Assembly: GCF_014697545.1 (NCBI RefSeq)
Contig: NZ_JACJSA010000008.1
Span: 62,001 to 126,000, forward strand
Origin: Oscillatoria sp. FACHB-1407
GTDB lineage: Bacteria > Cyanobacteriota > Cyanobacteriia > Elainellales > Elainellaceae
Direction: 5' to 3'
DNA length: 64,000 bases
The notes beneath the pieces were generated by a model. That model searched no databases and had not been told where the DNA came from. It worked only from the letters and a program-made list of their open reading frames with translations. Position 1 is the stretch's first letter, and each line of letters opens with the position of its first letter. A program made the translations under genes and the position numbers. Below, in pieces: positions 1-64,000 of the stretch.

Positions 1-161
1 GACGGACTCAACTCAACCGGGAAGCACAAGCCCTATGCTTTTTAGCCGGGGTCAACTCCATCTTTTATGGCGAGCAACTGCTGACCACCGCCAACCCAGA
101 GATTCAGAGCGATCGCCAACTGTTAGCCGACCTCAACCTCAAAGCCACTGAGTTGGTATAG
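1..161 (+). CDS. bioB: Biotin synthase, C-terminal fragment
   Basis: This is the last 52 codons of a gene that begins before the window, read in the third frame and ending with TAG. The segment [20 protein letters not shown] followed by NPE matches the conserved C-terminal strand and helix of biotin synthase, the radical SAM enzyme that inserts sulfur into dethiobiotin in the last step of biotin synthesis. The iron-sulfur motifs lie outside the window, so only the family can be judged. birA (57.9 kb) and accD (13.7 kb), also in the window, use biotin but are not adjacent. Confidence 0.85.
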
Positions 162-299
162 CCGTAGCCACACTTGATGGGGCGGAGGCGAGTCAGGAAG
201 CTCCCCCAGAATTAGCATTTGAGCCATTGCCTTTGTCCTAAGCTTTCTGACCAAAGCGATATCACGGCTCATTCTGTCAAATCAGGTCAGAATGATGAT

Positions 300-1046
300 A
301 TGCGTTTAAGGGCGATCGCTCCTATGACCAGCCTCTTACCTATCTCTCAATCCGTGGATGTCGTTTACCCCAGTTCAGATGGTGAACCTGTGGCAGAAAC
401 CTATCTCCATTTCTACGCTTTGCTGGTCACATTAGAAGTTTTACGACAATATCTGGAAGGGCAGCAAGCCACCATTTTGGGAAATCAGTTTCTTTACTAT
501 GCTCAGGGATATCCCAAACTACGGGTTGCCCCAGATGTCATGGTGATTTTTGATGTGGCTCCGGGTGGGCGCGACAACTACAAAATTTGGGAAGAAGGTC
601 AAACGCCATCCGTCATCTTTGAGATGACCTCAGAGGGCACAAAAAATCAGGATGAAACCTTCAAAAAAACCCTGTATGAGCAACTGGAGGTCAAGGAGTA
701 CTGGCTGTTTGACCCCAAAGGTGAATGGATTCCTGAACAGTTGCGGGGCTATCGTTTACGGGGTGACATCTACGAGCCAATTACCGATGGACGCAGCGAT
801 CCCCTTAAATTACGGCTAGAGGTCGATGGGCAGTTGATCGCCTTCTACCGAGAAGACACTGGAGAAAAGCTTCTGATTCCAGGCGAGTTGGCACAGGCAC
901 TGCGAGAAGAGAGCAAAGCACGCCAGGAAGCCGAAGCACGGGCAGAAGAAGCTCGTCAACGGGCAGAACAGGCTGAATTGCAGGTGCAACAGCTTAAGGA
1001 ACAGTTGCGATCGCTCGGCGTTGATCCAGATAACCTACCGGGATAG
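300..1046 (+). CDS. Uma2 family (DUF820) putative endonuclease
   Basis: Uma2 proteins have a PD-(D/E)XK nuclease-like fold and are strongly multiplied in cyanobacteria; their biological role is not established. The opening part reads YPSSDGEPVAETYLHF, and the core contains VAPDVMVIFDV and FEMTSEGTKNQDE, the usual family blocks with acidic residues of the presumed catalytic site. The last 45 residues are a charged coiled coil rich in E, A, R and Q, ending LGVDPDNLPG, also typical. The start is uncertain: ATG at 300 has no Shine-Dalgarno sequence, while ATG at 324 has AAGGG about 11 bases upstream and gives a more usual N-terminus. A second Uma2 gene lies near 63 kb. Confidence 0.85.
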   Translation: MRLRAIAPMTSLLPISQSVDVVYPSSDGEPVAETYLHFYALLVTLEVLRQYLEGQQATILGNQFLYYAQGYPKLRVAPDVMVIFDVAPGGRDNYKIWEEGQTPSVIFEMTSEGTKNQDETFKKTLYEQLEVKEYWLFDPKGEWIPEQLRGYRLRGDIYEPITDGRSDPLKLRLEVDGQLIAFYREDTGEKLLIPGELAQALREESKARQEAEARAEEARQRAEQAELQVQQLKEQLRSLGVDPDNLPG

Positions 1047-1197
1047 CCGTTTTTGCATCCCTCATCTGAAGCCAAAAAACTCCTCTACGTTTATGCAAAG
1101 GAGCTAAACATTTGATTCAATTCGTGCAGCACTTGCTTGGTTTAGCGGCACGATTTTCTGGATGTACATCAAATCTGATTAACAACCGCGAAATTGC

Positions 1198-1258
1198 AGG
1201 GGTGGGTTTAGCAGACAACACTTGAATTCAGCGAAGTTTAATAGCAAAACCCACCCCT
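1198..1258. repeat. Inverted repeat AGGGGTGGGTTT / AAACCCACCCCT
   Basis: Two perfect 12-bp arms (1198-1209 and 1247-1258) enclose 37 bp. The structure lies just past the stop of the peroxiredoxin gene, which is on the minus strand, so it may act as its terminator. It has no T run and resembles the dispersed hairpins common between cyanobacterial genes. Confidence 0.6.
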
Positions 1259-1285
1259 ACAGTGGTTAATTAAACGGATTTGATG

Positions 1286-1921
1286 TTATTTGTTGGGCTG
1301 AGGAGTCATCCGCAGGTAAGGCTTCACTTCGGTCAGACCCTTAGGAAACTTCTGCTTGGCTTCCTCAGTCGGAATCGAAGGAACCACAACCACATCATCA
1401 CCATCCTTCCAGTTGACTGGAGTTGCAACACCATAGTTGTCGGTCAGTTGCAACGAGTCGATCACCCGGAGAATTTCTTCAAAATTACGTCCAGTGCTGG
1501 GTGGATAGGTGATTGTCAACCGCAATTTCTTTTGAGGGTCAATCACAAACACCGAGCGAACAGTCACCTTGGCGTTCGCATTGGGGTGAATCATGCCATA
1601 CAGGTCAGACACTGCCTTGTCTGCGTCCGCCAGAATGGGATAGTTAACCGTGGTGTTTTGAGTTTCATTGATGTCGCTAATCCAACCTGCATGGGAGTTA
1701 GCATCGTCAACGCTAAGTGCAATTACTTTAACGTTGCGCTTGTCAAATTCAGGCTTGAGTTTTGCAACTTCGCCTAATTCAGTTGTGCAAACAGGGGTGT
1801 AGTCTGCGGGGTGAGAGAACAACACGACCCAACTATCACCTGCCCACTCATAAAAATTGATATCCCCTTCACTAGAGGATTGAGTAAAATTGGGCACCGT
1901 ATCACCAAGTTGAAGAGCCAT
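1286..1921 (-). CDS. 1-Cys peroxiredoxin (Prx6 type)
   Basis: This thiol peroxidase reduces hydrogen peroxide and alkyl hydroperoxides. The peroxidatic cysteine is C45 in HPADYTPVCTTELG, the Prx6-type active site. The 211-residue length and the long C-terminal extension (after VFVIDPQKKLRLTITYP) are those of the 1-Cys group. No CP-type resolving cysteine is seen in the C-terminal part, which supports a 1-Cys mechanism with an external reductant. The gene stands alone on the minus strand. An ATG with AGGAAGT just upstream (reading the minus strand) supports the start. An inverted repeat follows the stop. Confidence 0.95.
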   Translation of the reverse strand: MALQLGDTVPNFTQSSSEGDINFYEWAGDSWVVLFSHPADYTPVCTTELGEVAKLKPEFDKRNVKVIALSVDDANSHAGWISDINETQNTTVNYPILADADKAVSDLYGMIHPNANAKVTVRSVFVIDPQKKLRLTITYPPSTGRNFEEILRVIDSLQLTDNYGVATPVNWKDGDDVVVVPSIPTEEAKQKFPKGLTEVKPYLRMTPQPNK

Positions 1922-2104
1922 AGCCGACTTCCTGTAATATAGAGAACAGATTTTTGGGGTTACTCAAGATATCTTCCCACAAAACCCCACTAACCCGCCC
2001 GGAGTTTAGATCTTTTTCAGCTTAACGTAACATTTCCTAAATCGCCTTTTGGGGTCACTCGATGCTGAGCTAGCCCTTGATTTTCTGGAGTCCTTAGAAG
2101 AATC

Positions 2105-3049
2105 TCAGTGATTGGGTTTTAACTGCTGTGGTGTGCGGCGACCAAGCGCGATCGCCAGCGAACCCAACACAACAAACATCGCTCCTGTAATCCCAAGTAA
2201 GGTAATTGGCTCTCGTGCAACAATGGCAGGGGCGATCGCCGCTCCTACACTCACCGAGATCAGGGTGATAATCGGTGTCATCGATAAGACTGCGCTGACC
2301 CGCGACGCTTCCCAGTGGTCAAGTGCCTCGGCAAATGCCCCATACGCCAAGAACGTGTTGAAGGCACTAAACACCAACATGCCCCACTGTAACGGGGTCA
2401 GATTTAGCAATTGCTCTGGCGAAGCAAACGGCGTAAACAACAACGCACTGCCGCCATAAATCACCAGCATAATGACCGACGATGATAATTGTTGCAGCAG
2501 TTGTTTTTGTGCCAGGGCATAGACTGCCCACACGGCAGCAGCAGCTACTAAAATGCCAGTTCCCAGTAAATATTGAGTTGAGGCTGTAGCTAGCGATCGC
2601 AGTTGGTCATCAAAGAAGAGCGTCATCCCTAAAATTAACCCACCCAACCCAAGCCACTGCTGGAGGGTATAGCGTTCTTTGAAGATCCACAAGGCTCCCA
2701 TCCCAAAGAAAACAGGAGCCGTTTGAATAATCACCTGTGAGTTAGTCGGCGAGGTTTGGTGTAACCCCTCCATAAACCCAAGATAGTTCAGTGCTAAAAA
2801 TATGGTGGCGATCGCCAACAAGTCTAATCGAGCCGACCGCAGTTTTTGTATCTCTGGCAACTGCCCACGTACCGCCAGAAACAGGGCTAATAAGCCAAAC
2901 GATACAAGAAACCGAAACCAAATGACTGTGTACACATCAACCGCTTGCAGAGCAACCTTGAGCGCAATGGGCAAAACCCCCCACAATATCGCTGTGGTCA
3001 TCGCCAGGGCAAAACCCAATTGCCACCGCCCCGATGTTTGGTGAAGCAT
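2105..3049 (-). CDS. EamA/DMT family transporter
   Basis: This 314-residue inner-membrane protein has about ten hydrophobic helices in two repeated halves, the plan of EamA (drug/metabolite transporter) permeases that export amino acids or other small metabolites. The first half carries AILWGVLPIALKVALQAVDVYTVIWFRFL and the second half begins near residue 158 with LLGTGILVAAAAVWAVYALAQ, matching the two EamA units. The substrate cannot be read from the sequence. The gene is monocistronic, with the peroxiredoxin about 180 bases downstream on the same strand but separated by a promoter-sized gap. Confidence 0.88.
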   Translation of the reverse strand: MLHQTSGRWQLGFALAMTTAILWGVLPIALKVALQAVDVYTVIWFRFLVSFGLLALFLAVRGQLPEIQKLRSARLDLLAIATIFLALNYLGFMEGLHQTSPTNSQVIIQTAPVFFGMGALWIFKERYTLQQWLGLGGLILGMTLFFDDQLRSLATASTQYLLGTGILVAAAAVWAVYALAQKQLLQQLSSSVIMLVIYGGSALLFTPFASPEQLLNLTPLQWGMLVFSAFNTFLAYGAFAEALDHWEASRVSAVLSMTPIITLISVSVGAAIAPAIVAREPITLLGITGAMFVVLGSLAIALGRRTPQQLKPNH

Positions 3050-3302
3050 TCTAATCCGAACTCACATTAAGCAATCCCTCACTCTACCGCATGAGTTATC
3101 GAGATGCTTCCTCCGACAGAATCACCTGATGGCAGGACGCCAATTTCCGCTTCTACAGGGGTGCTTCTCAAAGAAGCGATCGCCATATCACAAAAGGTTG
3201 CTCATCTTTAAGTAATTTGGATGATGATAGCAAGTCGAGCCAAACGATTTAATGTGATAGATAACTCTCTATAAAGCATCGTCTGACGATCGCGTTTCAA
3301 TT

Positions 3303-3581
3303 ATGGTTGCGCTTGCACACTGGCTGACACAAGTATTACAGCCAATTCTAGTTCCCCTTTGTTTTGTCTTCGCCTGGCTGGTTATGCTCATGGTTGCCTG
3401 GAGCATCTGGAGTGCAGTCCGTGACAGCTTTACTAACGCCAAGCAGATGCATCGCATTCCCTGTGCAAACTGTCAATTTTTCACGAACGACTATCACCTG
3501 AAATGCACTGTACACCCTGACACGGCTCTTTCAGAAGAGGCGGTGAGCTGCATGGATTACGAGCCAACCCGCAGTATGTGA
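3303..3581 (+). CDS. Small membrane-anchored protein with Cys-rich tail
   Basis: This is a 92-residue protein of unrecognised function. One N-terminal membrane segment covers about residues 15-40 (a stretch ending MLMVAWSIW). A soluble tail follows, with four cysteines in CANCQFF, LKCTVH and VSCMDYEP. The CxxC plus two further cysteines could bind a metal or an iron-sulfur cluster, which is inference. It is followed 87 bases later by yidD on the same strand, but separate transcription is possible. The ATG at 3303 is the first in frame. Confidence 0.65.
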   Translation: MVALAHWLTQVLQPILVPLCFVFAWLVMLMVAWSIWSAVRDSFTNAKQMHRIPCANCQFFTNDYHLKCTVHPDTALSEEAVSCMDYEPTRSM

Positions 3582-3668
3582 CGGTTAGAGGGATCAATGG
3601 GTAGATGGTTCAACAGGTTTAATCCTCTCTCTCGCTCTCCCAAGCTTCTCAGGCGATAAAATCGGGAT

Positions 3669-3920
3669 ATGAAAACCATCCTCATTGGGTTAATCCGAGT
3701 TTATCGGGTGTTGATTTCACCGCTATATCCCCCCGTCTGCCGTTTCCAGCCCACCTGCTCACAATACGCCATTGAGGCGATCGCTCAACATGGGGCGATT
3801 CGAGGCTCATGGTTGGCGGTGCGGCGTATCTCCCGCTGTCACCCATTTCATCCTGGAGGATACGATCCGGTTCCTCCTCGGTCGTCTGCAACCGAAGATT
3901 CGACCTCCGAAGATCGTTAA
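3669..3920 (+). CDS. yidD: Membrane protein insertion efficiency factor YidD
   Basis: This is an 83-residue peripheral membrane protein that assists YidC-dependent insertion of inner-membrane proteins. Family signatures are plain: [20 protein letters not shown], then [13 protein letters not shown], then [15 protein letters not shown]. The three conserved cysteines (in VCRF, TCSQYA and RCHPF) are present. The last dozen residues are a hydrophilic tail. In many bacteria yidD sits with rpmH, rnpA and yidC; here none of these is next to it, so the gene has been relocated, as in many cyanobacteria. It converges with the FHA gene on the minus strand. Confidence 0.95.
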
Positions 3921-3994
3921 GATCACCCGAATCTCACCTGAGTTCGGCACAAAGCTTTTAGCGGTTACGATCGTAGACTTTGACGTAAACGCGG

Positions 3995-4534
3995 TCAGCT
4001 TTCGTCATCGTCATTGTTAATCGCGGTGATGGGTTGCTCGTCGTCCTCATCATCGCCATCATCGTCCTCAAAAACTTCCTTTAAGCCGTTAGGGTCAGAG
4101 GTTCCATTCTCACCTTCTTCTTCTTCGATCATGCCTGGGCTGATCAACGTGATATCCCAATCATCGGGAGGAATCGTAGAAACCGCTTCCCGTTTCAACA
4201 GGTAATACACCGCTTGCACTTGAGGACCAAAAACAATCTTGTCGGCATCTTGCAAGTCATGAGCTTGCAGTTTTCGACCGTTAATCAATAAACCATTAGC
4301 ACTGGGTTTGCCTTTCAAATTACCATCTACGATGCGGTAATAGTAGCTGCCGTCCTCATTCGGGAGTTGAACAAGCGTGGCATGGCGACGGGAAACAAAC
4401 TGAGAGATCAGCCGGATGTCGCATTTAGGATCTCTGCCAATCGAATACACCGGACTGTCAAGAACAAACTCACGACGTCCTTTGTTGTCCTCAATAATCA
4501 ACAGATGGTTCTGGTGCGATTCTGAACTTGCCAT
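3995..4534 (-). CDS. FHA domain protein with acidic tail
   Basis: This 179-residue cytoplasmic protein has one forkhead-associated domain, a module that binds phosphothreonine peptides. It covers about residues 10-115, with the core motifs YSIGRDPKCDIRL, SRRHATLV and NGLLINGRKL (GR, S-x-x-H and NG). The C-terminal 50 residues are extremely acidic (runs of EEEEGE, EDDDGDDEDDEQ and NNDDDES) and probably disordered. No kinase is adjacent, so the partner is unknown. The start ATG is the first in frame after a 290-base gap that should hold its promoter. Confidence 0.9.
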   Translation of the reverse strand: MASSESHQNHLLIIEDNKGRREFVLDSPVYSIGRDPKCDIRLISQFVSRRHATLVQLPNEDGSYYYRIVDGNLKGKPSANGLLINGRKLQAHDLQDADKIVFGPQVQAVYYLLKREAVSTIPPDDWDITLISPGMIEEEEGENGTSDPNGLKEVFEDDDGDDEDDEQPITAINNDDDES

Positions 4535-4822
4535 TCAATGATTAATTCGGTAATCCGCTCATTAACAATGATTATGCTCAATCGTGTTGCTTAGTTAACG
4601 CTGATCTCTAGAACGGTAATGAGATGTTACTAAGCCTTGGCTTTGCACAAACTCAGTCAAATAGGGGTAGTTAACCCAAAAGAGCCGGACATCAAGGGTT
4701 AACTCTAAGTGGAGGCAAAGCTTGCTCCCTGTTTTCGATAGGTGGCTGTTGCTATCGCTGACTTAACCCGACTCAATAGAATAATGTAACCGTTCTCTCC
4801 TTTAGTAGTACCCTCATTCACC

Positions 4823-7240
4823 TCAGTCTTTAACCATTCTTCGCAAAAACAGGGAATTTGTAACGACACTCACAGAACTAAATGCCATGATTGCGCCTGC
4901 CACAGATGGGCTTAGAACAATCCCCTGGGTCGGTAGAAGAACCCCAGCTGCAATTGGAATGCCCACGATATTATAAGCGAATGCCCAGAACAGATTTTGC
5001 CGAATTGTGTTGAATGCAGCCCGACTGAGACGAATTGCTTCAACTACATCCTGGAGGCGATCGCGCATGAGCACAATTTCAGCCGTTTCAATCGCGACTG
5101 CCGTGCTGGAATGGAGCGAAATGCTGACATCTGCCTGTGCCAGCGCAGGTGCATCGTTAATGCCATCGCCAATCATGGCAACTCGTGTCCCCTGTTGTTG
5201 CAGTTGAGTGATTATAGACGCCTTGGCTTCGGGACGCACCTCAGCAACCACATCTTGAGGAGAAATGCCAACACTATGGGCGATCGCACTGGCAACAGCG
5301 GTTTGGTCACCCGTCACCATCATGACCCGCAATCCTATGTTTTGAAGTTGTTGAACGGTTTCATGAGCGTCAGGGCGCAGCGTATCTTGAATTGCAATCA
5401 GACCGATTAATGTTGTATCAACGGCAACGAAACAAGGGGTTTTGCCCGCGTTTGATAGCTTCTCTGACTGATCATAAGCGGTTTCAGGAATGTTTACTCC
5501 CAGGGAGAGCAGCCAATCGGCGGTGCCCACTCGAACCATCTGCCCCTCGATCAGAGCCGACACTCCACATCCCGCTTCGGTTTGAAAGTTTTCAGCGGGG
5601 AGTAAGGTCAGTTCTTGCTGTTGTGCCCCTTGCCGAATCGCCTCGGCTAGCGGGTGACGGGTGCCACTTTCAACCGTGGCTGCCAACTGCAATAACCGAG
5701 TTACCGACCCATCACCCATGGGCACGCAATCGGTAATGACAGGATGTCCAGTGGTCAACGTCCCGGTTTTGTCAAAGACAACAGTTTGCAAGCGATGCAC
5801 GTTTTCGAGCACATCGCCCCCCCGAATCAACAACCCCCGCTCTGCCCCAACGCCGCATCCCACCAGAATGGCAGTGGGAGTTGCCAAGCCGAGGGCACAG
5901 GGGCAGGCAATCACCAGAACAGCGATCGCCAGTTTGAGGCTGAGCAGCAACGGCGACGGATGAGGCATCATCGCAGCATGGGAGGAAGTGTGCATGAGAT
6001 GCGCACTTTGAGCCATCACCCCCGCCGCCTCGCCAAACAGCGGAATGCCAATGAAATACCAGAAGAGGAATGTCACCAGGGCGATCGCCATGACCCCATA
6101 GGTAAAGTAACCCGCGATCGTGTCAGCTAATCCCTGAATGGGAGCTTTGCGGGTTTGGGCTGCCTCAACCAGGGCAATGATTTGGGCGATAGTGGTGTCT
6201 TTGCCAGTGCGAGTGGCACGAATGGCGATCGCCCCCGTTTGATTGAGAGTACCTGCCGCAACCAGATCTCCCGCTTGTTTGGTCACGGGCACGGATTCCC
6301 CCGTCAGCATGGCCTCGTTCACCGTGGTTTGCCCGACGATGACCTGCCCATCCACCGGAATTTTTTCTCCCGGAAGGACTTGTAGCCACTCTCCAACCTT
6401 GACCTTTTCAGCCGCGATCTCGACTGCCGATGATGGCATAAAAGCCGCTTGACCATTAGCCTGTGTCGCAAGGCTCCCCTCCTGAACGGGAATTAACCGT
6501 GCCAGTGTGGGTTTCAGCGCAATCAATGACTGCATAGCAGCAGCAGCACGAGTTCTGGCTTGCTGTTCCAGGGTTCGCCCTAACAAGATAAACCCCAGCA
6601 ACATCACAGGCTCGTCAAAAAAGCACTCCCAGCCCAATTGGGGAAACAGCAGCGCAACTACACTGGTGATGTAAGCCGTCACTGCCCCCAACCCAATCAA
6701 GCTGTTCATATTGGGGATGTTGTGACGTAGACCTCGCCAACCATCCACCAAAATGGTGCGTCCGGGGCCAATCAGTGCCAGGGTTGCCAACCCCCAGTGA
6801 AACTCAATCGCACTCAACCCCGGAATGTGCCAACCAAAGTGGTCAAGATGCCCAATACCAGAGAGGATCAGGAGGACTAGAGCGATCGCCACTCGCCAAA
6901 GCTGTTCCCTTGCTTCCTGACGGTGCCGTTCAACAGGGTCAACGTAACCGGGTGGAGGCTCATCACCGTCGAGGGACTGCCGCAGTTGGGTTGGAAAACC
7001 AATATCTGTGAGTCGATGGGCTAAATCCGTTGGCTGCACGACTTCAGGAGAATATTCCACCATCGCCACCTCCGTTACCAGGTTGACTGTGGCAGAAACA
7101 ACTCCAGGATATTGAGTCAATTGATTTTCAACTGCTTTGACACACCCCGCACACTTCATACCACTGACATCCAGGGCGATCGTCTGATTGGCAGGGGTAT
7201 CTGTAATATCGGGGGCAGTGTCAAGCAAGGGGGATTGCAT
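4823..7240 (-). CDS. Copper-translocating P1B-type ATPase
   Basis: This 805-residue heavy-metal ATPase moves monovalent copper across a membrane. One N-terminal HMA domain has the metal site GMKCAGC (C30, C33). The actuator TGES is at 313-316, the transmembrane CPC motif at 446-448 marks the Cu(I) class, and the phosphorylation site DKTGTLT starts at 490. The HP pair occurs in SGTRHPLAEA, and the hinge reads MIGDGINDAPALAQADVSI. Between the helices before CPC lies a His/Met-rich stretch (about 407-430, with HLMH, SSHAAMMPH). CtaA and PacS are the cyanobacterial relatives; sequence alone does not show whether this one acts at the plasma or thylakoid membrane. Confidence 0.93.
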   Translation of the reverse strand: MQSPLLDTAPDITDTPANQTIALDVSGMKCAGCVKAVENQLTQYPGVVSATVNLVTEVAMVEYSPEVVQPTDLAHRLTDIGFPTQLRQSLDGDEPPPGYVDPVERHRQEAREQLWRVAIALVLLILSGIGHLDHFGWHIPGLSAIEFHWGLATLALIGPGRTILVDGWRGLRHNIPNMNSLIGLGAVTAYITSVVALLFPQLGWECFFDEPVMLLGFILLGRTLEQQARTRAAAAMQSLIALKPTLARLIPVQEGSLATQANGQAAFMPSSAVEIAAEKVKVGEWLQVLPGEKIPVDGQVIVGQTTVNEAMLTGESVPVTKQAGDLVAAGTLNQTGAIAIRATRTGKDTTIAQIIALVEAAQTRKAPIQGLADTIAGYFTYGVMAIALVTFLFWYFIGIPLFGEAAGVMAQSAHLMHTSSHAAMMPHPSPLLLSLKLAIAVLVIACPCALGLATPTAILVGCGVGAERGLLIRGGDVLENVHRLQTVVFDKTGTLTTGHPVITDCVPMGDGSVTRLLQLAATVESGTRHPLAEAIRQGAQQQELTLLPAENFQTEAGCGVSALIEGQMVRVGTADWLLSLGVNIPETAYDQSEKLSNAGKTPCFVAVDTTLIGLIAIQDTLRPDAHETVQQLQNIGLRVMMVTGDQTAVASAIAHSVGISPQDVVAEVRPEAKASIITQLQQQGTRVAMIGDGINDAPALAQADVSISLHSSTAVAIETAEIVLMRDRLQDVVEAIRLSRAAFNTIRQNLFWAFAYNIVGIPIAAGVLLPTQGIVLSPSVAGAIMAFSSVSVVTNSLFLRRMVKD

Positions 7241-7357
7241 ACAGGCTTAAAAAAGAAAAATGATTAAAGTAACTTTGATTATAAGATGGCGATCGCTCTA
7301 GCCATCTGAATCAGAGACTACCTGATCAAAGGGGATATTGACGTTATAGCAAATCAT

Positions 7358-7397
7358 AAAGGCGGTCAGACTCTCACTGGAGAATCTAACCGCCTTT
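7358..7397 (-). terminator. Hairpin terminator AAAGGCGGT / ACCGCCTTT
   Basis: Nine-base perfect arms (7358-7366 and 7389-7397) enclose a second, imperfect helix (AGACTCTC with GAGAATCT). It lies 34 bases past the stop of the small membrane protein gene on the minus strand. The A and T flanks allow termination in either direction. Confidence 0.75.
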
Positions 7398-7430
7398 AAT
7401 TAGGGTTAGGGGATATAACCTGAAACCGGT

Positions 7431-7754
7431 TTAACCAAATGCAAAGTAACCAACTAATGCCAGATTGAGCAGAGGCACTAAAAATAGCAGCAATAACCAG
7501 GGAGATTTGCCCAGCCGTTTTGCAATGGTTACCCACACAATGATTGCGATCGCAATGTTGACAAACGGAATCAGCATCAGCAGCACCCACCAACCAGGCT
7601 TATCTGCTGCTCTACACATGACATAGGCGTTACCAAAAGGAATCCAGGCTAGCCACGCATTTTCAACATTACATTTTTGACCAATCACCATCAAGGAGTA
7701 GGAAATATAAGCGTAGATGGCAATGAAAAAGAGAAAAGAGAAAAAATCACTCAT
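7431..7754 (-). CDS. Small four-helix membrane protein, DUF5684-like
   Basis: This is a 107-residue integral membrane protein. An N-terminal helix (FFSFLFFIAIYAYISYSLMV) is followed by a short loop with NAWLAWIPFGNAYVMCRAA and GKPGWW-like aromatic turns, then two or three further helices ending LVPLLNLALVGYFAFG. The pattern AWIPFxN...KPGWW resembles the DUF5684 family of signal-peptidase-associated or standalone bacterial membrane proteins. No function is established. A clear hairpin terminator follows. Confidence 0.7.
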   Translation of the reverse strand: MSDFFSFLFFIAIYAYISYSLMVIGQKCNVENAWLAWIPFGNAYVMCRAADKPGWWVLLMLIPFVNIAIAIIVWVTIAKRLGKSPWLLLLFLVPLLNLALVGYFAFG

Positions 7755-7979
7755 AGGACAGAGGCTGAGCTTAAACAGGTGTGATATTCGATGTACCCAG
7801 TTCTATACCTTCTGAGAAAAATATGGGAAATTTGTTACTTCTCTTAAAGGAATACAGATGCTCCATATAACTCCGTACTCGAAATCCGGTTGACCGCAAC
7901 GTGAAACGTTGAGTTGGATTGCAACATTCACTGCCATTCGAATGAAACTCCATAAACCTGCTAACCTTAAATACTGATT

Positions 7980-8007
7980 TGCGGAGAAAACAGTGCGGAG
8001 AAAACAG
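7980..8007 (+). repeat. Tandem 14-bp duplication carrying two ribosome-binding sites
   Basis: The 14-mer TGCGGAGAAAACAG occurs twice in direct succession (7980-7993 and 7994-8007), directly before the hisA start codon at 8009. Each copy carries a GGAG Shine-Dalgarno core. Only the second is at a normal distance from the ATG. Confidence 0.85.
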
Positions 8008-8008
8008 T

Positions 8009-8782
8009 ATGGATGTCATTCCAGCGATCGACCTGCTAGACGGGCGATGTGTGCGGCTCTATCAGGGTGACTACAATCAGTCACAAGTGTTTAGCGATAA
8101 TCCCGTTGAGGTAGCGCAGCAATGGGTTAAGCAGGGCGCACCCCGACTCCATTTAGTCGATCTGGATGGCGCAAAGGCGGGACATCCGGTGAATACTCAA
8201 ACGATCGCCGCGATTGTCCAGGCGATTGATGTCCCGGTGCAGGTTGGAGGCGGATTGCGCGATCGCGCCAGTGTTGCTTCTCTATTAGATTTGGGGGTAC
8301 GGCAGGTGATCTTAGGAACGGTTGCTGTTGAACAGCCCGATCTGGTAGCGCAATTATGTCAAGAATTTCCAGGAAAGATCGTGGTAGGAATTGATGCCCG
8401 CGACGGCAAAGTCGCGACCCGTGGCTGGTTAGAAACCTCAACCGTAGAAGCGATCGCCCTGGCTCAACAGATGGCAGATGTTGGGGTCGCCGCGATTATC
8501 TATACTGACATTCACCGGGATGGCACCCTCACGGGACCCAACCGAGATGCCCTGCGGGATCTGGCAACAGCAGTAACCATTCCAGTGATTGCCTCTGGAG
8601 GCATGAGTTCGGTAAGCGACTTGATGAGCTTGCTGGCTCTTGAGCCTTTGGGAGTGACGGGGGCGATCGTTGGACGTGCCCTCTATACCGGAGATATTTC
8701 CCTAAAAGAAGCCGTCCGGGCGGTTGGCTCCGGACGGTGGCAGGATGTTCCTCCCAATTTTGGGAGTTCAGCATTTGCATAA
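8009..8782 (+). CDS. hisA: ProFAR isomerase HisA
   Basis: HisA catalyses the Amadori rearrangement of ProFAR to PRFAR, the fourth step of histidine synthesis. The 257-residue protein opens with [17 protein letters not shown], which holds the catalytic aspartate (D8 in PAIDLLDG). The (beta/alpha)8 barrel blocks [21 protein letters not shown] (second catalytic Asp) and [11 protein letters not shown], plus GAIVGRALY for phosphate binding, are all present. ATG 8009 is chosen over an upstream in-frame codon because of the family's N-terminus and the GGAG site 10-13 bases upstream. No other his gene is adjacent. Confidence 0.97.
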
Positions 8783-8912
8783 TGCAAGGACAAAGGCTAA
8801 AAGCCCAAAAGGATAAAGGCTAAAAGCCAAGAGGATAAAAACCAAAGGCTTAAGGACACAACCAGAGTGTCATCAATAGCTCCTTTTCATCCTTTATCGT
8901 TTATCCTTTCCT
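8783..8912. repeat. AT-rich heptad repeat of the 'ATCCTTT/AAAGGAT' family
   Basis: The spacer between hisA and the convergent synthase gene is made of degenerate units such as AAAGGATAAAGGCTAAAAG on one side and CATCCTTTATCGTTTATCC on the other. The same family recurs at 50.6 kb and 60.4-60.5 kb, and as a fragment inside the molybdoenzyme gene (about 40172-40203). Confidence 0.65.
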
Positions 8913-8915
8913 CTG

Positions 8916-10196
8916 TTATGCGCTGATCGTAGACTTGTACATCATCTTGCGAGCGGACACCATGCCCTCTACAAGCAAGTCCATCTCTTCGCGAGTATGC
9001 AGAGAATTGACGGTGATCCGCATCCGAGGCTTGGCAATGAACCAAATGGGTGATAGCCACAGCCCGTAGTCATTCATCAACACACGGGCAAACACCTTGG
9101 GATTGAGGTCGGGTGGCAGAATGACTGGGATCACGTTAGTTTCACCGATCGCATCAAAGTCATTAGCAATGAGTTGCGATCGCAAATAGCGCGTGTTTTC
9201 CTGAAGCCGTTGTACCAACTCTGGATGCTGACGCACCTGACGAATGCTCTCTAAAGCAGCAGCAGTGGTCGGAGGTGGCAGAGAAATCGTGCCAATTGAG
9301 GTCGGAGAAACGTTGAGCAGAGGCTTTAATTCTGCAACATGGCTACTAATGGCAGCTCCAGCAGACGCGGCAAATTTAGAGAAGGTGGTCATGATGAGCG
9401 GTGCTATACCCCGTTTGATCGCATCTTGGGGCAGAATACCGAAGTGCTCATAAATGCCTCGACCCGTTGCACCCAGGGCACCACTGGCATGAGCTTCGTC
9501 CATCACCAACACACTGCCTTCGTAGTTTTCCATGATGTCGATCATGGTTGGCAGAGGGGCAACATCGCCGTCCATTGAAAAGACCGCATCTGACACCACC
9601 ATAATGCGATCGTCAGGGCGAGCATAGCGTTGCAGCTTCCGCGCCAGGTCTTCCATGTCACAGTGGCGATACGCCCGCACCCGCACTCTGGGGCTGTGTC
9701 CAAACAGCTTACCAGAGCGAGTTCCAGCGTTGGCGATCGCCGAGACAATGCAACCGTGGTTTAACACATCCGTCAAAATCAGGGTTTCACGGGTATGTTG
9801 GAACCCCGGCACCGGAATTGCTAGATGGCAAAAAGCATCCATCAGGGCTTGCATTGCCATCCACGCATTTAGGAAAAGTTGCGTATGTGGCAGGTGCTTA
9901 AATTCTGAAATTTCATCTTCGAGTTGGCGATGGAGGTCAATCCGACCACTCAACACTGAACATGAACTGTTTGAAGTACCATATTGCAGGATGGAATCGA
10001 TCGCTGCCTGTTGAACGGCTGGGTTTTGCACCAAGCCCAACACGTCGTTGGTGCAAAATGTTAGCACCGTGCGACGCTTGCCAGTTTCAGCTTCTTCGAT
10101 CTCAATTAAATTGCCTTGCTTGCGATGGCAGATGTATTCATCGGGGTCAAGCCCGCTCTCGTACCAACGCTGAACGTATTCTTTAACAACTTGCAC
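8916..10196 (-). CDS. Divergent alpha-oxoamine synthase-like PLP enzyme
   Basis: This 426-residue fold-type I PLP enzyme resembles the family of 8-amino-7-oxononanoate synthase, KBL and serine palmitoyltransferase, which join an amino acid to an acyl thioester with loss of CO2. Visible sites are the PLP-stacking His in VLNHGCIV (H147), D233 and H236 in VMDEAHASGALG, and the Schiff-base Lys K274 in TTFSKFAASAG. It departs from biotin-pathway BioF in the glycine-rich loop (YGTSNSSCSVLSG) and after the lysine, so I do not call it BioF. It follows the Rieske oxygenase gene (10436-11587) on the same strand after 239 bases. The product is unknown. Confidence 0.75.
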   Translation of the reverse strand: MQVVKEYVQRWYESGLDPDEYICHRKQGNLIEIEEAETGKRRTVLTFCTNDVLGLVQNPAVQQAAIDSILQYGTSNSSCSVLSGRIDLHRQLEDEISEFKHLPHTQLFLNAWMAMQALMDAFCHLAIPVPGFQHTRETLILTDVLNHGCIVSAIANAGTRSGKLFGHSPRVRVRAYRHCDMEDLARKLQRYARPDDRIMVVSDAVFSMDGDVAPLPTMIDIMENYEGSVLVMDEAHASGALGATGRGIYEHFGILPQDAIKRGIAPLIMTTFSKFAASAGAAISSHVAELKPLLNVSPTSIGTISLPPPTTAAALESIRQVRQHPELVQRLQENTRYLRSQLIANDFDAIGETNVIPVILPPDLNPKVFARVLMNDYGLWLSPIWFIAKPRMRITVNSLHTREEMDLLVEGMVSARKMMYKSTISA

Positions 10197-10435
10197 AGTA
10201 AACTCCCCTCACCTTGTTTCGTAAGTCACTGATCGCCTCTATCCCAACGTATTGATTCCAACCCGGTCACCCTGGTTTAAGAGCCAACGTTGAATGAGAG
10301 AGGTGCTCACAATTGTGATTGTGACATTGAACTCATTCCTTCGCGACCCCGGTAATGCCTAAAATTTCTGCGATGACGTGATCAGGTTGACCCGTTTAAA
10401 CATCAGACTTAGGCAAATAATTTGCAATCAGATAA

Positions 10436-11587
10436 TTACCCGACTGAACTTTCCGAGGCTTGCTCAACCTGACCTACCCCTGCTTTCGAGAAAGCAACGG
10501 TGCGTTGTGAATCTCCATTGCGATGACCTTGTAATTGACTTGATTGTTGCACAAATTGTTCATACTGCCGGACAACTAACCGTTGAAGAGCGATAATTGC
10601 TGGATTAATTTCAACGTAGCGGCGATCGCGCCCAGCCTCATAGGTTTTCTGCTCACTTTCCATCATCTCAACGTCTTGATTTAGGAAACGCATAAAGACA
10701 AATCGCCGGATGAATGGGATCACCAAAGGTTTGAAGGTATCTCTCAACCACTTCGGCAAAGGCAGTTGCAAAAACAACAATGAGAATGACCGAGTCTCCG
10801 TTGGACTGACGGGTAACCGCATCAGGTGCAACGAGGAAACGCCTTCCAGCGTGCTGTGGTAATGGGGATATTTGTAGTGAACCGTCACCGTGCGGGTCGT
10901 GATGCCATCCTCTTCACTGCTTAAGCCCAACACTTTGGAAATCCATCCCTGATAACGGACGCGGTACTGAGCACGAACGGTTCCGTCCGTTTCCCGCAGA
11001 CTTAATAAAACGGGGTCAAACCAGCCCTGGAGGTTGTTATGCAAAAAGCCATGAAACACGTCCATCGTATTTTCATTGCAGATTGAGAAGTGCGCCTTAA
11101 AGTGTCCGGTGATCGGCACCATCATCCAGTTGTCGTCATCGTATTCAGGCACCTCTGGAAAAGGCGTGATATCTGCTAACGCCGCATCACCCGGAAACAC
11201 CCAAATCACACCATATTTTTCGCGTGTAGGATAACTACGAGCCTGGGCGCAGGGTAATTTTTGCTCTTTAGGAAGATAGGGAATGTTAACACACTCTCCA
11301 TTGGTATTAAACTCCCACCCGTGGTAGGGACAGACAATGTTGTCGCCCTGGAGTTGCCCCTTATGGAGGACGACCCCTTTGTGAGGACAGGCATCTTCGA
11401 TCGCGTGGGCTTGCCCTTCGCTATCCCGGTAAAGAGCGATCGCCTGTTGCCAGACCATTGTGGGTAAAATGGTTCCCGCCTTGAGCTTGTCTGCCCACGC
11501 GACTGGATACCAGTAGTTCGGGTTGATACCAACCTCACGCACTGCATTTCGGACTGTTTGACCCTTAAGCGTTGTTGCCAATTCCAT
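10436..11587 (-). CDS. Rieske non-heme iron oxygenase
   Basis: This 383-residue oxygenase alpha subunit is of the PaO/chlorophyll-degradation-like cyanobacterial type. The Rieske [2Fe-2S] ligands are C67-x-H69 in CPHKG and C86-x2-H89 in CPYHGW. The mononuclear iron facial triad is H179, H183 and D176 in TMDVFHGFLH. These enzymes hydroxylate or oxidatively cleave aromatic, tetrapyrrole or lipid substrates with electrons from a ferredoxin. No dedicated reductase or ferredoxin gene is beside it. The PLP synthase gene lies directly downstream on the same strand, which suggests, but does not prove, one pathway. The substrate cannot be read from the sequence. Confidence 0.88.
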   Translation of the reverse strand: MELATTLKGQTVRNAVREVGINPNYWYPVAWADKLKAGTILPTMVWQQAIALYRDSEGQAHAIEDACPHKGVVLHKGQLQGDNIVCPYHGWEFNTNGECVNIPYLPKEQKLPCAQARSYPTREKYGVIWVFPGDAALADITPFPEVPEYDDDNWMMVPITGHFKAHFSICNENTMDVFHGFLHNNLQGWFDPVLLSLRETDGTVRAQYRVRYQGWISKVLGLSSEEDGITTRTVTVHYKYPHYHSTLEGVSSLHLMRLPVSPTETRSFSLLFLQLPLPKWLRDTFKPLVIPFIRRFVFMRFLNQDVEMMESEQKTYEAGRDRRYVEINPAIIALQRLVVRQYEQFVQQSSQLQGHRNGDSQRTVAFSKAGVGQVEQASESSVG

Positions 11588-12146
11588 CTGTTTCGCCTTA
11601 CCTCTGCTAGAACCTCAAACTTGGAAATATTTGGATAAATATCAAGTATGAAGTAAATGAGACTTAATGTTGGTTTACGGGAACATATTTATTTAGCCTT
11701 CGACACCTCATATAAGTCAATCCACCAACCGTGCGATCGCTGATCATCCCATTGACCTCTTATCCAGATCGGATGGCTTATGCTAGCGGCACAATGCCCT
11801 CAAATTGCCGCTCAGAGTATTTTCATCAGATGAGCGATACAACGTGCTGGGTGTGTGGTGCCAGTCATTCCTCTCCTCAGTAGACAACTGTCGCACTTTA
11901 CACAAGCCCAGGAAACCGTGACAGCTATTTGACACGTTTCCAGCAATTCTGTAGGGTAAGCAATAATTACTACTAGAGTAAGAGTTGAGTATGACCCATC
12001 TTAGCGATGCCCGGGGATTTTGGAATGTGATAGACCTGGATCGTTGGAGATGTGAGTCATCGAGCACCAATAGGTTTAATTGGAGCAAACCCATTAGCCG
12101 CTGGTGGTTGACTAAAGCGGTGAGTATTTAGGGTCTTTTTTGATTT
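11588..12146. other. Intergenic region with possible promoters; one doubtful tiny frame
   Basis: This 559-base gap lies between the divergent Rieske (minus) and MFS (plus) genes and should hold both promoters. A plus frame of 46 codons (11991-12131, starting MTHLSDARGF) ends 15 bases before the MFS start. Its Shine-Dalgarno region is weak and its composition is not convincing, so I do not call it a gene. No RNA gene was recognised. Confidence 0.5.
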
Positions 12147-13358
12147 ATGTTGCCTGTTGGCGAAGCCTCTCGAAAGCAAACAGTTTCGTTTAAGTTGCCG
12201 AAGCAAACTCCAAAGTTTTTGGTGTTGTTAGCGGCAGGTTGTCTAACGACCATGACGGGTGGTGTCGTTTCTCCAGTGTTGCCAGAGATGGTGCAACACC
12301 TGAACCTCGACCCCAAGTGGGCAGGCATGTTGGTGAGTATGCATGCCCTGACGATCGCCCTGTTTACACCCATTTTAGGAATTTTGGCAGACCGGATTGG
12401 GAAACTCAAGGTCATGATCCCCTCCCTCATCCTCTACTCACTCTTTGGCATCTCCGGGGCATTTATCCCCCATCTGGTACCTCTGTTAGTCGTACGAGGG
12501 CTATTAGGGGCTGCCAGTGGTGGAGTCGCTGCCGCCAGTATTGGGCTATTGGGCAGTATGTATGATGGCGACTTGCGATCGCGTGTTTTGGGTTATGCCA
12601 CCAGTGCTATGACCACAGCGGCGATTTTGGTGCCCATCATCGGGGGTTGGGTTGGAGCCGACCACTGGCAACGCGCTTTTTATCTCTATGCGCTGGGGGT
12701 GCCACTGGCACTGGTCGCGATGGTGGTTCTCAACGACAAGCCCTCTCAAAAAGCATCGGCGATCGCCCCCGGTGCTCAGCGAGAACAATTGTTCAAAAGC
12801 ATCAGCCATCCTCAAACCCTTCAGCTTTATGCAATCCTGGCATTGGCAGCGACTGTTGTCTATGCCGTTGTCATCTATACCCCCCTCTATCTCAAAGCCA
12901 CGATTGGAGCAGGTCCAGAGCTTAACGGTATTGTTTTGGGCGTTCGGGCGATCGGAGCAGCCATTATTTCAGCTGTAGGAGCCAGTTGGATTGCTCACCG
13001 CATTGGGGTTAAACAAACCATTGCTTTGGGATTTTTTCTGATGGCAGTCACCCTGATTACCATCCCGTTCTTGCACCAGATTGAGCTAATTTTGCCGACC
13101 GCTGTAGTGTTTGGCATCGGGTTTGGCATTATTACTCCCAACACCTACAACGCTCTAGCCAATCGTGCTCCGGCAGAGGTGAGAGCCAGCGTTCTGGCAA
13201 TCGGGACGGGAGCAAATTCTCTTGGACAATTCATCTCACCGCTCATGCTAGGGTCCATCTGGAAATATATGGGGTTGCCTACCGTATTTTTCGTCACAGC
13301 TGCGATCGCCCTGGGCATGAGCATTGCCAGCTTGACCCAACTGACGAATGATCAATGA
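12147..13358 (+). CDS. MFS transporter
   Basis: This 403-residue major facilitator protein has about twelve transmembrane helices. The first helix (FLVLLAAGCLTTMTGGVV) leads into PVLPEMVQHL. The loop between helices 2 and 3 has the MFS signature GILADRIGKLKVMIP, and its second-half equivalent is WIAHRIGVKQTI. Antiporters for drugs, sugars or organic acids share this form, and no substrate is visible. The ATG at 12147 lacks a strong Shine-Dalgarno site. The next gene follows after about 90 bases. Confidence 0.9.
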   Translation: MLPVGEASRKQTVSFKLPKQTPKFLVLLAAGCLTTMTGGVVSPVLPEMVQHLNLDPKWAGMLVSMHALTIALFTPILGILADRIGKLKVMIPSLILYSLFGISGAFIPHLVPLLVVRGLLGAASGGVAAASIGLLGSMYDGDLRSRVLGYATSAMTTAAILVPIIGGWVGADHWQRAFYLYALGVPLALVAMVVLNDKPSQKASAIAPGAQREQLFKSISHPQTLQLYAILALAATVVYAVVIYTPLYLKATIGAGPELNGIVLGVRAIGAAIISAVGASWIAHRIGVKQTIALGFFLMAVTLITIPFLHQIELILPTAVVFGIGFGIITPNTYNALANRAPAEVRASVLAIGTGANSLGQFISPLMLGSIWKYMGLPTVFFVTAAIALGMSIASLTQLTNDQ

Positions 13359-13447
13359 CCAGTGAGCATTCAAGATGCGATCGCATCCGTGTTACTTTAC
13401 TCTGATAAGATCATTCCGATATCCTCATCATCCCAGATCTGGTTCGT

Positions 13448-13669
13448 GTGACCTGGATTACGCTTAAAACCACTGGTAATTTTTGGGAAGCAGAGCTAAT
13501 GCAACAAATGCTAGCTGCCCATGAAATTCCTGCCCGTGTTATCCGCCAAGGAGTCCCAGTTCATTTTGGTTGTGCTGCCCCCGCCGCTTTACAAGTTCGT
13601 TTACAAGACCAGTGGACGGCGTTATTGTTGCTCAGCCCTCTAGAAGAACGAGACGAGCAAATCACTTAG
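13448..13669 (+). CDS. Small DUF2007-like protein
   Basis: A 73-residue protein starting with GTG. It has the pattern WITLKTTGNFWEAELMQQML followed by HEIPARVIRQG and ALQVRLQDQ, which resembles the DUF2007 signal-transducing-type domain (a small ferredoxin-like fold in which a cell or substrate identifier is scanned). It is immediately upstream of accD (69 bases) on the same strand and may share its transcript. There are no transmembrane segments. The function is unknown. Confidence 0.65.
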   Translation: MTWITLKTTGNFWEAELMQQMLAAHEIPARVIRQGVPVHFGCAAPAALQVRLQDQWTALLLLSPLEERDEQIT

Positions 13670-13738
13670 ATATTCCAGCACGTTCAACCTTTCTAAATTC
13701 CTTCTCAAAACTCTTTTCAATTTCTGGTTTCCAAAAAG

Positions 13739-14662
13739 ATGTCCTTATTTGACTGGTTTGCAAATCGACGAAAATCAGGCCCGATCAGTAAAGAACGACA
13801 AGAACGTGAAATTGCTGATGGGCTGTGGAGTAAATGTAAAGCCTGTGGCGTTTTAACCTACGCCAAAGATTTGCGGGCAAATCAGATGGTCTGCCCCGAA
13901 TGTGGGTATCACAATCGCATTTTTGGGGATGAACGGGTCGAGCAACTGATCGATGCCAACACCTGGCGAGCCCTGGATGAATCGCTGCGTCCCCTTGACC
14001 CCCTCAAATTTCGCGATCGCAAATCCTATAGCGATCGCCTGCGCGAAACTCAAGAGAAAACCAAGCTGTCTGATGCCGTGTTAACCGGGTTGGGGCAACT
14101 CGAAGGGTTACCGCTGGCACTGGGCATCATGGATTTCCGGTTTATGGGGGGCAGCATGGGGTCTGTGGTAGGCGAAAAGCTGACCCGACTGATTGAGCGA
14201 GCAACCCGCGAACGGTTTCCGGTGGTGATTATTTGTGCTTCTGGAGGAGCCAGAATGCAAGAAGGCATGTTGAGCCTGATGCAAATGGCAAAGATTTCAG
14301 CTGCCCTGGAGCGTCATCGCGAAGCCCGCCTACTCTACATCCCAGTGTTGACTCACCCCACCACTGGAGGGGTGACCGCCAGTTTTGCGATGCTGGGCGA
14401 CATTATTTTAGCGGAACCGCAAGCCACCATCGGTTTTGCGGGGCGGCGAGTGGTCGAGCAGACCCTGCGTGAGAAATTACCCGATGGTTTCCAGACGGCT
14501 GAATATTTGCTCAATCACGGATTTGTGGATGCCATTATTCCCCGCACTCGGTTAAAACAAACCCTGGCGCAACTGATTCGTCTGCATCAGTCCTATCCAC
14601 AAACTCCTCCGCTCATGCATCATGTACCTGAGCCATTGCACGTCAACGTGAGTGCTGATTGA
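13739..14662 (+). CDS. accD: Acetyl-CoA carboxylase carboxyltransferase subunit beta
   Basis: AccD forms with AccA the carboxyltransferase that moves the carboxyl group from biotin to acetyl-CoA, giving malonyl-CoA for fatty acid synthesis. The 307-residue protein has the N-terminal zinc ribbon C33-x2-C36 (CKAC) and C52-x2-C55 (CPEC). The crotonase-fold core follows, with [17 protein letters not shown], the oxyanion glycine run [12 protein letters not shown] and [14 protein letters not shown]. The length and order of blocks are those of normal bacterial and plastid AccD. A hairpin terminator follows the stop codon. Confidence 0.97.
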
Positions 14663-14696
14663 GGACGCGGGTTACGGTTGAAACCGAAGCTAAAAG

Positions 14697-14724
14697 AGCC
14701 GAACCGACACAGGTCGATTCGGCT
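14697..14724 (+). terminator. Hairpin after accD
   Basis: AGCCGAACCGAC and GGTCGATTCGGCT form a 12-base stem with one mismatch and a short loop, followed by a T-rich stretch (GATTTTCTG). The stem lies between convergent accD (plus) and thf1 (minus) and can serve both. Confidence 0.75.
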
Positions 14725-14820
14725 AACCTTGATTTTCTGTAGTTCGTGCAAGCAGACTTGGCTTTGAGAACCGCAAATTGATTTGGTGTTTAACCCGAAT
14801 TGACGGTGCTATACAAGCCT

Positions 14821-15534
14821 CTACTGATTGGGAGGGGTTGCCATTGCGTCTTTGGCGGCTGCCCGTTCCTCTTTCTTTTTGCGATCGGCTTTTAGCATGT
14901 CCTCCAAGACAATTTGAGCCTGGGTCAACTTGTCTAAGTTGCTGCGATACAGTTCTAAATCTTTTTGAACCTTATCGCTACTGAGTTTCAAGGGGGTGCA
15001 GAGCTGCTGCAAGGCATCGTTGCGCTGCTTTTCATCTTTAACCAGGTCAGCATCAAGTCGCTCCAGGAGCGTGTAAAGCCCGATCGCAAATAGACGGCTG
15101 TATTTGAAGCTGGGGTTATTGGCGATCGCCCGAAATGGCTCTGCCCAGGAGGGCGTCTCTGTCTCCTGGCTGAGTTGTGCCAAAAAATCAGTGACAGTCA
15201 ACCCTGAAAGAGAGTTTAATAACTGCTCAGCGTCCTGTCGATAGCGATTAGCATCCTGCTTCATGGACTGACAAAGCGCATTAAAAATGGAAACCTTGTC
15301 AGCCTCTGGACGATAGCCTTGCATGAAGCGGTCGAACGTTGTCACAACCCCAAGCGCAAAGATCGGCTCATAGTGAAAATCGGCATTTACCAATAGCAAA
15401 TGCATTTCGACCATCAACTCCTCTACAACCCGACGGTAGATTGAGTGGATGGGACGGGTGTGGGTATTGTAAAAGTCTCGCTTTGTGTCTGAAACGGTGC
15501 GAACGTCGTTCACGGGCAATTCTGAGAGCAACAT
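14821..15534 (-). CDS. thf1: Thylakoid formation protein Thf1/Psb29
   Basis: Thf1 (Psb29) supports biogenesis and repair of photosystem II and stabilises FtsH protease complexes on thylakoids. The 237-residue sequence shows the conserved opening VSDTKRDFYNTHTRPIHSIY, then RVVEELMVEMHLLLVN, the FALGVVTTFDRFMQGY block and FAIGLYTLLERL. A C-terminal coiled coil (about 190-230, rich in K, E and A) ends in AMATPPNQ. The STAS gene lies upstream on the same strand after 27 bases, so the two may be co-transcribed. Confidence 0.95.
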   Translation of the reverse strand: MLLSELPVNDVRTVSDTKRDFYNTHTRPIHSIYRRVVEELMVEMHLLLVNADFHYEPIFALGVVTTFDRFMQGYRPEADKVSIFNALCQSMKQDANRYRQDAEQLLNSLSGLTVTDFLAQLSQETETPSWAEPFRAIANNPSFKYSRLFAIGLYTLLERLDADLVKDEKQRNDALQQLCTPLKLSSDKVQKDLELYRSNLDKLTQAQIVLEDMLKADRKKKEERAAAKDAMATPPNQ

Positions 15535-15561
15535 ACTCCCATTATTCCACAGTCTCGCCGA

Positions 15562-15921
15562 CTAGCTAGCGATTCCTCTGGGAACACCCTCAAGAGCTTC
15601 TGCTTCTGTTTCAAAAATCTCAAACACAGAATCCATCATCGTCACCTCAAAAACCAGCCTGGCTTCGGGGTGTACGTTACAAAGACGAAAACTGCCTTTG
15701 ACCTTATCCGCATCACGCATTCCAGCAACGAGCGAGGTCAACCCTGAACTGTCAATAAAATTAACCTGACCCAGGTTGACAATGACGTGGGGGCTGATCC
15801 GCGAAATGCATTCCTGTAATTTCAGGCGAAACTGCCAGGCAGTTGTGATATCTAACCGCCCAGTGGGAGTTAGCACAATGACCGTTTTGCCATCCTGGGT
15901 TGTGTGTATGGTCTGCTCCAT
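15562..15921 (-). CDS. STAS domain anti-sigma factor antagonist-like protein
   Basis: A 119-residue single STAS domain protein. These switch by phosphorylation of a serine and relieve anti-sigma factors or act in other partner-switching pathways. The conserved loop VNFIDSSGLTSLVAGMRDA holds the phosphorylatable serine after D, and GRLDITTAWQFRLKLQE gives the first helix. No serine kinase (RsbW-type) or PP2C phosphatase lies nearby, so the partner is elsewhere. thf1 follows after 27 bases on the same strand. Confidence 0.9.
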   Translation of the reverse strand: MEQTIHTTQDGKTVIVLTPTGRLDITTAWQFRLKLQECISRISPHVIVNLGQVNFIDSSGLTSLVAGMRDADKVKGSFRLCNVHPEARLVFEVTMMDSVFEIFETEAEALEGVPRGIAS

Positions 15922-16301
15922 GTAGATTCTTTAATCTCCCCTGGAAGTATCACAGGCGTTCGTAACTCTAACCTCTGCCGTTTGACAACAGCAACCAGAC
16001 TAGTTGAGACGGGGGGTAAAGAGCGTGAAATTCCTAACTGAGGAACTTCCCACGTTCTTGGATTGCAATGTCTCAAGTAGCACGGCAACAGCTATAACAT
16101 GCAATGTCAGAGTGATTTTGCTGTAGCTTAACTCAATTTAAGATGGGTTGCCTATGGGGCTTTCGCTCACCCTTGTTTCATCTTTACTCAAGAAAAAAGG
16201 GTAACTCCGTACAAATTCTGATCTAATTTGCAAATTAGAGTTACAACGCACTTCTGTAATGCATTCAATTAAGACGAGATGAGGTGGGATAAATTCTTTG
16301 G
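15922..16301. other. Intergenic gap with no recognised gene
   Basis: These 380 bases lie between the STAS gene and the proline-rich gene, both on the minus strand. The stretch is AT-rich and holds a small palindrome AATTTGCAAATT near 16226. It presumably contains the STAS promoter. No coding frame, RNA or repeat was supported. Confidence 0.5.
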
Positions 16302-17096
16302 CTAACTCTGAACCCCTACCATCGCATTAAGTTCTTCACGGGTCATCGGTTGCTCACTCACGATGTAGACTGTGCCCTCAAAGGTGGAAAGAAGATTGAG
16401 GTAGTAAGCAATTTCACCTGCTTTAGACACCGCATATACCCTGATCCCCGTGTCATCCGCCAATTCTAATTGGTCGATCATATAGCCCCGGCTCTGGAGA
16501 TCTTGCTCAAGCGTCATAGCAACCCCTCGCCAATGAGTGTTGCCGGTTTGCCAACAACCCGCTTGACCCCCACAACTCGGCGCAGAATCCGTCAGGTGAG
16601 GAAAATTCGCTACTTCAGGGATCGCCGCAAGGGGATCAGGAGAAGGTTGAATGGTAATCTCAGGCTCTGGTGGTGGGGGACTCACACTCGCCTCCGGCAA
16701 TGGCGTTGGGGTGGGTGTAGGAGTCGCCGCTGGAGATGGAGCCGTAGCCACTGGCTCCGCTGGTTTCGCAGGAGGGGGTGGAGCCGTGGGGCGGATCTGG
16801 GGTGGAGCGACGGGAGTCAGAGAAGGAGCGGGAGGGGCAACAACCGGGGCAGGAATGACTGCTACCGATGGCTCAGGCACTGGAGGAGGGGCAGGAGGCA
16901 ACGTGACCAGCCTGATGCCCTCTACTGTCTCGTCAGATATGTCAGTGGCACCAGGGTTTTCTGGTAAGGGCACCGCCAATAGAACTGCGTGTAACCCCAG
17001 TGCTACCAAAAGCCAGGGTCTAAAGAGCCATCTCACGGGGACTGGTAGATCTTTCCAGAAGCGGGACTGGGGCATGGGCTGCACACGATTTGCCAA
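16302..17096 (-). CDS. Proline-rich membrane-anchored protein, TonB-like
   Basis: A 264-residue protein with one N-terminal membrane helix (about residues 25-46, LFRPWLLVALGLHAVLLAV). A long Pro/Ala/Val-rich spacer follows (about 70-165), with repeated PAPP, PPPP and TPTPTP tracts, then a folded C-terminal domain with two cysteines in SCGGQAGCW. This layout (inner-membrane anchor, extended proline spanner, C-terminal domain) is that of TonB. The canonical TonB C-terminal YP motif is not seen, and no exbB/exbD is adjacent. It precedes the divergent futA iron gene, so an uptake role is possible but inferred. Confidence 0.6.
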   Translation of the reverse strand: MANRVQPMPQSRFWKDLPVPVRWLFRPWLLVALGLHAVLLAVPLPENPGATDISDETVEGIRLVTLPPAPPPVPEPSVAVIPAPVVAPPAPSLTPVAPPQIRPTAPPPPAKPAEPVATAPSPAATPTPTPTPLPEASVSPPPPEPEITIQPSPDPLAAIPEVANFPHLTDSAPSCGGQAGCWQTGNTHWRGVAMTLEQDLQSRGYMIDQLELADDTGIRVYAVSKAGEIAYYLNLLSTFEGTVYIVSEQPMTREELNAMVGVQS

Positions 17097-17462
17097 ATCA
17101 AGGGGTTTGCAACGGTTGTTTGATAGCTGTTATCAAAAGCCAGTTCTACATATTGAAAAAGATTTTTAGGCTGAAATCAAGCCGTTCGAGTTGAGAAAAA
17201 GCGGTTATCAAACTCTGAAAGGGTTTTGAGATCAGTTTCTTGCAGTAGAAAGGAATGGGTTTTACCTGCTCTTTACCGCTGCTCAGGCTCATAAACCCTA
17301 AAAAAATAATCTAGCTAATTAGGAATTACTTGCATTAATAGTACAATACTTCGTGTCTTTCATTTTGGGTTGGCTTTGAGTCAGCCGCTATTCAGGATTG
17401 CCTGGAATGCTGCATGGCTCAGATTTTCACCATCACGATTAATTTGTAGGAGAAATCATCGC
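17097..17462. other. Divergent promoter region of the proline-rich gene and futA
   Basis: 366 bases of AT-rich sequence with no HIP1 octamer and no supported gene. The AT-rich block around 17300-17345 (AAAAAATAATCTAGC, TTGCATTAATAG) is the likely futA promoter. I looked for a Fur box here and found no convincing match. AGGAGA about 10 bases before the futA ATG is its ribosome-binding site. Confidence 0.5.
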
Positions 17463-18533
17463 ATGAGTATTTCGAGACGTGCTTTTGTGAGAGCTGGGTT
17501 AGGCGCAGGCAGTGCCCTAACGGCGATCGCACTTGGGTCTCTCGGTCAGGCTAAGTCTGGCCTGGCTCAAGGAACTTCTGGAGGAGTGCTCAATCTCTAT
17601 TCGGCGCGGCATTACGACACTGATGACGCACTCTATAGCAGCTTTTCTGAACGCACAGGGGTGCAGATCAATCTAGTTGAGGCAGATGCCGATCAATTGA
17701 TTGAGCGGATTAAGAGCGAAGGAACCAATAGCCCAGCCGACATCTTTATGACGGTGGATGCGGGACGGTTGTGGCGTGCCCAACAGGAAGGCTTGTTGCA
17801 GCCTGTCTCCTCCCGGACACTGGAGCAGGCAATTCCAGCCAACTTGCGGGAGCCTCAGGGTCACTGGTTTGGTCTGTCTAAGCGAGCTCGGGTCATTGTT
17901 TACAACAAAGAACGGGTGAACCCAGCAGAGCTTTCAACCTATGAAAACTTGGCTGATCCAAAATGGCGAGGACGTATCTTGGTTCGCTCGTCAACCCATG
18001 TTTACAACCAGTCGTTGACTGGGGCGATTTTAGCGGCGGCTGGGGCTGAAGCCACTGAGGCTTGGGCACGGGGATTGGTCGCTAACTTTGCTCGTCCGCC
18101 CGAAGGTAACGACACAGCTCAGATTCAAGCTGTTGCTGCGGGTGTGGGTGATCTGGCAATCGTGAATACTTACTATATGGCTCGCTTAGCCAAGTCTCAA
18201 AATCCTGAAGAGCAGGCAGTTGCTGAGCGAGTTGCGCTCTTCTTCCCGAATCAGCGCGATCGCGGTACTCACGTCAACATCAGTGGGGCGGGTGTCCTTA
18301 GAAATGCTCGTAATAAAGAGGCAGCGGTTGCCTTTTTGGAGCATCTGGTCAGCACTCAAGCTCAAGAAATCTTTGCGATCGGCAATAACGAGTATCCGGT
18401 TGTCCCGGGAGCACCGATTGACTCCACCATTCGTGGGTTTGGGCAGTTTCGCGAAGATAGCGTGAATGCGGCTGTGTTTGGGCGCAACAACGCCGAAGCT
18501 CTACGCATCATGGATCGTGCAGGTTGGCGGTAG
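17463..18533 (+). CDS. futA: Ferric iron ABC transporter substrate-binding protein
   Basis: This 356-residue periplasmic protein delivers Fe(III) to the FutBC importer. A twin-arginine signal peptide starts [16 protein letters not shown], so it is exported folded by Tat. The mature part begins near [17 protein letters not shown], with the FutA/IdiA-type YSARHYDTD block, and contains [10 protein letters not shown], whose tyrosines are typical metal ligands of this class. I chose ATG 17463 rather than an upstream in-frame codon because the Tat motif starts there and AGGAGA precedes it. A 13-bp perfect hairpin overlaps the stop codon. futB and futC lie 1-4 kb downstream but are separated by a lipoprotein gene. 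Confidence 0.9.
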
Positions 18534-18560
18534 AGATGTTGGGCTAGAACATCTCTACCG
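18528..18560 (+). terminator. 13-bp perfect hairpin overlapping the futA stop codon
   Basis: CGGTAGAGATGTT and AACATCTCTACCG form a perfect stem with a 7-base loop. The futA stop TAG (18531-18533) is inside the left arm. It has no T run, so it may stabilise or end the mRNA. A weaker second hairpin (GAAGTGGG with CCCACTTC) follows at about 18569-18603. Confidence 0.65.
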
Positions 18561-18780
18561 TTGTCGCGAAGTGGGTTCATCATGGCAGGTGCGCCCACTT
18601 CACTCATAACATTACTCAATTTGGGGAGAGAAAGAGTAAGGGTAGAGGGGTGAATGAGTGGATTGGTAGAAGGGTGAACCCAGGTTTGGCTCATCTGCCC
18701 TCCGACTCAAATCCTCTCCTCGTCTTTGCCCTACTTCTTGCTCTCTCCTTTTGCCTTCTCTTATGCTCTTAAATGTCTTT

Positions 18781-19272
18781 ATGAAACACGCTATTTCCCC
18801 GGTGTTGTGCCTACTGCTGCTAGGGGGGGCGATCGCCAGTTGCGCGAAGCCCGACCCGCAAACTCAACTCTTGCAAACGAAAGATTGCATCGAGTGCGAT
18901 CTGCAAGGCATGGATTTTAGTCAAGCTGACTTAAGTCAAGCCAAACTGAACCAGGCAAATCTCAGCAACGCCAACCTCAGTGGTACGGATTTGAGTCAAG
19001 CTTTGTTAGACAGCACGAATCTGAGTAACGCCAACCTGAGCGGCGCGAACCTCAGCACGGCGGGGCTTGCTTCTGCCACTCTCAAAGATGCCGATCTGAC
19101 AGGTGCCAATTTGGAAGGGGCATTTTTGAGAACGGCTGACTTGAGCAACGCCAATCTCAGCGGCGCGAATCTCACGAATAGCGACTTGACCGGAGCCATC
19201 TTGACCAACACCAACTTAGAGGGTGCCACTTTGAAGGGGGCGATTATGCCCGATGGCAGCATTCATGAGTAG
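18781..19272 (+). CDS. Pentapeptide-repeat lipoprotein
   Basis: A 163-residue secreted lipoprotein. The signal peptide MKHAISPVLCLLLLGGAIASC ends in a lipobox cysteine. The mature part is almost entirely A(D/N)LXX pentapeptide repeats, such as ANLSGTDLSQALLDSTNLSN and ADLTGANLEGAFL, which fold into a right-handed quadrilateral beta-helix of about four or more coils. Pentapeptide lipoproteins of this kind are frequent in cyanobacteria and their roles are mostly unknown. It lies between futA and the convergent futB, so a role in the iron system is possible. An ATG at 18763 is an alternative start. Confidence 0.88.
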   Translation: MKHAISPVLCLLLLGGAIASCAKPDPQTQLLQTKDCIECDLQGMDFSQADLSQAKLNQANLSNANLSGTDLSQALLDSTNLSNANLSGANLSTAGLASATLKDADLTGANLEGAFLRTADLSNANLSGANLTNSDLTGAILTNTNLEGATLKGAIMPDGSIHE

Positions 19273-19290
19273 AAAGGAGACCTAACAAGA

Positions 19291-19312
19291 GAGATGCGAT
19301 TAATCGCGTCTC
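19291..19312. repeat. Palindrome copy 1 (core GCGATTAATCGC)
   Basis: GAGATGCGATTAATCGCGTCTC has near-perfect dyad symmetry. It sits between the convergent pentapeptide lipoprotein gene and futB. It belongs to a twelve-member family in this window. Confidence 0.85.
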
Positions 19313-19345
19313 TCCTCGTGGGGGATCTGCTCAAAACTCAAAACT

Positions 19346-20995
19346 CTAACTGCGTGCCATTTGCCGACTTAAAAGAATGACAGGAATCACTCCCACAGCG
19401 ACGATCGCCAGAGCGGGAGCAGCAGCTTCGGCGAGGCGTTCATCCGCAGCAAGGTGATAAACCCGTACGGCTAGTGTGTCGAAGTTAAAGGGTCGAACGA
19501 TGAGAGTAGCGGGTAACTCTTTCATCACATCGACAAAAACGAGGATAGCCGCCGTGAGCAATCCCCCTCGAATCAAGGGCGCATGGATTTTGAGCAGGGT
19601 GCTGCTGGGAGTGTGACCCAGGGAACGAGCCGCATCATCCAGACTGGGTTTGACTCGACCCAGGCTAGACTCGACTGACCCCAGGGCGATCGCCAGAAAT
19701 CGCACGAGATAGGCAAACACCAGCGCAATAATCGTGCCGCTTAGTAACAACCCTGTGGAGATACCAATCGTATTTCGCAGGGTGGCATCGATGGCGTTGT
19801 CCAATCTGCCCATGGGGACGAGCACACCAACCGCAATGACGGAACCGGGCACAGCGTAGCCAATGGAAGCAATTCGCACGGCTAAAACCGTTCCAACCGT
19901 TGGCTGTAGGCGGATGCCGTATGCCAGGATGAGGGCGATCGCGACTCCCACAATGGCGGTCAACGCTGCCAGGGTAAAACTATTGCGGGCAAAGCTCCAG
20001 AAGCGATCGTCCGTCAGTTGCCCCAGGTTGTTCAGCGTCATGTGAAGCAACACACCTGCCGGGACGAAAAAGCCCAGTGTCAGGGGCAAGAGGCAAACCA
20101 GTTGAGCGATCGCCGCCCGCCAACTCCGGAGTTGATGTTTGGGAGGGGTTTGAGAACGGGTGTGATGGTAACGCGCCTGTCGCCGAAACCAACGTTCTAC
20201 AAGAATCAGGCCAGTAATGAATAAGAGCAACACCGCTGCTAGTTGAGAGGCAGCCAACCGTTCGCCCATGCCAAACCAGGTGCGATAGATCCCGGTGGTG
20301 AAGGTATCGACACCAAAGAATTCGACCGTACCAAAGTCGCTCAGTGTTTCCATCAGAGCCAGGGCAACCCCAGCTGCGATCGCCGGACGCGCCAGGGGCA
20401 GTGCCACGCGATAAAAGCTTTGCCACGGAGTGCAGCCCAGACTGCGGCTTGCCTCAAGTGTGCAGGTTGATTGCTCTAAAAATGCCGTTCGAGCTAACAG
20501 GTAGACGTAGGGATAAAGCACCAGCGTCAACATCAACACCGCCCCACCCAGCGAGCGAATGTCGGGGAACCAGTAGTCGCTGACCCGTTCCCAGCCAAAC
20601 AGCGATCGCAGGAACCCCTGGACAGGTCCATAAAACTCCAGCAACTCAGTGTAAACGTACGCCAACAAATAAGCAGGAGCCGCTAATGGTAGAAGCAATC
20701 CCCACTCTAGCCAACGGCTTCCTTTGAACTGGCAGCAGGTAACGAGCCAAGCGGTGCTGACCCCAATCAGGCTCACTCCCAGACCAACCCCCAGCATCAG
20801 CCCCACCGAATTCAACACATAACGCCCCAGAACGGTTGCGACCAAATGTGCCCAGACCTCACGGGTCGGCGCGAACAGGCTACTCAACACGAATAGAATC
20901 GGGGTTGCCGGGAGGAGGGCGATCGCGCCTACCAGCAATACCCATCCATTGAGTCCAGGGAATGAAGGTCGGCGATTGAGATTTTGGAGAGACAT
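19346..20995 (-). CDS. futB: Ferric iron ABC transporter permease
   Basis: FutB is the inner-membrane channel of the ferric-iron ABC importer. The 549-residue protein has about twelve helices arranged as two fused permease halves. Each half carries the cytoplasmic EAA loop that couples to the ATPase: EASRSLGCTPWQSFYRVALP in the first and DAARSLGHTPSSTLLKIHAP in the second. This is the long fused form usual in iron/thiamine/spermidine-type (CysTW/FbpB) permeases. The gene converges with the lipoprotein and is divergent from futC, so futA, futB and futC lie in three transcription units. Confidence 0.93.
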   Translation of the reverse strand: MSLQNLNRRPSFPGLNGWVLLVGAIALLPATPILFVLSSLFAPTREVWAHLVATVLGRYVLNSVGLMLGVGLGVSLIGVSTAWLVTCCQFKGSRWLEWGLLLPLAAPAYLLAYVYTELLEFYGPVQGFLRSLFGWERVSDYWFPDIRSLGGAVLMLTLVLYPYVYLLARTAFLEQSTCTLEASRSLGCTPWQSFYRVALPLARPAIAAGVALALMETLSDFGTVEFFGVDTFTTGIYRTWFGMGERLAASQLAAVLLLFITGLILVERWFRRQARYHHTRSQTPPKHQLRSWRAAIAQLVCLLPLTLGFFVPAGVLLHMTLNNLGQLTDDRFWSFARNSFTLAALTAIVGVAIALILAYGIRLQPTVGTVLAVRIASIGYAVPGSVIAVGVLVPMGRLDNAIDATLRNTIGISTGLLLSGTIIALVFAYLVRFLAIALGSVESSLGRVKPSLDDAARSLGHTPSSTLLKIHAPLIRGGLLTAAILVFVDVMKELPATLIVRPFNFDTLAVRVYHLAADERLAEAAAPALAIVAVGVIPVILLSRQMARS

Positions 20996-21298
20996 GGAGG
21001 GTTAATGGTCAGTAGTCAATGGTTAATGGTCAGTGGTCAATGGTTAATAGTGAATGGTCAATGGTTGGTGATTGATGGTCAGTAGTCAATGGTCAATGGT
21101 CAATGGTTGGTGATTGGGTAATCGTTGAGAAGGCTGAGTGTGGTTTAGTTGCGCCTACTGAAAATTGAGTGCTGATTAATCGCTGTATCCTTCTGCCCTT
21201 TGTCTTGTACTAAACTCAGGTGGCATTAGTGATGAACAATTGACGATTGACCAACGACGATTGACCCTTGACCGACGACGATTGACCCTTGACTAGTA
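20996..21298. repeat. Heptad arrays in the futB-futC intergenic region
   Basis: Two arrays of 7-bp units lie between the divergent futB and futC genes. The first (about 21001-21116) is built from GGTCAAT, GGTTAAT and AGTCAGT variants. The second (about 21237-21298) is built from ATTGACC-type units with ACGACG spacers. They belong to the STRR-type repeats that also occur at 24.1, 40.05, 49.0 and 60.9-61.2 kb. Short AT-rich promoter-like DNA lies between and after them. Confidence 0.85.
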
Positions 21299-21317
21299 AC
21301 AAATGAGAATTAATATC
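21299..21317 (+). promoter_or_regulatory. Possible Fur box upstream of futC
   Basis: The 19-mer ACAAATGAGAATTAATATC matches 13 of 19 positions of the classical Fur consensus and lies about 70 bases before the futC start. It would fit iron-repressed control of the importer. The match is moderate and was judged by eye. Confidence 0.35.
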
Positions 21318-21386
21318 AAAAACCACTTTACTATGAAGCCGGAATTGTTGATGATTTGAAAGCACTCTGACACTGAAAGCCCGTCC

Positions 21387-22442
21387 ATGAGCCTGTCTGC
21401 TATCTTGCAACTCGATGGTATTTATCGACAATTTCCGCGATCGCCCCAACCTGCCGTTCAAGGGGTATCGCTAAGTTTGCAGCAGGGCGATTTGTTGGGT
21501 TTGTTGGGTCCGTCGGGCTGTGGCAAAACGACGCTGTTGCGGTTAATCGCTGGATTTGAGCAACCTCAGTCAGGGGCGATCGCCCTGGGGGGACGGACGG
21601 TTGCTGGCGATGGCGTGTGGGTTCCTCCAGAGCAGCGCGATGTGGGGATGGTGTTTCAGGACTATGCGCTGTTTCCCCATTTGACGGTCGCTGAGAATAT
21701 TGCCTTTGGCTTGCAACAACGGGGAGCAACTGCCAAAGAGTTAGTGAAGGAGCGAGTCAAGGAGGCGATCGCACTAATTGGCTTGAGTGGCACGGAACAG
21801 CGATATCCCCATGAGCTATCGGGCGGGCAACAACAGCGAATTGCGCTGGCTCGTGCGCTGGCTCCCCGTCCCAAAATCATTTTGCTAGATGAACCCCTGA
21901 GCAATCTGGATGTGCAGGTGCGGTGGCGATTGCGTCAGGAGGTGCGGGATATCCTCAAAGCGACCAATACCTCTGGGGTATTTGTCACCCATGACCAGGA
22001 AGAAGCTCTGTCGATCGCCGATCAGGTGGCGGTGATGCGGCAGGGACAGTTGGAGCAAATTGGCACACCAGAAGAGATTTATCGCCATCCCACATCGCGG
22101 TTTGTGGCGGAGTTTGTCACCCAAGCCAACTTTATTCCTGCTCAACGGTCTGAACGAGGGTGGGAAACTGAGATTGGTATGTTCCCGGCTTCAGCCGATG
22201 ATGTCAGCCTGTCAGCAGGCGATCTAATGCTCTGTCAGGAAGACCTTCAATTAGAGCTAGATGCGACTGGGGAAGTGGTGGTGCGCGATCGCCAGTTTTT
22301 GGGGCGGGAGTATTGCTACTGGTTGCAGACGCGATCGGGCAAGGTCCTGTATGCCCGGACTCCTGCAACCTTTGTGCTGGCGGTTGGAACAGCAGTAAGG
22401 ATATCTGCAACTCGGCTTAAAGTTTTTCCGGCAGATCGATAG
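21387..22442 (+). CDS. futC: Ferric iron ABC transporter ATP-binding protein
   Basis: This 351-residue ATPase powers the FutAB importer. Walker A GPSGCGKTT is at 41-49, the Q-loop is in MVFQDYALFPHL, the signature LSGGQQQR is at 144-151, Walker B ILLDEP is at 165-170 and the switch His is in VFVTHDQEEAL. The C-terminal quarter forms the TOBE-like regulatory domain. The family (FbpC/CysA-like) often transports ferric ions, and the neighbourhood of futA and futB fixes the substrate assignment. A possible Fur box lies upstream. Confidence 0.93.
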   Translation: MSLSAILQLDGIYRQFPRSPQPAVQGVSLSLQQGDLLGLLGPSGCGKTTLLRLIAGFEQPQSGAIALGGRTVAGDGVWVPPEQRDVGMVFQDYALFPHLTVAENIAFGLQQRGATAKELVKERVKEAIALIGLSGTEQRYPHELSGGQQQRIALARALAPRPKIILLDEPLSNLDVQVRWRLRQEVRDILKATNTSGVFVTHDQEEALSIADQVAVMRQGQLEQIGTPEEIYRHPTSRFVAEFVTQANFIPAQRSERGWETEIGMFPASADDVSLSAGDLMLCQEDLQLELDATGEVVVRDRQFLGREYCYWLQTRSGKVLYARTPATFVLAVGTAVRISATRLKVFPADR

Positions 22443-22479
22443 ATCGATAGAGGGATAAAGGGGTGATAGTGAATCGTAA

Positions 22480-22499
22480 AGCCGCGATTAATCGCGGCT
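22480..22499. repeat. Palindrome copy 2 (variant AGCCGCGATTAATCGCGGCT)
   Basis: A perfect 20-bp palindrome with GC-compensated arm changes, between the convergent futC and GH57 genes. Paired changes in both arms show that the stem, not only the sequence, is kept. Confidence 0.9.
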
Positions 22500-22536
22500 C
22501 TCTTCTCTCTACTCCCGACTCCCGACTCCCCTACTC

Positions 22537-24036
22537 CTAAAAATCATGGGTGAGAATAGCTTCACCGCGTCGGTGCAGTTCGCGGGCATACTCCGTCCAG
22601 GCACCCTGCCCCCAATAGCGGAAACAACTCGTTTGTAACAAGAGGTTGTGCAATAAGGCGTTGCGGTAGCGGGTTTGCTGAGTGAGAGAAGGATCGGCAG
22701 CTAATAGAGGGTCGATCGCCTGATGAAAACGGGCACTGAGTTCGGTCATGGGCGTGAGCACGTTTTCGTAGCCCTTGACCCAACTGAGGTTATTCGTCCA
22801 GGAGCTACCATCCATATGGAAGTTAGGGTTTTCTTGTTTGAGGGCATTGATGGTTTGAGCGACTAACTCTGGGGTGGGGCGATCGGAGTCAACTCGGCTC
22901 CAGATGTGGTGTTGTCCCACCGCTTGACAGGTGGGGTAGTCGTCGGGGTTACAGCCTGTCGCTTCGATCAGTTCCAAATACTCCGTGCCGTTCATGCCCA
23001 CAGTACCGCGATTGCCCTGACCTCGCAGGTCGTACCAGGCGGTTTTAAAGGCATTGGGAAACTCATTCATCATCACCCCACCATTTTCACCGTCCCCAAT
23101 TTGGGACACCAGGGGCGGAATGGAGACACCGCTGATGGTTTGACGGTTCAGCGTCTTGGCTTCGTAATAAGGCTGCATTTGCCCCACCAGTTTGGTGTCT
23201 GACCCCTGCGTTTTAATCAAAGCGGTGATGCTAATGGTTTCCCCGTGAGAATTGCGGGCAACAAGTCGATGGGGGATATGTTTGTAACCCAGCGATTCGC
23301 CAGTCAGGGTTTCAACGGAATGTTCTTGTACGAGAATCCAACGGTAGCCGCACTCCTTCAGGGCTTTGACGAATTCATAGAGGGTGTCGGGGTGATTGGG
23401 CAGATGCATCTCTGGCGGTGAGAAGCCTTTGACTCGCGCCAGTGCATCCCAGCCAAAGATGGCGGCAAAGTGGTGTTGCCACGCTTGAATGTGGAGTTTC
23501 AGGTCGGGAATGGGAGTAGAGGGAGCAACCGCATGGCTCCACATCGTACCCAACCACTCCACATAAGGTTGGTAAGTCGGGTCGCAAGCGATCCGTTTGA
23601 GGGAATTGAGCACGTCGTCTCGTCCCATTTGCCGCAAACCCCAGAGCAAGTTGCCAGAGTAGTCGAGCATGACTCGTGGGTTACAGCCCTGACTGACTAA
23701 CTCTGGGATAAACTCTCCCATGCGGGAATAGCACCAGGCAAACACCCCGGCGTTGTGATTATCACCTTCGCCCTGATGCTCAAACATATATTGCAAGTTG
23801 CTGATCAACTCGCCGTTTGCTCCGGCTGGAATGGTGGGTTGGTGCATGTGGAGGGCGATCGCAAATCCGGCGGTAACATTCTCCAATTGCAGGTTGGTCT
23901 TGGGCAGAAACACCGCTTTGGACTGTTGCGTCACATTCAATACCTGTGATTCCCAACCACTGAGATTGGGCAACCCATCGACAAGTTCGGGGAAATCAGG
24001 AGTCGTTTCGGTGCTGGATGAAGGGGCAGATAGCAT
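22537..24036 (-). CDS. Glycoside hydrolase family 57 protein
   Basis: A 499-residue GH57 (alpha-amylase/4-alpha-glucanotransferase/branching-type) protein. The N-terminal block FAIALHMHQPTIPAG and the following aromatic and acidic blocks (FSPPEMHLPNHP, then YEFVKALKECGYRWILVQEHS) match the family's conserved regions near the N-terminus and the nucleophile region. The family acts on alpha-1,4 or 1,6 glucans, which fits the glycogen genes further along, but the exact activity cannot be told. An AGGAG site precedes the ATG. The gene stands alone on the minus strand. Confidence 0.85.
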   Translation of the reverse strand: MLSAPSSSTETTPDFPELVDGLPNLSGWESQVLNVTQQSKAVFLPKTNLQLENVTAGFAIALHMHQPTIPAGANGELISNLQYMFEHQGEGDNHNAGVFAWCYSRMGEFIPELVSQGCNPRVMLDYSGNLLWGLRQMGRDDVLNSLKRIACDPTYQPYVEWLGTMWSHAVAPSTPIPDLKLHIQAWQHHFAAIFGWDALARVKGFSPPEMHLPNHPDTLYEFVKALKECGYRWILVQEHSVETLTGESLGYKHIPHRLVARNSHGETISITALIKTQGSDTKLVGQMQPYYEAKTLNRQTISGVSIPPLVSQIGDGENGGVMMNEFPNAFKTAWYDLRGQGNRGTVGMNGTEYLELIEATGCNPDDYPTCQAVGQHHIWSRVDSDRPTPELVAQTINALKQENPNFHMDGSSWTNNLSWVKGYENVLTPMTELSARFHQAIDPLLAADPSLTQQTRYRNALLHNLLLQTSCFRYWGQGAWTEYARELHRRGEAILTHDF

Positions 24037-24082
24037 AAGGTCTTCTCCTGGGTGATGGGCACTGCTGTCAGTTTAGATCACT

Positions 24083-24126
24083 GGGGAGTAGGGAGTGGGG
24101 AGTGGGGAGTGGGGAGTAGGGGAGTA
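24083..24126. repeat. GGGGAGT heptad array
   Basis: Six heptads of the GGGGAGT/AGGGAGT type, upstream of the GH57 gene and within the region divergent to the NTPase gene. Members of this family also occur at 49.1 kb (opposite orientation), 54.1 kb and at the 3' end of parA. Confidence 0.9.
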
Positions 24127-24140
24127 AGGGAGGAGAGGAG

Positions 24141-24160
24141 AGACGCGATTAATCGCGTCT
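24141..24160. repeat. Palindrome copy 3 (AGACGCGATTAATCGCGTCT)
   Basis: A perfect 20-bp palindrome in the region between the divergent GH57 and NTPase genes. Its position in a divergent region shows that this family is not confined to sites of transcription termination. Confidence 0.9.
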
Positions 24161-24178
24161 TTACGGATCTCTATTCCC

Positions 24179-24242
24179 CTGTCACCCCTTCACCCTGTCA
24201 CCCTGTCACCCGTCACCCGTCACCTCGTCACCCCATCACCTC
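24179..24242. repeat. GTCACCC heptad array
   Basis: About nine units of GTCACCC and close variants (CTGTCACC, TTCACC, CATCACC) lie in the 356-base gap before the NTPase gene. With the GGGGAGT array and palindrome they leave about 150 bases (24243-24392) of unique promoter-like DNA. Confidence 0.8.
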
Positions 24243-24392
24243 CTAATTTCATCCGGATGCGGGGGTAATGCTGCCGTAGAGGACTAAATGGGTGATGCGA
24301 TCGCCCAGGGTGGAAATTTTTCTCTAACTATAAAAAAGAGCGGGTAGCTGCGTTCCCGCCAGTGTTACAGCTATTTCACAAGGGTTGTCATC

Positions 24393-27300
24393 ATGACGGC
24401 AAGAGTGCCGACTACGCTTATCAACAGTTTGCAGTTAGCAAAGCAGGGTGATGCAGAGGCGATCGCCGCTTTGGTCAATCGGGCATTGCAACCTCGGAAC
24501 ATTCATGTGGTAGCCGTGTCGGTTGAGGATGAACGGCTGCATCTGGTGTTGGAGTCGGCGCAGGCACCGGATCAGGAAACCGTAGTGCCGTTTATCCGGC
24601 AGAGCATCAACCAATTGGGAACCGAGGCGATTCGGGCCGTGGTGCTCTACGGAAAAGCACAGGATCAGTCAACCCAGGCGTGGCAACAGGAAATTGTGTT
24701 GGAAAGCCCTGCCACGGTGGAAGGCGATCGCATTGTCCCCCACTATGGCGGTGAAATAGAGCGATCGCAAGCATTCGGAGCAGAGTCAACCAGCAAGACA
24801 ACCGTCGCAGAACTGCCTGCAACCTGGCTGGAACCCGATCTGGAAAATAGCGCACGAGTAGCCGTCGGTAACAAATTGCTGCACCAAACCTCCCATGGCG
24901 GGGTAGTCAACCTAGCTCCAGGGTTTCGGCGACTGGTGGTGCGATCGCGCCAGGTTTTGACGCCAGCCCAGGGTAGCGAATCGTTCCCCGATTTGCTCGA
25001 TCGCCAGCTTGAGCGGGAGGAGGCGATCGCCGCATTGCTGGCGGGTTCCTCTGTGGCATTTTTTGGCGAAACGGGGTCGGGCAAAACGGCTCTATTGCGA
25101 TCGCTAGCACACCACACCGAGCTAACAGGTGCCTTTCGCGATGGGATCGTGTATCAGCGTGGACGGTTCCACTCCGCCAGCGACCTGTTGCAGTCGTTAT
25201 TCGATGCCTTCTTTGAGTGCGATACTACGCTCCCCACCCGCCCCACCGCCGATGAATTGCGTCAGGCGTTTCAGAGCCATCGTGCTCTGGCGGTCTTAGA
25301 TGATGTGGATTTGCCTGAATCTGAGGTGGCTCAACTGCACACTCTACCCGGATTAGTGATTCTCTCGGCGAGTCAGGAGCGGCAGTTGTGGAATCGGGTC
25401 AACGCCATGCCGATGTTAGGGTTGCCGTTAAACGATGCCCTGACACTGGTAGAACGAGGACTGGGGCGATCGCGGACCGCCGACGAACGCCCAGATGCGG
25501 AGGTGCTGTGCAATCTGGTGCAGGGGCACCCGCTGCGGATTCTGCAACTGACAGCACTGGTGCGCGAGGAGGGGCAAACCCTGGCAGTGTTAGTCCAGCG
25601 ATTGCGTCTGGCTCCCTCAGTGGATGCTCTGCCACTCAAGGCGGCGGTGTCTTTGCCAGAGGCAGAGCGGCGCGTGCTGGCGGTGTTGGTGGTGCTGGAT
25701 GGCATCTCCGTCCGCATGGAGCATCTGGCAGCCCTGACCGGATTGCCTAACATTCAAACCATTCTCGCCACGCTGACACGACGTTATCTGGTACTCAACG
25801 ACAAGGCTCGCTATTACCTGTCACAGCCCGTCGTCGCTGCCCTGCGACCCGCCTGGAATTTGAGCCAGTGGACACAGCGGGTGATCACCTATTTCTATCG
25901 TTGGTTAGAGCGGCAAGCTCAGCCCGATGCTCTGGTGCCCGAACTGGAGGTGTTGTTGCAGGTATTGCGGTTGGCGATGACCACCCAACAACCCAACGTA
26001 GTGCTGCGACTGGCACAGGCTCTCGACCCGGTGTTGCTCTCGACAGGTCGATGGAGTGCCTGGGAGCAGGCGTGGCAATGGGCGTTGCAGGCAGGGCGAT
26101 CGCTCCAAGATCCAGCAGCCATGGCAACAGCACTCCACCAGTTGGGAACTCGTGCTCTGTTGCTGGACGATCCCCTGACGGCACATACCTACTTAACAGA
26201 AGCGTTGCAACTGCGCGACTCTCTGGGCGATCGCCCTGGAGGTGCGGCTACCCGTCACAATCTGGAGTTGGTGCTGACCCTGCCCACGGAGGTTGATCCC
26301 GTTGCAGTCGCGGCTTCCCCTCCCCGACTTCTGCAACGACGTCGGTTCCCGACTCAAGTCGCGATTGTAGTCGGTAGTTTGGGAATGGCGATCGCCGGAA
26401 TGCTCTTGCTGCTCAACCCGTTCCCACGACCTGCCAGTTTTTCCCTCAGTGCCACCCGTCTCGGCTTTGGGGAACAGACCCTCAACACGACCAGCACAAG
26501 TCAGACCATACGCCTGACGAATACCGGGTCACGACCGTTAGACATCACCAGCATTACGCCATCCGGCAACAGCAAAGACGATTTCCAGGTCACGGAGGAT
26601 TGTACCGCTGCGCCGATCGCCCCCAACGATGACTGCACCGTTGAAATCACCTTTACGCCCCAAGCCGAAGGCGATCGCCTCGCCACTGTGCTTATCCTCG
26701 ACCGTGCCGGGGATAATCCTCAAGAACTGCTGTTAAGCGGCATTGGCACACCACCAACGAGTCCCTTTGTGCTCAGCTTTGCCCCCGGTAACGTCACCTT
26801 TGAACCGCAGGTTCTCAACACCGCCAGCAAATCGCAATCCATCATGGTGACCAACACGGGATCAGAGCCAGTGGCGATCGCCAGAGTCACCGTTACCGGA
26901 GAGCAAGCCACCGACTTTGTCAGCACAACCAACTGTGTGAATCTGACCCTGGAACCCCGGCAAACCTGTCGCATTCAGGTGTCTTTTATGCCCAAAGCTC
27001 TCGCCAATCGGCGTGCCAGCGTCTTGATCACCGCCAAAGGAGAATCAGAGCTATTGGCAACCGGAGAATTGCCCGACCAACCACCGCCTTTCTGGAACAT
27101 CCCATTGGGAGGCACCGGAGTTGCACCAACCGCTCAAACCACCCCCAACGCCGCATCGGCTCCTCCATCTGCCCCTCTGGCGGCAGTGCCCAGAGTGAGT
27201 CTGAGCCTGAGCGAAATGTACTTTGGGGCGCAAGGCATTGAGACACGCGCTGAGAAACCCTTGGTGATTGCTAATACGGGTACAGCATCCCTCTACATTG

Positions 27301-28157
27301 ACGACCTGACGATCGCCGGAGAAAACCCCAGAGACTTTGCGATTACCGAGAACACTTGCCTGGGTGGTCCCATCCTCGCCGATGACGGTTGTATTGTTAC
27401 CGTGCGCTTTAGCCCCAGTGCAGCAGGCGATCGCCAGGCTGACCTGGTGATCCGGGATAGTGCCTCCGGTAGCCCAAGGCGGATCGCACTCAGTGGTGTA
27501 GGGTTGGAGCGATCGCCCTCTACAGCAGCGACCCCCACTCCATCCGGTGACTCCTCGCCCACAATTCTCAACTTTGCGGCAACTGATTCCCAGATTAGGG
27601 CAGGTGAATCGGTGCGACTCTGTTATGGCGTTGCCAATGCAAGCCAGGTCGTGATTGAAGGCGTTGGCGACGTTGCTCCCGCCACCGAGGAGTGCGTGAC
27701 GGTGGAACCCGGTCAAACGACCACCTATAACCTGACGGCGATCGGCGCAGACGGACAGGAAGTGACCGCTCAAACAACCGTCCAGGTGACGCCAGCCGAT
27801 GACCCTCCCGCACAACCTGAACCCGGCGCCCCTCTGACCACCCCTCAGTTAATCTCTCCGGGTAGCTCCAATCGCGGAGCCGCACCCGATTTGTTGTCCT
27901 GCAAGAACAGTACGCCACTCACCTGGGAGTCAAGCGGTTCTGGGAGAGACGTATTGACCCTGCAACAGTTCTCAAATCAATATCAGGACTGGATGACGGT
28001 GTTTGAGGAATCCCTACCTTCTGGCACCGATATCACTTCCTGGTTGACACAATATCAGAGCTATGAGTGGCGATGGATGGTGCGATCGGTCGATGGAGCG
28101 GGGCGATCGAGCGAACCGTCTCCCTGGTATTACTTCACTTGTTATGACTTTCAGTAG
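24393..28157 (+). CDS. Large NTPase with one transmembrane helix and three ASH/choice-of-anchor-D repeats
   Basis: A 1254-residue protein of unrecognised function. Residues 1-100 are a small domain seen at the start of cyanobacterial signalling proteins. A STAND/NB-ARC-like NTPase follows, with P-loop GETGSGKT (225-232) and Walker B-like LAVLDDVD (299-306), then helical linkers and a tetratricopeptide-like stretch. One membrane helix (about 653-677, VAIVVGSLGMAIAGMLLLL) separates this from three ASH-type beta-sandwich repeats (about 680-785, 795-900, 935-1040) that share LGFG, TNTGSRPL and CTVEITFTP blocks. An Ig-like module (1060-1135) and a final module with C-terminal YYFTCYDF follow. Cytoplasmic NTPase with an exported tail is the natural topology. 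Codon use and HIP1 content match the chromosome. Confidence 0.8.
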   Translation: MTARVPTTLINSLQLAKQGDAEAIAALVNRALQPRNIHVVAVSVEDERLHLVLESAQAPDQETVVPFIRQSINQLGTEAIRAVVLYGKAQDQSTQAWQQEIVLESPATVEGDRIVPHYGGEIERSQAFGAESTSKTTVAELPATWLEPDLENSARVAVGNKLLHQTSHGGVVNLAPGFRRLVVRSRQVLTPAQGSESFPDLLDRQLEREEAIAALLAGSSVAFFGETGSGKTALLRSLAHHTELTGAFRDGIVYQRGRFHSASDLLQSLFDAFFECDTTLPTRPTADELRQAFQSHRALAVLDDVDLPESEVAQLHTLPGLVILSASQERQLWNRVNAMPMLGLPLNDALTLVERGLGRSRTADERPDAEVLCNLVQGHPLRILQLTALVREEGQTLAVLVQRLRLAPSVDALPLKAAVSLPEAERRVLAVLVVLDGISVRMEHLAALTGLPNIQTILATLTRRYLVLNDKARYYLSQPVVAALRPAWNLSQWTQRVITYFYRWLERQAQPDALVPELEVLLQVLRLAMTTQQPNVVLRLAQALDPVLLSTGRWSAWEQAWQWALQAGRSLQDPAAMATALHQLGTRALLLDDPLTAHTYLTEALQLRDSLGDRPGGAATRHNLELVLTLPTEVDPVAVAASPPRLLQRRRFPTQVAIVVGSLGMAIAGMLLLLNPFPRPASFSLSATRLGFGEQTLNTTSTSQTIRLTNTGSRPLDITSITPSGNSKDDFQVTEDCTAAPIAPNDDCTVEITFTPQAEGDRLATVLILDRAGDNPQELLLSGIGTPPTSPFVLSFAPGNVTFEPQVLNTASKSQSIMVTNTGSEPVAIARVTVTGEQATDFVSTTNCVNLTLEPRQTCRIQVSFMPKALANRRASVLITAKGESELLATGELPDQPPPFWNIPLGGTGVAPTAQTTPNAASAPPSAPLAAVPRVSLSLSEMYFGAQGIETRAEKPLVIANTGTASLYIDDLTIAGENPRDFAITENTCLGGPILADDGCIVTVRFSPSAAGDRQADLVIRDSASGSPRRIALSGVGLERSPSTAATPTPSGDSSPTILNFAATDSQIRAGESVRLCYGVANASQVVIEGVGDVAPATEECVTVEPGQTTTYNLTAIGADGQEVTAQTTVQVTPADDPPAQPEPGAPLTTPQLISPGSSNRGAAPDLLSCKNSTPLTWESSGSGRDVLTLQQFSNQYQDWMTVFEESLPSGTDITSWLTQYQSYEWRWMVRSVDGAGRSSEPSPWYYFTCYDFQ

Positions 28158-28217
28158 GAGTGATGGGGTTGAGGGGTAAGGGGGTAAAGGGGTAGAGGGG
28201 TGATAGGTGAACCGTAA

Positions 28218-28237
28218 AGACGCGATTAATCGCGTCT
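28218..28237. repeat. Palindrome copy 4 (AGACGCGATTAATCGCGTCT)
   Basis: A perfect 20-bp palindrome 60 bases after the NTPase stop codon, between it and the convergent glycosyltransferase gene. Confidence 0.9.
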
Positions 28238-28316
28238 CTCCTCCACTCTCCCACTCCTCCACTCCCCCACTCGGTAGTGTTTCAGATCTGTTGCTACTAA
28301 CCCCCGGCTGTCGCCG

Positions 28317-28335
28317 TCCCCCTTACCAAGGGGGA
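28317..28335. repeat. Hairpin TCCCCCTTaccAAGGGGGA
   Basis: An 8-bp perfect stem with a 3-base loop, of the common cyanobacterial dispersed type. A relative (ACCTCCCCTT/AAGGGGAGGT) is at 31968-31990. Confidence 0.75.
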
Positions 28336-28401
28336 CTACAGGGGGTCTTACAGAGGTTATCAACAGGTTTGGAACACCACCCCCCACTCTTCCACTTCCC
28401 T

Positions 28402-30036
28402 TCAATCAGGTTGCCAACTCCAAAGCTCGCCAACGACCAGTTCAAACTGCCCCCCATATTGGGCTGTAAATTCGTCCCTAAAGTAATCTGGCAGGTTGAG
28501 TAGAAATAGGGGTCGCGATAAATCAGCGATCGCCGGAATTTCCTTGGATATACCAAACTCCTGGAATGGCAGCAAGGTAACGGTTTCGTTGAGGAGGTAA
28601 CTGAGGGACACCAAATTGGCTGGGTTATAGCCATAGCTATCGGTGATGAGCAGGGGAGAATCACTGCTGTTGAGCAGTTGAGCGATCTCCGGGTGGTGAT
28701 AGCTCATGACTTTGTTCCACCAGGTATTGGCTTGTAAGTGTGCGCCTCCAGAAACGATGCCAGCGATCGCCAACCCCACCGACAGCACTACTCCAACCGC
28801 CTGGTAAGAGCGTTTTGTAGTGGTCAACAGATGAGCAATCAGATACGCCACAGCCAGTTGCAGCGATAAAAAGAAGGGCAGCAAGTAGCGAGTCACGGTC
28901 GATCGCTGTCCCCCTGACAGAATATCCGGCACAACCAGGGGCAGCGACGTGCCAATACATAACGCCACAACAAACAACCAAACTGGTTTTGGAGCGTGCC
29001 TGACCAGGAAATAGAGCGCGTAAATCTCCAGGAGCAAAATGGGAACCATGGCAAACCCGTGGAGCAATAGATCGGAGGCAGAGGCTCTGGCACCCATATC
29101 AAAAAACACACGGGTCAAGTTGAATAGCCACATTCTGACGGTCATATCAATCGGCAGGGAAACCGTGACCCAACCAGCAGACGCCTTCAAAACACTGAGA
29201 TAGCGCACTAGAAAGTAGAGCCAGGGAATAAATGCAACAACTGCGATCGCCCCTGTGATCAGAAATGCGATCGCCCGTCGGGTCAACTGCCACTGCATCT
29301 GGAAACCATCCTCGACCCGCCATATCTTTAGTGGCTGACGGCAAATAACATATAGCCCATGCCCGATCGCCACTAATGCCGAAAATACAGCCGTATAAAA
29401 TGACACCGTCAAAGTCACGCCATACACTGCCCAGTGCTGCCATTGATGGAGCCGCATTGCCCGCAACAACGCTGCACTGCTGAGCAATGTCAGAGCCGTG
29501 AGGAGACTGTATTCTCGCGCCTCCTGAGCATAGACCAGATGAATCGGGGAAATAGCTAACAGGGCGATCGCCACCCATCCCACCAGTGGCGACTGAAACA
29601 ACTCCCAGCACAGCCAATACACCGCCGGAAAAACCAGCAAACTCAAGAGAACAGCAAAACTACGAGTTACGACAATCGAATCGCCCCAAAGCCGCATCCA
29701 GAAGTGCATTAACAGATAAAAAAAGGGAGGATGCTGGGGATCTTCGCTGCCTAAGCCAAAAATCAGTTGGGATAATGTCCGGTTGGGATCAATCTGCTGG
29801 TAGCTAAGCAAGGAAGCAGGATTTCTTTCCTGTCCGGTAAACATCTCCGCCTTCAATTCTGATCCCGTGTGAGCCGTTGCCTCCATTGAGGTGAAGACTT
29901 CATCATGCCAGTAGATTTTTCTATCCAGATGGCTAAATCGAAACAGGATACCAATGACCAACAGTACGAGAACCGTCCACTTCAGGAGCGCAGGGACAGG
30001 CTTTGCAGTAAAAGGCTGAAAACTCTCTGTAGACAT
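28402..30036 (-). CDS. Multi-span glycosyltransferase, GT39/PMT-like
   Basis: A 544-residue integral membrane protein of the ArnT/PMT (GT-C) class, which use lipid-linked sugars. The first luminal loop holds the acidic motif in HLDRKIYWHDEVFTS (DE as the presumed catalytic pair). About ten to twelve hydrophobic helices follow, and the C-terminal part is a soluble domain. The residue number and DE motif fit dolichyl/polyprenyl-phosphate-mannose-type transferases, but donor and acceptor cannot be assigned. ATG 30036 is used because the earlier in-frame start is TTG. Confidence 0.75.
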   Translation of the reverse strand: MSTESFQPFTAKPVPALLKWTVLVLLVIGILFRFSHLDRKIYWHDEVFTSMEATAHTGSELKAEMFTGQERNPASLLSYQQIDPNRTLSQLIFGLGSEDPQHPPFFYLLMHFWMRLWGDSIVVTRSFAVLLSLLVFPAVYWLCWELFQSPLVGWVAIALLAISPIHLVYAQEAREYSLLTALTLLSSAALLRAMRLHQWQHWAVYGVTLTVSFYTAVFSALVAIGHGLYVICRQPLKIWRVEDGFQMQWQLTRRAIAFLITGAIAVVAFIPWLYFLVRYLSVLKASAGWVTVSLPIDMTVRMWLFNLTRVFFDMGARASASDLLLHGFAMVPILLLEIYALYFLVRHAPKPVWLFVVALCIGTSLPLVVPDILSGGQRSTVTRYLLPFFLSLQLAVAYLIAHLLTTTKRSYQAVGVVLSVGLAIAGIVSGGAHLQANTWWNKVMSYHHPEIAQLLNSSDSPLLITDSYGYNPANLVSLSYLLNETVTLLPFQEFGISKEIPAIADLSRPLFLLNLPDYFRDEFTAQYGGQFELVVGELWSWQPD

Positions 30037-30066
30037 GATTTGCGATAGGGGGCAATATCGACCCAA

Positions 30067-30336
30067 TTGTAGTCGTGTGTTTCACATAAACAGTTCCTCT
30101 GGTACACAAAGCAATCGTGTAATTGTCATCTCTCTATGGTTCATATTGGTGTTTAATTGGGTTAAGCCAAGCAGTCAACATTCACGTTCGTCACTAACCC
30201 GATCTCTGGAGTGAATCGCCACTAGAGATGGAGGTTCGTAAACTTTCTTCATAAATAACAAGCTCCTCACTGCAAGAGCATGATAAGCTCAGATGAAATT
30301 TGGGCTATTACTGTTTAGTGTGAGGCTAGGTGTTTG
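30067..30336. other. Divergent promoter region of the GT39 and radical SAM genes
   Basis: AT-rich DNA without a gene, repeat or palindrome. It must contain both promoters. Confidence 0.45.
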
Positions 30337-31917
30337 ATGCGCGTTTTACTGCTCTACCCTTTATTCCCTCCAAGTTTTTGGTCATTTGAAAAAGCCTTGG
30401 AATTAGCAGGTCGCAAGGCATTCATGCCTCCACTGGGAATGATTACAGTGGCGGCGATCTTGCCACAAGAATGGGAATTTAAACTGGTCGATCGCAACGT
30501 TCGCTCGGTGACAGAAGCTGAGTGGGCATGGGCGGATCTCGTGATCGTCTCTGCCATGATTGTCCAGAAAGAAGACTTTTTAGCACAGATTCAGGAAGCC
30601 AAGCGTCGTGGCAAGCGAGTGGCGGTGGGCGGTCCCTACGCTACGGCTCTGCCACACGAAGCCGAAGAAGCCGGCGCAGATTACCTGATTTTGGACGAAG
30701 GCGAAATTACTCTGCCCATGTTTGTTGAGGCGATCGCCAAGGGTGAAACCAGTGGCACTTTCCGCTCTGGTGGCGAAAAACCCGATGTCACCATTACCCC
30801 GGTGCCTCGCTACGACTTGCTCGATCTGGATGCCTACGACAGCATGTCCATCCAGTTCTCACGCGGGTGTCCCTTCCAGTGTGAGTTCTGCGACATCATC
30901 GTGCTCTACGGACGCAAACCCCGCACCAAAGCCCCCCAACAACTGCTCAAGGAACTCGATTTTCTCTATGAGTTGGGTTGGCGCGGTGGCATCTTCATGG
31001 TGGATGACAACTTCATCGGCAATAAACGCAACGTAAAACTGTTGCTGCACGAGTTGAAAGTCTGGCAGAAAGAGCACAACTATCCTTTCGCCTTCACCAC
31101 TGAAGCCTCCGTTGACCTGGCACAAGATCAGGAACTGATGGACTTGATGATGGATTGCAACTTCGGCAGCGTCTTCCTGGGCATTGAAACCCCCGATGAG
31201 GATAGCCTCTCCGTCACCAAGAAATTCCAAAATACCCGTGACCCGCTAAACGAAGCCGTTGAGAAGATCGTGCGGACAGGGTTGCGTGTGTTTGCCGGAT
31301 TCATCATCGGGTTTGATGGTGAGAAAGCCGGAGCAGGCGATCGCATCGTTCGGTTTGCCGAGCAGACCACGATTCCCACAGCTATCTTCAGCATGTTGCA
31401 GGCGTTGCCTGACACAGCCCTCTATCACCGATTGAAGAAAGAAGGTCGTCTGCGCGATAAGCTGACCAACATCAACCAGACCACGTTGATGAACTTCATC
31501 CCCACTCGTCCTCTCGAAGACATTGCCCGTGAGTTCGTCGATGCCTGGTGGGAACTGTACGACCCGGTGAAATACCTCGATCGCACCTACCGTCACTTCA
31601 TGATGATGGGTGCTCCGCGCCAAAAACCATCGCTCGGCATCCTCAAGCCTGCTCACATCCGGGCATTATTTGTCCTGGCTTGGCGGCAAGGTGTCGTGCG
31701 AAAGACTCGCTTTAAGTTCTGGCACCACTTGTTCAGCATTCTCAAGAACAATCCTGGCGTCTGGAACCGCTATTTAGCCACCTGCGCCTATGCGGAGCAC
31801 TTCCTGTATTACCGCCAGTTAGTGCGCGACAACATCGAGACTCAACTCAAGGAGTACCTGGAGGAAGAAGCTCGGCTCAAGACCGAACAGCCCGATCCGG
31901 TCAAAGCGGTTGCTTAA
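30337..31917 (+). CDS. B12-binding radical SAM protein
   Basis: A 526-residue class B-type radical SAM protein. The N-terminal cobalamin-binding domain (about 1-150) shows FKLVDRN and GGPYATALPHEAE. The [4Fe-4S] cluster ligands are C178-x3-C182-x2-C185 in RGCPFQCEFCDI. The C-terminal part (about 380-526) is a DUF4070-like region. Family members include hopanoid C-2 methylase HpnP and other methyltransferases; many cyanobacterial relatives are uncharacterised, so I do not assign a product. ATG 30337 is used, since the codon just before is TTG. Confidence 0.88.
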   Translation: MRVLLLYPLFPPSFWSFEKALELAGRKAFMPPLGMITVAAILPQEWEFKLVDRNVRSVTEAEWAWADLVIVSAMIVQKEDFLAQIQEAKRRGKRVAVGGPYATALPHEAEEAGADYLILDEGEITLPMFVEAIAKGETSGTFRSGGEKPDVTITPVPRYDLLDLDAYDSMSIQFSRGCPFQCEFCDIIVLYGRKPRTKAPQQLLKELDFLYELGWRGGIFMVDDNFIGNKRNVKLLLHELKVWQKEHNYPFAFTTEASVDLAQDQELMDLMMDCNFGSVFLGIETPDEDSLSVTKKFQNTRDPLNEAVEKIVRTGLRVFAGFIIGFDGEKAGAGDRIVRFAEQTTIPTAIFSMLQALPDTALYHRLKKEGRLRDKLTNINQTTLMNFIPTRPLEDIAREFVDAWWELYDPVKYLDRTYRHFMMMGAPRQKPSLGILKPAHIRALFVLAWRQGVVRKTRFKFWHHLFSILKNNPGVWNRYLATCAYAEHFLYYRQLVRDNIETQLKEYLEEEARLKTEQPDPVKAVA

Positions 31918-31967
31918 ATTCAACTAAAACTAATACCAACTTGATTTGAAGACACGAACCCCTCCCA

Positions 31968-31990
31968 ACCTCCCCTTGGTAAGGGGAGGT
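31968..31990. repeat. Hairpin ACCTCCCCTT / AAGGGGAGGT
   Basis: A perfect 10-bp stem with a 3-base loop 50 bases after the radical SAM stop. Outer arms (AACCCC with GGGGTT) extend it. It belongs to the dispersed hairpin family noted at 28317. Confidence 0.75.
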
Positions 31991-32046
31991 GCCATAGGCG
32001 GTGGGGTTATGTGTAGCCATCACAGGCTAAATCGGTATAACAAATC

Positions 32047-32069
32047 CCCGGAATCTTTGAGACTCCGGG
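32047..32069 (+). terminator. Hairpin with T-rich tail between the radical SAM gene and petL
   Basis: CCCGGAATCT and AGACTCCGGG form a 10-bp stem with one mismatch, followed by AATTTTG on the plus side. It can end the radical SAM transcript, and also that of petL, whose stop is about 25 bases away on the minus strand. Confidence 0.65.
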
Positions 32070-32094
32070 AATTTTGTATTGTAAAGGGTTTTGA

Positions 32095-32190
32095 TTAAAT
32101 TAGTTTGACGGCACGCAGGGTGTAATATAGCCCGATCGCCAATCCAGTCGCACCGCCCACTAAAATCACGTATGTAACTGCTCCAGCCAT
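32095..32190 (-). CDS. petL: Cytochrome b6f complex subunit PetL (31 residues)
   Basis: A 31-residue single-helix protein, too short for most gene finders. It begins MAGAVTYVILVGG, continues ATGLAIGLYYTLRAV and ends KLI. The hydrophobic helix followed by an R-x2-KLI end is the PetL pattern; PetL is a small peripheral subunit of cytochrome b6f that stabilises the dimer. AGAGG is positioned 8-12 bases before the ATG. The gene stands alone, and the nearest photosynthesis gene in the window is thf1. A hairpin lies beyond the stop. The identification is by pattern only. Confidence 0.75.
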   Translation of the reverse strand: MAGAVTYVILVGGATGLAIGLYYTLRAVKLI

Positions 32191-32301
32191 TTCTATACCT
32201 CTATTACGTCCTATTCCTATTGAATCATGAGTGGTTCTTTCGCGATCGCCTCCTGGCAAATGCGATAATGAGGGTCTGTTTTCTGAAGTTGGTTGCTACC
32301 C

Positions 32302-33399
32302 ATGAAGTCTGTTATCCCGGTTGAGTTACCTAACCAGTCCTACGAAATCGCGATCGCCCCTGGTGGGTTAGATCATTTGGGCAACTGGATGCAACCGCTC
32401 AAGATTGGCAAACGGGTGTTGTTGGTGTCGAATCCGGGGATCTTTAAGCAGTATGGGGAACGGGCGATCGCCGCTCTAGAAGGGGCGGGGTTTCAGGTGG
32501 CGACCTGTTTGTTGCCTGCGGGGGAACGCTACAAAACCCTCGGCTCGATTCAAAAAGTCTATGATGTGGCGTTGGCAGAACGATTGGAGCGATCGTCAGC
32601 GATCGTTGCTTTAGGAGGTGGCGTGATTGGGGATATGGCGGGGTTTGCGGCGGCAACCTGGCTGCGGGGCATCTCCTTTGTGCAGGTGCCGACCTCCCTG
32701 CTGGCGATGGTGGATGCCTCGATTGGGGGCAAAACCGGGGTGAACCATCCCAATGGCAAAAACCTGATTGGTGCGTTTCATCAGCCACGCCTGGTCTTGA
32801 TCGACCCGGAATTATTACGGACTCTTCCGGCGCGTGAGTTTCGTGCTGGCATGGCAGAGGTGATTAAGTACGGGGTAATCTGGGATGCTGACTTGTTTGA
32901 GCAACTGGAACAGGCAAAACGGTTGGATCAGCAGCGGTACATCTCACCGGAATTGATGCAATCCATCCTCACTTGCTCCTGTCAGGCAAAAGCGCATGTG
33001 GTCAGCAAAGACGAAAAGGAAGCGGGACTACGCGCCATCCTCAACTACGGTCACACAATTGGTCATGCGGTCGAGAGTTTGACGGGCTATCGCGTGGTGA
33101 ATCACGGGGAAGCGGTGGCGATCGGCATGGTCGCCGCAGGTCAGATTGCCGTGGAACTGGGTTTATGGAGTGACACCGAGACGCAACGCCAATTCGCCCT
33201 GATCGAGAAAACTGGATTGCCGACTCGACTCCCATCCGGAATGGATCTTGAGGCGATTATCACCGCATTGCAAAGCGACAAAAAAGTGCAGTCGGGACAG
33301 GTGCGGTTTGTGTTGCCGACTCGAATTGGAGAGGCGATCGTCACTGATAAGGCGACCGCTGATGTGATCCGTCGTGTGTTGCAACAGATGGAGTCCTAA
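32302..33399 (+). CDS. aroB: 3-dehydroquinate synthase
   Basis: AroB converts DAHP to 3-dehydroquinate, the second step of the shikimate pathway, using NAD and a divalent metal. The 365-residue protein shows the NAD-binding [19 protein letters not shown] segment, [20 protein letters not shown] and NLIGAFHQP. The metal ligands occur in EVIKYG and in [12 protein letters not shown] plus [12 protein letters not shown] 32302 is chosen, because the earlier in-frame start is TTG. The gene is monocistronic and normal in length. Confidence 0.97.
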
Positions 33400-33430
33400 G
33401 GTTTTGCTGGAGGGTTGGGCGATTATCCCA

Positions 33431-33449
33431 AAGGGGGAACTGCTTCGCA
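33431..33449. repeat. 19-bp direct repeat, copy A (AAGGGGGAACTGCTTCGCA)
   Basis: This 19-mer recurs exactly at 33960-33978. Both copies are in non-coding DNA, flanking the small 66-residue gene. Confidence 0.8.
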
Positions 33450-33465
33450 TCGCTCCAACAGACTC

Positions 33466-33500
33466 TAGATCTGCAACTTCTTGAAGAAGTTGCAGATCTA
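33466..33500. terminator. 16-bp perfect hairpin after aroB
   Basis: TAGATCTGCAACTTCT (33466-33481) and AGAAGTTGCAGATCTA (33485-33500) form a perfect 16-bp stem with a 3-base loop. It lies between the convergent aroB and the 66-residue gene. It lacks a T run, so termination is likely but not certain. Confidence 0.7.
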
Positions 33501-33513
33501 AACACACCTGTCC

Positions 33514-33714
33514 CTATCGCTCTAACACACTCATAAACTTGCCCTGGGCAAACGGTGCAGGAATGATCGGCATAAAGTGAACACGGTCATTCACCAGTTG
33601 CTTCACATAAAACTCGTTGATCGTGTGTTTCACCTGCTCTCGCGTTCCAATAATCCAAATCTGCACTTTTTCGGCAGGCGGAACGGGCAGCAGTTCATTA
33701 AACTCTGTAGTCAT
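33514..33714 (-). CDS. Small conserved cyanobacterial protein (66 residues)
   Basis: A 66-residue soluble protein of unrecognised function, starting MTTEFNELLPVPPAEKVQ. It contains IWIIGTREQVKHTINEFY, a predicted strand-turn-helix, and ends GKFMSVLER. I took the ATG at 33714 because the longer frame adds an atypical N-terminus. The start and length look like a real, separate gene, but I know no family for it. It converges on aroB over a strong hairpin. Confidence 0.55.
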   Translation of the reverse strand: MTTEFNELLPVPPAEKVQIWIIGTREQVKHTINEFYVKQLVNDRVHFMPIIPAPFAQGKFMSVLER

Positions 33715-34285
33715 ACTATTTGCCTCACTGTTGGGTGTAGAGAAGAACAGCTTAAGGCGTGGTTTCCCAACCACTCGTTTTGCGTCAGCAAGGCAATTGA
33801 CCTAAAATCAACACAGCCTAGCCTCCTGCTCCATTCAGGAGTTAGGTTAGCTGGTTAGCGAGTGCTCGCTACACTCCTAATCAGCGTTATCCTCACCTTA
33901 AGCTTTGTCCACTGGAAATCCAGTGTTTCATAGAATAATCGAAAGGGCGGTTACCCCGCAAGGGGGAACTGCTTCGCACCGTAGACAAGCGTATGAAGGG
34001 AATTAGGGGCGACCCTTGCGGTATCTGCAAAGCAGCACGATGGGAATTGAATCATTGCTTTGGATCTGCTTGCCCTCATCAGGAATCTAAAAATATGCGG
34101 AAAGATTCTCGCTATTAAGCTTAATCCGCCTATTATTCAGAATTAATCTTCACGAGTAGTAAATTTGGGTGTTATGTCGAATTAGTCTACCTGTCCACCC
34201 TAAATTAGGATCTTAGACGTAAACTTTCATTCTATTAATAGTTAGCCTGCCTCAATATGCTGAGTCCCTCTGCCTGTATTATCGA
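33715..34285. other. Gap with dispersed repeats at the left edge of the cassette
   Basis: This gap of 571 bases holds no supported gene. It includes a second copy of the 19-mer at 33960-33978. At about 34008-34025 GCGACCCTTGCGGTATCT belongs to the family that, inverted, interrupts the frame at 37.86 kb. A hairpin (CACTGGAAATCCAGTG) lies near 33910. HIP1 is absent. The stretch marks the transition from host-like DNA to the AT-rich cassette. Confidence 0.6.
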
Positions 34286-35182
34286 TTGCAATGGATATGG
34301 GACTTCCATGAAAATCTTCAGAGACTTGGAGCTAGAATCTTGACTGAACAGCCTGCTTCTAATGAAGCTCTTAGAAAAAAGCTTGTCATTGCAGCTTTAC
34401 TAATTGCTTGTGGAAGTTTTGTACTAAGTTGGTTGGGATGGATAGAATTCCGTTTGAAGCAAGTAGCAGAGCAAGAACAGCGACGCGCGCTAGCAGCACA
34501 GCAAGAGCAACAATCAATGGTACAATCGCTAGCTGCGATAGAAGCGCAAATTAGGGCTTTTCAAGAGTTAGAGCAAAAGGAATTAGAGCGAGAGGAAAAT
34601 GAAGGACCAGCAATATTTGCACCAGGACCCAGGATAGATTCGCTAGCTGCGATAGAAGCGCAAATTAGGTCTTTGCGTGAGTCACAGCAACAGGGAAATA
34701 TAGTCCAAAGATCTGCTGAAGATAATGCAGGAAGTGCTACATCCGATTTAAATGGGGAAGAGCTTACGAGTATTTCGAGAGCGTCTTCTTCCTCACCAGA
34801 AACGGTGGTTACATCTCCTACCCTGCAATTAGCAGAACTGGCTTCAGCATTGGACAAGTACTACCTTTGGGGACTGGAACATCGTAAAGCTACGTTTCAA
34901 CTTCAACTCATTAAAGACAACATTTTATTTGTTGTTGTACTGACCATTTTAGGATTTGGGCTTTATCTGTCTTATATTCAGTTCAAGAAAGGCGATCAAG
35001 CGGAGGGTAGCCTCAAATTAGGTCCTGCAGGTGTCGAAATCACTTCATCTATCTTGGGTATCTTCATACTCGCCTTCTCTATTGGCTTCTTTTATCTGTA
35101 CTTAGTGCATGTGTTTCAGATAGAAGAAATCGGTCAACCAAATATCGCACCAGCAGTTGGTTCCGGCAATCAAGATAGGTAG
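34286..35182 (+). CDS. Membrane protein with coiled coil and duplicated segment
   Basis: A 298-residue protein of unknown function. One helix near the N-terminus (VIAALLIACGSFVLSWLGW) is followed by a long Gln/Glu-rich coiled coil, and two C-terminal helices (LFVVVLTILGFGLYLSYI and ILGIFILAFSIGFFYLYLV) end it. An exact 30-bp repeat, 114 bp apart and in frame (34526-34555 and 34640-34669), gives two copies of SLAAIEAQIR. The frame opens with TTG at 34286 and has no ATG until well into the coiled coil, so the start is unsettled or the 5' end is lost. It is AT-rich and HIP1-free. Confidence 0.6.
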   Translation: MQWIWDFHENLQRLGARILTEQPASNEALRKKLVIAALLIACGSFVLSWLGWIEFRLKQVAEQEQRRALAAQQEQQSMVQSLAAIEAQIRAFQELEQKELEREENEGPAIFAPGPRIDSLAAIEAQIRSLRESQQQGNIVQRSAEDNAGSATSDLNGEELTSISRASSSSPETVVTSPTLQLAELASALDKYYLWGLEHRKATFQLQLIKDNILFVVVLTILGFGLYLSYIQFKKGDQAEGSLKLGPAGVEITSSILGIFILAFSIGFFYLYLVHVFQIEEIGQPNIAPAVGSGNQDR

Positions 35183-35604
35183 CATGACCCAATATTTCTG
35201 TATCTTGCAATATGCCTAACAATTTCTTGCAGGTGGACGCGAAGTCGAAAAGATCAGGTTGACCTAAAGGAGTAAAAGTAGAAACAGCAAGAATTCTGTA
35301 CGGGCGTGGGCTGACACTGCGTTGGTGCGGACGGTACAAAGGTTATCGGTTAGAGTTCAAGGCTATCTGCCGCCGCACAATTTCACCGTTAGCCCTCAGA
35401 TATTAAGTAGCCATAGTCCTTCTAATTATTCTGTAAAGATTGAACCGTTTTGAATTAATAGCTGCGACAGTGATGAAGTTAAGTCAGATGATGTCATCAA
35501 ATCACTACACTGGATTAGATCTTCAAGTTGAATCTGCCCAAAGACTGATTGAGATACGGAATAGGGGATGTTAGAAATGTTTTAATCGTTTGCGGAGAAT
35601 TAAA
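35183..35604. other. Gap with no recognised gene
   Basis: About 420 bases of AT-rich DNA between two genes of the cassette. No palindrome-family member, heptad array or convincing frame is present. It ends in a promoter-like stretch before the GGAGA site at about 35595. Confidence 0.45.
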
Positions 35605-35877
35605 ATGGGACTCTTCAATAGAAACGATAGGAAGTCTGAAGAAACTAGAAAAGTCAGGATCGTTAATGAACGGAGTCGCGTCACAGAAAAGCACAATGGA
35701 GATGTGATTACGGATACATATCGTCAAGAGATTGAGTTTGAAGGATCTAGCGAAGATTGCAAAAATGTTGCCGCGCATGCCTACTTAGCAGGCAAGCAGG
35801 AGGAGCAACGTTTGTTATCTGATCAACCAGAAAGATCAGAGAAGCGTATTCGCGCGTTGCGAGCGGTGAATGAATAA
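35605..35877 (+). CDS. Small charged protein of the cassette
   Basis: A 90-residue hydrophilic protein, starting MGLFNRNDRKSEETRKV, with no signal or membrane segment. It is rich in R, E, K and D (EKHNGDVITDTYRQEIEFE). I recognise no family. GGAGA lies about 10 bases before the ATG, which was chosen over an earlier in-frame codon. Its stop overlaps the start of the next frame (ATGAATAA), so the two are translationally coupled. Confidence 0.65.
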   Translation: MGLFNRNDRKSEETRKVRIVNERSRVTEKHNGDVITDTYRQEIEFEGSSEDCKNVAAHAYLAGKQEEQRLLSDQPERSEKRIRALRAVNE

Positions 35878-36160
35878 AGGAGACAAAATTAAGGGTCTAC
35901 GTAGAAGTGTGATTTCAGTCCTTCTTGTCTTGTGCGTTTTTCTGACAACTTTTGCTGCCCCTGCTTGTGCTTCCCTAGAAGAAGACTTTGTCGATGGTTT
36001 TGCTAAAGGAGCAGGTTAAACTGCTGACGTAGCTTTTGTTTCTTGAACAACATGTCTTGTTACAGCGGCATTTGCCCCAATCGCCGCTCCTGCTGTTTGC
36101 ACCGCTTCTGGCGAGGTAATTTTTGGATGGTTTGGTTGGAAATTAGTTGGCAAGAGATGA
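35870..36160 (+). pseudogene. Broken secreted-protein gene with two in-frame stops
   Basis: The frame opens MNKGDKIKGLRRSVISVLLV, with a clean signal peptide (LLVLCVFLTTFAAPACAS) and cleavage near ACA-S. After 49 residues it meets TAA (36017). Read on in the same frame it gives TADVAFVS, then TGA (36044), then a hydrophobic segment TTCLVTAAFAPIAAPAVCTA and GEVIFGWFGWKLVGKR before a final TGA (36158). The continuous frame of 97 codons with two stops looks like a gene with two nonsense changes, or a truncated 49-residue product. A long minus-strand frame over the same DNA is judged spurious. Confidence 0.55.
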
Positions 36161-36367
36161 CTCTTTGGGAGAGCTGCTTCTGAGAGCTTATAGAGCAATA
36201 CAACACCATAGTAGGCTTGGCACAAGAGGGCTAACAATCCTGTTGGGGCGGCGAACAGAGCTTTCTCACTACATTTTGATGATGTTTGTTGCCGCTCAAT
36301 AGGGTCGTTAGACAGCTTGTGTGATCGGTTAGGGCGATGCTTCATTTTTTTGCAAAGGAACGAAAAT

Positions 36368-36886
36368 ATGAATCCAGAAGAAATATTGCGAAAAAAGTTT
36401 GAGGAAGAGTTAGACAAAGCAAAAGATAAAGGTGGTAAGGCAGATGGTGTCATTTGGGTTGCTGTTTTAGCTAACGCTGGGATGGGTGCAGTACCTCTCG
36501 GCATCAATATATGGACATTTGCTGGTGTCAACACTTTGATGGTTGTTTTTCTTGGAGGTATTTACGAGTACCACTTATCTCAGGAAGATGCCGGTAAACT
36601 AATTAAACAGATTTTTGGTGCTGTCGGATGGACATGGATGGCATCTGTTCTTGGGCTAAAGTTTTTTGCTGAAGTCTTAAAAGGAGTAGGTGTGATCACT
36701 TTGGGAGGTACGACCGTTGCTGGAATGGCACTAGACGCACTTCTCTCTGGAGCAGTCACATATGCTTTGGGATATACCACAAAGGACTACTTTGCTAAAG
36801 GCAAGAAAATGTCAAAATCCGAATTAGAGAAATCTTTCAAATCTAGGTTTGAAGAAGGCAAGCAAAAAGTTAAAAATCGAGGTTAA
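36368..36886 (+). CDS. Membrane protein, DUF697-like
   Basis: A 172-residue protein opening MNPEEILRKKFEEELDKAKDK, a charged helix, then hydrophobic segments (VIWVAVLANAGMGAVPLGIN, VNTLMVVFLGGIY, WTWMASVLGLKFFAEVL, VGVITLGGTTVAGMALDAL) and a charged tail (SKSELEKSFKSRFEEGKQKVK). The pattern GVNTLMVVFLGGIYEYHLSQEDAGKL recalls DUF697 proteins, which accompany small GTPases, but none is here. AAAGGAA lies about 10 bases before the ATG. Function is unknown. Confidence 0.65.
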   Translation: MNPEEILRKKFEEELDKAKDKGGKADGVIWVAVLANAGMGAVPLGINIWTFAGVNTLMVVFLGGIYEYHLSQEDAGKLIKQIFGAVGWTWMASVLGLKFFAEVLKGVGVITLGGTTVAGMALDALLSGAVTYALGYTTKDYFAKGKKMSKSELEKSFKSRFEEGKQKVKNRG

Positions 36887-36943
36887 GTCGTTGATAGTTC
36901 TCTTGCTGCTGTCCTAAATAAATTAACAAGGAGAAGACCTAGT

Positions 36944-37276
36944 ATGTTGAGAAGCTTTATGTCCCTTGTAGGAGCAATCATGGGAGAACATGATCATGAT
37001 GTCCATGATGACTTTGATGTCCATGATGATACATTCCACGACATTCCTGAGCACGATGTTGATACTGATTATGATATTAGTTCCCTACATCCACAAGTTA
37101 GCCCAAGCTTTGGAAGCTCCTCCGATACAGGGACTTATGATCCAGTTAGTGGAACAGCGACTTTCCCAGATGGTACTGTTGTGACCAACCCTTACCAAGA
37201 TGCTCATGGGCAAGTTTATAAGACTAGAGAGGATTGGGTAAATGCACAAGATCCACATACGGTTGAAGAAACATAG
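36944..37276 (+). CDS. Small His/Asp-rich protein of the cassette
   Basis: A 110-residue protein. After a short hydrophobic start (MLRSFMSLVGAIM) comes a cluster of His and Asp (HDHDVHDDFDVHDDTFHDIP) that could bind metal ions, which is inference. The C-terminal half has a strand-rich pattern with FPDGTVVTNPYQDAHG. AAGGAG precedes the ATG. It ends the cassette. No family is recognised. Confidence 0.6.
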   Translation: MLRSFMSLVGAIMGEHDHDVHDDFDVHDDTFHDIPEHDVDTDYDISSLHPQVSPSFGSSSDTGTYDPVSGTATFPDGTVVTNPYQDAHGQVYKTREDWVNAQDPHTVEET

Positions 37277-37709
37277 CTAAGTCTATCAGCGTGACTCAGC
37301 CTCTTAAAATTAGCTTTCCATTGTGCTAGAGATGATCTAAAGTGATGGGAAATTATTTAGTTTGCCCTTAACATTTAGAAAATCTAAAATGTGCTGTCTA
37401 ATTAAACTCAGTGCGATCGTCAATCTTGTAGGGTGCGTTGCTGCTAAGCAAACGCACCATTCTAGTGAGCATCCTTTACATTAATGCCTAATTAAGCGAT
37501 TACGTGCCCAACTGCCGAAGACTTGCGATCGGGGATGGTGCAAAGATGGTCTGTAGCAGTGCGATCGCCTGTAGCTTGAGTTTCCTTAATCAACCCAACA
37601 ACTCATTATCCACTTACTGCACACGCTTCAGCGATCGCCTTCACACCCTTTGAGTAATGCCAACCATTAAGCTGTAAGGTTATTAGCATTTCTGCGCGTC
37701 CTGATATTT
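37277..37709. other. Gap with a dispersed hairpin
   Basis: 433 bases without a supported gene. GGTGCGTT and AACGCACC at about 37433-37459 form a hairpin of a dispersed family seen again near 38240-38276. HIP1 returns at about 37560, the first since about 32470. This marks the right edge of the cassette. Confidence 0.55.
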
Positions 37710-37940
37710 ATGCAAGCCAAACTTCAAGAGCAACTCTCTCCAGCCGATGCAGAGGTGATTTTGGGGCGATTGCCTGAGCGAATTCGTACTGCTCTCATTG
37801 ATCGTGCTGCTGAGATTGAATATCCCATCGAAGCAGTGCTTGAGATGGCGTGCTCTTCGAGATACCCGCAAGGGGTCGCAAGTTTCCTTGATTCAGAGGT
37901 GTTAGGTTTTGTAGATTGCAAGCCAAGGCGAGGTCAGTAG
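37710..37940 (+). CDS. Small protein interrupted by a dispersed repeat
   Basis: A 76-residue frame: MQAKLQEQLSPADAEVILGR, then LPERIRTALIDRAAEIEYPI, then EAVLEMAC, then SSRYPQGVAS, then a FLDSEVLGFVDCK tail. The underlying DNA (about 37853-37880) is the inverted copy of the dispersed sequence GATACCCGCAAGGGGTCGC found near 34015, so the eight or nine residues around SSRYPQG look like an in-frame repeat insertion. The rest is helical and hydrophilic, of unknown function. HIP1 DNA flanks it. Confidence 0.5.
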   Translation: MQAKLQEQLSPADAEVILGRLPERIRTALIDRAAEIEYPIEAVLEMACSSRYPQGVASFLDSEVLGFVDCKPRRGQ

Positions 37941-38343
37941 AGCTTTGTAATTGATGAATCGCAAAGTCTAACAAGTCATGGAGACGGAATACTGTAAAAT
38001 CTCGGTCTGAGTTCGAGGTTAATTGCTGCCACTGATTTGAACCGTCAGCAGAGTCAGTAGCGATCGCCCTGTTGAGTTTGTTGGGTGATGAGAATTTTGA
38101 TGGTGATCAGGTTTATCTGTAAGGTTTGCGCGATCGCTTGACTACATAAGAGAGTATCAAGAAGCCGTTTAAATATCTAAATCTGGAGGAATTAGGCTTC
38201 TGTAGGGATGTGGCATACTATATGCCTCAGCTTTCGCTCCAATGGTGCGTTACGCTAACGCTAACAGCACCCTACCGTCTGGGTGGTGAGCTTGTCGAAC
38301 GGCTCCCCATTCCCCACTCCCATCTACCTCCCCACAACTCGCT
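37941..38343. other. Gap with dispersed hairpin and degraded heptads
   Basis: 403 bases with no supported gene. GGTGCGTTACGCTAACG near 38240 belongs to the family at 37433. The last 60 bases before the molybdoenzyme (CCCCATTCCCCACTCCC) are CT-rich heptad-type sequence that replaces a Shine-Dalgarno region. Confidence 0.55.
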
Positions 38344-40737
38344 ATGTTGCCAAAGCCAACCAAACGCTGGACTCCCCATCTCTGGGCAAGTTGGAAACCC
38401 TTTGGACTCGGAGAACAATATCCCAACAACTATTGGGAGGTGTTTCGCGCCATCTGGCAAAACCGCGATCAACTCTCCTATGCCTGGAATATTCTCAATC
38501 AGGGAGTCTGCGACGGGTGTGCGCTGGGCACGACGGGCATGAAGGACTGGACGTTGGATGGCTTGCATGTGTGCAATGTGCGGTTGCGCTTATTGCGAAT
38601 GAATACCATGCCTGCCCTTGATCCGACTGTGCTGACAGATGTCGAGTCGCTACGAACCAAATCCAGCGCAGAACTCCGCGAGATGGGACGGTTGCCCTAT
38701 CCGATGCTGCGGCAAAAGGGCGACAAAGGCTTTCGACGGATTAGCTGGAGTGAGGCTCTAGAGGCGATCGCCACTCACATTCACACCACGCCACGCGATC
38801 GCTTGGGTTGCTACATCACCAGTCGCGGCACCGTGAATGAAACCTACTATGCGGTGCAAAAAGCAGTGCGATCGATGGGCTGCAACAACATCGACAATGC
38901 GGCTCGAATCTGCCATTCCCCCAGTACCGCTGCCCTCAAAACCACGCTTGGGGCAGGAGCCACGACCTGTTCCTACAAAGATTGGATTGGGACGGATCTG
39001 CTGGTCTTCATCGGGTCTAACGTCGCCAACAACCAACCTGTCACGGTGAAGTATCTGCACTGGGCAAAAAAAGCGGGGACGCGGATTGTGGTGATCAATC
39101 CCTACCGAGAACCGGGGATGGAACGCTATTGGGTGCCCTCAATTCCTGAAAGTGCGCTGTTTGGTACCAAGTTTGCTGAAGATTTCTTCTTGATTAACGT
39201 GGGAGGTGATATTGCCTTCCTCAATGGCACGCTCAAGCACCTGATTGAGCAGGGCTGGATTGATCAGGCTTTTTGCGATCGCCACACTACAGGACTCGCC
39301 GACCTCAAAGCTATCCTCGATGCCCAATCCTGGGAGGAGTTAGAACGCTGGTCAGGGGCAAGCCGCGAGGAAATGCTGAGCTTTGCCGAGATGGTCGGGA
39401 AGGCGCAAAAGGCAGTCTTTGTCTGGAGTATGGGGATCACTCAGCATGAGTGCGGTGAGGATAACGTTCGCGCCATCATCAACCTGGCACTGACCAAAGG
39501 GTTTGTGGGGCGCGAGGGCTGTGGGTTGATGCCGATCCGGGGACACTCTGGCGTGCAGGGTGGAGCCGAGATGGGCTGTTATGCCACCGTGTTGCCGGGG
39601 GGCAAGCCAATTACCCCAGAGAATGCGACTCGTCTCAGCGAACAGTGGGGCTTTGAAGTGCCCACGACAGCGGGACTAACGGCGACTGAAATGATCCACG
39701 CGGCAGCAGACGGCAAGCTGGATGTGTTGTGCTCCATCGGAGGTAACTTTTTGGAGGTGTTGCCTGATCCGGCTTATGTGCAGCAGGCATTAGAGCGAGT
39801 GCCGCTACGGGTGCATCTGGATATCGTCTGCTCTAGTCAGATGTTGATCGATCCGGCAGATACGGTGATTCTTTTGCCTGCGACGACTCGCTACGAGATT
39901 CCTGGTGGGGTAACGGAAACCAGCACTGAGCGACGGGTGATCTTCAGCCCTGAGATTCCCGGTCCTCGGATTGGGGAGGCACGACCCGAATGGCAGGTGT
40001 TTACGGAGTTGGCGCAGCGCGTGTGGGAGATGGATGGGGATTGGGTGGTCAATGGTCAATCGTCAGTGGTCAATGGTCAACCGTCAGTGGTCAATGGTCA
40101 ACCGTCAGTGGTCAATGGTCAATCGTCAATCGTCAATCGTCAGTCGTCAGTGGTGAGTGGGGGTTGCTCTAATCCTTCATCTCTTAGCCTTCAGCCTTTC
40201 TTTACTACCACTCAGGCGATTCGGGAGGAGATCGCTCAGGTGATTCCCCAATATGCCGGGATTCAACACCTTAAGGAAGCGGGGGATCAGTTCCAATATG
40301 GGGGTTCCCATCTTTGCTTTGGCTGGAACTTTGCTACAGCGGATGGCAAGGCACACTTCACACCGTTGTCCTTACCTCAGCGGGAGTTGCCGGAGGGCTA
40401 TTTCCGGGTGACGACGCGACGAGGTAAGCAATTTAACAGCATGGTACAGGCTAAGAAGGACATGATCACGGGGGCGTTTCGAGATGCGATTTACATGAGC
40501 CATGCCGATGCTGAGGCGTTAGGACTGACGGAGGGCGATCGCATCCGGTTGACGAACGAACAAGGGCAGTTTGAGGGACGAGTGTTTCTGGCGACGCTGA
40601 AACCGGGTAACTTGCAGGTTCACTGGCCCGAAGGAAATGGGTTACTCGACCGCAGCAAGCGATCGCAAGAAGGTGTTCCTGACTACAATGCGATTGTGCA
40701 ATTGGAAAGTATTAATAAACACCATAAAGCATCATAA
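38344..40737 (+). CDS. FdhF/YdeP-type molybdopterin oxidoreductase, interrupted by repeats
   Basis: A 797-residue oxidoreductase of the bis-MGD family. C56-x2-C59 and C77 (GVCDGC, HVCNV) are the cluster cysteines; only three are seen. C190 in NAARICHSPSTA aligns with the SeCys/Cys of formate dehydrogenase H. The Mo-cofactor blocks (VFVWSMGITQHECGEDN, GVQGGAEMG, GGVTETSTERR) are present. Residues 568 to about 619 (40045-40203) are low-complexity, encoded by STRR heptads and a Ser/Leu segment; family members lack such a stretch, so the repeat has entered in frame. It is likely a formate-type or YdeP-type enzyme, with the real substrate uncertain. Confidence 0.85.
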   Translation: MLPKPTKRWTPHLWASWKPFGLGEQYPNNYWEVFRAIWQNRDQLSYAWNILNQGVCDGCALGTTGMKDWTLDGLHVCNVRLRLLRMNTMPALDPTVLTDVESLRTKSSAELREMGRLPYPMLRQKGDKGFRRISWSEALEAIATHIHTTPRDRLGCYITSRGTVNETYYAVQKAVRSMGCNNIDNAARICHSPSTAALKTTLGAGATTCSYKDWIGTDLLVFIGSNVANNQPVTVKYLHWAKKAGTRIVVINPYREPGMERYWVPSIPESALFGTKFAEDFFLINVGGDIAFLNGTLKHLIEQGWIDQAFCDRHTTGLADLKAILDAQSWEELERWSGASREEMLSFAEMVGKAQKAVFVWSMGITQHECGEDNVRAIINLALTKGFVGREGCGLMPIRGHSGVQGGAEMGCYATVLPGGKPITPENATRLSEQWGFEVPTTAGLTATEMIHAAADGKLDVLCSIGGNFLEVLPDPAYVQQALERVPLRVHLDIVCSSQMLIDPADTVILLPATTRYEIPGGVTETSTERRVIFSPEIPGPRIGEARPEWQVFTELAQRVWEMDGDWVVNGQSSVVNGQPSVVNGQPSVVNGQSSIVNRQSSVVSGGCSNPSSLSLQPFFTTTQAIREEIAQVIPQYAGIQHLKEAGDQFQYGGSHLCFGWNFATADGKAHFTPLSLPQRELPEGYFRVTTRRGKQFNSMVQAKKDMITGAFRDAIYMSHADAEALGLTEGDRIRLTNEQGQFEGRVFLATLKPGNLQVHWPEGNGLLDRSKRSQEGVPDYNAIVQLESINKHHKAS
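40046..40161 (+). repeat. Heptad array inside the molybdoenzyme coding frame
   Basis: Sixteen heptads of the GGTCAAT, GGTCAAC, CGTCAGT and CGTCAAT types, with a three-heptad (21-bp) higher-order period, lie within the reading frame without a stop and encode VNGQPSV-type repeats. The next 40 bases (about 40172-40203) belong to the ATCCTTCATC family. Together this is a composite insertion from two intergenic repeat families. Confidence 0.9.
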
Positions 40738-41081
40738 ATGTGCCCATTTATGCAGTTTTAAAATCTAATTTCAAAGGTGCGACATCAACGAAATTAGCTC
40801 AAAAATTAAGCCTAATTTAACGAATCTGGGGATCTTAGAACTAGAGAGAGATTCTAGTGATACTTAAGGTGCGATCGCTCCAACGATAGATAGCAAGCCA
40901 TTGACAACTCCTTAAACTGTTGCTCAAAAAGCGAATTTCCTTTTCTGAATTACTTCTTAAAACAAACGTTAAGTTTACCTGAATTGCATCAGATGTTTGT
41001 GAGAAGTCGGTTAAAAGGAAGCTAGAGACTCGTTGTTGATCACGTTCAAATTGACCGTATCCCCAATTACCCTTTCTCCTT
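40738..41081. other. Region before xfp with no recognised element
   Basis: 344 bases of AT-rich DNA between the molybdoenzyme and phosphoketolase genes. A promoter for the downstream group is expected here. An imperfect dyad around CTAGAGAGAGATTCTAG (40839-40856) is the only feature, and the last 25 bases are pyrimidine-rich without a Shine-Dalgarno site. Confidence 0.45.
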
Positions 41082-43463
41082 ATGACAGTTGCAACTCCGC
41101 TTCAAACTAAGCCTTTGGCATCAGACGAATTGCAGAAGATGAATGCCTACTGGCGGGCAGCAAATTATCTGTCTGTTGGTCAAATTTATCTGCTTGACAA
41201 TCCCCTGCTTCGAGAGCCGCTCAAACTCGAACACGTCAAACCCCGACTATTGGGTCACTGGGGCACTACCCCTGGCTTAAATTTCATCTACGTGCATCTA
41301 AATCGGGTGATCAAAAAATTTGATCTCGACATGATTTACATCGCAGGACCGGGTCACGGTGGTCCGGGATTGGTCGCCAATACGTATCTAGAAGGCACCT
41401 ACAGCGAGTACTACCCCAACATCTCTCCAGATGCCGAGGGAATGCAAAAGCTGTTTAAGCAATTCTCGTTTCCGGGTGGCATTCCCAGTCACGTTGCCCC
41501 TGAAACCCCTGGCTCAATTCATGAAGGTGGAGAACTCGGCTATGCCGTTTCCCATGCCTACGGTGCAGTGTTTGACAACCCCGATTTGATCGCCGCGTGC
41601 GTAGTAGGCGATGGTGAAGCGGAGACGGGTCCACTGGCAACCAGTTGGCACTCCAACAAGTTCTTAAACCCGGTGCATGATGGAGCGGTGTTGCCCATTC
41701 TGCACTTGAATGGCTACAAGATCGCTAACCCAACGGTGCTGGCTCGACTCAGCCATGAGGAACTGGAGAACCTGTTCATTGGCTACGGCTATAAGCCCTA
41801 TTTTGTCGAGGGCAGCGATCCTGAAACGATGCACCAACTGATGGCGGCAACGCTGGACGTGGTGGTTCGCGAAATCAAAGAAATCCAGAACGATGCTCGC
41901 ACGAATGGCTTTAGTCAGCGTCCCCAGTGGCCGATGATCATCCTGCGATCGCCCAAGGGTTGGACAGGTCCCAAAGAGGTGGATGGCAAGAAAACAGAAG
42001 ACTATTGGCGATCGCACCAGGTGCCGTTTGCAGAATTGGCAACGAAGCCCGACCACATCCGTCTGCTCGAAGAGTGGATGAAGAGCTATAAACCAGAGGA
42101 ACTGTTTGACGAAACGGGCAAACTCTTACCCGAATTGGCAGAATTGGCTCCGATTGGTACGCGCCGTATGGGCGACAACCCCCACGCCAATGGCGGTATT
42201 TTGCTGCGCGACCTCAAAATGCCCGACTTCCGCAAGTATGCCGTGACGTTTGACAAACCCGGCACCAAGCTTGCAGAAGCGACCCGCGTCATGGGGCAGT
42301 TTTTGCGCGACATCATGAAGTGCAACCTCGACGCCAAAAACTTCCGACTCTTTGGTCCCGATGAGACGGCATCGAATCGCTTGGGCGATGTCATGGAAGC
42401 GACCGATCGCACCTGGGTGGCGGAAACGTTGCCCTACGATGATCACCTCTCGGCTGATGGTCGCATCATGGAGATCCTCAGTGAGCACACCTGCCAGGGT
42501 TGGTTAGAGGGCTACTTGCTGACCGGACGACACGGGCTATTCTCCTGCTATGAGGCGTTCATCCACATCATCGATGCAATGTTTAACCAGCACGCCAAGT
42601 GGCTCAAAACCACACGCCACATCTCCTGGCGGCGTTCCGTTGCATCCCTCAACTACCTCTTGACTTCTCACGTCTGGCGACAAGACCACAACGGGTTTTC
42701 TCACCAAGACCCTGGTTTTATTGACCATGTGATGAACAAAAAAGCCGAGGTGATCCGCGTTTATCTCCCGCCGGATGCCAACACGCTGCTCTCCGTGACC
42801 GATCACTGTCTGCGGAGTCGCCACTACGTCAACGTCATCGTAGCGGGGAAACAGCCTGCCCTGCAATTCCTCAACATGGATGATGCCATCAAGCATTGCA
42901 CCAAGGGCATCGGCATTTGGAGTTGGGCAAGCAACGATCAGGGTGAAGAACCTGACGTTGTGATGGCGTGTGCAGGGGATGTTCCTACGTTGGAAACACT
43001 CGCTGCTGTTGACATCATGCGTCAGCACTTCCCCGATCTCAAAGTACGAGTGGTCAACGTGGTGGACTTGATGACCTTGCAGCCTGCGAGTGAGCACCCC
43101 CATGGTTTGAGCGACAAAGACTTTGACAGTATCTTTACGACGGATAAGCCTGTTATCTTTGCTTTCCATGGCTATCCCTGGTTGATCCACCGCCTCACCT
43201 ATCGCCGCACCAATCACTCTAATCTGCACGTGCGCGGCTACAAAGAAGAGGGAACGACGACGACTCCCTTTGACATGGTGGTGTTGAACGAAGTCGATCG
43301 CTTTAGTTTGGTGGATGACGTCATCGATCGCGTTCCCAAATTGCGCTATACCGCTGCTCATGTGAAGCAAATGCTGCATGACAAGCTGATCGAGCACAAG
43401 CACTACATCGCTCAGTATGGCGATGACATGCCTGAGATCCGCGATTGGACGTGGAACTACTAG
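41082..43463 (+). CDS. xfp: Phosphoketolase
   Basis: A 793-residue thiamine diphosphate enzyme that splits xylulose-5-phosphate (or fructose-6-phosphate) with phosphate to acetyl-phosphate and a smaller sugar phosphate. Typical blocks are seen: [47 protein letters not shown] and [14 protein letters not shown] with [13 protein letters not shown], then [13 protein letters not shown] in the second half. Length and order are those of a bacterial Xfp. The start region is pyrimidine-rich and has no Shine-Dalgarno sequence. It opens the carbon-degradation group: pgm, glgP, a phosphatase, ackA and tal follow on the same strand. Confidence 0.97.
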
Positions 43464-43555
43464 GGTTAGAGGAGTAGAGAGTGATGGGGTAGAAGGGTGA
43501 AAGGGTAAGGGGTTAGAGGGGTGATAGGTAAACCGCAAAGACGCGATACCGTAAA

Positions 43556-43575
43556 GACGCGATTAATCGCGTATC
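43556..43575. repeat. Palindrome copy 5 (AGACGCGATTAATCGCGTAT)
   Basis: Near-perfect 20-bp palindrome with the last base pairs changed; first of three in the xfp-pgm spacer. Confidence 0.85.
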
Positions 43576-43598
43576 TCCCCTACTCTCCACTTTGCAGA

Positions 43599-43618
43599 GA
43601 TGCTATTAATCGCATCTC
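43599..43618. repeat. Palindrome copy 6 (AGATGCTATTAATCGCATCT)
   Basis: A diverged copy with one mismatched pair; second in the xfp-pgm spacer. Confidence 0.8.
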
Positions 43619-43642
43619 TCCCTCACTCCCTCACTTTGCACA

Positions 43643-43662
43643 GATGCGATTAACCGCGTCTC
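43643..43662. repeat. Palindrome copy 7 (AGATGCGATTAACCGCGTCT)
   Basis: A diverged copy with changes in both halves; third in the xfp-pgm spacer. The three copies sit 43-44 bp apart. Confidence 0.8.
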
Positions 43663-43789
43663 TCCCCCACTCCCTACTCCTTCACTAAAACTGGACAAAT
43701 TAGCTGAAAATGGGGATGCTCTCTCGTATTTACACCCCCTTAACCTCACTATGGTTTTGTAGTGGAGGGGCTGCAATTCGACGGGTTGA

Positions 43790-45463
<1,674 letters not shown>

Positions 45464-45567
45464 TCTCCGCTTCCTCCGACAGGTGGTGGGCGCGGAAAAG
45501 GATACAGGCTAAAAGGTAGGGGTGCCTAGAGCCTTGAGCAGACCACTGTAGTACAGACGTGTAGTAC

Positions 45568-45587
45568 AGACGCGATTAATCGTGTCT
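45568..45587. repeat. Palindrome copy 8 (AGACGCGATTAATCGTGTCT)
   Basis: One mismatch in the arms; located between pgm and glgP, about 30 bases before the glgP start codon. Confidence 0.85.
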
Positions 45588-45618
45588 CTTCCGCTCCCAC
45601 CCTCAACGAGGACGTTTT

Positions 45619-48147
45619 ATGAATCCGCCTATTCAAGCTCCCTCTCCTCAAGCGGTGCGTGTCGAAGACGATCGCACCGGGATCAGCATCGAAACCCTCA
45701 AACGTGCCTTCGCCGATAACCTGTTTTACATTCAGGGCAAGTTTCCGGCGATCGCCACCTGCAATGACCACTACATGGCGTTGGCGTATACCGTGCGCGA
45801 TCGCCTCTTACGCCGCTGGCTCAACACCACTCAAGCTCATCAGAAACAGGGCAAAGTGGTCGGCTATCTCTCCGCCGAATTTCTCATGGGTCCTCAATTG
45901 AATAACAACCTGATCAACCTGGGAATTTATGACCAGGTCAGACAGGCAATGGATGAGATGGGGATCAACCTGGATGACCTGATCGAGCAGGAAGAAGAAC
46001 CAGGGTTGGGGAATGGCGGTTTGGGTCGCCTCGCCGCGTGTTTCATGGATTCGCTGGCAACGCTAGATATTCCGGCGATCGGCTATGGGATTCGCTATGA
46101 GTTCGGCATTTTTGACCAGGAAATTCGAGATGGCTGGCAGGTCGAAATCACCGACAAATGGCTGCGCTATGGCAACCCCTGGGAGATCGCCCGCACCGAA
46201 GAAGCCGCTCAGGTGAAGTTTGGGGGGCACACCGAACCCTATACCGACGAACACGGACGCTATCGAGTCCGCTGGATCCCGCATCAAACCGTGATGGGTG
46301 TTCCTTACGACACGGCAATTTTAGGATTTAAAACCAATACGGCTAATACGTTGCGGTTGTGGAAAGCGGAGGCGGCTGAATCCTTTGATTTCGCTGCCTT
46401 TAACCGGGGAGATTACTATGGAGCGGTTGACACCAAAATTGTCTCTGAGAATATTACCAAAGTGCTCTATCCCAACGATGAGCAACTGCGAGGAAAACAA
46501 CTGCGGTTAGAGCAACAGTTCTTTTTTGTCTCATGCTCTTTGCAGGATGTGATTCGGCGACACCTGTGGGGTAGTCACCCCTTGGAAACCCTGCACGAAA
46601 AGTTTGCCCTCCAGATGAACGACACCCACCCGGCGATCGCCGTAGCTGAGTTGATGCGGCTGTTAATCGATGAGCATTGTATGGGGTGGGATCAGGCGTG
46701 GCAGATTACGCAAAATACCCTCAGTTACACGAATCACACGCTGTTACCCGAAGCACTAGAGCGGTGGGGATTACCGCTGTTTAGTAGCTTGCTACCCCGT
46801 CATTTAGAAATCATTTTTGAGATTAATCGGCGGTTCCTCGATACCGTTCGTCTCAAGTTTCCCAACGATATGGGTCGGGTCAGCCGACTATCGCTGATTG
46901 ACGAAACCGGAGAACGCTATGTCCGGATGGCAAACCTCGCCTGTGTCGGTAGTCATGCCATTAATGGCGTGGCTGCGTTGCACACCGAACTACTGAAAGA
47001 AACCGTTCTCAAGGATTTCTACGACACCTTCCCCGAACGCTTCTACAACAAAACGAATGGGGTCACGCCGCGCCGCTGGATTGTACTGAGTAACCCTCGT
47101 CTGACCCAATTAATCTCTAGCCGCATTGGCGACAACTGGATCAAACACTTAGACGATCTGCGACAACTGGAACCCTTTGCCGACGATCCGGGATTCCGGC
47201 AAGAGTGGGGACAGATTAAGCGTGAACTCAAACTCAATCTGGCTGGACATATCCTCAAGACCACCGGATTGCAGGTCAACCCTGACTCCATGTTCGACAT
47301 TCAGGTCAAGCGGATTCATGAATACAAGCGGCAACACCTGAATGTGTTGCACATCATCACGCTCTACAACCGTTTAAAGCAGAACCCCGACCTCGACATT
47401 GTCCCCCGCACCTTCATCTTTGGGGGGAAAGCGGCTCCGGGCTACGTCATGGCGAAGTTGATGATTAAGTTCATCACCTCCGTTGGGGAAGTGGTGAATC
47501 AAGACCCCGATGTGCGCGATCGCCTCAAAGTGGTTTTCTTGCCGGACTACAACGTCAAATTTGGTCAGCGAGTATATCCCGCAGCGGATTTGTCTGAGCA
47601 GATCTCGACCGCAGGCAAAGAAGCCTCTGGCACAGGCAACATGAAATTTGCCATGAACGGGGCACTCACCATCGGCACCCTGGATGGAGCCAACATCGAG
47701 ATTCGTGAAGAAGTCGGAGCCGACAATTTCTTCCTATTTGGACTCAATGCAGATGAGGTGATGGCTCTCAAATCACGGGGTTACCATCCCAGCGACTATT
47801 ACCACTCCAATCCTGACCTGCGGGCAGTGATTGATCTAATTGCCTCTGGGCACTTCTCCCACGGCGACACCAATCTGTTTTGCCCTCTGCTCGAATCCCT
47901 ACTCAACTCCGACCCCTATATGTTGATGGCAGACTACCAGTTTTATATAGACTGTCAGGCGCAAGTCTCTGAGGCATATCGCGATCGCGATCGCTGGTTA
48001 CGGATGTCCATCCTGAACGCTGCCCGCACCGGCAAATTCTCCTCCGATCGCTCTATCCGCGAATATTGCGAGGAAATTTGGCACGCCCAACCTGTTGAAG
48101 TCCAGATAGAAGAATACGTACAAGCCAAAGCAGGCTTAATGGAATAG
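45619..48147 (+). CDS. glgP: Glycogen/alpha-glucan phosphorylase
   Basis: An 842-residue PLP enzyme that releases glucose-1-phosphate from glycogen. The PLP lysine is K676 in EASGTGNMKFAMNGALTIG. Other blocks are GNGGLGRLAACFMDSLATL (N-terminal), ALQMNDTHPAIAVAELM, TNHTLLPEALERW and VFLPDYNVKFGQRVYP. The size and ordering are those of bacterial GlgP. GAGG lies before the ATG, one of the few genes in this group with a normal ribosome-binding site. It supplies substrate to pgm. Confidence 0.97.
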   Translation: MNPPIQAPSPQAVRVEDDRTGISIETLKRAFADNLFYIQGKFPAIATCNDHYMALAYTVRDRLLRRWLNTTQAHQKQGKVVGYLSAEFLMGPQLNNNLINLGIYDQVRQAMDEMGINLDDLIEQEEEPGLGNGGLGRLAACFMDSLATLDIPAIGYGIRYEFGIFDQEIRDGWQVEITDKWLRYGNPWEIARTEEAAQVKFGGHTEPYTDEHGRYRVRWIPHQTVMGVPYDTAILGFKTNTANTLRLWKAEAAESFDFAAFNRGDYYGAVDTKIVSENITKVLYPNDEQLRGKQLRLEQQFFFVSCSLQDVIRRHLWGSHPLETLHEKFALQMNDTHPAIAVAELMRLLIDEHCMGWDQAWQITQNTLSYTNHTLLPEALERWGLPLFSSLLPRHLEIIFEINRRFLDTVRLKFPNDMGRVSRLSLIDETGERYVRMANLACVGSHAINGVAALHTELLKETVLKDFYDTFPERFYNKTNGVTPRRWIVLSNPRLTQLISSRIGDNWIKHLDDLRQLEPFADDPGFRQEWGQIKRELKLNLAGHILKTTGLQVNPDSMFDIQVKRIHEYKRQHLNVLHIITLYNRLKQNPDLDIVPRTFIFGGKAAPGYVMAKLMIKFITSVGEVVNQDPDVRDRLKVVFLPDYNVKFGQRVYPAADLSEQISTAGKEASGTGNMKFAMNGALTIGTLDGANIEIREEVGADNFFLFGLNADEVMALKSRGYHPSDYYHSNPDLRAVIDLIASGHFSHGDTNLFCPLLESLLNSDPYMLMADYQFYIDCQAQVSEAYRDRDRWLRMSILNAARTGKFSSDRSIREYCEEIWHAQPVEVQIEEYVQAKAGLME

Positions 48148-48186
48148 GAAGAAGGGAAGTGAGGGTGTAGGGTGTAAGGGAGTCAG

Positions 48187-48206
48187 AGACGCGATTAATC
48201 GCATCT
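48187..48206. repeat. Palindrome copy 9 (AGACGCGATTAATCGCATCT)
   Basis: One mismatch in the arms. It lies about 40 bases after the glgP stop, before a heptad stretch. Confidence 0.85.
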
Positions 48207-48227
48207 GTACAGCACTTATCACCCCCT

Positions 48228-48343
48228 TGCAAAGCGTGGCGTAGCCCTCACCCCATCACCCTATCCCCCCTGTTGGTGAGCCTGCCGAATCCTACCCCTA
48301 CCCCATCACCCTCTACCCCATCACCCCCACCCCCCACCCGTCT
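48228..48343. repeat. CACCCCATC-type heptad leader of the histidine phosphatase gene
   Basis: CCCCATCACCCTATC, CCTACCCC and CACCCTC units make up this pyrimidine-rich stretch of about 115 bases up to the ATG. No Shine-Dalgarno sequence is present. Confidence 0.75.
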
Positions 48344-48982
48344 ATGAGCCTAAAACTGTATCTGCTTCGACATGGCGAAACCACCTATAGCCGTACTGGA
48401 GGCTATTGTGGTGAGCTTGATCCCGACCTGACCCCCGAAGGCGAAGAGATGGCAAAAGGCTTTGCCGAAACCTATCACACCGTCCCCTGGGATGCTGTCT
48501 ATGTCAGCCCGATGAAACGGACGATCGCCACGGCTAAACCTTTGTGTGATGCGTTGGGCATTGAGATGCAGCTGCGAGACGGTTTGAAAGAGATTCGCTA
48601 TGGCGAGTGGGAGGGCAAAACTCAGGATTTCGTTAAGGAAAACTATCTCGACGACTACATCCGCTGGATGACCGAACCTGCCTGGAATGCACCCACCGGA
48701 GGTGAAACCGCTGTCGAGATCGCCAGTCGTGCCTCGTTGGTAATTGCTGAGATCGAAAGTAAATGCACCAACGGAAATGTGCTCGTCGTCTCCCACAAAG
48801 CCACCATCCGGATCATTCTCTGTACCCTGTTGGGCATCGACTTAGGACGCTACCGCGATCGCATCAACGCTCTAGCTGCCTCTGTGAGTGTCGTCAAATT
48901 TACCGAACACGGTCCTCTGTTGGAAGTACTGGGCGATCGCCACCACATCCCGGCTCATCTGCTAGCCATGCCTGGAACATAA
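48344..48982 (+). CDS. Histidine phosphatase (phosphoglycerate mutase-like)
   Basis: A 212-residue phosphoglycerate mutase superfamily enzyme. The catalytic His is H10 in LYLLRHGETTYS, and the acid/base block lies in LKEIRYGEWEGK. A second histidine is in VVSHKATIRIILCTLLG. The family includes phosphoglycerate mutases and several phosphatases, and sequence alone does not tell which. The position between glgP and ackA suggests a function in sugar-phosphate metabolism. The ATG is preceded by a CACCCC-type array without a Shine-Dalgarno sequence. Confidence 0.85.
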   Translation: MSLKLYLLRHGETTYSRTGGYCGELDPDLTPEGEEMAKGFAETYHTVPWDAVYVSPMKRTIATAKPLCDALGIEMQLRDGLKEIRYGEWEGKTQDFVKENYLDDYIRWMTEPAWNAPTGGETAVEIASRASLVIAEIESKCTNGNVLVVSHKATIRIILCTLLGIDLGRYRDRINALAASVSVVKFTEHGPLLEVLGDRHHIPAHLLAMPGT

Positions 48983-48984
48983 AT

Positions 48985-49175
48985 TAGGGAGTGGGGAGTA
49001 GGGAATGGTCAATGGTCAATGGTCAATGGTCAATTGTTAATAGCTCTCACCCCTCCCTACCCCTCTCCCTCCCTCACTCCCTTCTCCCTCGCTCGCTCCC
49101 TTACCCCACTCCCCATTCCCCACTCCTCACTCCCTCACTCACTCCCCACTCCCCACTCCCCACTCCCCACTCCCC
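48985..49175. repeat. Composite heptad array abutting the ackA start codon
   Basis: Units of the GGGGAGT and GGTCAAT types (48992-49040) are followed by CCTCCCT and then CCCCACT heptads (about 49106-49174) that run to the ackA ATG at 49176. The last 70 bases read CCCCACT repeatedly on the coding strand. There is no Shine-Dalgarno sequence. Confidence 0.9.
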
Positions 49176-50384
49176 ATGAAGATACTCGTTCTCAACGCTG
49201 GGTCGAGCAGTCAAAAAAGTTGCCTCTATGCCCTCAATGGTGACCTTCCTGCTGATCCTCCTGAACCCGTGTGGGAAGCCCACATCGATTGGACTCATCA
49301 GCAGGGCATGGCAGAGATCAACGTCAAAGTGGCTGGGATCACGTTAGAGCATGAGTTGCCCTCAACCTCCCGCACTGAAGTGACCCAATTCATGCTGGAA
49401 ACCCTGTGGAGCGGTAAAACCCAAGTCATCGAGAATCCCAAAGAAATCGAAATTGTAGGGCATCGCGTCGTTCATGGCGGGCAAGAATACCAATCGAGTA
49501 CACGAGTCAACGCGGATGTAAAAGCTGCGATCGCCCGTCTGGCTAGCTTTGCTCCGGTACACAATCCCGCCAACCTGGAAGGTATCGAAGTCATTGAACA
49601 GGTGTTGGGAGATGTGCCGCAGGTTGCAGTCTTTGATACGGCGTTTCATGCCCATCTGCCCCCTGCGACTGCCGTTTATCCCATCCCCTACAAGTGGTTT
49701 GAGCAAGGAATTCGGCGTTATGGCTTTCATGGCATCAGTCACCAATATTGCGCTCACCGTGCGGCTCAACTGCTGAACCGCGATCTCAACTCACTACGGC
49801 TGATTACCTGCCATTTAGGGAACGGGTGTTCCTTAGCAGCGATCGCCCAAGGACACAGTATAGACACCACCATGGGCTTCACCCCATTAGAAGGATTGAT
49901 GATGGGAAGCCGTTCCGGTTCGGTCGATCCGGGGATCTTGATTCACCTGTTGCGTCAGGAGGGATATACCGCAGACCAACTCGACCAGATGCTGAACAAA
50001 GAATCAGGCTTAAAAGGGGTTTCGGGTATTTCTGCCGATGTGCGTCGCGTGCGAGAGGCAGATGCTCAAGGGAACGCGCAAGCCCAACTGGCTCTGGAGG
50101 TATATGTGCATCGATTGCGATCGCAGATTGGTTCCCTCTTACCTGCTCTGGGTGGGCTCGATGCCCTCGTGTTTACCGCTGGTGTAGGTGAAAACGATGC
50201 TCAACTGCGAGCCGCGACCTGCGAGGCGTTTGGCTTCCTGGGCTTAACCCTTGACCCGCAGAAGAACAACCAAAAACCTGTGGATCAGGATATCGCCACC
50301 CCCGATTCTGCCGTTCGGGTGCTGGTCATCCACACACAAGAGGATTGGGCGATCGCTCAGGAATGTTGGAAATTGGTTCATTAA
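49176..50384 (+). CDS. ackA: Acetate kinase
   Basis: AckA makes acetate and ATP from acetyl-phosphate, the natural end of the phosphoketolase route. The 402-residue protein has the N-terminal phosphate-binding VLNAGSSSQKS, the catalytic blocks GHRVVHGG and YGFHGISHQY, then THLGNGCS-type CHLGNGCSLAAI, TTMGFTPLEGLMMGSRSGS and DPG, and the FTAGVGEND block. The normal C-terminus ends in a helix. The start codon directly abuts a heptad array. Confidence 0.96.
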   Translation: MKILVLNAGSSSQKSCLYALNGDLPADPPEPVWEAHIDWTHQQGMAEINVKVAGITLEHELPSTSRTEVTQFMLETLWSGKTQVIENPKEIEIVGHRVVHGGQEYQSSTRVNADVKAAIARLASFAPVHNPANLEGIEVIEQVLGDVPQVAVFDTAFHAHLPPATAVYPIPYKWFEQGIRRYGFHGISHQYCAHRAAQLLNRDLNSLRLITCHLGNGCSLAAIAQGHSIDTTMGFTPLEGLMMGSRSGSVDPGILIHLLRQEGYTADQLDQMLNKESGLKGVSGISADVRRVREADAQGNAQAQLALEVYVHRLRSQIGSLLPALGGLDALVFTAGVGENDAQLRAATCEAFGFLGLTLDPQKNNQKPVDQDIATPDSAVRVLVIHTQEDWAIAQECWKLVH

Positions 50385-50397
50385 ACGGTAGGAGTGC

Positions 50398-50450
50398 GGC
50401 ATTTGGCCGATAGCGGGTGGATAAACCGCAAAATGGCTTTGCCAAATGCC
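50398..50450. repeat. Inverted repeat GGCATTTGGC / GCCAAATGCC
   Basis: Perfect 10-bp arms (50398-50407 and 50441-50450) lie 14 bases after the ackA stop and may end its mRNA. A HIP1-free loop separates them. Confidence 0.65.
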
Positions 50451-50617
50451 ATACCCGTACAGAAATTGTTCAGCACAGACCAGATGGAATGAGCCGATTA
50501 ACAGTTAACCCTCCTGAAAATGTTGAGAAAAAGTGAGCATCTGAGCCAATTTTGAATCCATGAACAATCATGGGAATGGGCATTTGTATTTGCATCAACT
50601 CTCCTCTCTTTTTTCTT

Positions 50618-50660
50618 CTTTTTTTATCCTTCATCCTTCATCGTTTATCCCTTTTTCTTC
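50618..50660. repeat. ATCCTTCATCC-type repeat before transaldolase
   Basis: A T/C-rich stretch with CTTCATC and CGTTTATCC units. It resembles the family found at 8.9, 40.18 and 60.4-60.5 kb. It lies in the leader of the transaldolase gene. Confidence 0.7.
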
Positions 50661-50683
50661 CTTCTCTTCTCAGGAACTTAGCC

Positions 50684-51862
50684 ATGTCCAACTTGCTTGA
50701 CCAACTGCGGGAAATGACAATTGTGGTTGCCGACACAGGCGATATTCAGGCGATCGAGCAATTTACCCCCCGTGATGCAACCACCAACCCTTCGTTGATT
50801 ACCGCTGCGGCTCAAATGCCGCAATACCGCGAAATCGTCGATCAAACCCTGCTTACTGCAAAAGCAGACTTGGGGGCAGGTGCCAGTGATGAACAAATTG
50901 CGACCTTAGCCTTTGATCGGTTGGCAGTGGCATTTGGACTCAAAATTCTCAAGATTATTCCCGGTCGCGTCTCCACCGAAGTGGATGCCCGTCTGTCCTA
51001 CGATACGGAAGCAACCGTCGCCAAAGCCCATGACCTGATTGCCCAATACGAAGCCGCAGGGGTGGGTCGCGATCGCGTTCTCATCAAAATCGCCTCTACA
51101 TGGGAAGGCATCAAAGCCGCTGAAATCCTTGAAAAAGAAGGAATTCACTGCAACCTGACGCTGTTGTTTGGGCTACATCAAGCGATCGCCTGTGCCGAAG
51201 CCGGAGTAACGCTGATCTCTCCCTTTGTCGGGCGCATTCTCGACTGGTACAAAAAAGAAACCGGACGCGACAGCTACCCACCCGCTGAAGATCCGGGCGT
51301 TCTCTCCGTCACCAAAATCTACAACTACTACAAAAAGTTTGGCTACAAGACCGAGGTGATGGGAGCGAGCTTCCGCAATGCAGGCGAGATCACCGAATTG
51401 GCAGGTTGCGATCTGCTGACGATTTCTCCAGCCTTGTTAGCCGAGTTGAAATCCACCACAGGCGACCTGCCTCGTAAACTCGACCCCTCTAAAGCGGCTG
51501 ACCTCCCAATCGACAAGATCGATATGAATGAGGCTGTGTTTGCTGAGATGCACGCCAGCGATCGCATGGCATCTGAGAAATTAGAGGAAGGGATCAACGG
51601 TTTCACCAAAGCCCTCGTGACGCTGGAGACGTTGTTGAGCGATCGCCTCAAGCGACTAGAAGGAGAAGACACCGTTACCCATGCGGCTGAAGATATCTTC
51701 CACGTCTATGACCTGGATGGCGACGGCTTCATCACGCGTGAGGAATGGCTGGGTAGCGACGCCGTATTTGACGCATTGGATGTCAACAAAGACGGTAAAA
51801 TCACCCCTGAAGAAATGGGATCTGGGCTAGGTGCGTTGCTACGTTTGGCAACTGCCCAGTAA
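50684..51862 (+). CDS. tal: Transaldolase with C-terminal EF-hand pair
   Basis: A 392-residue transaldolase of the pentose phosphate pathway. The active-site lysine is in [12 protein letters not shown], and the barrel shows [23 protein letters not shown] and [11 protein letters not shown]. The C-terminal 60 residues form two EF-hand calcium loops: [12 protein letters not shown] (about 344-355) and [12 protein letters not shown] (about 366-377). ATG 50684 is used, with AGGAAC 8-12 bases before; a longer reading frame upstream gives an atypical leader. Long cyanobacterial transaldolases often carry this tail. It completes the carbon group by rebalancing sugar phosphates. Confidence 0.95.
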
Positions 51863-52084
51863 GTCACATCCGATCCGTTACTCACGAGGGGCGAAGCGTT
51901 CGGGCAGTGGGTATGCAATCTCATCGCAATCCTCTTACTGAATGCTTTGCCCAGACACAAGCAATAGTGTCTATATTCTTTTGCAATCACAAAAAGCGAT
52001 CGCGCTTCTTTAGAAATTCCGTGAACCTGGGAACGATAACTGTAGTCATACAGTAAGGAACACCTTTCCTGGGGCACGGTCACA

Positions 52085-52474
52085 ATGAGAGCGAGTAAAA
52101 GACTACACGGATCTGGCTTAGATGATATTGGTGGTGGCTTTAGAACTGCCTCTGCAATGCAAGGCAGCTCTCCAGCACGAGTCGTTGTTCCTCCAAAAGC
52201 ATCCCCCTTGCCAGATCCTTTGGATGACGAAGACGACATCGATTTATATGCTGAATCGGTCACCACACCCCCGATTCGTCACTTGAGACACAGCAGAAAC
52301 CGAGCTAAAGCCATGGCGATCGCAGATGAGCGTCTCAATCGCCTGTCTGAAGAATTGCTGGAACTGGCAGACGAGTTGCGCTATCTCAATCCCCTCATGG
52401 CAGATGCGCTTGATGCTGCATGGCAATCCACGGATGAAGCGTTAGAAATTTTGGCAGACCCTCACGCCTGGTAA
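52085..52474 (+). CDS. Hypothetical cyanobacterial protein (129 residues)
   Basis: A 129-residue soluble protein. The first half is low-complexity (P, S, G, D) with DDEDDID; the second half is helical, with LNRLSEELLELADELRYLN and ALDAAWQSTDEALEILADP. No signal or membrane segment is present. I recognise no family. HIP1 occurs in it (52317) and the codon use looks native. The start is taken as the ATG preceded by a C-rich stretch. Confidence 0.6.
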   Translation: MRASKRLHGSGLDDIGGGFRTASAMQGSSPARVVVPPKASPLPDPLDDEDDIDLYAESVTTPPIRHLRHSRNRAKAMAIADERLNRLSEELLELADELRYLNPLMADALDAAWQSTDEALEILADPHAW

Positions 52475-52517
52475 ATTGAGCTTTGGTCAGAAAGCGGATT
52501 AATCTATTCATCCGTCC

Positions 52518-52537
52518 AGACGCGATTAATCGCGTCG
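52518..52537. repeat. Palindrome copy 10 (AGACGCGATTAATCGCGTCG)
   Basis: One mismatch at the edge; it lies between the convergent hypothetical gene and the AP2 gene, where it can act as a terminator. Confidence 0.85.
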
Positions 52538-52540
52538 CTT

Positions 52541-52948
52541 CTATTCGACGCCTGCTTCTTTTTCCCATTGTTGGCGAGCTTCAATGGCAAGCTGTTTCGC
52601 CTTTTCTTCCCCATATTTGTGAATGGAGAACTTGGCACTCTTGCGGTTGTCGCCACTGCCCCAACGAGCTTGCCAATATTCGTAGCGATGCCCTCGGCTA
52701 GCAGACTTGGTGCGGCTGACACCAACGATGCCACTGGTATTACGGACACTCATTCGCCCCACCTGGGAATCGAGCGGCATCTGCTCGTCTAGCTCATCAA
52801 AATACTTCTCAGCCGCTTTGAGTGCCTTTTGTTTGCCGCCATACTTCTTATCCGAAAAGAATTTTGCGTATTGCTTGCCTCGCCACATCAATCGGACGTA
52901 ATAGCCGAAGTGCTTTTTTTCTGGTTGCTCAATGCGACTAATACCCAC
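52541..52948 (-). CDS. AP2-domain protein with two units
   Basis: A 135-residue protein with two AP2-type units. The first (about 10-50) has FGYYVRLMWRGKQYAKFF; the second (about 75-130) has SGIVGVSRTKSASRGHRYEY, WQARWGS and KSAKFSIHKYGEEKAKQLA. The second resembles the AP2 DNA-binding domain of HNH homing endonucleases and plant ERF factors. No HNH or other nuclease motif is present here. The start is GTG with AGGA nearby. It could be a DNA-binding regulator or a relic of a homing endonuclease. Confidence 0.75.
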   Translation of the reverse strand: MGISRIEQPEKKHFGYYVRLMWRGKQYAKFFSDKKYGGKQKALKAAEKYFDELDEQMPLDSQVGRMSVRNTSGIVGVSRTKSASRGHRYEYWQARWGSGDNRKSAKFSIHKYGEEKAKQLAIEARQQWEKEAGVE

Positions 52949-53092
52949 AACGCAATCCTGTATTCTTAAGCGGTGACTCTCAACTGTGATTTTACACGCT
53001 GTGGTTTAAGAGTGATGAGACTTTGAGCGATCTTAACGTGTTGAAAAATAAACCCCTCAATACCACCCGACACGGATCATCTCAGTTCCTTT

Positions 53093-53986
53093 TCAGGCTG
53101 CCAGGTGGAAAGTGCCTAACACCATGCCAATGAGGATTAGAAAGCCAATCCAGACATTTTGCCGAAAGATGCGTCCATAGGTCGCAGGGTGAGGATTTCG
53201 AGGACGCAGTTGCAAGTAATGCCATGCCCAGGCGATCGCCCCCAACACCAGGGATAGCCAAAATCCTACCCCCAGTTCCAGCACCACTCCCGTCATCGCC
53301 AGCAGCAAAACCGTTCCCAGGAAGAACAAGCCCACCGCATCAGCGGCGCGGGAGCCAAAAAACAGTGCGCTAGATTTTACCCCGATACGGCGATCGTCCT
53401 CTCGATCTGCCATCGCATACACAGTGTCAAATCCCAACGTCCACAACACAGTGGCCGCCCAGAGGTAGCCAGTGGCAGGCTCCAGCGAGGCAGTTACAGC
53501 CGACCAACTGATCAGCACCGCAAATCCCCAGGCGATCGCCAGCACCAACTGCGGCACGGGAAACACACGCTTTGCCCCTGGATATAACAGAATCACGGGC
53601 ACCGCTGCCACACACAGCCAAAAACTCAACGGATTCAGGTAGAGCGACAACCCCCAGGCACAGAGCAACGACACCACCACAGCTACAATACCTGTGTTGA
53701 CTGACAGGGCTCGTGACGCAAGCGGACGGTTGCGCGTGCGTTGCACTTTGGGGTCAATGTTGCGATCCCACAGGTCATTCACCACACATCCAGCCGCACT
53801 GGTTGCCAACGTTCCCAGGATGATTACCCCAATCAAAATCGGTGGTGGATTGCCCCGCGACGCTAGCACCACTGCCCACAACGCGGGAATCATGAGAATG
53901 AGCCGTCCGGCGGGCTTGTCCCACCGTAAAAGGCGAACGATCTTCATCCAGGTTGATTCGGGTTGAGACGGCTGTTCAGACAACAT
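53093..53986 (-). CDS. ubiA: 4-hydroxybenzoate polyprenyltransferase (UbiA/PlqA)
   Basis: A 297-residue integral membrane prenyltransferase that joins a polyprenyl chain to 4-hydroxybenzoate for plastoquinone synthesis in cyanobacteria. The first Asp-rich motif is NDLWDRNIDP (residues about 64-73) and the second is AMADREDDRR. About eight or nine helices are visible. ATG 53986 is chosen because the longer frame adds an odd N-terminus. It is divergent from parA across a 44-bp palindrome. Confidence 0.92.
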   Translation of the reverse strand: MLSEQPSQPESTWMKIVRLLRWDKPAGRLILMIPALWAVVLASRGNPPPILIGVIILGTLATSAAGCVVNDLWDRNIDPKVQRTRNRPLASRALSVNTGIVAVVVSLLCAWGLSLYLNPLSFWLCVAAVPVILLYPGAKRVFPVPQLVLAIAWGFAVLISWSAVTASLEPATGYLWAATVLWTLGFDTVYAMADREDDRRIGVKSSALFFGSRAADAVGLFFLGTVLLLAMTGVVLELGVGFWLSLVLGAIAWAWHYLQLRPRNPHPATYGRIFRQNVWIGFLILIGMVLGTFHLAA

Positions 53987-54061
53987 GTTGACACCACGGG
54001 CGCATCGCAATACTGCATCCTAGAATATCGTAGACCCAGCGGCAGAAGCTGATGAGGTTGC

Positions 54062-54105
54062 GGAGCGTAGGAGAGACGCGATTAATCGCGTCTCTCCTAC
54101 GCTCC
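54062..54105. repeat. 44-bp perfect palindrome (palindrome copy 11, extended)
   Basis: The 20-bp core (54074-54093) is extended to a perfect 44-bp palindrome with left arm GGAGCGTAGGAGAGACGCGA then TT and a mirrored right arm. It lies in the region between the divergent ubiA and parA genes. Confidence 0.95.
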
Positions 54106-54160
54106 CTTACTCCCCACTCCCTTACTCCCCACTCCCCTACTCCTTCACTCTCCCTCATGC
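54106..54160. repeat. CTCCCCA-type heptads before parA
   Basis: ACTCCCC, ACTCCCT and TACTCC units run from the palindrome to near the parA start codon. The leader is pyrimidine-rich with no Shine-Dalgarno sequence. Confidence 0.8.
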
Positions 54161-54787
54161 ATGATCATCACGGTTGCCAGCTTTAAAGGTGGTGTTGGTA
54201 AAACGACAACAGCGATTCATCTTGCGGCTTATCTGCAAAACCAGGCAGAGACGCTGTTGATTGATGCTGATCCCAACCGTTCGGCGTCGGGTTGGGCAAA
54301 CCGGGGCAAACTGCCGTTTGAGGTGGTAGATGAGTGGCGATCGCCCCAACGGATGCGTCACTACGACCATGTGGTGATCGATACTCAAGCCCGCCCGGTG
54401 CAGGACGAGTTAGAACTGCTGGCAGATGGCTGTGACCTGTTAATTTTGCCAACGACACCGGATGTGCTGGCATTAGAAGCTCTCGTTTTAACCCTGGAAT
54501 ACCTCAATACCATTGGAGCAAACCGCTATCGCATTCTGTTGACCATCATTCCCCCAAAGCCAAGCCGCGACGGGGAGCAGGTCAGAGCGATGTTAGTCGA
54601 AACGGGTCTGCCTGTTTTTGCTACAGGAATTCGGCGATACTCCGCCTTTCAAAAAGCTGCACAGGCAGGCATGTTAGTCCATCAGGTCAAAGACCCACGA
54701 GCCATGGAGGGATGGCAAGATTATCTCCAGGTCGGGCAGGAATTGGTCAAAGGAAGTGGGGAGTGGGACATGGGGAGTGGAGCGTAG
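54161..54787 (+). CDS. ParA-like P-loop ATPase
   Basis: A 208-residue deviant Walker A ATPase. Walker A is KGGVGKTTT in MIITVASFKGGVGKTTTAIH, the switch aspartate is in LLIDADPNRS, and the third motif lies in HVVIDTQARP. ParA/Soj proteins move plasmids, chromosomes or other cargo on DNA, and no parB gene or parS site is seen here. The last dozen residues (GSGEWDMGSGA) come from a GGGGAGT heptad array, so the tail is not conserved protein sequence. The start lies after a CTCCCCA-rich leader. Confidence 0.85.
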   Translation: MIITVASFKGGVGKTTTAIHLAAYLQNQAETLLIDADPNRSASGWANRGKLPFEVVDEWRSPQRMRHYDHVVIDTQARPVQDELELLADGCDLLILPTTPDVLALEALVLTLEYLNTIGANRYRILLTIIPPKPSRDGEQVRAMLVETGLPVFATGIRRYSAFQKAAQAGMLVHQVKDPRAMEGWQDYLQVGQELVKGSGEWDMGSGA

Positions 54788-55236
54788 GGAATGGGGAGAG
54801 CAATCTTCAGGTGTGGGCATTGCTGAATGTGACTATGATTTCTGTGCAGCAGTTCTGGTGGGAGGGGCGGTTCGCAAACTGCCCGTACAAAATTCCTAGA
54901 CTTAGATCAGCAATGCCCTTCATGTGTCTATGCCATGACTATTGGCATGACTATTAGCATCGCCTGAATTCACGGACATTCGCTGTGTAGCACTCGTCTG
55001 AAAATAGCTATAAGTTGATGATTAGGTAAGGATGCAATTGATGGTGACATAGCGGAGTAGAATGTATTTGCAGTTACAAGCTGTAAGCCTTCAAATTAGC
55101 CGGATGGGAGATTTGCAGGGGTGTATGGAGTTGGGAAGATAAGGATAATTCTTCCAAGCATTTGATTACCCTGGCTTGCTCTGGATCATCAGTGATGTTT
55201 GCGTTTTAAGCCAGTATTGCCACCCTGGATATTCGG
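54788..55236. other. parA-ppx gap (449 bases)
   Basis: It holds the MITE (54815-54918) with its duplicated target, then about 310 bases without a recognised gene, RNA or repeat. The final stretch before ATG 55237 is presumably the ppx leader. Confidence 0.55.
54815..54918. mobile_element. 104-bp MITE with 12-bp terminal inverted repeats
   Basis: The element has perfect terminal inverted repeats GGGCATTGCTGA (54815-54826) and TCAGCAATGCCC (54907-54918) and no coding frame. The flanking nonamers TTCAGGTGT (54806-54814) and TTCATGTGT (54919-54927) match at 8 of 9 positions, as a slightly mutated target-site duplication. The size and 9-bp duplication suggest mobilisation by a transposase encoded elsewhere. 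Confidence 0.8.
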
Positions 55237-56901
55237 ATGATCAATTTGGTCTATGAAAGCAGAGACGCTCTGCCGAACTCTTCACCTGATTTAGAACGCG
55301 ATCGCATCCTTGCCGCGATCGACGTGGGTACGAATTCCATTCACATGGTCGTGGTTCAGGTTCAGCCTAAACTGCCGAGCTTCACGATCATTGCTCGCGA
55401 AAAGACAACTGTTCGTTTGGGCGATCGCAACAAAGCCACGGGTGAGCTGACCCCGGAGGCCATGGAGCGGGCAATCAACGCACTCAAACGCTGTCAGGAG
55501 ATCGCCAAAAGCCTCAATGTCGAGGAGATTGTCGCCGTTGCCACCAGTGCGGTGCGCGAATCACCCAATGGGCGGGCGTTTCTGCAACAGGTCGAGGAGG
55601 ATCTGGGCTTAATCATTAACCTGATCTCAGGACAGGAAGAAGCCCGTCGCATCTATTTAGGCGTATTGTCGGGGATGGAGTTTCAAAATCAGCCCCACGC
55701 CATTATCGACATCGGGGGTGGCTCCACTGAGCTGATTTTGGGAGATAGTAACGAACCGCGATCGCTCAGCAGCACGAAAGTCGGAGCCGTACGCCTCACC
55801 TCAGAGTTGATTACCACTGATCCCATTAGCAATAGTGAATTTCAATACCTGCAAGCCTACGTGCGGGGTATGTTGGAGCGACCAGTAGAGGAATTGCAGG
55901 CACAACTCAAACCGGGCGAAACATTTCGCATGGTGGGCACCTCTGGCACCATTGAAACGCTGGCAGTACTCCATGCCAGAGACAAGTTTGGCACCGCACC
56001 CACTCCGCTGAATGGCTATCAAATGAGCCTGCGCGACTTGCGCGAGATTGTCAATCGGTTACGGAAGCTGAACTACACGGAGCGATCGCTGCTGCCGGGG
56101 ATGTCGGAACGACGCTCTGAGATTATTCTGGCAGGGGCACTGATCCTGCAAGAAGCAATGGGGTTGTTGGGAGCCGAGTCCATCACGATCTGTGAGCGAT
56201 CGCTGCGAGAAGGGGTCGTCGTCGATTGGATGCTCACCCATGGCTTGATTGAAGATCGCCTGCGGTTTCAAAGCTCCATTCGGCAGCGCAGTGTGATCAA
56301 AACAGCGCAGAAGTATCAAGTGAATCTGGAACATGCTGAACGAGTTGCCCGCTTTGCGCTAAGTTTGTTCGATCAGTTGCAGGGCGTGTTGCATGGGTGG
56401 AGTGAAGAGGAGCGTGAACTCCTGTGGGCTGCCGCTATCCTGCACAACAGTGGTCACTTTGTCAGCCATTCGTCACACCACAAACATTCCTATTACCTGA
56501 TTCGCAACGGCGAGTTGTTGGGTTACACCGAAGTTGAAGTCGAGACGATCGCCAACCTCGCTCGCTATCACCGTAAGAACTGCCCTAAAAAGAAGCACGA
56601 AAACTACCGCAACATTACCAGCAAAAAGCATCGCAAGGTCGTTGAACAACTCAACCCTCTATTGCGATTTGCCGTAGCTCTGGATCGACGACAGATTGGC
56701 GCAGTCCAGCAGGTGCGCTGCGACTATCAACCCGAAGCTCAACAACTGCACCTGCATTTGCAGGCGACCGATCCGGCGGATGATTGTGCTCTGGAACTGT
56801 GGAGCCTGGATTACAAGAAGGGCTGTTTTGAAGAGGAGTTTCACGTCAAGTTGATCTCTTCCCTGGAAAATCAACCTGTCTCTGTGCAGAGTGGTCAGTA
56901 G
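55237..56901 (+). CDS. ppx: Exopolyphosphatase (Ppx/GppA family)
   Basis: A 554-residue ASKHA-fold enzyme that releases phosphate from polyphosphate (or degrades pppGpp). The phosphate-binding blocks AAIDVGTNSIHMVVVQV and AIIDIGGGSTELILG are present, plus VATSAVRESPNG and the GTSGTIETLA loop. The C-terminal 240 residues hold an HD-like domain with LHNSGHFVSHSSHHKHSYYL, as in long Ppx proteins. The typical length of long Ppx supports full function. Upstream lies only the MITE-bearing gap. Confidence 0.95.
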   Translation: MINLVYESRDALPNSSPDLERDRILAAIDVGTNSIHMVVVQVQPKLPSFTIIAREKTTVRLGDRNKATGELTPEAMERAINALKRCQEIAKSLNVEEIVAVATSAVRESPNGRAFLQQVEEDLGLIINLISGQEEARRIYLGVLSGMEFQNQPHAIIDIGGGSTELILGDSNEPRSLSSTKVGAVRLTSELITTDPISNSEFQYLQAYVRGMLERPVEELQAQLKPGETFRMVGTSGTIETLAVLHARDKFGTAPTPLNGYQMSLRDLREIVNRLRKLNYTERSLLPGMSERRSEIILAGALILQEAMGLLGAESITICERSLREGVVVDWMLTHGLIEDRLRFQSSIRQRSVIKTAQKYQVNLEHAERVARFALSLFDQLQGVLHGWSEEERELLWAAAILHNSGHFVSHSSHHKHSYYLIRNGELLGYTEVEVETIANLARYHRKNCPKKKHENYRNITSKKHRKVVEQLNPLLRFAVALDRRQIGAVQQVRCDYQPEAQQLHLHLQATDPADDCALELWSLDYKKGCFEEEFHVKLISSLENQPVSVQSGQ

Positions 56902-56927
56902 TCAATAGTTATTGACCACCGACTAAC

Positions 56928-57752
56928 TCAATCCCCTGTGCTCACAATGCCTGACCACTGCACCTTCTTAAGGCGATCGCGTCGATAGGAGAAGAAGTAG
57001 TCGGCGTGCTGATAGGTGCAATAGGGGGCGATCGCAATCTGCTCTGGGGCAAGTCCCAATTGCTCTAGTTGTAAGGCGTTGACCCGTCGTACATCCAGAC
57101 GTGCACGTCCCGGTTCAGGGTCCCTTAACAGGGGGGAGTCCGGTAACTGGTTCAGGGCATCTAATACCCGATCTACATCGGCGTTAGTGTCAGCGACCAC
57201 CTCTTTCACGACGGTGGCTCCCACTTGAGCCGCAACGGTGGTAGAGACTTGGTAAACTTCTCCGGCGATCGCTGGACCCAATGCCACCCGCAGGTCTTCG
57301 AGTTGGCTGCCCTGTTGCTGCAATCGGGCGATCGCCTGGGGCACAATCTCCTGAGCCGTACCCCGCCATCCCGCATGAACGGCCGCCACCTGCCCTGTTT
57401 TAATATCAGCAATTAACGCAGGCACACAGTCTGCCGTACACACCCAAACCGCTTGTGCGCCTCGTTCGGTCAGCAACCCATCCGCAGGAGGCAACTCAAC
57501 GGTTTCTGTCTCTGGAACAGATTCTGTGGTCTGTTGCAATGCCGAATCAATTTCAGTGGGCGTGAGAACGGCATTTCCATGAACCTGACGGACACGATAG
57601 ACCTCAACCTGGGGTTGCACTGCCTCAATCAACTCTGCCGGGGGACGTGGGGAACATTGTTGCGTAAAAAATCCATGCGGAAAGGAATTTAACAAACTGC
57701 ACGTAAGATAAGGGAGGTCTTGCCAGGTCTGCCAGTGCCAGGTATGCATCAT
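56928..57752 (-). CDS. pgeF: Polyphenol oxidase/PgeF (YfiH) family protein
   Basis: A 274-residue member of the YfiH family (peptidoglycan editing factor; purine nucleoside phosphorylase and adenosine deaminase activities have been shown for relatives). Conserved residues are in VRQVHGNAVLTP, CTADCVPALIADIKTG and AAVHAGWRGTAQEIV, giving the Zn-binding His/Cys set. The C-terminus reads CTYQHADYFFSYRRD. The start is set at M52 of a longer frame because the first 51 residues are not family-like. It converges on ppx, leaving 27 bases. Confidence 0.9.
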   Translation of the reverse strand: MMHTWHWQTWQDLPYLTCSLLNSFPHGFFTQQCSPRPPAELIEAVQPQVEVYRVRQVHGNAVLTPTEIDSALQQTTESVPETETVELPPADGLLTERGAQAVWVCTADCVPALIADIKTGQVAAVHAGWRGTAQEIVPQAIARLQQQGSQLEDLRVALGPAIAGEVYQVSTTVAAQVGATVVKEVVADTNADVDRVLDALNQLPDSPLLRDPEPGRARLDVRRVNALQLEQLGLAPEQIAIAPYCTYQHADYFFSYRRDRLKKVQWSGIVSTGD

Positions 57753-57932
57753 TTGGGGGAAGTGAAGGAGCAATTTTGAAGAAGTAGTCAACACTAATAC
57801 TTCATTATCTTCTCTTAATTTTTGATTCACCCATCCGGTCAATTCAAGACAGAGCAAGAAAGAAGGGACTGAGTTAGGGCGTTTGGCGCAACACTCTCTG
57901 TGCAACAGTCGTTATTCAAACCTTAACCCCGT

Positions 57933-58811
57933 ATGCTAGTTCAAGTTGCGCTGACCCGATCGCCTTCCTTGAACTTAGACCATCTCACGACGCTGCTTGA
58001 CCAAATCATCATTCCCGCTATTCCAGATCTATCCTCGACTGCTTTTAAGATTCATTGGTTTGAAACCCTGACTTCAACGAACCAGACGCTCTGGGAACTC
58101 CTGGCTCAGGGTTCTGACCAGGGCACAGTAGCGATCGCCCTCCAACAACAAGGGGGGCGGGGACAATGGGGGCGACAATGGCAGTCCCCACAGGGTGGCT
58201 TGTACCTGTCCCTGGCATTAACCCCCAACCTGGCAGTCGAACAGGGAGCACAACTGACACTTTGTAGTGCCTGGGGCATCGCGACGGCATTGCGCCACTA
58301 TGGCATACCCGTGGAGTTAAAGTGGCTCAACGATCTGGTGGTGCAGGGACGTAAACTGGGCGGCATCTTGACCGAAACGCGCATCAGTCAGGGGGTGATT
58401 CGTCAAGCGATCGTCGGTGTTGGCATTAACTGGGCAAACCCAGTGCCAGCGGTGGGGATCAATCTACAAACGGTGATGGCAACTCAGCCCCAACCGACCA
58501 TTACATCCCTGGAGATGCTGGCAGCGATCGCCCTCAGAGGCATGATGGGTGCCTATTATCACTGGCAAAACCAGGGCATTGAGGCAATCTTGTCTGAATA
58601 TCACACTTTGTTGACGAGTGTAGGACTTCCGGTTAGGGTAGGGGACTGTTTGGGTATTGTAACCGGGGTGTCTGCTACCGGGGATTTGCGCGTGCGTCTG
58701 TCAGGAAATGGTGCATCGGCAACAGACATTCTGGTAAAACCGGGTGAGGTTTGCCTGGGATACGACTTGCCTGAACGGGAACCAGCAACCGACGTGGAAC
58801 GACTAAATTAG
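57933..58811 (+). CDS. birA: Biotin-[acetyl-CoA-carboxylase] ligase
   Basis: A 292-residue biotin ligase that attaches biotin to the acetyl-CoA carboxylase carrier AccB. Typical blocks are TSTNQTLWELLAQG, QQGGRGQWGRQWQSPQGGLY, VELKWLNDLVVQGRKLGGIL and AIVGVGINWANP. No N-terminal helix-turn-helix is present, so it is the ligase-only type. The partner pathway includes bioB and accD, both in this window, but they are far apart. It is divergent from pgeF. Confidence 0.95.
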   Translation: MLVQVALTRSPSLNLDHLTTLLDQIIIPAIPDLSSTAFKIHWFETLTSTNQTLWELLAQGSDQGTVAIALQQQGGRGQWGRQWQSPQGGLYLSLALTPNLAVEQGAQLTLCSAWGIATALRHYGIPVELKWLNDLVVQGRKLGGILTETRISQGVIRQAIVGVGINWANPVPAVGINLQTVMATQPQPTITSLEMLAAIALRGMMGAYYHWQNQGIEAILSEYHTLLTSVGLPVRVGDCLGIVTGVSATGDLRVRLSGNGASATDILVKPGEVCLGYDLPEREPATDVERLN

Positions 58812-59047
58812 CGGCGCGATCGCAATTCATCCCACTCCAAAAATTATTCCAAAAATCATCCAACTGGATTAGCAGTTAGTATGAAGTAACACGTTACAAT
58901 CCATCCCATAGTGGATGTAGTGCAGTACGCCTTTAATGATGTAATAGCTCAGATGTTTTACTACCATTAGGGTTTGTCCAGACCTTAGCTTATTTGAAAT
59001 TTTCTGCTTTCCATTAGATTTGTTTATCACTGAGTAAAGACACAGCT

Positions 59048-60400
59048 ATGACTCAAAAGCCTAACTCAATCCGCCCCCATGCTCAGGTTCTTAACCCTCG
59101 TCTCTTGGCTCAAGGGTTAGGTTGGCTAGGCGGACTTAGCCTCCTGAGTGGCGGTGTGGTGTTTGCCCAAACTTCTCCTACTGACTCGTTGGCTGTGCCC
59201 AGTGCTCAAGATTTGCTCATGCCTGCTGAGCCTGCCCCAGCACCTCCGGCAGCTGCACCTGTGACCCCTGCTCCCGCAGCACCAGAACCTGCCAGCATCG
59301 AACGCTCACCCGCGCCAGCCGCAGCTTCTCCTGCGCCTAAACCCTCCACGGATGCAACACCGATCGCCCTCCCCTCTGAGGTTATGGACGAGATTCAAAC
59401 CCTCACCCCTGAAAGCGATCGCGTTATTGACAACACTGACTACAATTTGGGCGCAACTCCTGGCTATGGTCAGCGACCTGCTGTGGTCTTGTCAGAACGG
59501 TCTACTGGGTGCCAAACCACCTTACAACAAGGGCAGAGCGTCCCAGCTAGCCTCTGCGCCCTCCCCAACAGTGTGGGTGGTAAACCGACGAGTGTTAGTT
59601 CTGTAAGTGTGGGTCCAGTTCGCCTGGGTTCCAATGGCATCGGCATCGGCAGAAACTACTACAACCTGACTCAACGTCCCATGGGCATGTTGGGTAATAA
59701 CAATACGCGGCTGATCTTCCCGTTGTCTTTGCCTGCATCAATTACCTCTGCCTTTGGCTGGCGGGTTCACCCCATCAGTGGCGCGATGCGTTTCCACTAC
59801 GGTACTGACTTGGGTGCTCCCATGGGGACTCCAGTGTTGGCGGCGTATTCAGGTCGTGTGGCGATCGCTGACTTTATGAATGGCTACGGCTTAACCGTCG
59901 TCATGCGTCACGCTAGCCCTGATGCACAAACCCTATACGCCCACCTGTCTGAGATCTTCGTGCAACCGGGCGAGGTGGTCGAGCAGGGTCAAGTGATTGG
60001 GCGAGTGGGCAGCACAGGTAACTCCACTGGTCCCCACCTGCACTTTGAATACCGCGAACGTACCCAAGAGGGTTGGGTTGCGCTGAACCCAGGTGGTCTG
60101 CTGGAACAAGCTCTAGCGACCTTTGGTGGATACTTCCAAGCCGCTCAAGCTCCGGCTGAAGAAACCCAGGTGTCGGTCTTCCATTTGGATGGCATTGACG
60201 GGCTACTCAAGGCGTTGAAGGAAGACCCAGAGTTGGTAGCTATGGTCAAAGCTCAGTCCTTTGAAGATTTTCCAGTGGTCTTTGATCCCAACATTACTGA
60301 TTTGATTCTCATTAGCCTGGGTGAATCGACTCCAATCGAGTTGAATGAGTTGAAGGGATGGAGCAAGCCGGAAGTAACCTCTGAGCAGGCTAAGCCGTAA
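59048..60400 (+). CDS. Secreted M23 family metallopeptidase
   Basis: A 450-residue peptidoglycan endopeptidase of the LytM/NlpD type. A hydrophobic signal (LAQGLGWLGGLSLLSGGVVF) leads to AQTSPTD, and a Pro/Ala-rich linker fills about 55-115. The catalytic domain (about 230-345) reads FGWRVHPISGAMRFHYGTDLG, then GLTVVMRHASPDAQTLYAHLS and HLHFEYRER, which contain the usual Zn ligands (HxxxxxD and HxH). The C-terminal 100 residues are hydrophilic. It probably trims septal or envelope peptidoglycan. Confidence 0.92.
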   Translation: MTQKPNSIRPHAQVLNPRLLAQGLGWLGGLSLLSGGVVFAQTSPTDSLAVPSAQDLLMPAEPAPAPPAAAPVTPAPAAPEPASIERSPAPAAASPAPKPSTDATPIALPSEVMDEIQTLTPESDRVIDNTDYNLGATPGYGQRPAVVLSERSTGCQTTLQQGQSVPASLCALPNSVGGKPTSVSSVSVGPVRLGSNGIGIGRNYYNLTQRPMGMLGNNNTRLIFPLSLPASITSAFGWRVHPISGAMRFHYGTDLGAPMGTPVLAAYSGRVAIADFMNGYGLTVVMRHASPDAQTLYAHLSEIFVQPGEVVEQGQVIGRVGSTGNSTGPHLHFEYRERTQEGWVALNPGGLLEQALATFGGYFQAAQAPAEETQVSVFHLDGIDGLLKALKEDPELVAMVKAQSFEDFPVVFDPNITDLILISLGESTPIELNELKGWSKPEVTSEQAKP

Positions 60401-60547
60401 ATCAGGATAAAGGATGAAGGATAACGGGTAAAAGCTACAGAACGCTACATCAGCTAGTTGTAGTTGCGGGCTAAAGATCCGATCTGCTCTCATCGTTTAT
60501 CCTTCATCGTTTAGCCTTTATCCTTCAGCTTTTATCCCTCTTCTCTC
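60401..60547. repeat. ATCCTT/AAAGGAT heptads before the alkyltransferase-like gene
   Basis: AGGATAAAGGATGAAGGAT at 60403 and then TCGTTTA, TCCTTCA, TCGTTTA, GCCTTTA, TCCTTCA, GCTTTTA heptads run to the next start codon. The family is shared with 8.8-8.9, 40.18 and 50.6 kb. Confidence 0.8.
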
Positions 60548-60874
60548 ATGTCTACCTACGACCAGATCTACGCGATCGTGCGTCAGATTCCCTATGGCAA
60601 GGTTTCAACCTATGGGCAGGTCGCAGCACTGGCAAATCTGGCAGGTCAGGCGCGACTCGTGGGCTATGCTCTGTATCAAATTGCTCCGGGATCTGATATT
60701 CCCTGGCATCGCGTCATCAATGCCAAAGGAGAAGTCTCGGAATCTCCCTGGCGTAATGGCAGTGATTACTTACAGCGATCGCTCCTGGAAGCCGAGGGCA
60801 TCCACTTCAATGAAGCCGGAAAGGTGAGTCTGAGCGAATATCTGTGGCGACCACCGTTGCCCCAGGAAGAGTAG
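60548..60874 (+). CDS. Alkyltransferase-like protein (MGMT fold, active Cys replaced)
   Basis: A 108-residue protein with the MGMT fold: VRQIPYGKVSTYGQVA opens it and RLVGYALYQIAPGSDIPWHRVINA follows. In O6-alkylguanine transferases the active site is PCHR; here it is PWHRV, the W that marks alkyltransferase-like (ATL) proteins, which bind alkylated guanine without repairing it and hand it to nucleotide excision repair. The length and start match ATLs. No ada or uvr gene is beside it. The leader is a CT-rich heptad array. Confidence 0.9.
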   Translation: MSTYDQIYAIVRQIPYGKVSTYGQVAALANLAGQARLVGYALYQIAPGSDIPWHRVINAKGEVSESPWRNGSDYLQRSLLEAEGIHFNEAGKVSLSEYLWRPPLPQEE

Positions 60875-60876
60875 AT

Positions 60877-60921
60877 GGGTCAATGGTCAATGGTCAATGG
60901 TCAATGGTCAATGGTCAGTGG
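60877..60921. repeat. GGTCAAT heptad array
   Basis: Five GGTCAAT heptads and a GGTCAGT follow the alkyltransferase-like stop codon. Confidence 0.9.
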
Positions 60922-61003
60922 CTTCGCCGTGAGTGCCAACGGCTCAATTGAAACTTCGTTGAACGGTCGTTGGTCATTAGGTTCTCTCGGATGACCAATA
61001 ACG

Positions 61004-61243
61004 ACTGACTACTGACTATTAACTACTGACTATTGACTATTGACTCCTGACTATTGACTACTGACTACTGACTATTAACTACTGACTATTGACTATTGAC
61101 TCCTGACTATTGACTACTGACTACTGACTATTAACTACTGACTATTGACTATTGACTCCTGACTATTGACTACTGACTACTGACTATTAACTACTGACTA
61201 TTGACTATTGACTCCTGACTATTGACTACTGACTACTAACGAT
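61004..61243. repeat. TGACT-type heptad array with 56-bp higher-order period
   Basis: Eight ACTGACT, ATTGACT, ATTAACT and CCTGACT heptads form a 56-bp unit repeated about four times. The marker ATTAACT occurs at 61018, 61074, 61130 and 61186, exactly 56 bp apart. The array contains the obg stop codon (61226-61228, on the minus strand) and the last four codons (VSSQ). Confidence 0.92.
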
Positions 61244-62281
61244 TGACAAATTCCCCTCCCCCAACTCGACGATCGCCTCACTTTCTGCTTCCTCCAGCGA
61301 TTGCCACACCTTTTGCAACAGTGGGTCTAAGCCAATTCGGGCAACGGCGGAGATGGTGAAGATGGAGGTTTGAGTTAGGGCTTCAAGTTCCTGGGCGATC
61401 GCCTCAACTCGTTCAGGGTCAGAGGTCGCCGCATCGATTTTATTGAGCGCAACAATTTGGGGACGGTCTTCTAAGCCCCGTCCATACGCCTCCAATTCTG
61501 ATTGAATCGTGTGATAAGCGGCGATCGGGTCTTCTTGCGTCACATCGATCAGGTGCAGCAAAACTCTTGTGCGTTCAATATGTCGTAAGAAGTCGTGTCC
61601 CAAGCCTGTTCCCTGGTGTGCCCCTTCAATCAACCCCGGAATGTCAGCAAAGACGGTGCCATCTCCAGTGGGTTTACGAACCACCCCCAGGTTAGGCACG
61701 AGGGTTGTAAAGGGATAGTCGGCAATCTTGGGACGAGCCGCAGACAGGGCTGAGATCAGGGTTGATTTACCAGCGTTGGGCAGACCAATGATTCCCACTT
61801 CTGCCAGCAGCTTCAACTCCAGACGAACCAACTTTTCCTCACCGGGCAATCCGGGTAGGGCACGTTCGGGCGCACGATTGCGGTTGCTGAGGAAGTGCTT
61901 GTTACCCAATCCCCCTTTGCCACCTTGAGCAATTAACAGCGTTTGATTAGGGGCGACCAGATCTCCCAACACTTCGTCTGTCTCAGCATCGTAAACCATC
62001 GTGCCACAGGGAACCTCAATGATCAGGTCGTCCCCAGAAGCACCCGTCATGTTTTTTGGGCCCCCCCGTTGCCCATCTTTAGCCTTAAATTTGTGGGCAT
62101 AGCGGAAGTCCAGCAGGGTTTGCAAGTTTTCGACGGCTTTGAGAATGACAGACCCTCCGTGACCTCCGTTACCCCCCGACGGACCTCCCGCAGGCACATA
62201 CTTCTCTCGGTGAAAGGCTACCAGCCCGTCTCCCCCATCACCTGCTTTGACGTCAATTTCTGCCTGATCGATAAATTGCAT
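61226..62281 (-). CDS. obg: GTPase Obg/CgtA
   Basis: A 351-residue essential GTPase of ribosome biogenesis. The N-terminal Obg fold has glycine-rich helices (about 1-155, for example [20 protein letters not shown] and GGKGGLGN). The G1 motif [12 protein letters not shown], switch G2/G3 [18 protein letters not shown], and NKID of G4 are clear. The start is ATG 62281, the first ATG (an earlier in-frame codon is TTG). The final residues VSSQ and the stop codon come from the heptad array. Confidence 0.96.
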
Positions 62282-62359
62282 GGAACCCAAACATTACGCT
62301 TCTTTCTTGATGGTAGGCGATTTTAGGGTAGGTCGGTTGCTTCAGGGGCGATCGCCACT

Positions 62360-62608
62360 TTATAGATGCAACCGTATTTGATTAAGCAGACCAATCTGTT
62401 CTGCTTTGGTGTTCACTGAGAACCTTTCCCAGTCCTCACCCGTTCTCACATCTGCAAACAGTTGATTTTGGTCTTCGTGGAAGTGTAGAAATGCTTGGGA
62501 CTTCCGATAAAAGACTCCACGCTTCTTCTCTTTCAAGCTCTGAAGTTGACGGATCTCGACCAGCAATTCCTCCAGTTTGTCGAGTGCATCCTCCCCAGCA
62601 TGTTTCAT
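62360..62608 (-). CDS. Small charged protein paired with Uma2
   Basis: An 82-residue hydrophilic protein that begins MKHAGEDALDKLEELLVEIR, with a charged helix, then AFLHFHEDQNQLFADVR. It is encoded 19 bases after the stop of the Uma2 gene on the same strand, so the two are probably co-transcribed. I recognise no family; toxin-antitoxin or partner roles are guesses. Confidence 0.55.
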   Translation of the reverse strand: MKHAGEDALDKLEELLVEIRQLQSLKEKKRGVFYRKSQAFLHFHEDQNQLFADVRTGEDWERFSVNTKAEQIGLLNQIRLHL

Positions 62609-62627
62609 GGCTAGCCCTTTCCTTTAC

Positions 62628-63464
62628 TTACACTTGCTCTGGGTCAATCCCCAATTCTCGTAGTCGAGCCGCTAATCGTTCTGCACGTTGGCGTTCCTGT
62701 TCGACTTGCTCTTCTGGCGTTAGAACCCAGATTCCTGAGCGATCGCACCAGCGCAACCAAACCCGTTCAATGTCTTGATAAGCTCCCTGCCAAAGACCTA
62801 ATCCCAACTCCAGTTCTGGAATCCAGATTTGCGGAGAATCAGCACTCAGTGGTTGCTGTTCATAGCGTCCGCCCACGAGCTTAAAGAACCACAGCTTGTT
62901 GGTATAACGACTGAAGACCACATAGTAAGGCACTCGCAAGATCGTTTCGTAAACCGTCCACTTGCTGGGTGGCGTCTCGCGTTCGGGTTGACCGTTCTCT
63001 GGAGGCAAGCTTGGAGCGTCAAGAACGACTTCGGGTAACCCACTCTCTGCCTGGGAAATCTTTGCGTAGGGACCTAAATCTTCTGCTTGCGTGCCTGGAG
63101 AAAGCAACTCCACCACCACAAAGGGATGGATGCCTTCCTGCCAGATCACATAGCTGGAACGCAAATCAACCCCATCGTAGAGACGCGGCACACCAACCAC
63201 TAGGAACCAGTCGGGGCGTTTTTGCCATAGGGGATGGCGCACATCATAGTAAAGGTTGAGATCAGTCCCCGTAAAAATCTCGTCACGGGCATAGGTGCTG
63301 AGGCGCAGTGTGGCACTCAACAGTTGCGGTTGGAGATCGTGAAATTCGTCAGGCAAGCCGGGTTCGTTAGGATCTTCGCTGGGCAGATCATACATCGTCG
63401 GCAGTGTCTCTCTGGGAGAACGCGGCGGGTCAACCTGTTCTAGTGAAGGGCGTGAGAGGGTCAT
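62628..63464 (-). CDS. Uma2 family (DUF820) protein
   Basis: The second Uma2 protein in this window, 278 residues, start ATG at 63464. Blocks LPDEFHDLQPQLLSATLRLS, DWFLVVGVPRLYDG and PFVVVELLSPGTQAEDLG show the family's acidic catalytic pattern. The C-terminal coiled coil (QERQRAERLAARLRELGI) ends DPEQV, as in the 0.3 kb copy. It precedes the small gene 62360-62608 by 19 bases. Confidence 0.88.
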   Translation of the reverse strand: MTLSRPSLEQVDPPRSPRETLPTMYDLPSEDPNEPGLPDEFHDLQPQLLSATLRLSTYARDEIFTGTDLNLYYDVRHPLWQKRPDWFLVVGVPRLYDGVDLRSSYVIWQEGIHPFVVVELLSPGTQAEDLGPYAKISQAESGLPEVVLDAPSLPPENGQPERETPPSKWTVYETILRVPYYVVFSRYTNKLWFFKLVGGRYEQQPLSADSPQIWIPELELGLGLWQGAYQDIERVWLRWCDRSGIWVLTPEEQVEQERQRAERLAARLRELGIDPEQV

Positions 63465-63610
63465 GAGCAACCGGGGCGATCGACTGTCTCAAGTATAGAT
63501 CTCCGACTTCTTTAATCTCCTCGGCTGCTTGAAGCAGACAGGGAGTTGGTATCTGGGTTTTGGAAGCGATCGCCCCCTACACTCGTAGTCAACTAAACCA
63601 CCAACAGGAC

Positions 63611-63630
63611 AGACGCGATTAATCGCGTCT
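63611..63630. repeat. Palindrome copy 12 (AGACGCGATTAATCGCGTCT)
   Basis: A perfect 20-bp copy between the Uma2 gene and the TIR gene, both on the minus strand, so it is 35 bases past the TIR stop. Confidence 0.9.
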
Positions 63631-63664
63631 CTCTGGTTAAACCTCGTGGATCAGAAATAGACTC

Positions 63665-64000
63665 TTACTCTGCCAGTTTGCGTTCAACGGCTGTGAAGAG
63701 TTCATCAAAGCCTGACTCTGCGTGCATGTCTGGCGTGAGGGTATTCATGTCTTTGAGGATGTCGATCAGTCCGGCGATCGTTCCTCGAATCTCGGTGTAC
63801 AAATCAATGTCATCGCGGAAGCCTTGAAGATTGGCGGCACTGACCGTTTTCATGGCTTCATTCAGTTTATGAATTTCGTCTTCCCAGTACTGAATATATT
63901 GGATGCGCTGGATGGGTTTGTAGATGTTGGCATCAGCGAGGATGATTGGGAAAATGCGATCGTAAAATGCACCATTTTTGGCAATTTGCACCAGTTCATA
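63665..64000 (-). CDS. TIR domain protein, C-terminal part (truncated by the window)
   Basis: A frame of 111 codons that is open at the window edge, reading YELVQIAKNGAFYDRIFPII, then ANIYKPIQRIQYIQYWEDEI and a helical tail with AESGFDELFTAVERKLAE. The first block is the C-terminal half of a TIR domain of the type seen in cyanobacterial signalling and defence proteins, where TIRs act as NAD hydrolases. The catalytic Glu and the start lie outside. No defence genes are visible in this window, so a role is not assigned. Confidence 0.7.
   Translation of the reverse strand, partial: YELVQIAKNGAFYDRIFPIILADANIYKPIQRIQYIQYWEDEIHKLNEAMKTVSAANLQGFRDDIDLYTEIRGTIAGLIDILKDMNTLTPDMHAESGFDELFTAVERKLAE

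Follow-up and report, generated by a model that had tools for sequence, protein, structure and literature searches.

A predicted membrane-anchored STAND NTPase with an ASH ectodomain in Oscillatoria sp. FACHB-1407

We describe a protein of Oscillatoria sp. FACHB-1407, encoded in a stretch of 64,000 nucleotides (the window), in which an N-domain is followed by an NB-ARC-type STAND NTPase, a winged helix, TPR helices, one membrane helix, three ASH domains, an Ig-like part and a FnIII-like tail. Apart from its membrane tether and ASH arm, it is reminiscent of the immune or cell-death switches known from animals and plants. We read it as a STAND (NLR-like) receptor that spans the membrane once, its exported arm serving in sensing or anchoring and its cytoplasmic part as an ADP/ATP switch that would recruit an effector by like-with-like contact, and we give this reading slightly better than even odds (about 0.53).

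Domain architecture

The ORF is intact, and its start is that of its homologues in the alignment. An earlier note, made from the sequence alone, had proposed the order N-domain, P-loop NTPase, helical linkers, one helix, three ASH-type repeats, Ig-like module and cysteine-ended tail. Computation with Pfam, NCBIfam, AlphaFold and Foldseek shows this same layout, with the limits of the Ig-like part and the tail drawn by eye (Table 1). The helical linkers are indeed present, and consist of a winged-helix-like region plus TPR repeats; this assignment, the recurrence of the N-domain and a conserved motif at residues 149-187 go beyond the earlier description.

In Pfam, NB-ARC exceeds its cut-off at residues 220-305 (4e-6) and TPR_12 matches weakly at residues 577-627, while Cep192_D4 (6.5e-21), HYDIN_VesB_CFA65-like_Ig (2e-19) and ASH (2e-17) each match three stretches, as does choice_anch_D of NCBIfam (6.9e-42). 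A sequence search of the PDB with the protein returned nothing below E 0.35.

Table 1. Features of the predicted protein, in positions of the window.
Feature	Residues	Positions	Strand	Basis
Whole ORF, membrane-anchored STAND NTPase with ASH ectodomain (predicted)	1,254 aa	24393..28157	+	Intact ORF
N-domain, alpha-alpha-beta-beta-alpha-beta-beta module	6-106	24408..24710	+	Own-genome search, HMM matches, alignment, secondary structure of AlphaFold model
Conserved glycine-rich motif preceding NTPase	149-187	24837..24953	+	Alignment; degenerate here, RHIM-like in some relatives
STAND/NB-ARC NTPase core	about 189-400	24957..25592	+	Pfam, Foldseek, VIA-align
P-loop GETGSGKT	225-232	25065..25088	+	Conserved positions in alignment
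Walker B region LAVLDD	299-304	25287..25304	+	L302, D303 invariant in 12 rows
Winged-helix-like region	about 401-490	25593..25862	+	AlphaFold model and its Apaf-1 alignment
TPR helical repeats	491-632	25863..26288	+	Pfam, AlphaFold, Pins/LGN TPR chain matches at about 493-632
Membrane helix	656-674	26358..26414	+	Hydropathy, AlphaFold
ASH domain 1 (Cys737/748)	682-786	26436..26750	+	Pfam, HMM, AlphaFold, Foldseek, Cys pair
ASH domain 2 (Cys848/859)	793-892	26769..27068	+	Pfam, HMM, AlphaFold, Foldseek, Cys pair
ASH domain 3 (Cys989/1000)	934-1038	27192..27506	+	Pfam, HMM, AlphaFold, Foldseek, Cys pair
Ig-like domain (Cys1077/1101), limits by eye	about 1056-1135	27558..27797	+	Low-confidence strands in AlphaFold model
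FnIII-like tail (Cys1170/1250), limits and name by eye	about 1148-1254	27834..28154	+	Moderate-confidence strands in AlphaFold model

Cytoplasmic half

AlphaFold models residues 1-688 with a pLDDT of 87 and a pTM of 0.81, and Foldseek matches this model to Apaf-1 (E 8e-12), with Avs3 (8dgc, E 3e-8) also among the matches. VIA-align superimposes it on Apaf-1 (Z 23.8, rmsd 3.7, 399 residues) and on the bacterial or archaeal STAND-TPR protein 6mfv (Z 23.4, rmsd 3.3, 347 residues), with the same NTPase, winged-helix and helical-repeat fold; these alignments barely reached the N-domain and the motif, where the absence of a fold match is not evidence of a new fold. Apaf-1/NB-ARC STAND proteins and 6mfv are soluble, whereas the protein in the window has another N-terminal module and, after the repeats, a membrane helix and a predicted exported arm.

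Within the P-loop, G228, G230 and K231 are conserved to at least 90% over 29 rows (L097-L099 left out; L numbers denote the loci of relatives), and residue 231 is R in one relative, L046. Family-wide, conservation covers the P-loop, Walker B and GxP positions and the NTPase-TPR core. Judged by its P-loop, its Walker B region and the predicted NB-ARC-type fold followed by a winged helix, the protein probably belongs to the STAND/NB-ARC NTPases.

The N-domain is a multi-copy module that recurs in many cyanobacterial proteins, often membrane proteins. This large module has no family model: none in Pfam or NCBIfam matched at cut-off. Neither TRADD-like_N nor any named effector-associated domain was matched in Pfam, and this region was scarcely reached by the fold search. 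RimK_N and LpxI_N appeared as weak Pfam matches under cut-off and were set aside.

Membrane helix and exported arm

The single hydrophobic helix is a strong one (mean hydropathy 2.52), and among the relatives 41 of 49 rows show a membrane-like helix after the TPR region. Charges around the helix (85 vs 67 K/R) favour the inside slightly, and the positive-inside rule was not decisive. Cysteine pairing points to export of the arm: 74 of the 75 ASH repeats contain a C-x(7-14)-C pair. In the tail, the final Cys (1250) seems to be paired with Cys1170. Together with the fold matches, the helix and the cysteine pairs support the earlier proposal that an exported binding region is coupled to a cytoplasmic nucleotide switch.

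For residues 650-1254 the AlphaFold pLDDT is 72, with about 80-95 in the ASH stretches, low values in the Ig-like part and moderate ones in the tail, and the arrangement of the domains relative to each other is uncertain (pTM 0.37). Whole-protein scores exceed the cut-offs of PF15780, PF22544 and PF22073, each over three stretches, and Foldseek matches the arm to 7sqc, 9ijj and 7ptb. The best 24 matches in the PDB fold search are ciliary central apparatus chains; CEP192 SPD-2 comes at rank 27 (3e-10), near general Ig-type receptors such as PTPdelta (2e-10). Sequence profiles and fold matches together identify the beta modules as ASH. The earlier note associated ASH with eukaryotic cilia and centrosomes; the domain is not specially eukaryotic, since NCBI names bacterial and archaeal proteins by its model for it.

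Modules like the Ig-like domain were also observed in the tails of L046 and L051, and a tail resembling the FnIII-like one in L051 and, by eye, in the Thermoflexia relative L130.

Family and genomic context

Strong matches (E<1e-20) were found in 29 of 291 sampled genomes of the organism's class, and relatives occur also in Chloroflexota, Armatimonadota and Actinomycetota; a search of plasmids gave three actinobacterial relatives. Since the architecture, which had been taken for an unfamiliar combination, is found again in other genomes, it defines a family. Exported parts and N-terminal modules differ among its members, and compact relatives have neither N-domain nor ASH.

In the window, a divergent GH57-like gene lies upstream and a convergent PMT-type gene downstream, with a phosphonate-like ABC transporter, psb29 and a radical SAM gene nearby. 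An operon or a defence island was considered and rejected, the flanks being housekeeping genes in other orientations. PADLOC gave no confident match for the protein (best E 0.0044, around the P-loop) and, for ten chosen flanking ORFs, one weak match, to the radical SAM protein; neighbour clustering detected no neighbour consistently common to this and other loci. As the gene stands alone among housekeeping genes, its role at this locus is one that we infer.

A linker motif shared with partners in relatives

The computations show that in several relatives a locus-specific version of the motif recurs in a partner, which is either a small helical protein, in most cases encoded immediately downstream, or a CHAT, caspase or kinase protein. 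The small protein, which has no Pfam or NCBIfam match, carries the motif at its N-terminus. It lies directly downstream in L084, L038, L130 and L145; in L051 it follows the ASH half, and L219 has a weakly similar one. The partner in L038 is without the motif. A plasmid search with the L130 protein gave no match. Effector-type genes linked to relatives encode CHAT+TRADD-N, CHAT+cyclase, CHAT, caspase and kinase proteins, and there is a Trypsin_2 fusion with a Trypco1 neighbour. ASH-bearing receptors are found in only five of 11 pairs (L084, L050/L051, L088, L145, L127); no ASH was detected in the other six, namely the CHAT and caspase pairs L086, L089, L047 and L136, plus L130 and L219.

For the 11 partners, a set chosen partly because the motif had been noticed, the own linker ranks 4, 1, 1, 1, 1, 1, 1, 1, 5, 1 and 2 among 52, with first place shared in two cases (L130, L219). 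Shuffle tests of three weaker pairs gave 13 (L047), 4 (L127) and 1 (L089) of 1000. In an unpicked scan of 529 neighbouring ORFs at 49 loci, the own linker was best for 4 at a score of at least 55 (L130 tied), against a mean of 0.24 and a maximum of 2 in 200 permutations. At a score of 45 the scan is weak (6 against a mean of 2.1 and a maximum of 7), and two of the six matches look like chance, one of them a solute-binding protein in the window. Linked neighbours without the shared motif have own-linker ranks, of 51, of 25 (L144 Trypco1), 30 (L127_37), 45 (L144_6), 20 (L127_5) and 12 (L136_48).

The motif may form an amyloid or RHIM-like contact; a strict RHIM-like core is present in only 7 of 51 linkers, against 1.3 in shuffles. 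Alternatively, it could do no more than contribute a structural strand to the NTPase; its resemblance to the partners would then come from recent copying or composition, and the signal would pass through the N-domain or other contacts. AlphaFold indeed predicts strands at 155-158, 161-166 and 169-174, ordered in the monomer and with high confidence over 155-174, and relatives without an observed partner keep the motif too. We nevertheless find this doubtful, because partners carry the version of their own locus even though, outside the motif, the small protein is conserved from one locus to the next: in comparisons among three small proteins, scores are 45-55 for the motif parts and 223-309 for the C parts, while motif against own STAND gives 75-99.

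Proposed mechanism

In the receptor reading, the ASH/Ig/FnIII-like arm would lie outside the cytoplasm and sense, or be anchored to, something in the cell envelope, and the TPR-winged-helix-NTPase part would be the cytoplasmic ADP/ATP switch. Once released, the switch may oligomerise in an Apaf-1-like manner and expose its motif and N-domain at the N-terminus, where like-with-like contact would draw in an effector. The motif is degenerate in this protein. In the organism's own genome, a small-protein search gave no homologue of the small partner, and searches with the motif peptide and profile gave no second copy, only sub-threshold matches besides the gene itself, the best of which for the profile has E 0.33 and contains stops; we infer nonetheless that the protein would work as its relatives do.

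The same architecture could, unlikely as we consider it, serve an envelope-stress or developmental regulator, in which the membrane STAND switch has a physiological output (wall remodelling, filament development or adhesion) rather than defence or cell death. Relatives' ectodomains include PASTA and cadherin-like/Big_9 repeats, and no defence genes appeared among those scanned at the window locus. Compact relatives have, at nine loci and directly beside the STAND gene in eight, a gene that we take to be an nrdR-like zinc-ribbon repressor; we therefore read it as synteny, and a housekeeping role is possible. A sigma factor operon had been a first impression there, given up on the same presumed nrdR-like identity. 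Against such a regulator stand the links of relatives to CHAT, caspase and trypsin-type proteins and TRADD-like_N; PMC8195603 and PMC7159879 assign caspase, trypsin and TRADD-N parts to conflict systems. The signalling or defence role suggested in the earlier note accordingly finds support in the effector-linked and motif-sharing relatives; for the protein in the window it is a presumed role. Surface proteins often contain ASH, Ig and FnIII-like repeats, and the gene stands alone, yet a surface adhesin or cell-wall anchor that happens to bear a degraded STAND domain is very improbable in view of the conserved P-loop, Walker B and GxP positions and NTPase-TPR core.

Tentatively, the receptor reading can be extended to a family of transmembrane NLR-like receptors across phyla, whose exported arm, of ASH, PASTA, cadherin-like or FnIII-like type, would read the envelope or surface. 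Their cytoplasmic Apaf-1-like switch would seed a like-with-like contact, RHIM/amyloid-type, with a partner dedicated to it: a CHAT, caspase or kinase effector, or else a small helical protein that is possibly membrane-active. If true, such a receptor would condense the bacterial NLR signalosome into one molecule that signals from outside to inside. Among bacterial NLR-like proteins, the best-known ones detect invaders within the cell (cf. PMC10907252). A conserved receptor that combines this switch with an exported arm would connect protease or cell-death-type outputs to the envelope or surface of bacteria, many of which are filamentous, and would make it testable whether NLR-like signalling can start from outside. 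The matched motif pairs offer a handle for comparing specificity between loci.

Relation to known systems

Choice-of-anchor D/ASH proteins (NF012200, PF15780) usually belong to the surface or the cytoskeleton and lack a STAND NTPase. The present protein resembles them in its three ASH-type domains, whose closest solved folds include ciliary and CEP192 structures. Among titles and abstract openings, none was found that describes a STAND-TM-ASH protein.

Avs/bacterial NACHT antiviral STAND proteins have, as described in PMC10907252, the same tripartite order of N-module, NTPase and C-terminal sensor, whereas here the sensor is predicted outside the cytoplasm and PADLOC gave no confident match. 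The GAP1-N2 and effector-associated-domain conflict systems (PMC7159879) likewise combine a regulatory NTPase module with a C-terminal TM, sometimes with cadherin domains, and an adaptor logic for effector recruitment; the GAP1-N2 module is GTPase-centred, not NB-ARC-TPR, and the terms 'ASPM' and 'Ig-like' are absent from the main text of that paper.

In bacterial NLR amyloid-type pairs (BASS motifs, Dyrka et al. 2020), according to PMC7889193 and PMC8086366, a short motif N-terminal to an NLR-type NTPase occurs again in an adjacent effector, sometimes CHAT, and fungal PNT1 has the order motif, NB-ARC, TPR. The motif-sharing of relatives with linked partners follows this published pattern: a motif common to the NLR N-terminus and a linked effector was found in several relatives, and not for the window protein. 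In contrast to those pairs as described there, the present receptor has a membrane helix and a predicted exported arm, and the motif of the small partner is N-terminal.

Domain Architecture

The product of the STAND-ASH open reading frame carries, according to Pfam, an NB-ARC domain and three ASH-type domains, and the NCBIfam choice-of-anchor D model matches it in three stretches (6.9e-42). A single hydrophobic helix separates the two halves (see the table). The structure of residues 1-688, predicted from an input alignment of 54 sequences, has a mean pLDDT of 87 and a pTM of 0.81. Its top Foldseek match is Apaf-1 (E 8e-12), which VIA-align superimposes with a Z of 23.8 and an rmsd of 3.7 across 399 residues; the values for the STAND-TPR protein 6mfv are 23.4 and 3.3 across 347. 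The TPR chains of Pins/LGN also align with the helices at ca 493-632. For residues 650-1254 the prediction is weaker (pLDDT 72, pTM 0.37), with the three ASH modules confident and the Ig-like part not. The 24 top Foldseek matches of this model are ciliary central-apparatus chains, and the CEP192 SPD-2 domain matches at 3e-10, comparable to general Ig-type receptors. Sequence profiles and fold agree in favouring ASH for the beta modules, as proposed in the earlier note, and the counter-case named there, that they are not ASH, finds no support.

Coordinates of the features in the window and at loci (L) of relatives, N-domain matches or partner matches
Feature	Location	Strand	Remarks
STAND-ASH open reading frame	window 24393-28157	+	uninterrupted, 1,254 residues
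N-domain	window 24408-24710; residues 6-106		unnamed multi-copy cyanobacterial module with very diverse attached parts; also at L111-L120
Linker motif	residues 149-187		before the NTPase
NB-ARC	residues 220-305
Hydrophobic helix	residues 656-674
Short tandem repeats	window 24082-24240		types GGGGAGTA and CCCTGTCA, upstream of the STAND-ASH gene
Low-GC region	window 34000-38000		GC 0.42-0.43 vs ~0.52; small ORFs, membrane-like and unassigned
2-Aminoethylphosphonate-like ABC transporter	window 17370-22442	both	three genes, with a pentapeptide gene between them
STAND with fused Trypsin_2	L144:6827-10352		membrane helix predicted; a Trypco1 gene lies before it
Caspase-GUN4 protein	L039:12791-15661		~1.9 kb from the STAND-ASH gene
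Broken STAND-ASH genes	L048:3324-7789; L049:3223-7159		two genomes; two or three reading frames
CRISPR-type array	L088:4682-5290		genome G176; 10 repeats, spacing 61-64 bases; ~300 bases 5' of the STAND-ASH open frame

Topology and Predicted Export of the Arm

The topology was examined in 49 protein sequences (rows), i.e. the 51 non-duplicate ones minus L050 and L081, both of which stop just past the NTPase. Past the NTPase-TPR region, 41 of them have a membrane-like helix (mean hydropathy of at least 1.5). The eight rows with no qualifying helix are two fragments (L042, L049_30), one distant match (L147) and five Nostocales-type rows in which the helix is borderline (L134, L137, L138, L139, L142). 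A C-x(7-14)-C pair occurs in 74 of 75 ASH repeats (a raw, uncontrolled count), and the ASH-bearing rows have 140 cysteines per 9,018 residues after the helix vs 72 per 11,235 before it; the ten post-helix cysteines of the window protein form five apparent pairs. This pairing and density fit an oxidising compartment, into which the ASH arm is predicted to be exported. The lysine and arginine counts near the helix (85 vs 67) point weakly to the same orientation.

Family and Distribution

When 291 genomes sampled from the class, that of the window included, were searched with the NTPase-TPR part, 72 gave a match at E<=0.001 and 29 one at E<1e-20. The best 80 of 211 places in named genomes extend the family to Leptolyngbyaceae, Scytonema, Fischerella and others. 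Beyond the cyanobacteria they include one genome each of Anaerolineales, Thermoflexia, Anaerolineae and Armatimonadetes, all four metagenome-assembled, and one isolate, Geodermatophilus africanus. NTPase and ASH lie within one ORF in 17 of the 51 non-duplicate rows, and a Streptomyces plasmid protein annotated as "choice-of-anchor D" is a further STAND-ASH protein.

The two ends vary. The number of ASH domains is 2 in Anaerolineales, 3 in Armatimonadetes (at a contig end) and 4 in Geodermatophilus, where the exported part has eight PASTA stretches; L084 and L090 have Big_9/cadherin-like repeats there, and the Nostocales types proline-rich tails. The N-terminal module is the N-domain in the clade of the window protein, Trypsin_2 in L144, zinc ribbons in L136, or the short motif alone. 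A quick tree, built from 47 of the 51 rows, places the window protein in a 13-row set (SH-aLRT 98); the minimum number of changes on it is 5 for the exported-part type (three classes) and 4 for the N-domain. The broken genes at L048 and L049 could be due to decay or assembly error; the close relative L044, unlike these, has the gene whole.

Variable-ended STAND proteins, bacterial ASH domains and paired NLR motifs are already known. Also described are a GTPase-centred module with a C-terminal TM and sometimes cadherin parts (PMC7159879), and one STAND protein with NACHT and lectin domains predicted periplasmic (PMC10907252). No description of a STAND-TPR-TM-ASH family was found in the literature searched, which includes only a minority of subscription papers.

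Linker Motif and Partners

The linker before the NTPase contains a conserved element, which reads approximately SGQ(V/I)A(V/I)GxxxxQ(I/V)GSxHGGVV in L127, L128 and L130 from other phyla, and several family members lacking an N-terminal domain start directly with it. At several relatives' loci, the locus-specific version recurs in a partner protein. The copy is in the C-terminal part of CHAT proteins with TRADD-like_N (L086) or a cyclase (L089), of a caspase (L136), and of a kinase two genes on (L127); in the L047 CHAT partner the likeness is weak. At L130, L084 and L145 the next gene downstream encodes a small protein that combines an N-terminal copy with a conserved helical domain. Its distance from the STAND stop is 15 bases at L130 (to the first ATG), 70 at L084 and 55 at L145 (again to the first ATG, with earlier start codons present). 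L051 likewise has one next downstream; the STAND half that goes with L051 is probably L050, which lies on a different contig in this genome. The same small protein is downstream in L038 but without the motif, and in G176 it is ca 430 kb from the STAND gene. On a Streptomyces plasmid (L219), a weakly similar one (E 3e-4) lies 12 bases past a STAND gene with no detected ASH. The L127 kinase ends in the same helical domain.

This domain is also seen at the end of larger, by eye ATPase-like proteins at L204-L214, eleven genomes that each also match the STAND query. Apparent pentapeptide-repeat proteins at L215 and L217, with hydrophobic low-complexity N-termini, contain a glycine-rich motif of similar type, and their helical end resembles this domain distantly.

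To rank the motif sharing, 11 partner/receptor pairs, in part selected after the motif was seen, were compared with 52 linkers (49 earlier rows and three plasmid rows). The own linker ranks 4, 1, 1, 1, 1, 1, 1, 1, 5, 1 and 2, with ties at L130 and L219. Five receptors have ASH (L084, L050/L051, L088, L145, L127) and six have none detected, among them those of the CHAT and caspase pairs, a point that slightly weakens the proposed reading. An unselected scan of 529 non-overlapping ORFs at 49 loci, with 200 permutations, finds the own linker best in 4 cases at a score of at least 55 (L130 tied; permuted mean 0.24, maximum 2), in 5 at score 50 (0.83, maximum 4) and in 6 at score 45 (2.1, maximum 7). 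Two of these last six look like chance, one being a solute-binding protein in the window. For five other linked genes, the own linker ranks 12 to 45 of 51. The motif is short, and relatives supply the strongest evidence.

Proposed Mechanism

The exported arm would sense, or anchor to, envelope material; the STAND part would switch and then oligomerise, and the N-terminal region would next engage the partner. In the window protein the motif is degenerate, and a search of its own genome found neither the small partner nor a second motif copy; here the N-domain may have replaced the motif as putative partner contact. All of the evidence is computational, and the function in Oscillatoria sp. FACHB-1407 is a proposed one.

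According to PMC7889193 and PMC8086366, the fungal NLR PNT1 has the same order of motif, NB-ARC and TPR, and bacterial amyloid signalosomes, sometimes with CHAT proteins, were found through likewise shared NLR-effector motifs. To these the family adds the membrane helix and exported arm; its motif is a putative amyloid-type element.

N-Domain

The N-domain, for which Pfam and NCBIfam have no model, also occurs in some ten further proteins of the window's genome. In 77 distinct closed non-NTPase ORFs at 64 loci, with orthologues counted separately, a membrane helix is predicted past the N-domain in 47 and exactly one helix in 27, vs exactly one in 51 of 304 background ORFs of at least 250 aa at the same loci. 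In 39 of the 77, hand-picked for variety, Pfam finds EcsC in four, PrsW protease in two, and PGA_cap, Pilin_GH, GUN4, TrkA and others in one each; the first member has no Pfam match. We infer that the N-domain is a putative cytoplasmic adaptor of membrane proteins. One protein of the window's genome (L115) has at least three copies of it.
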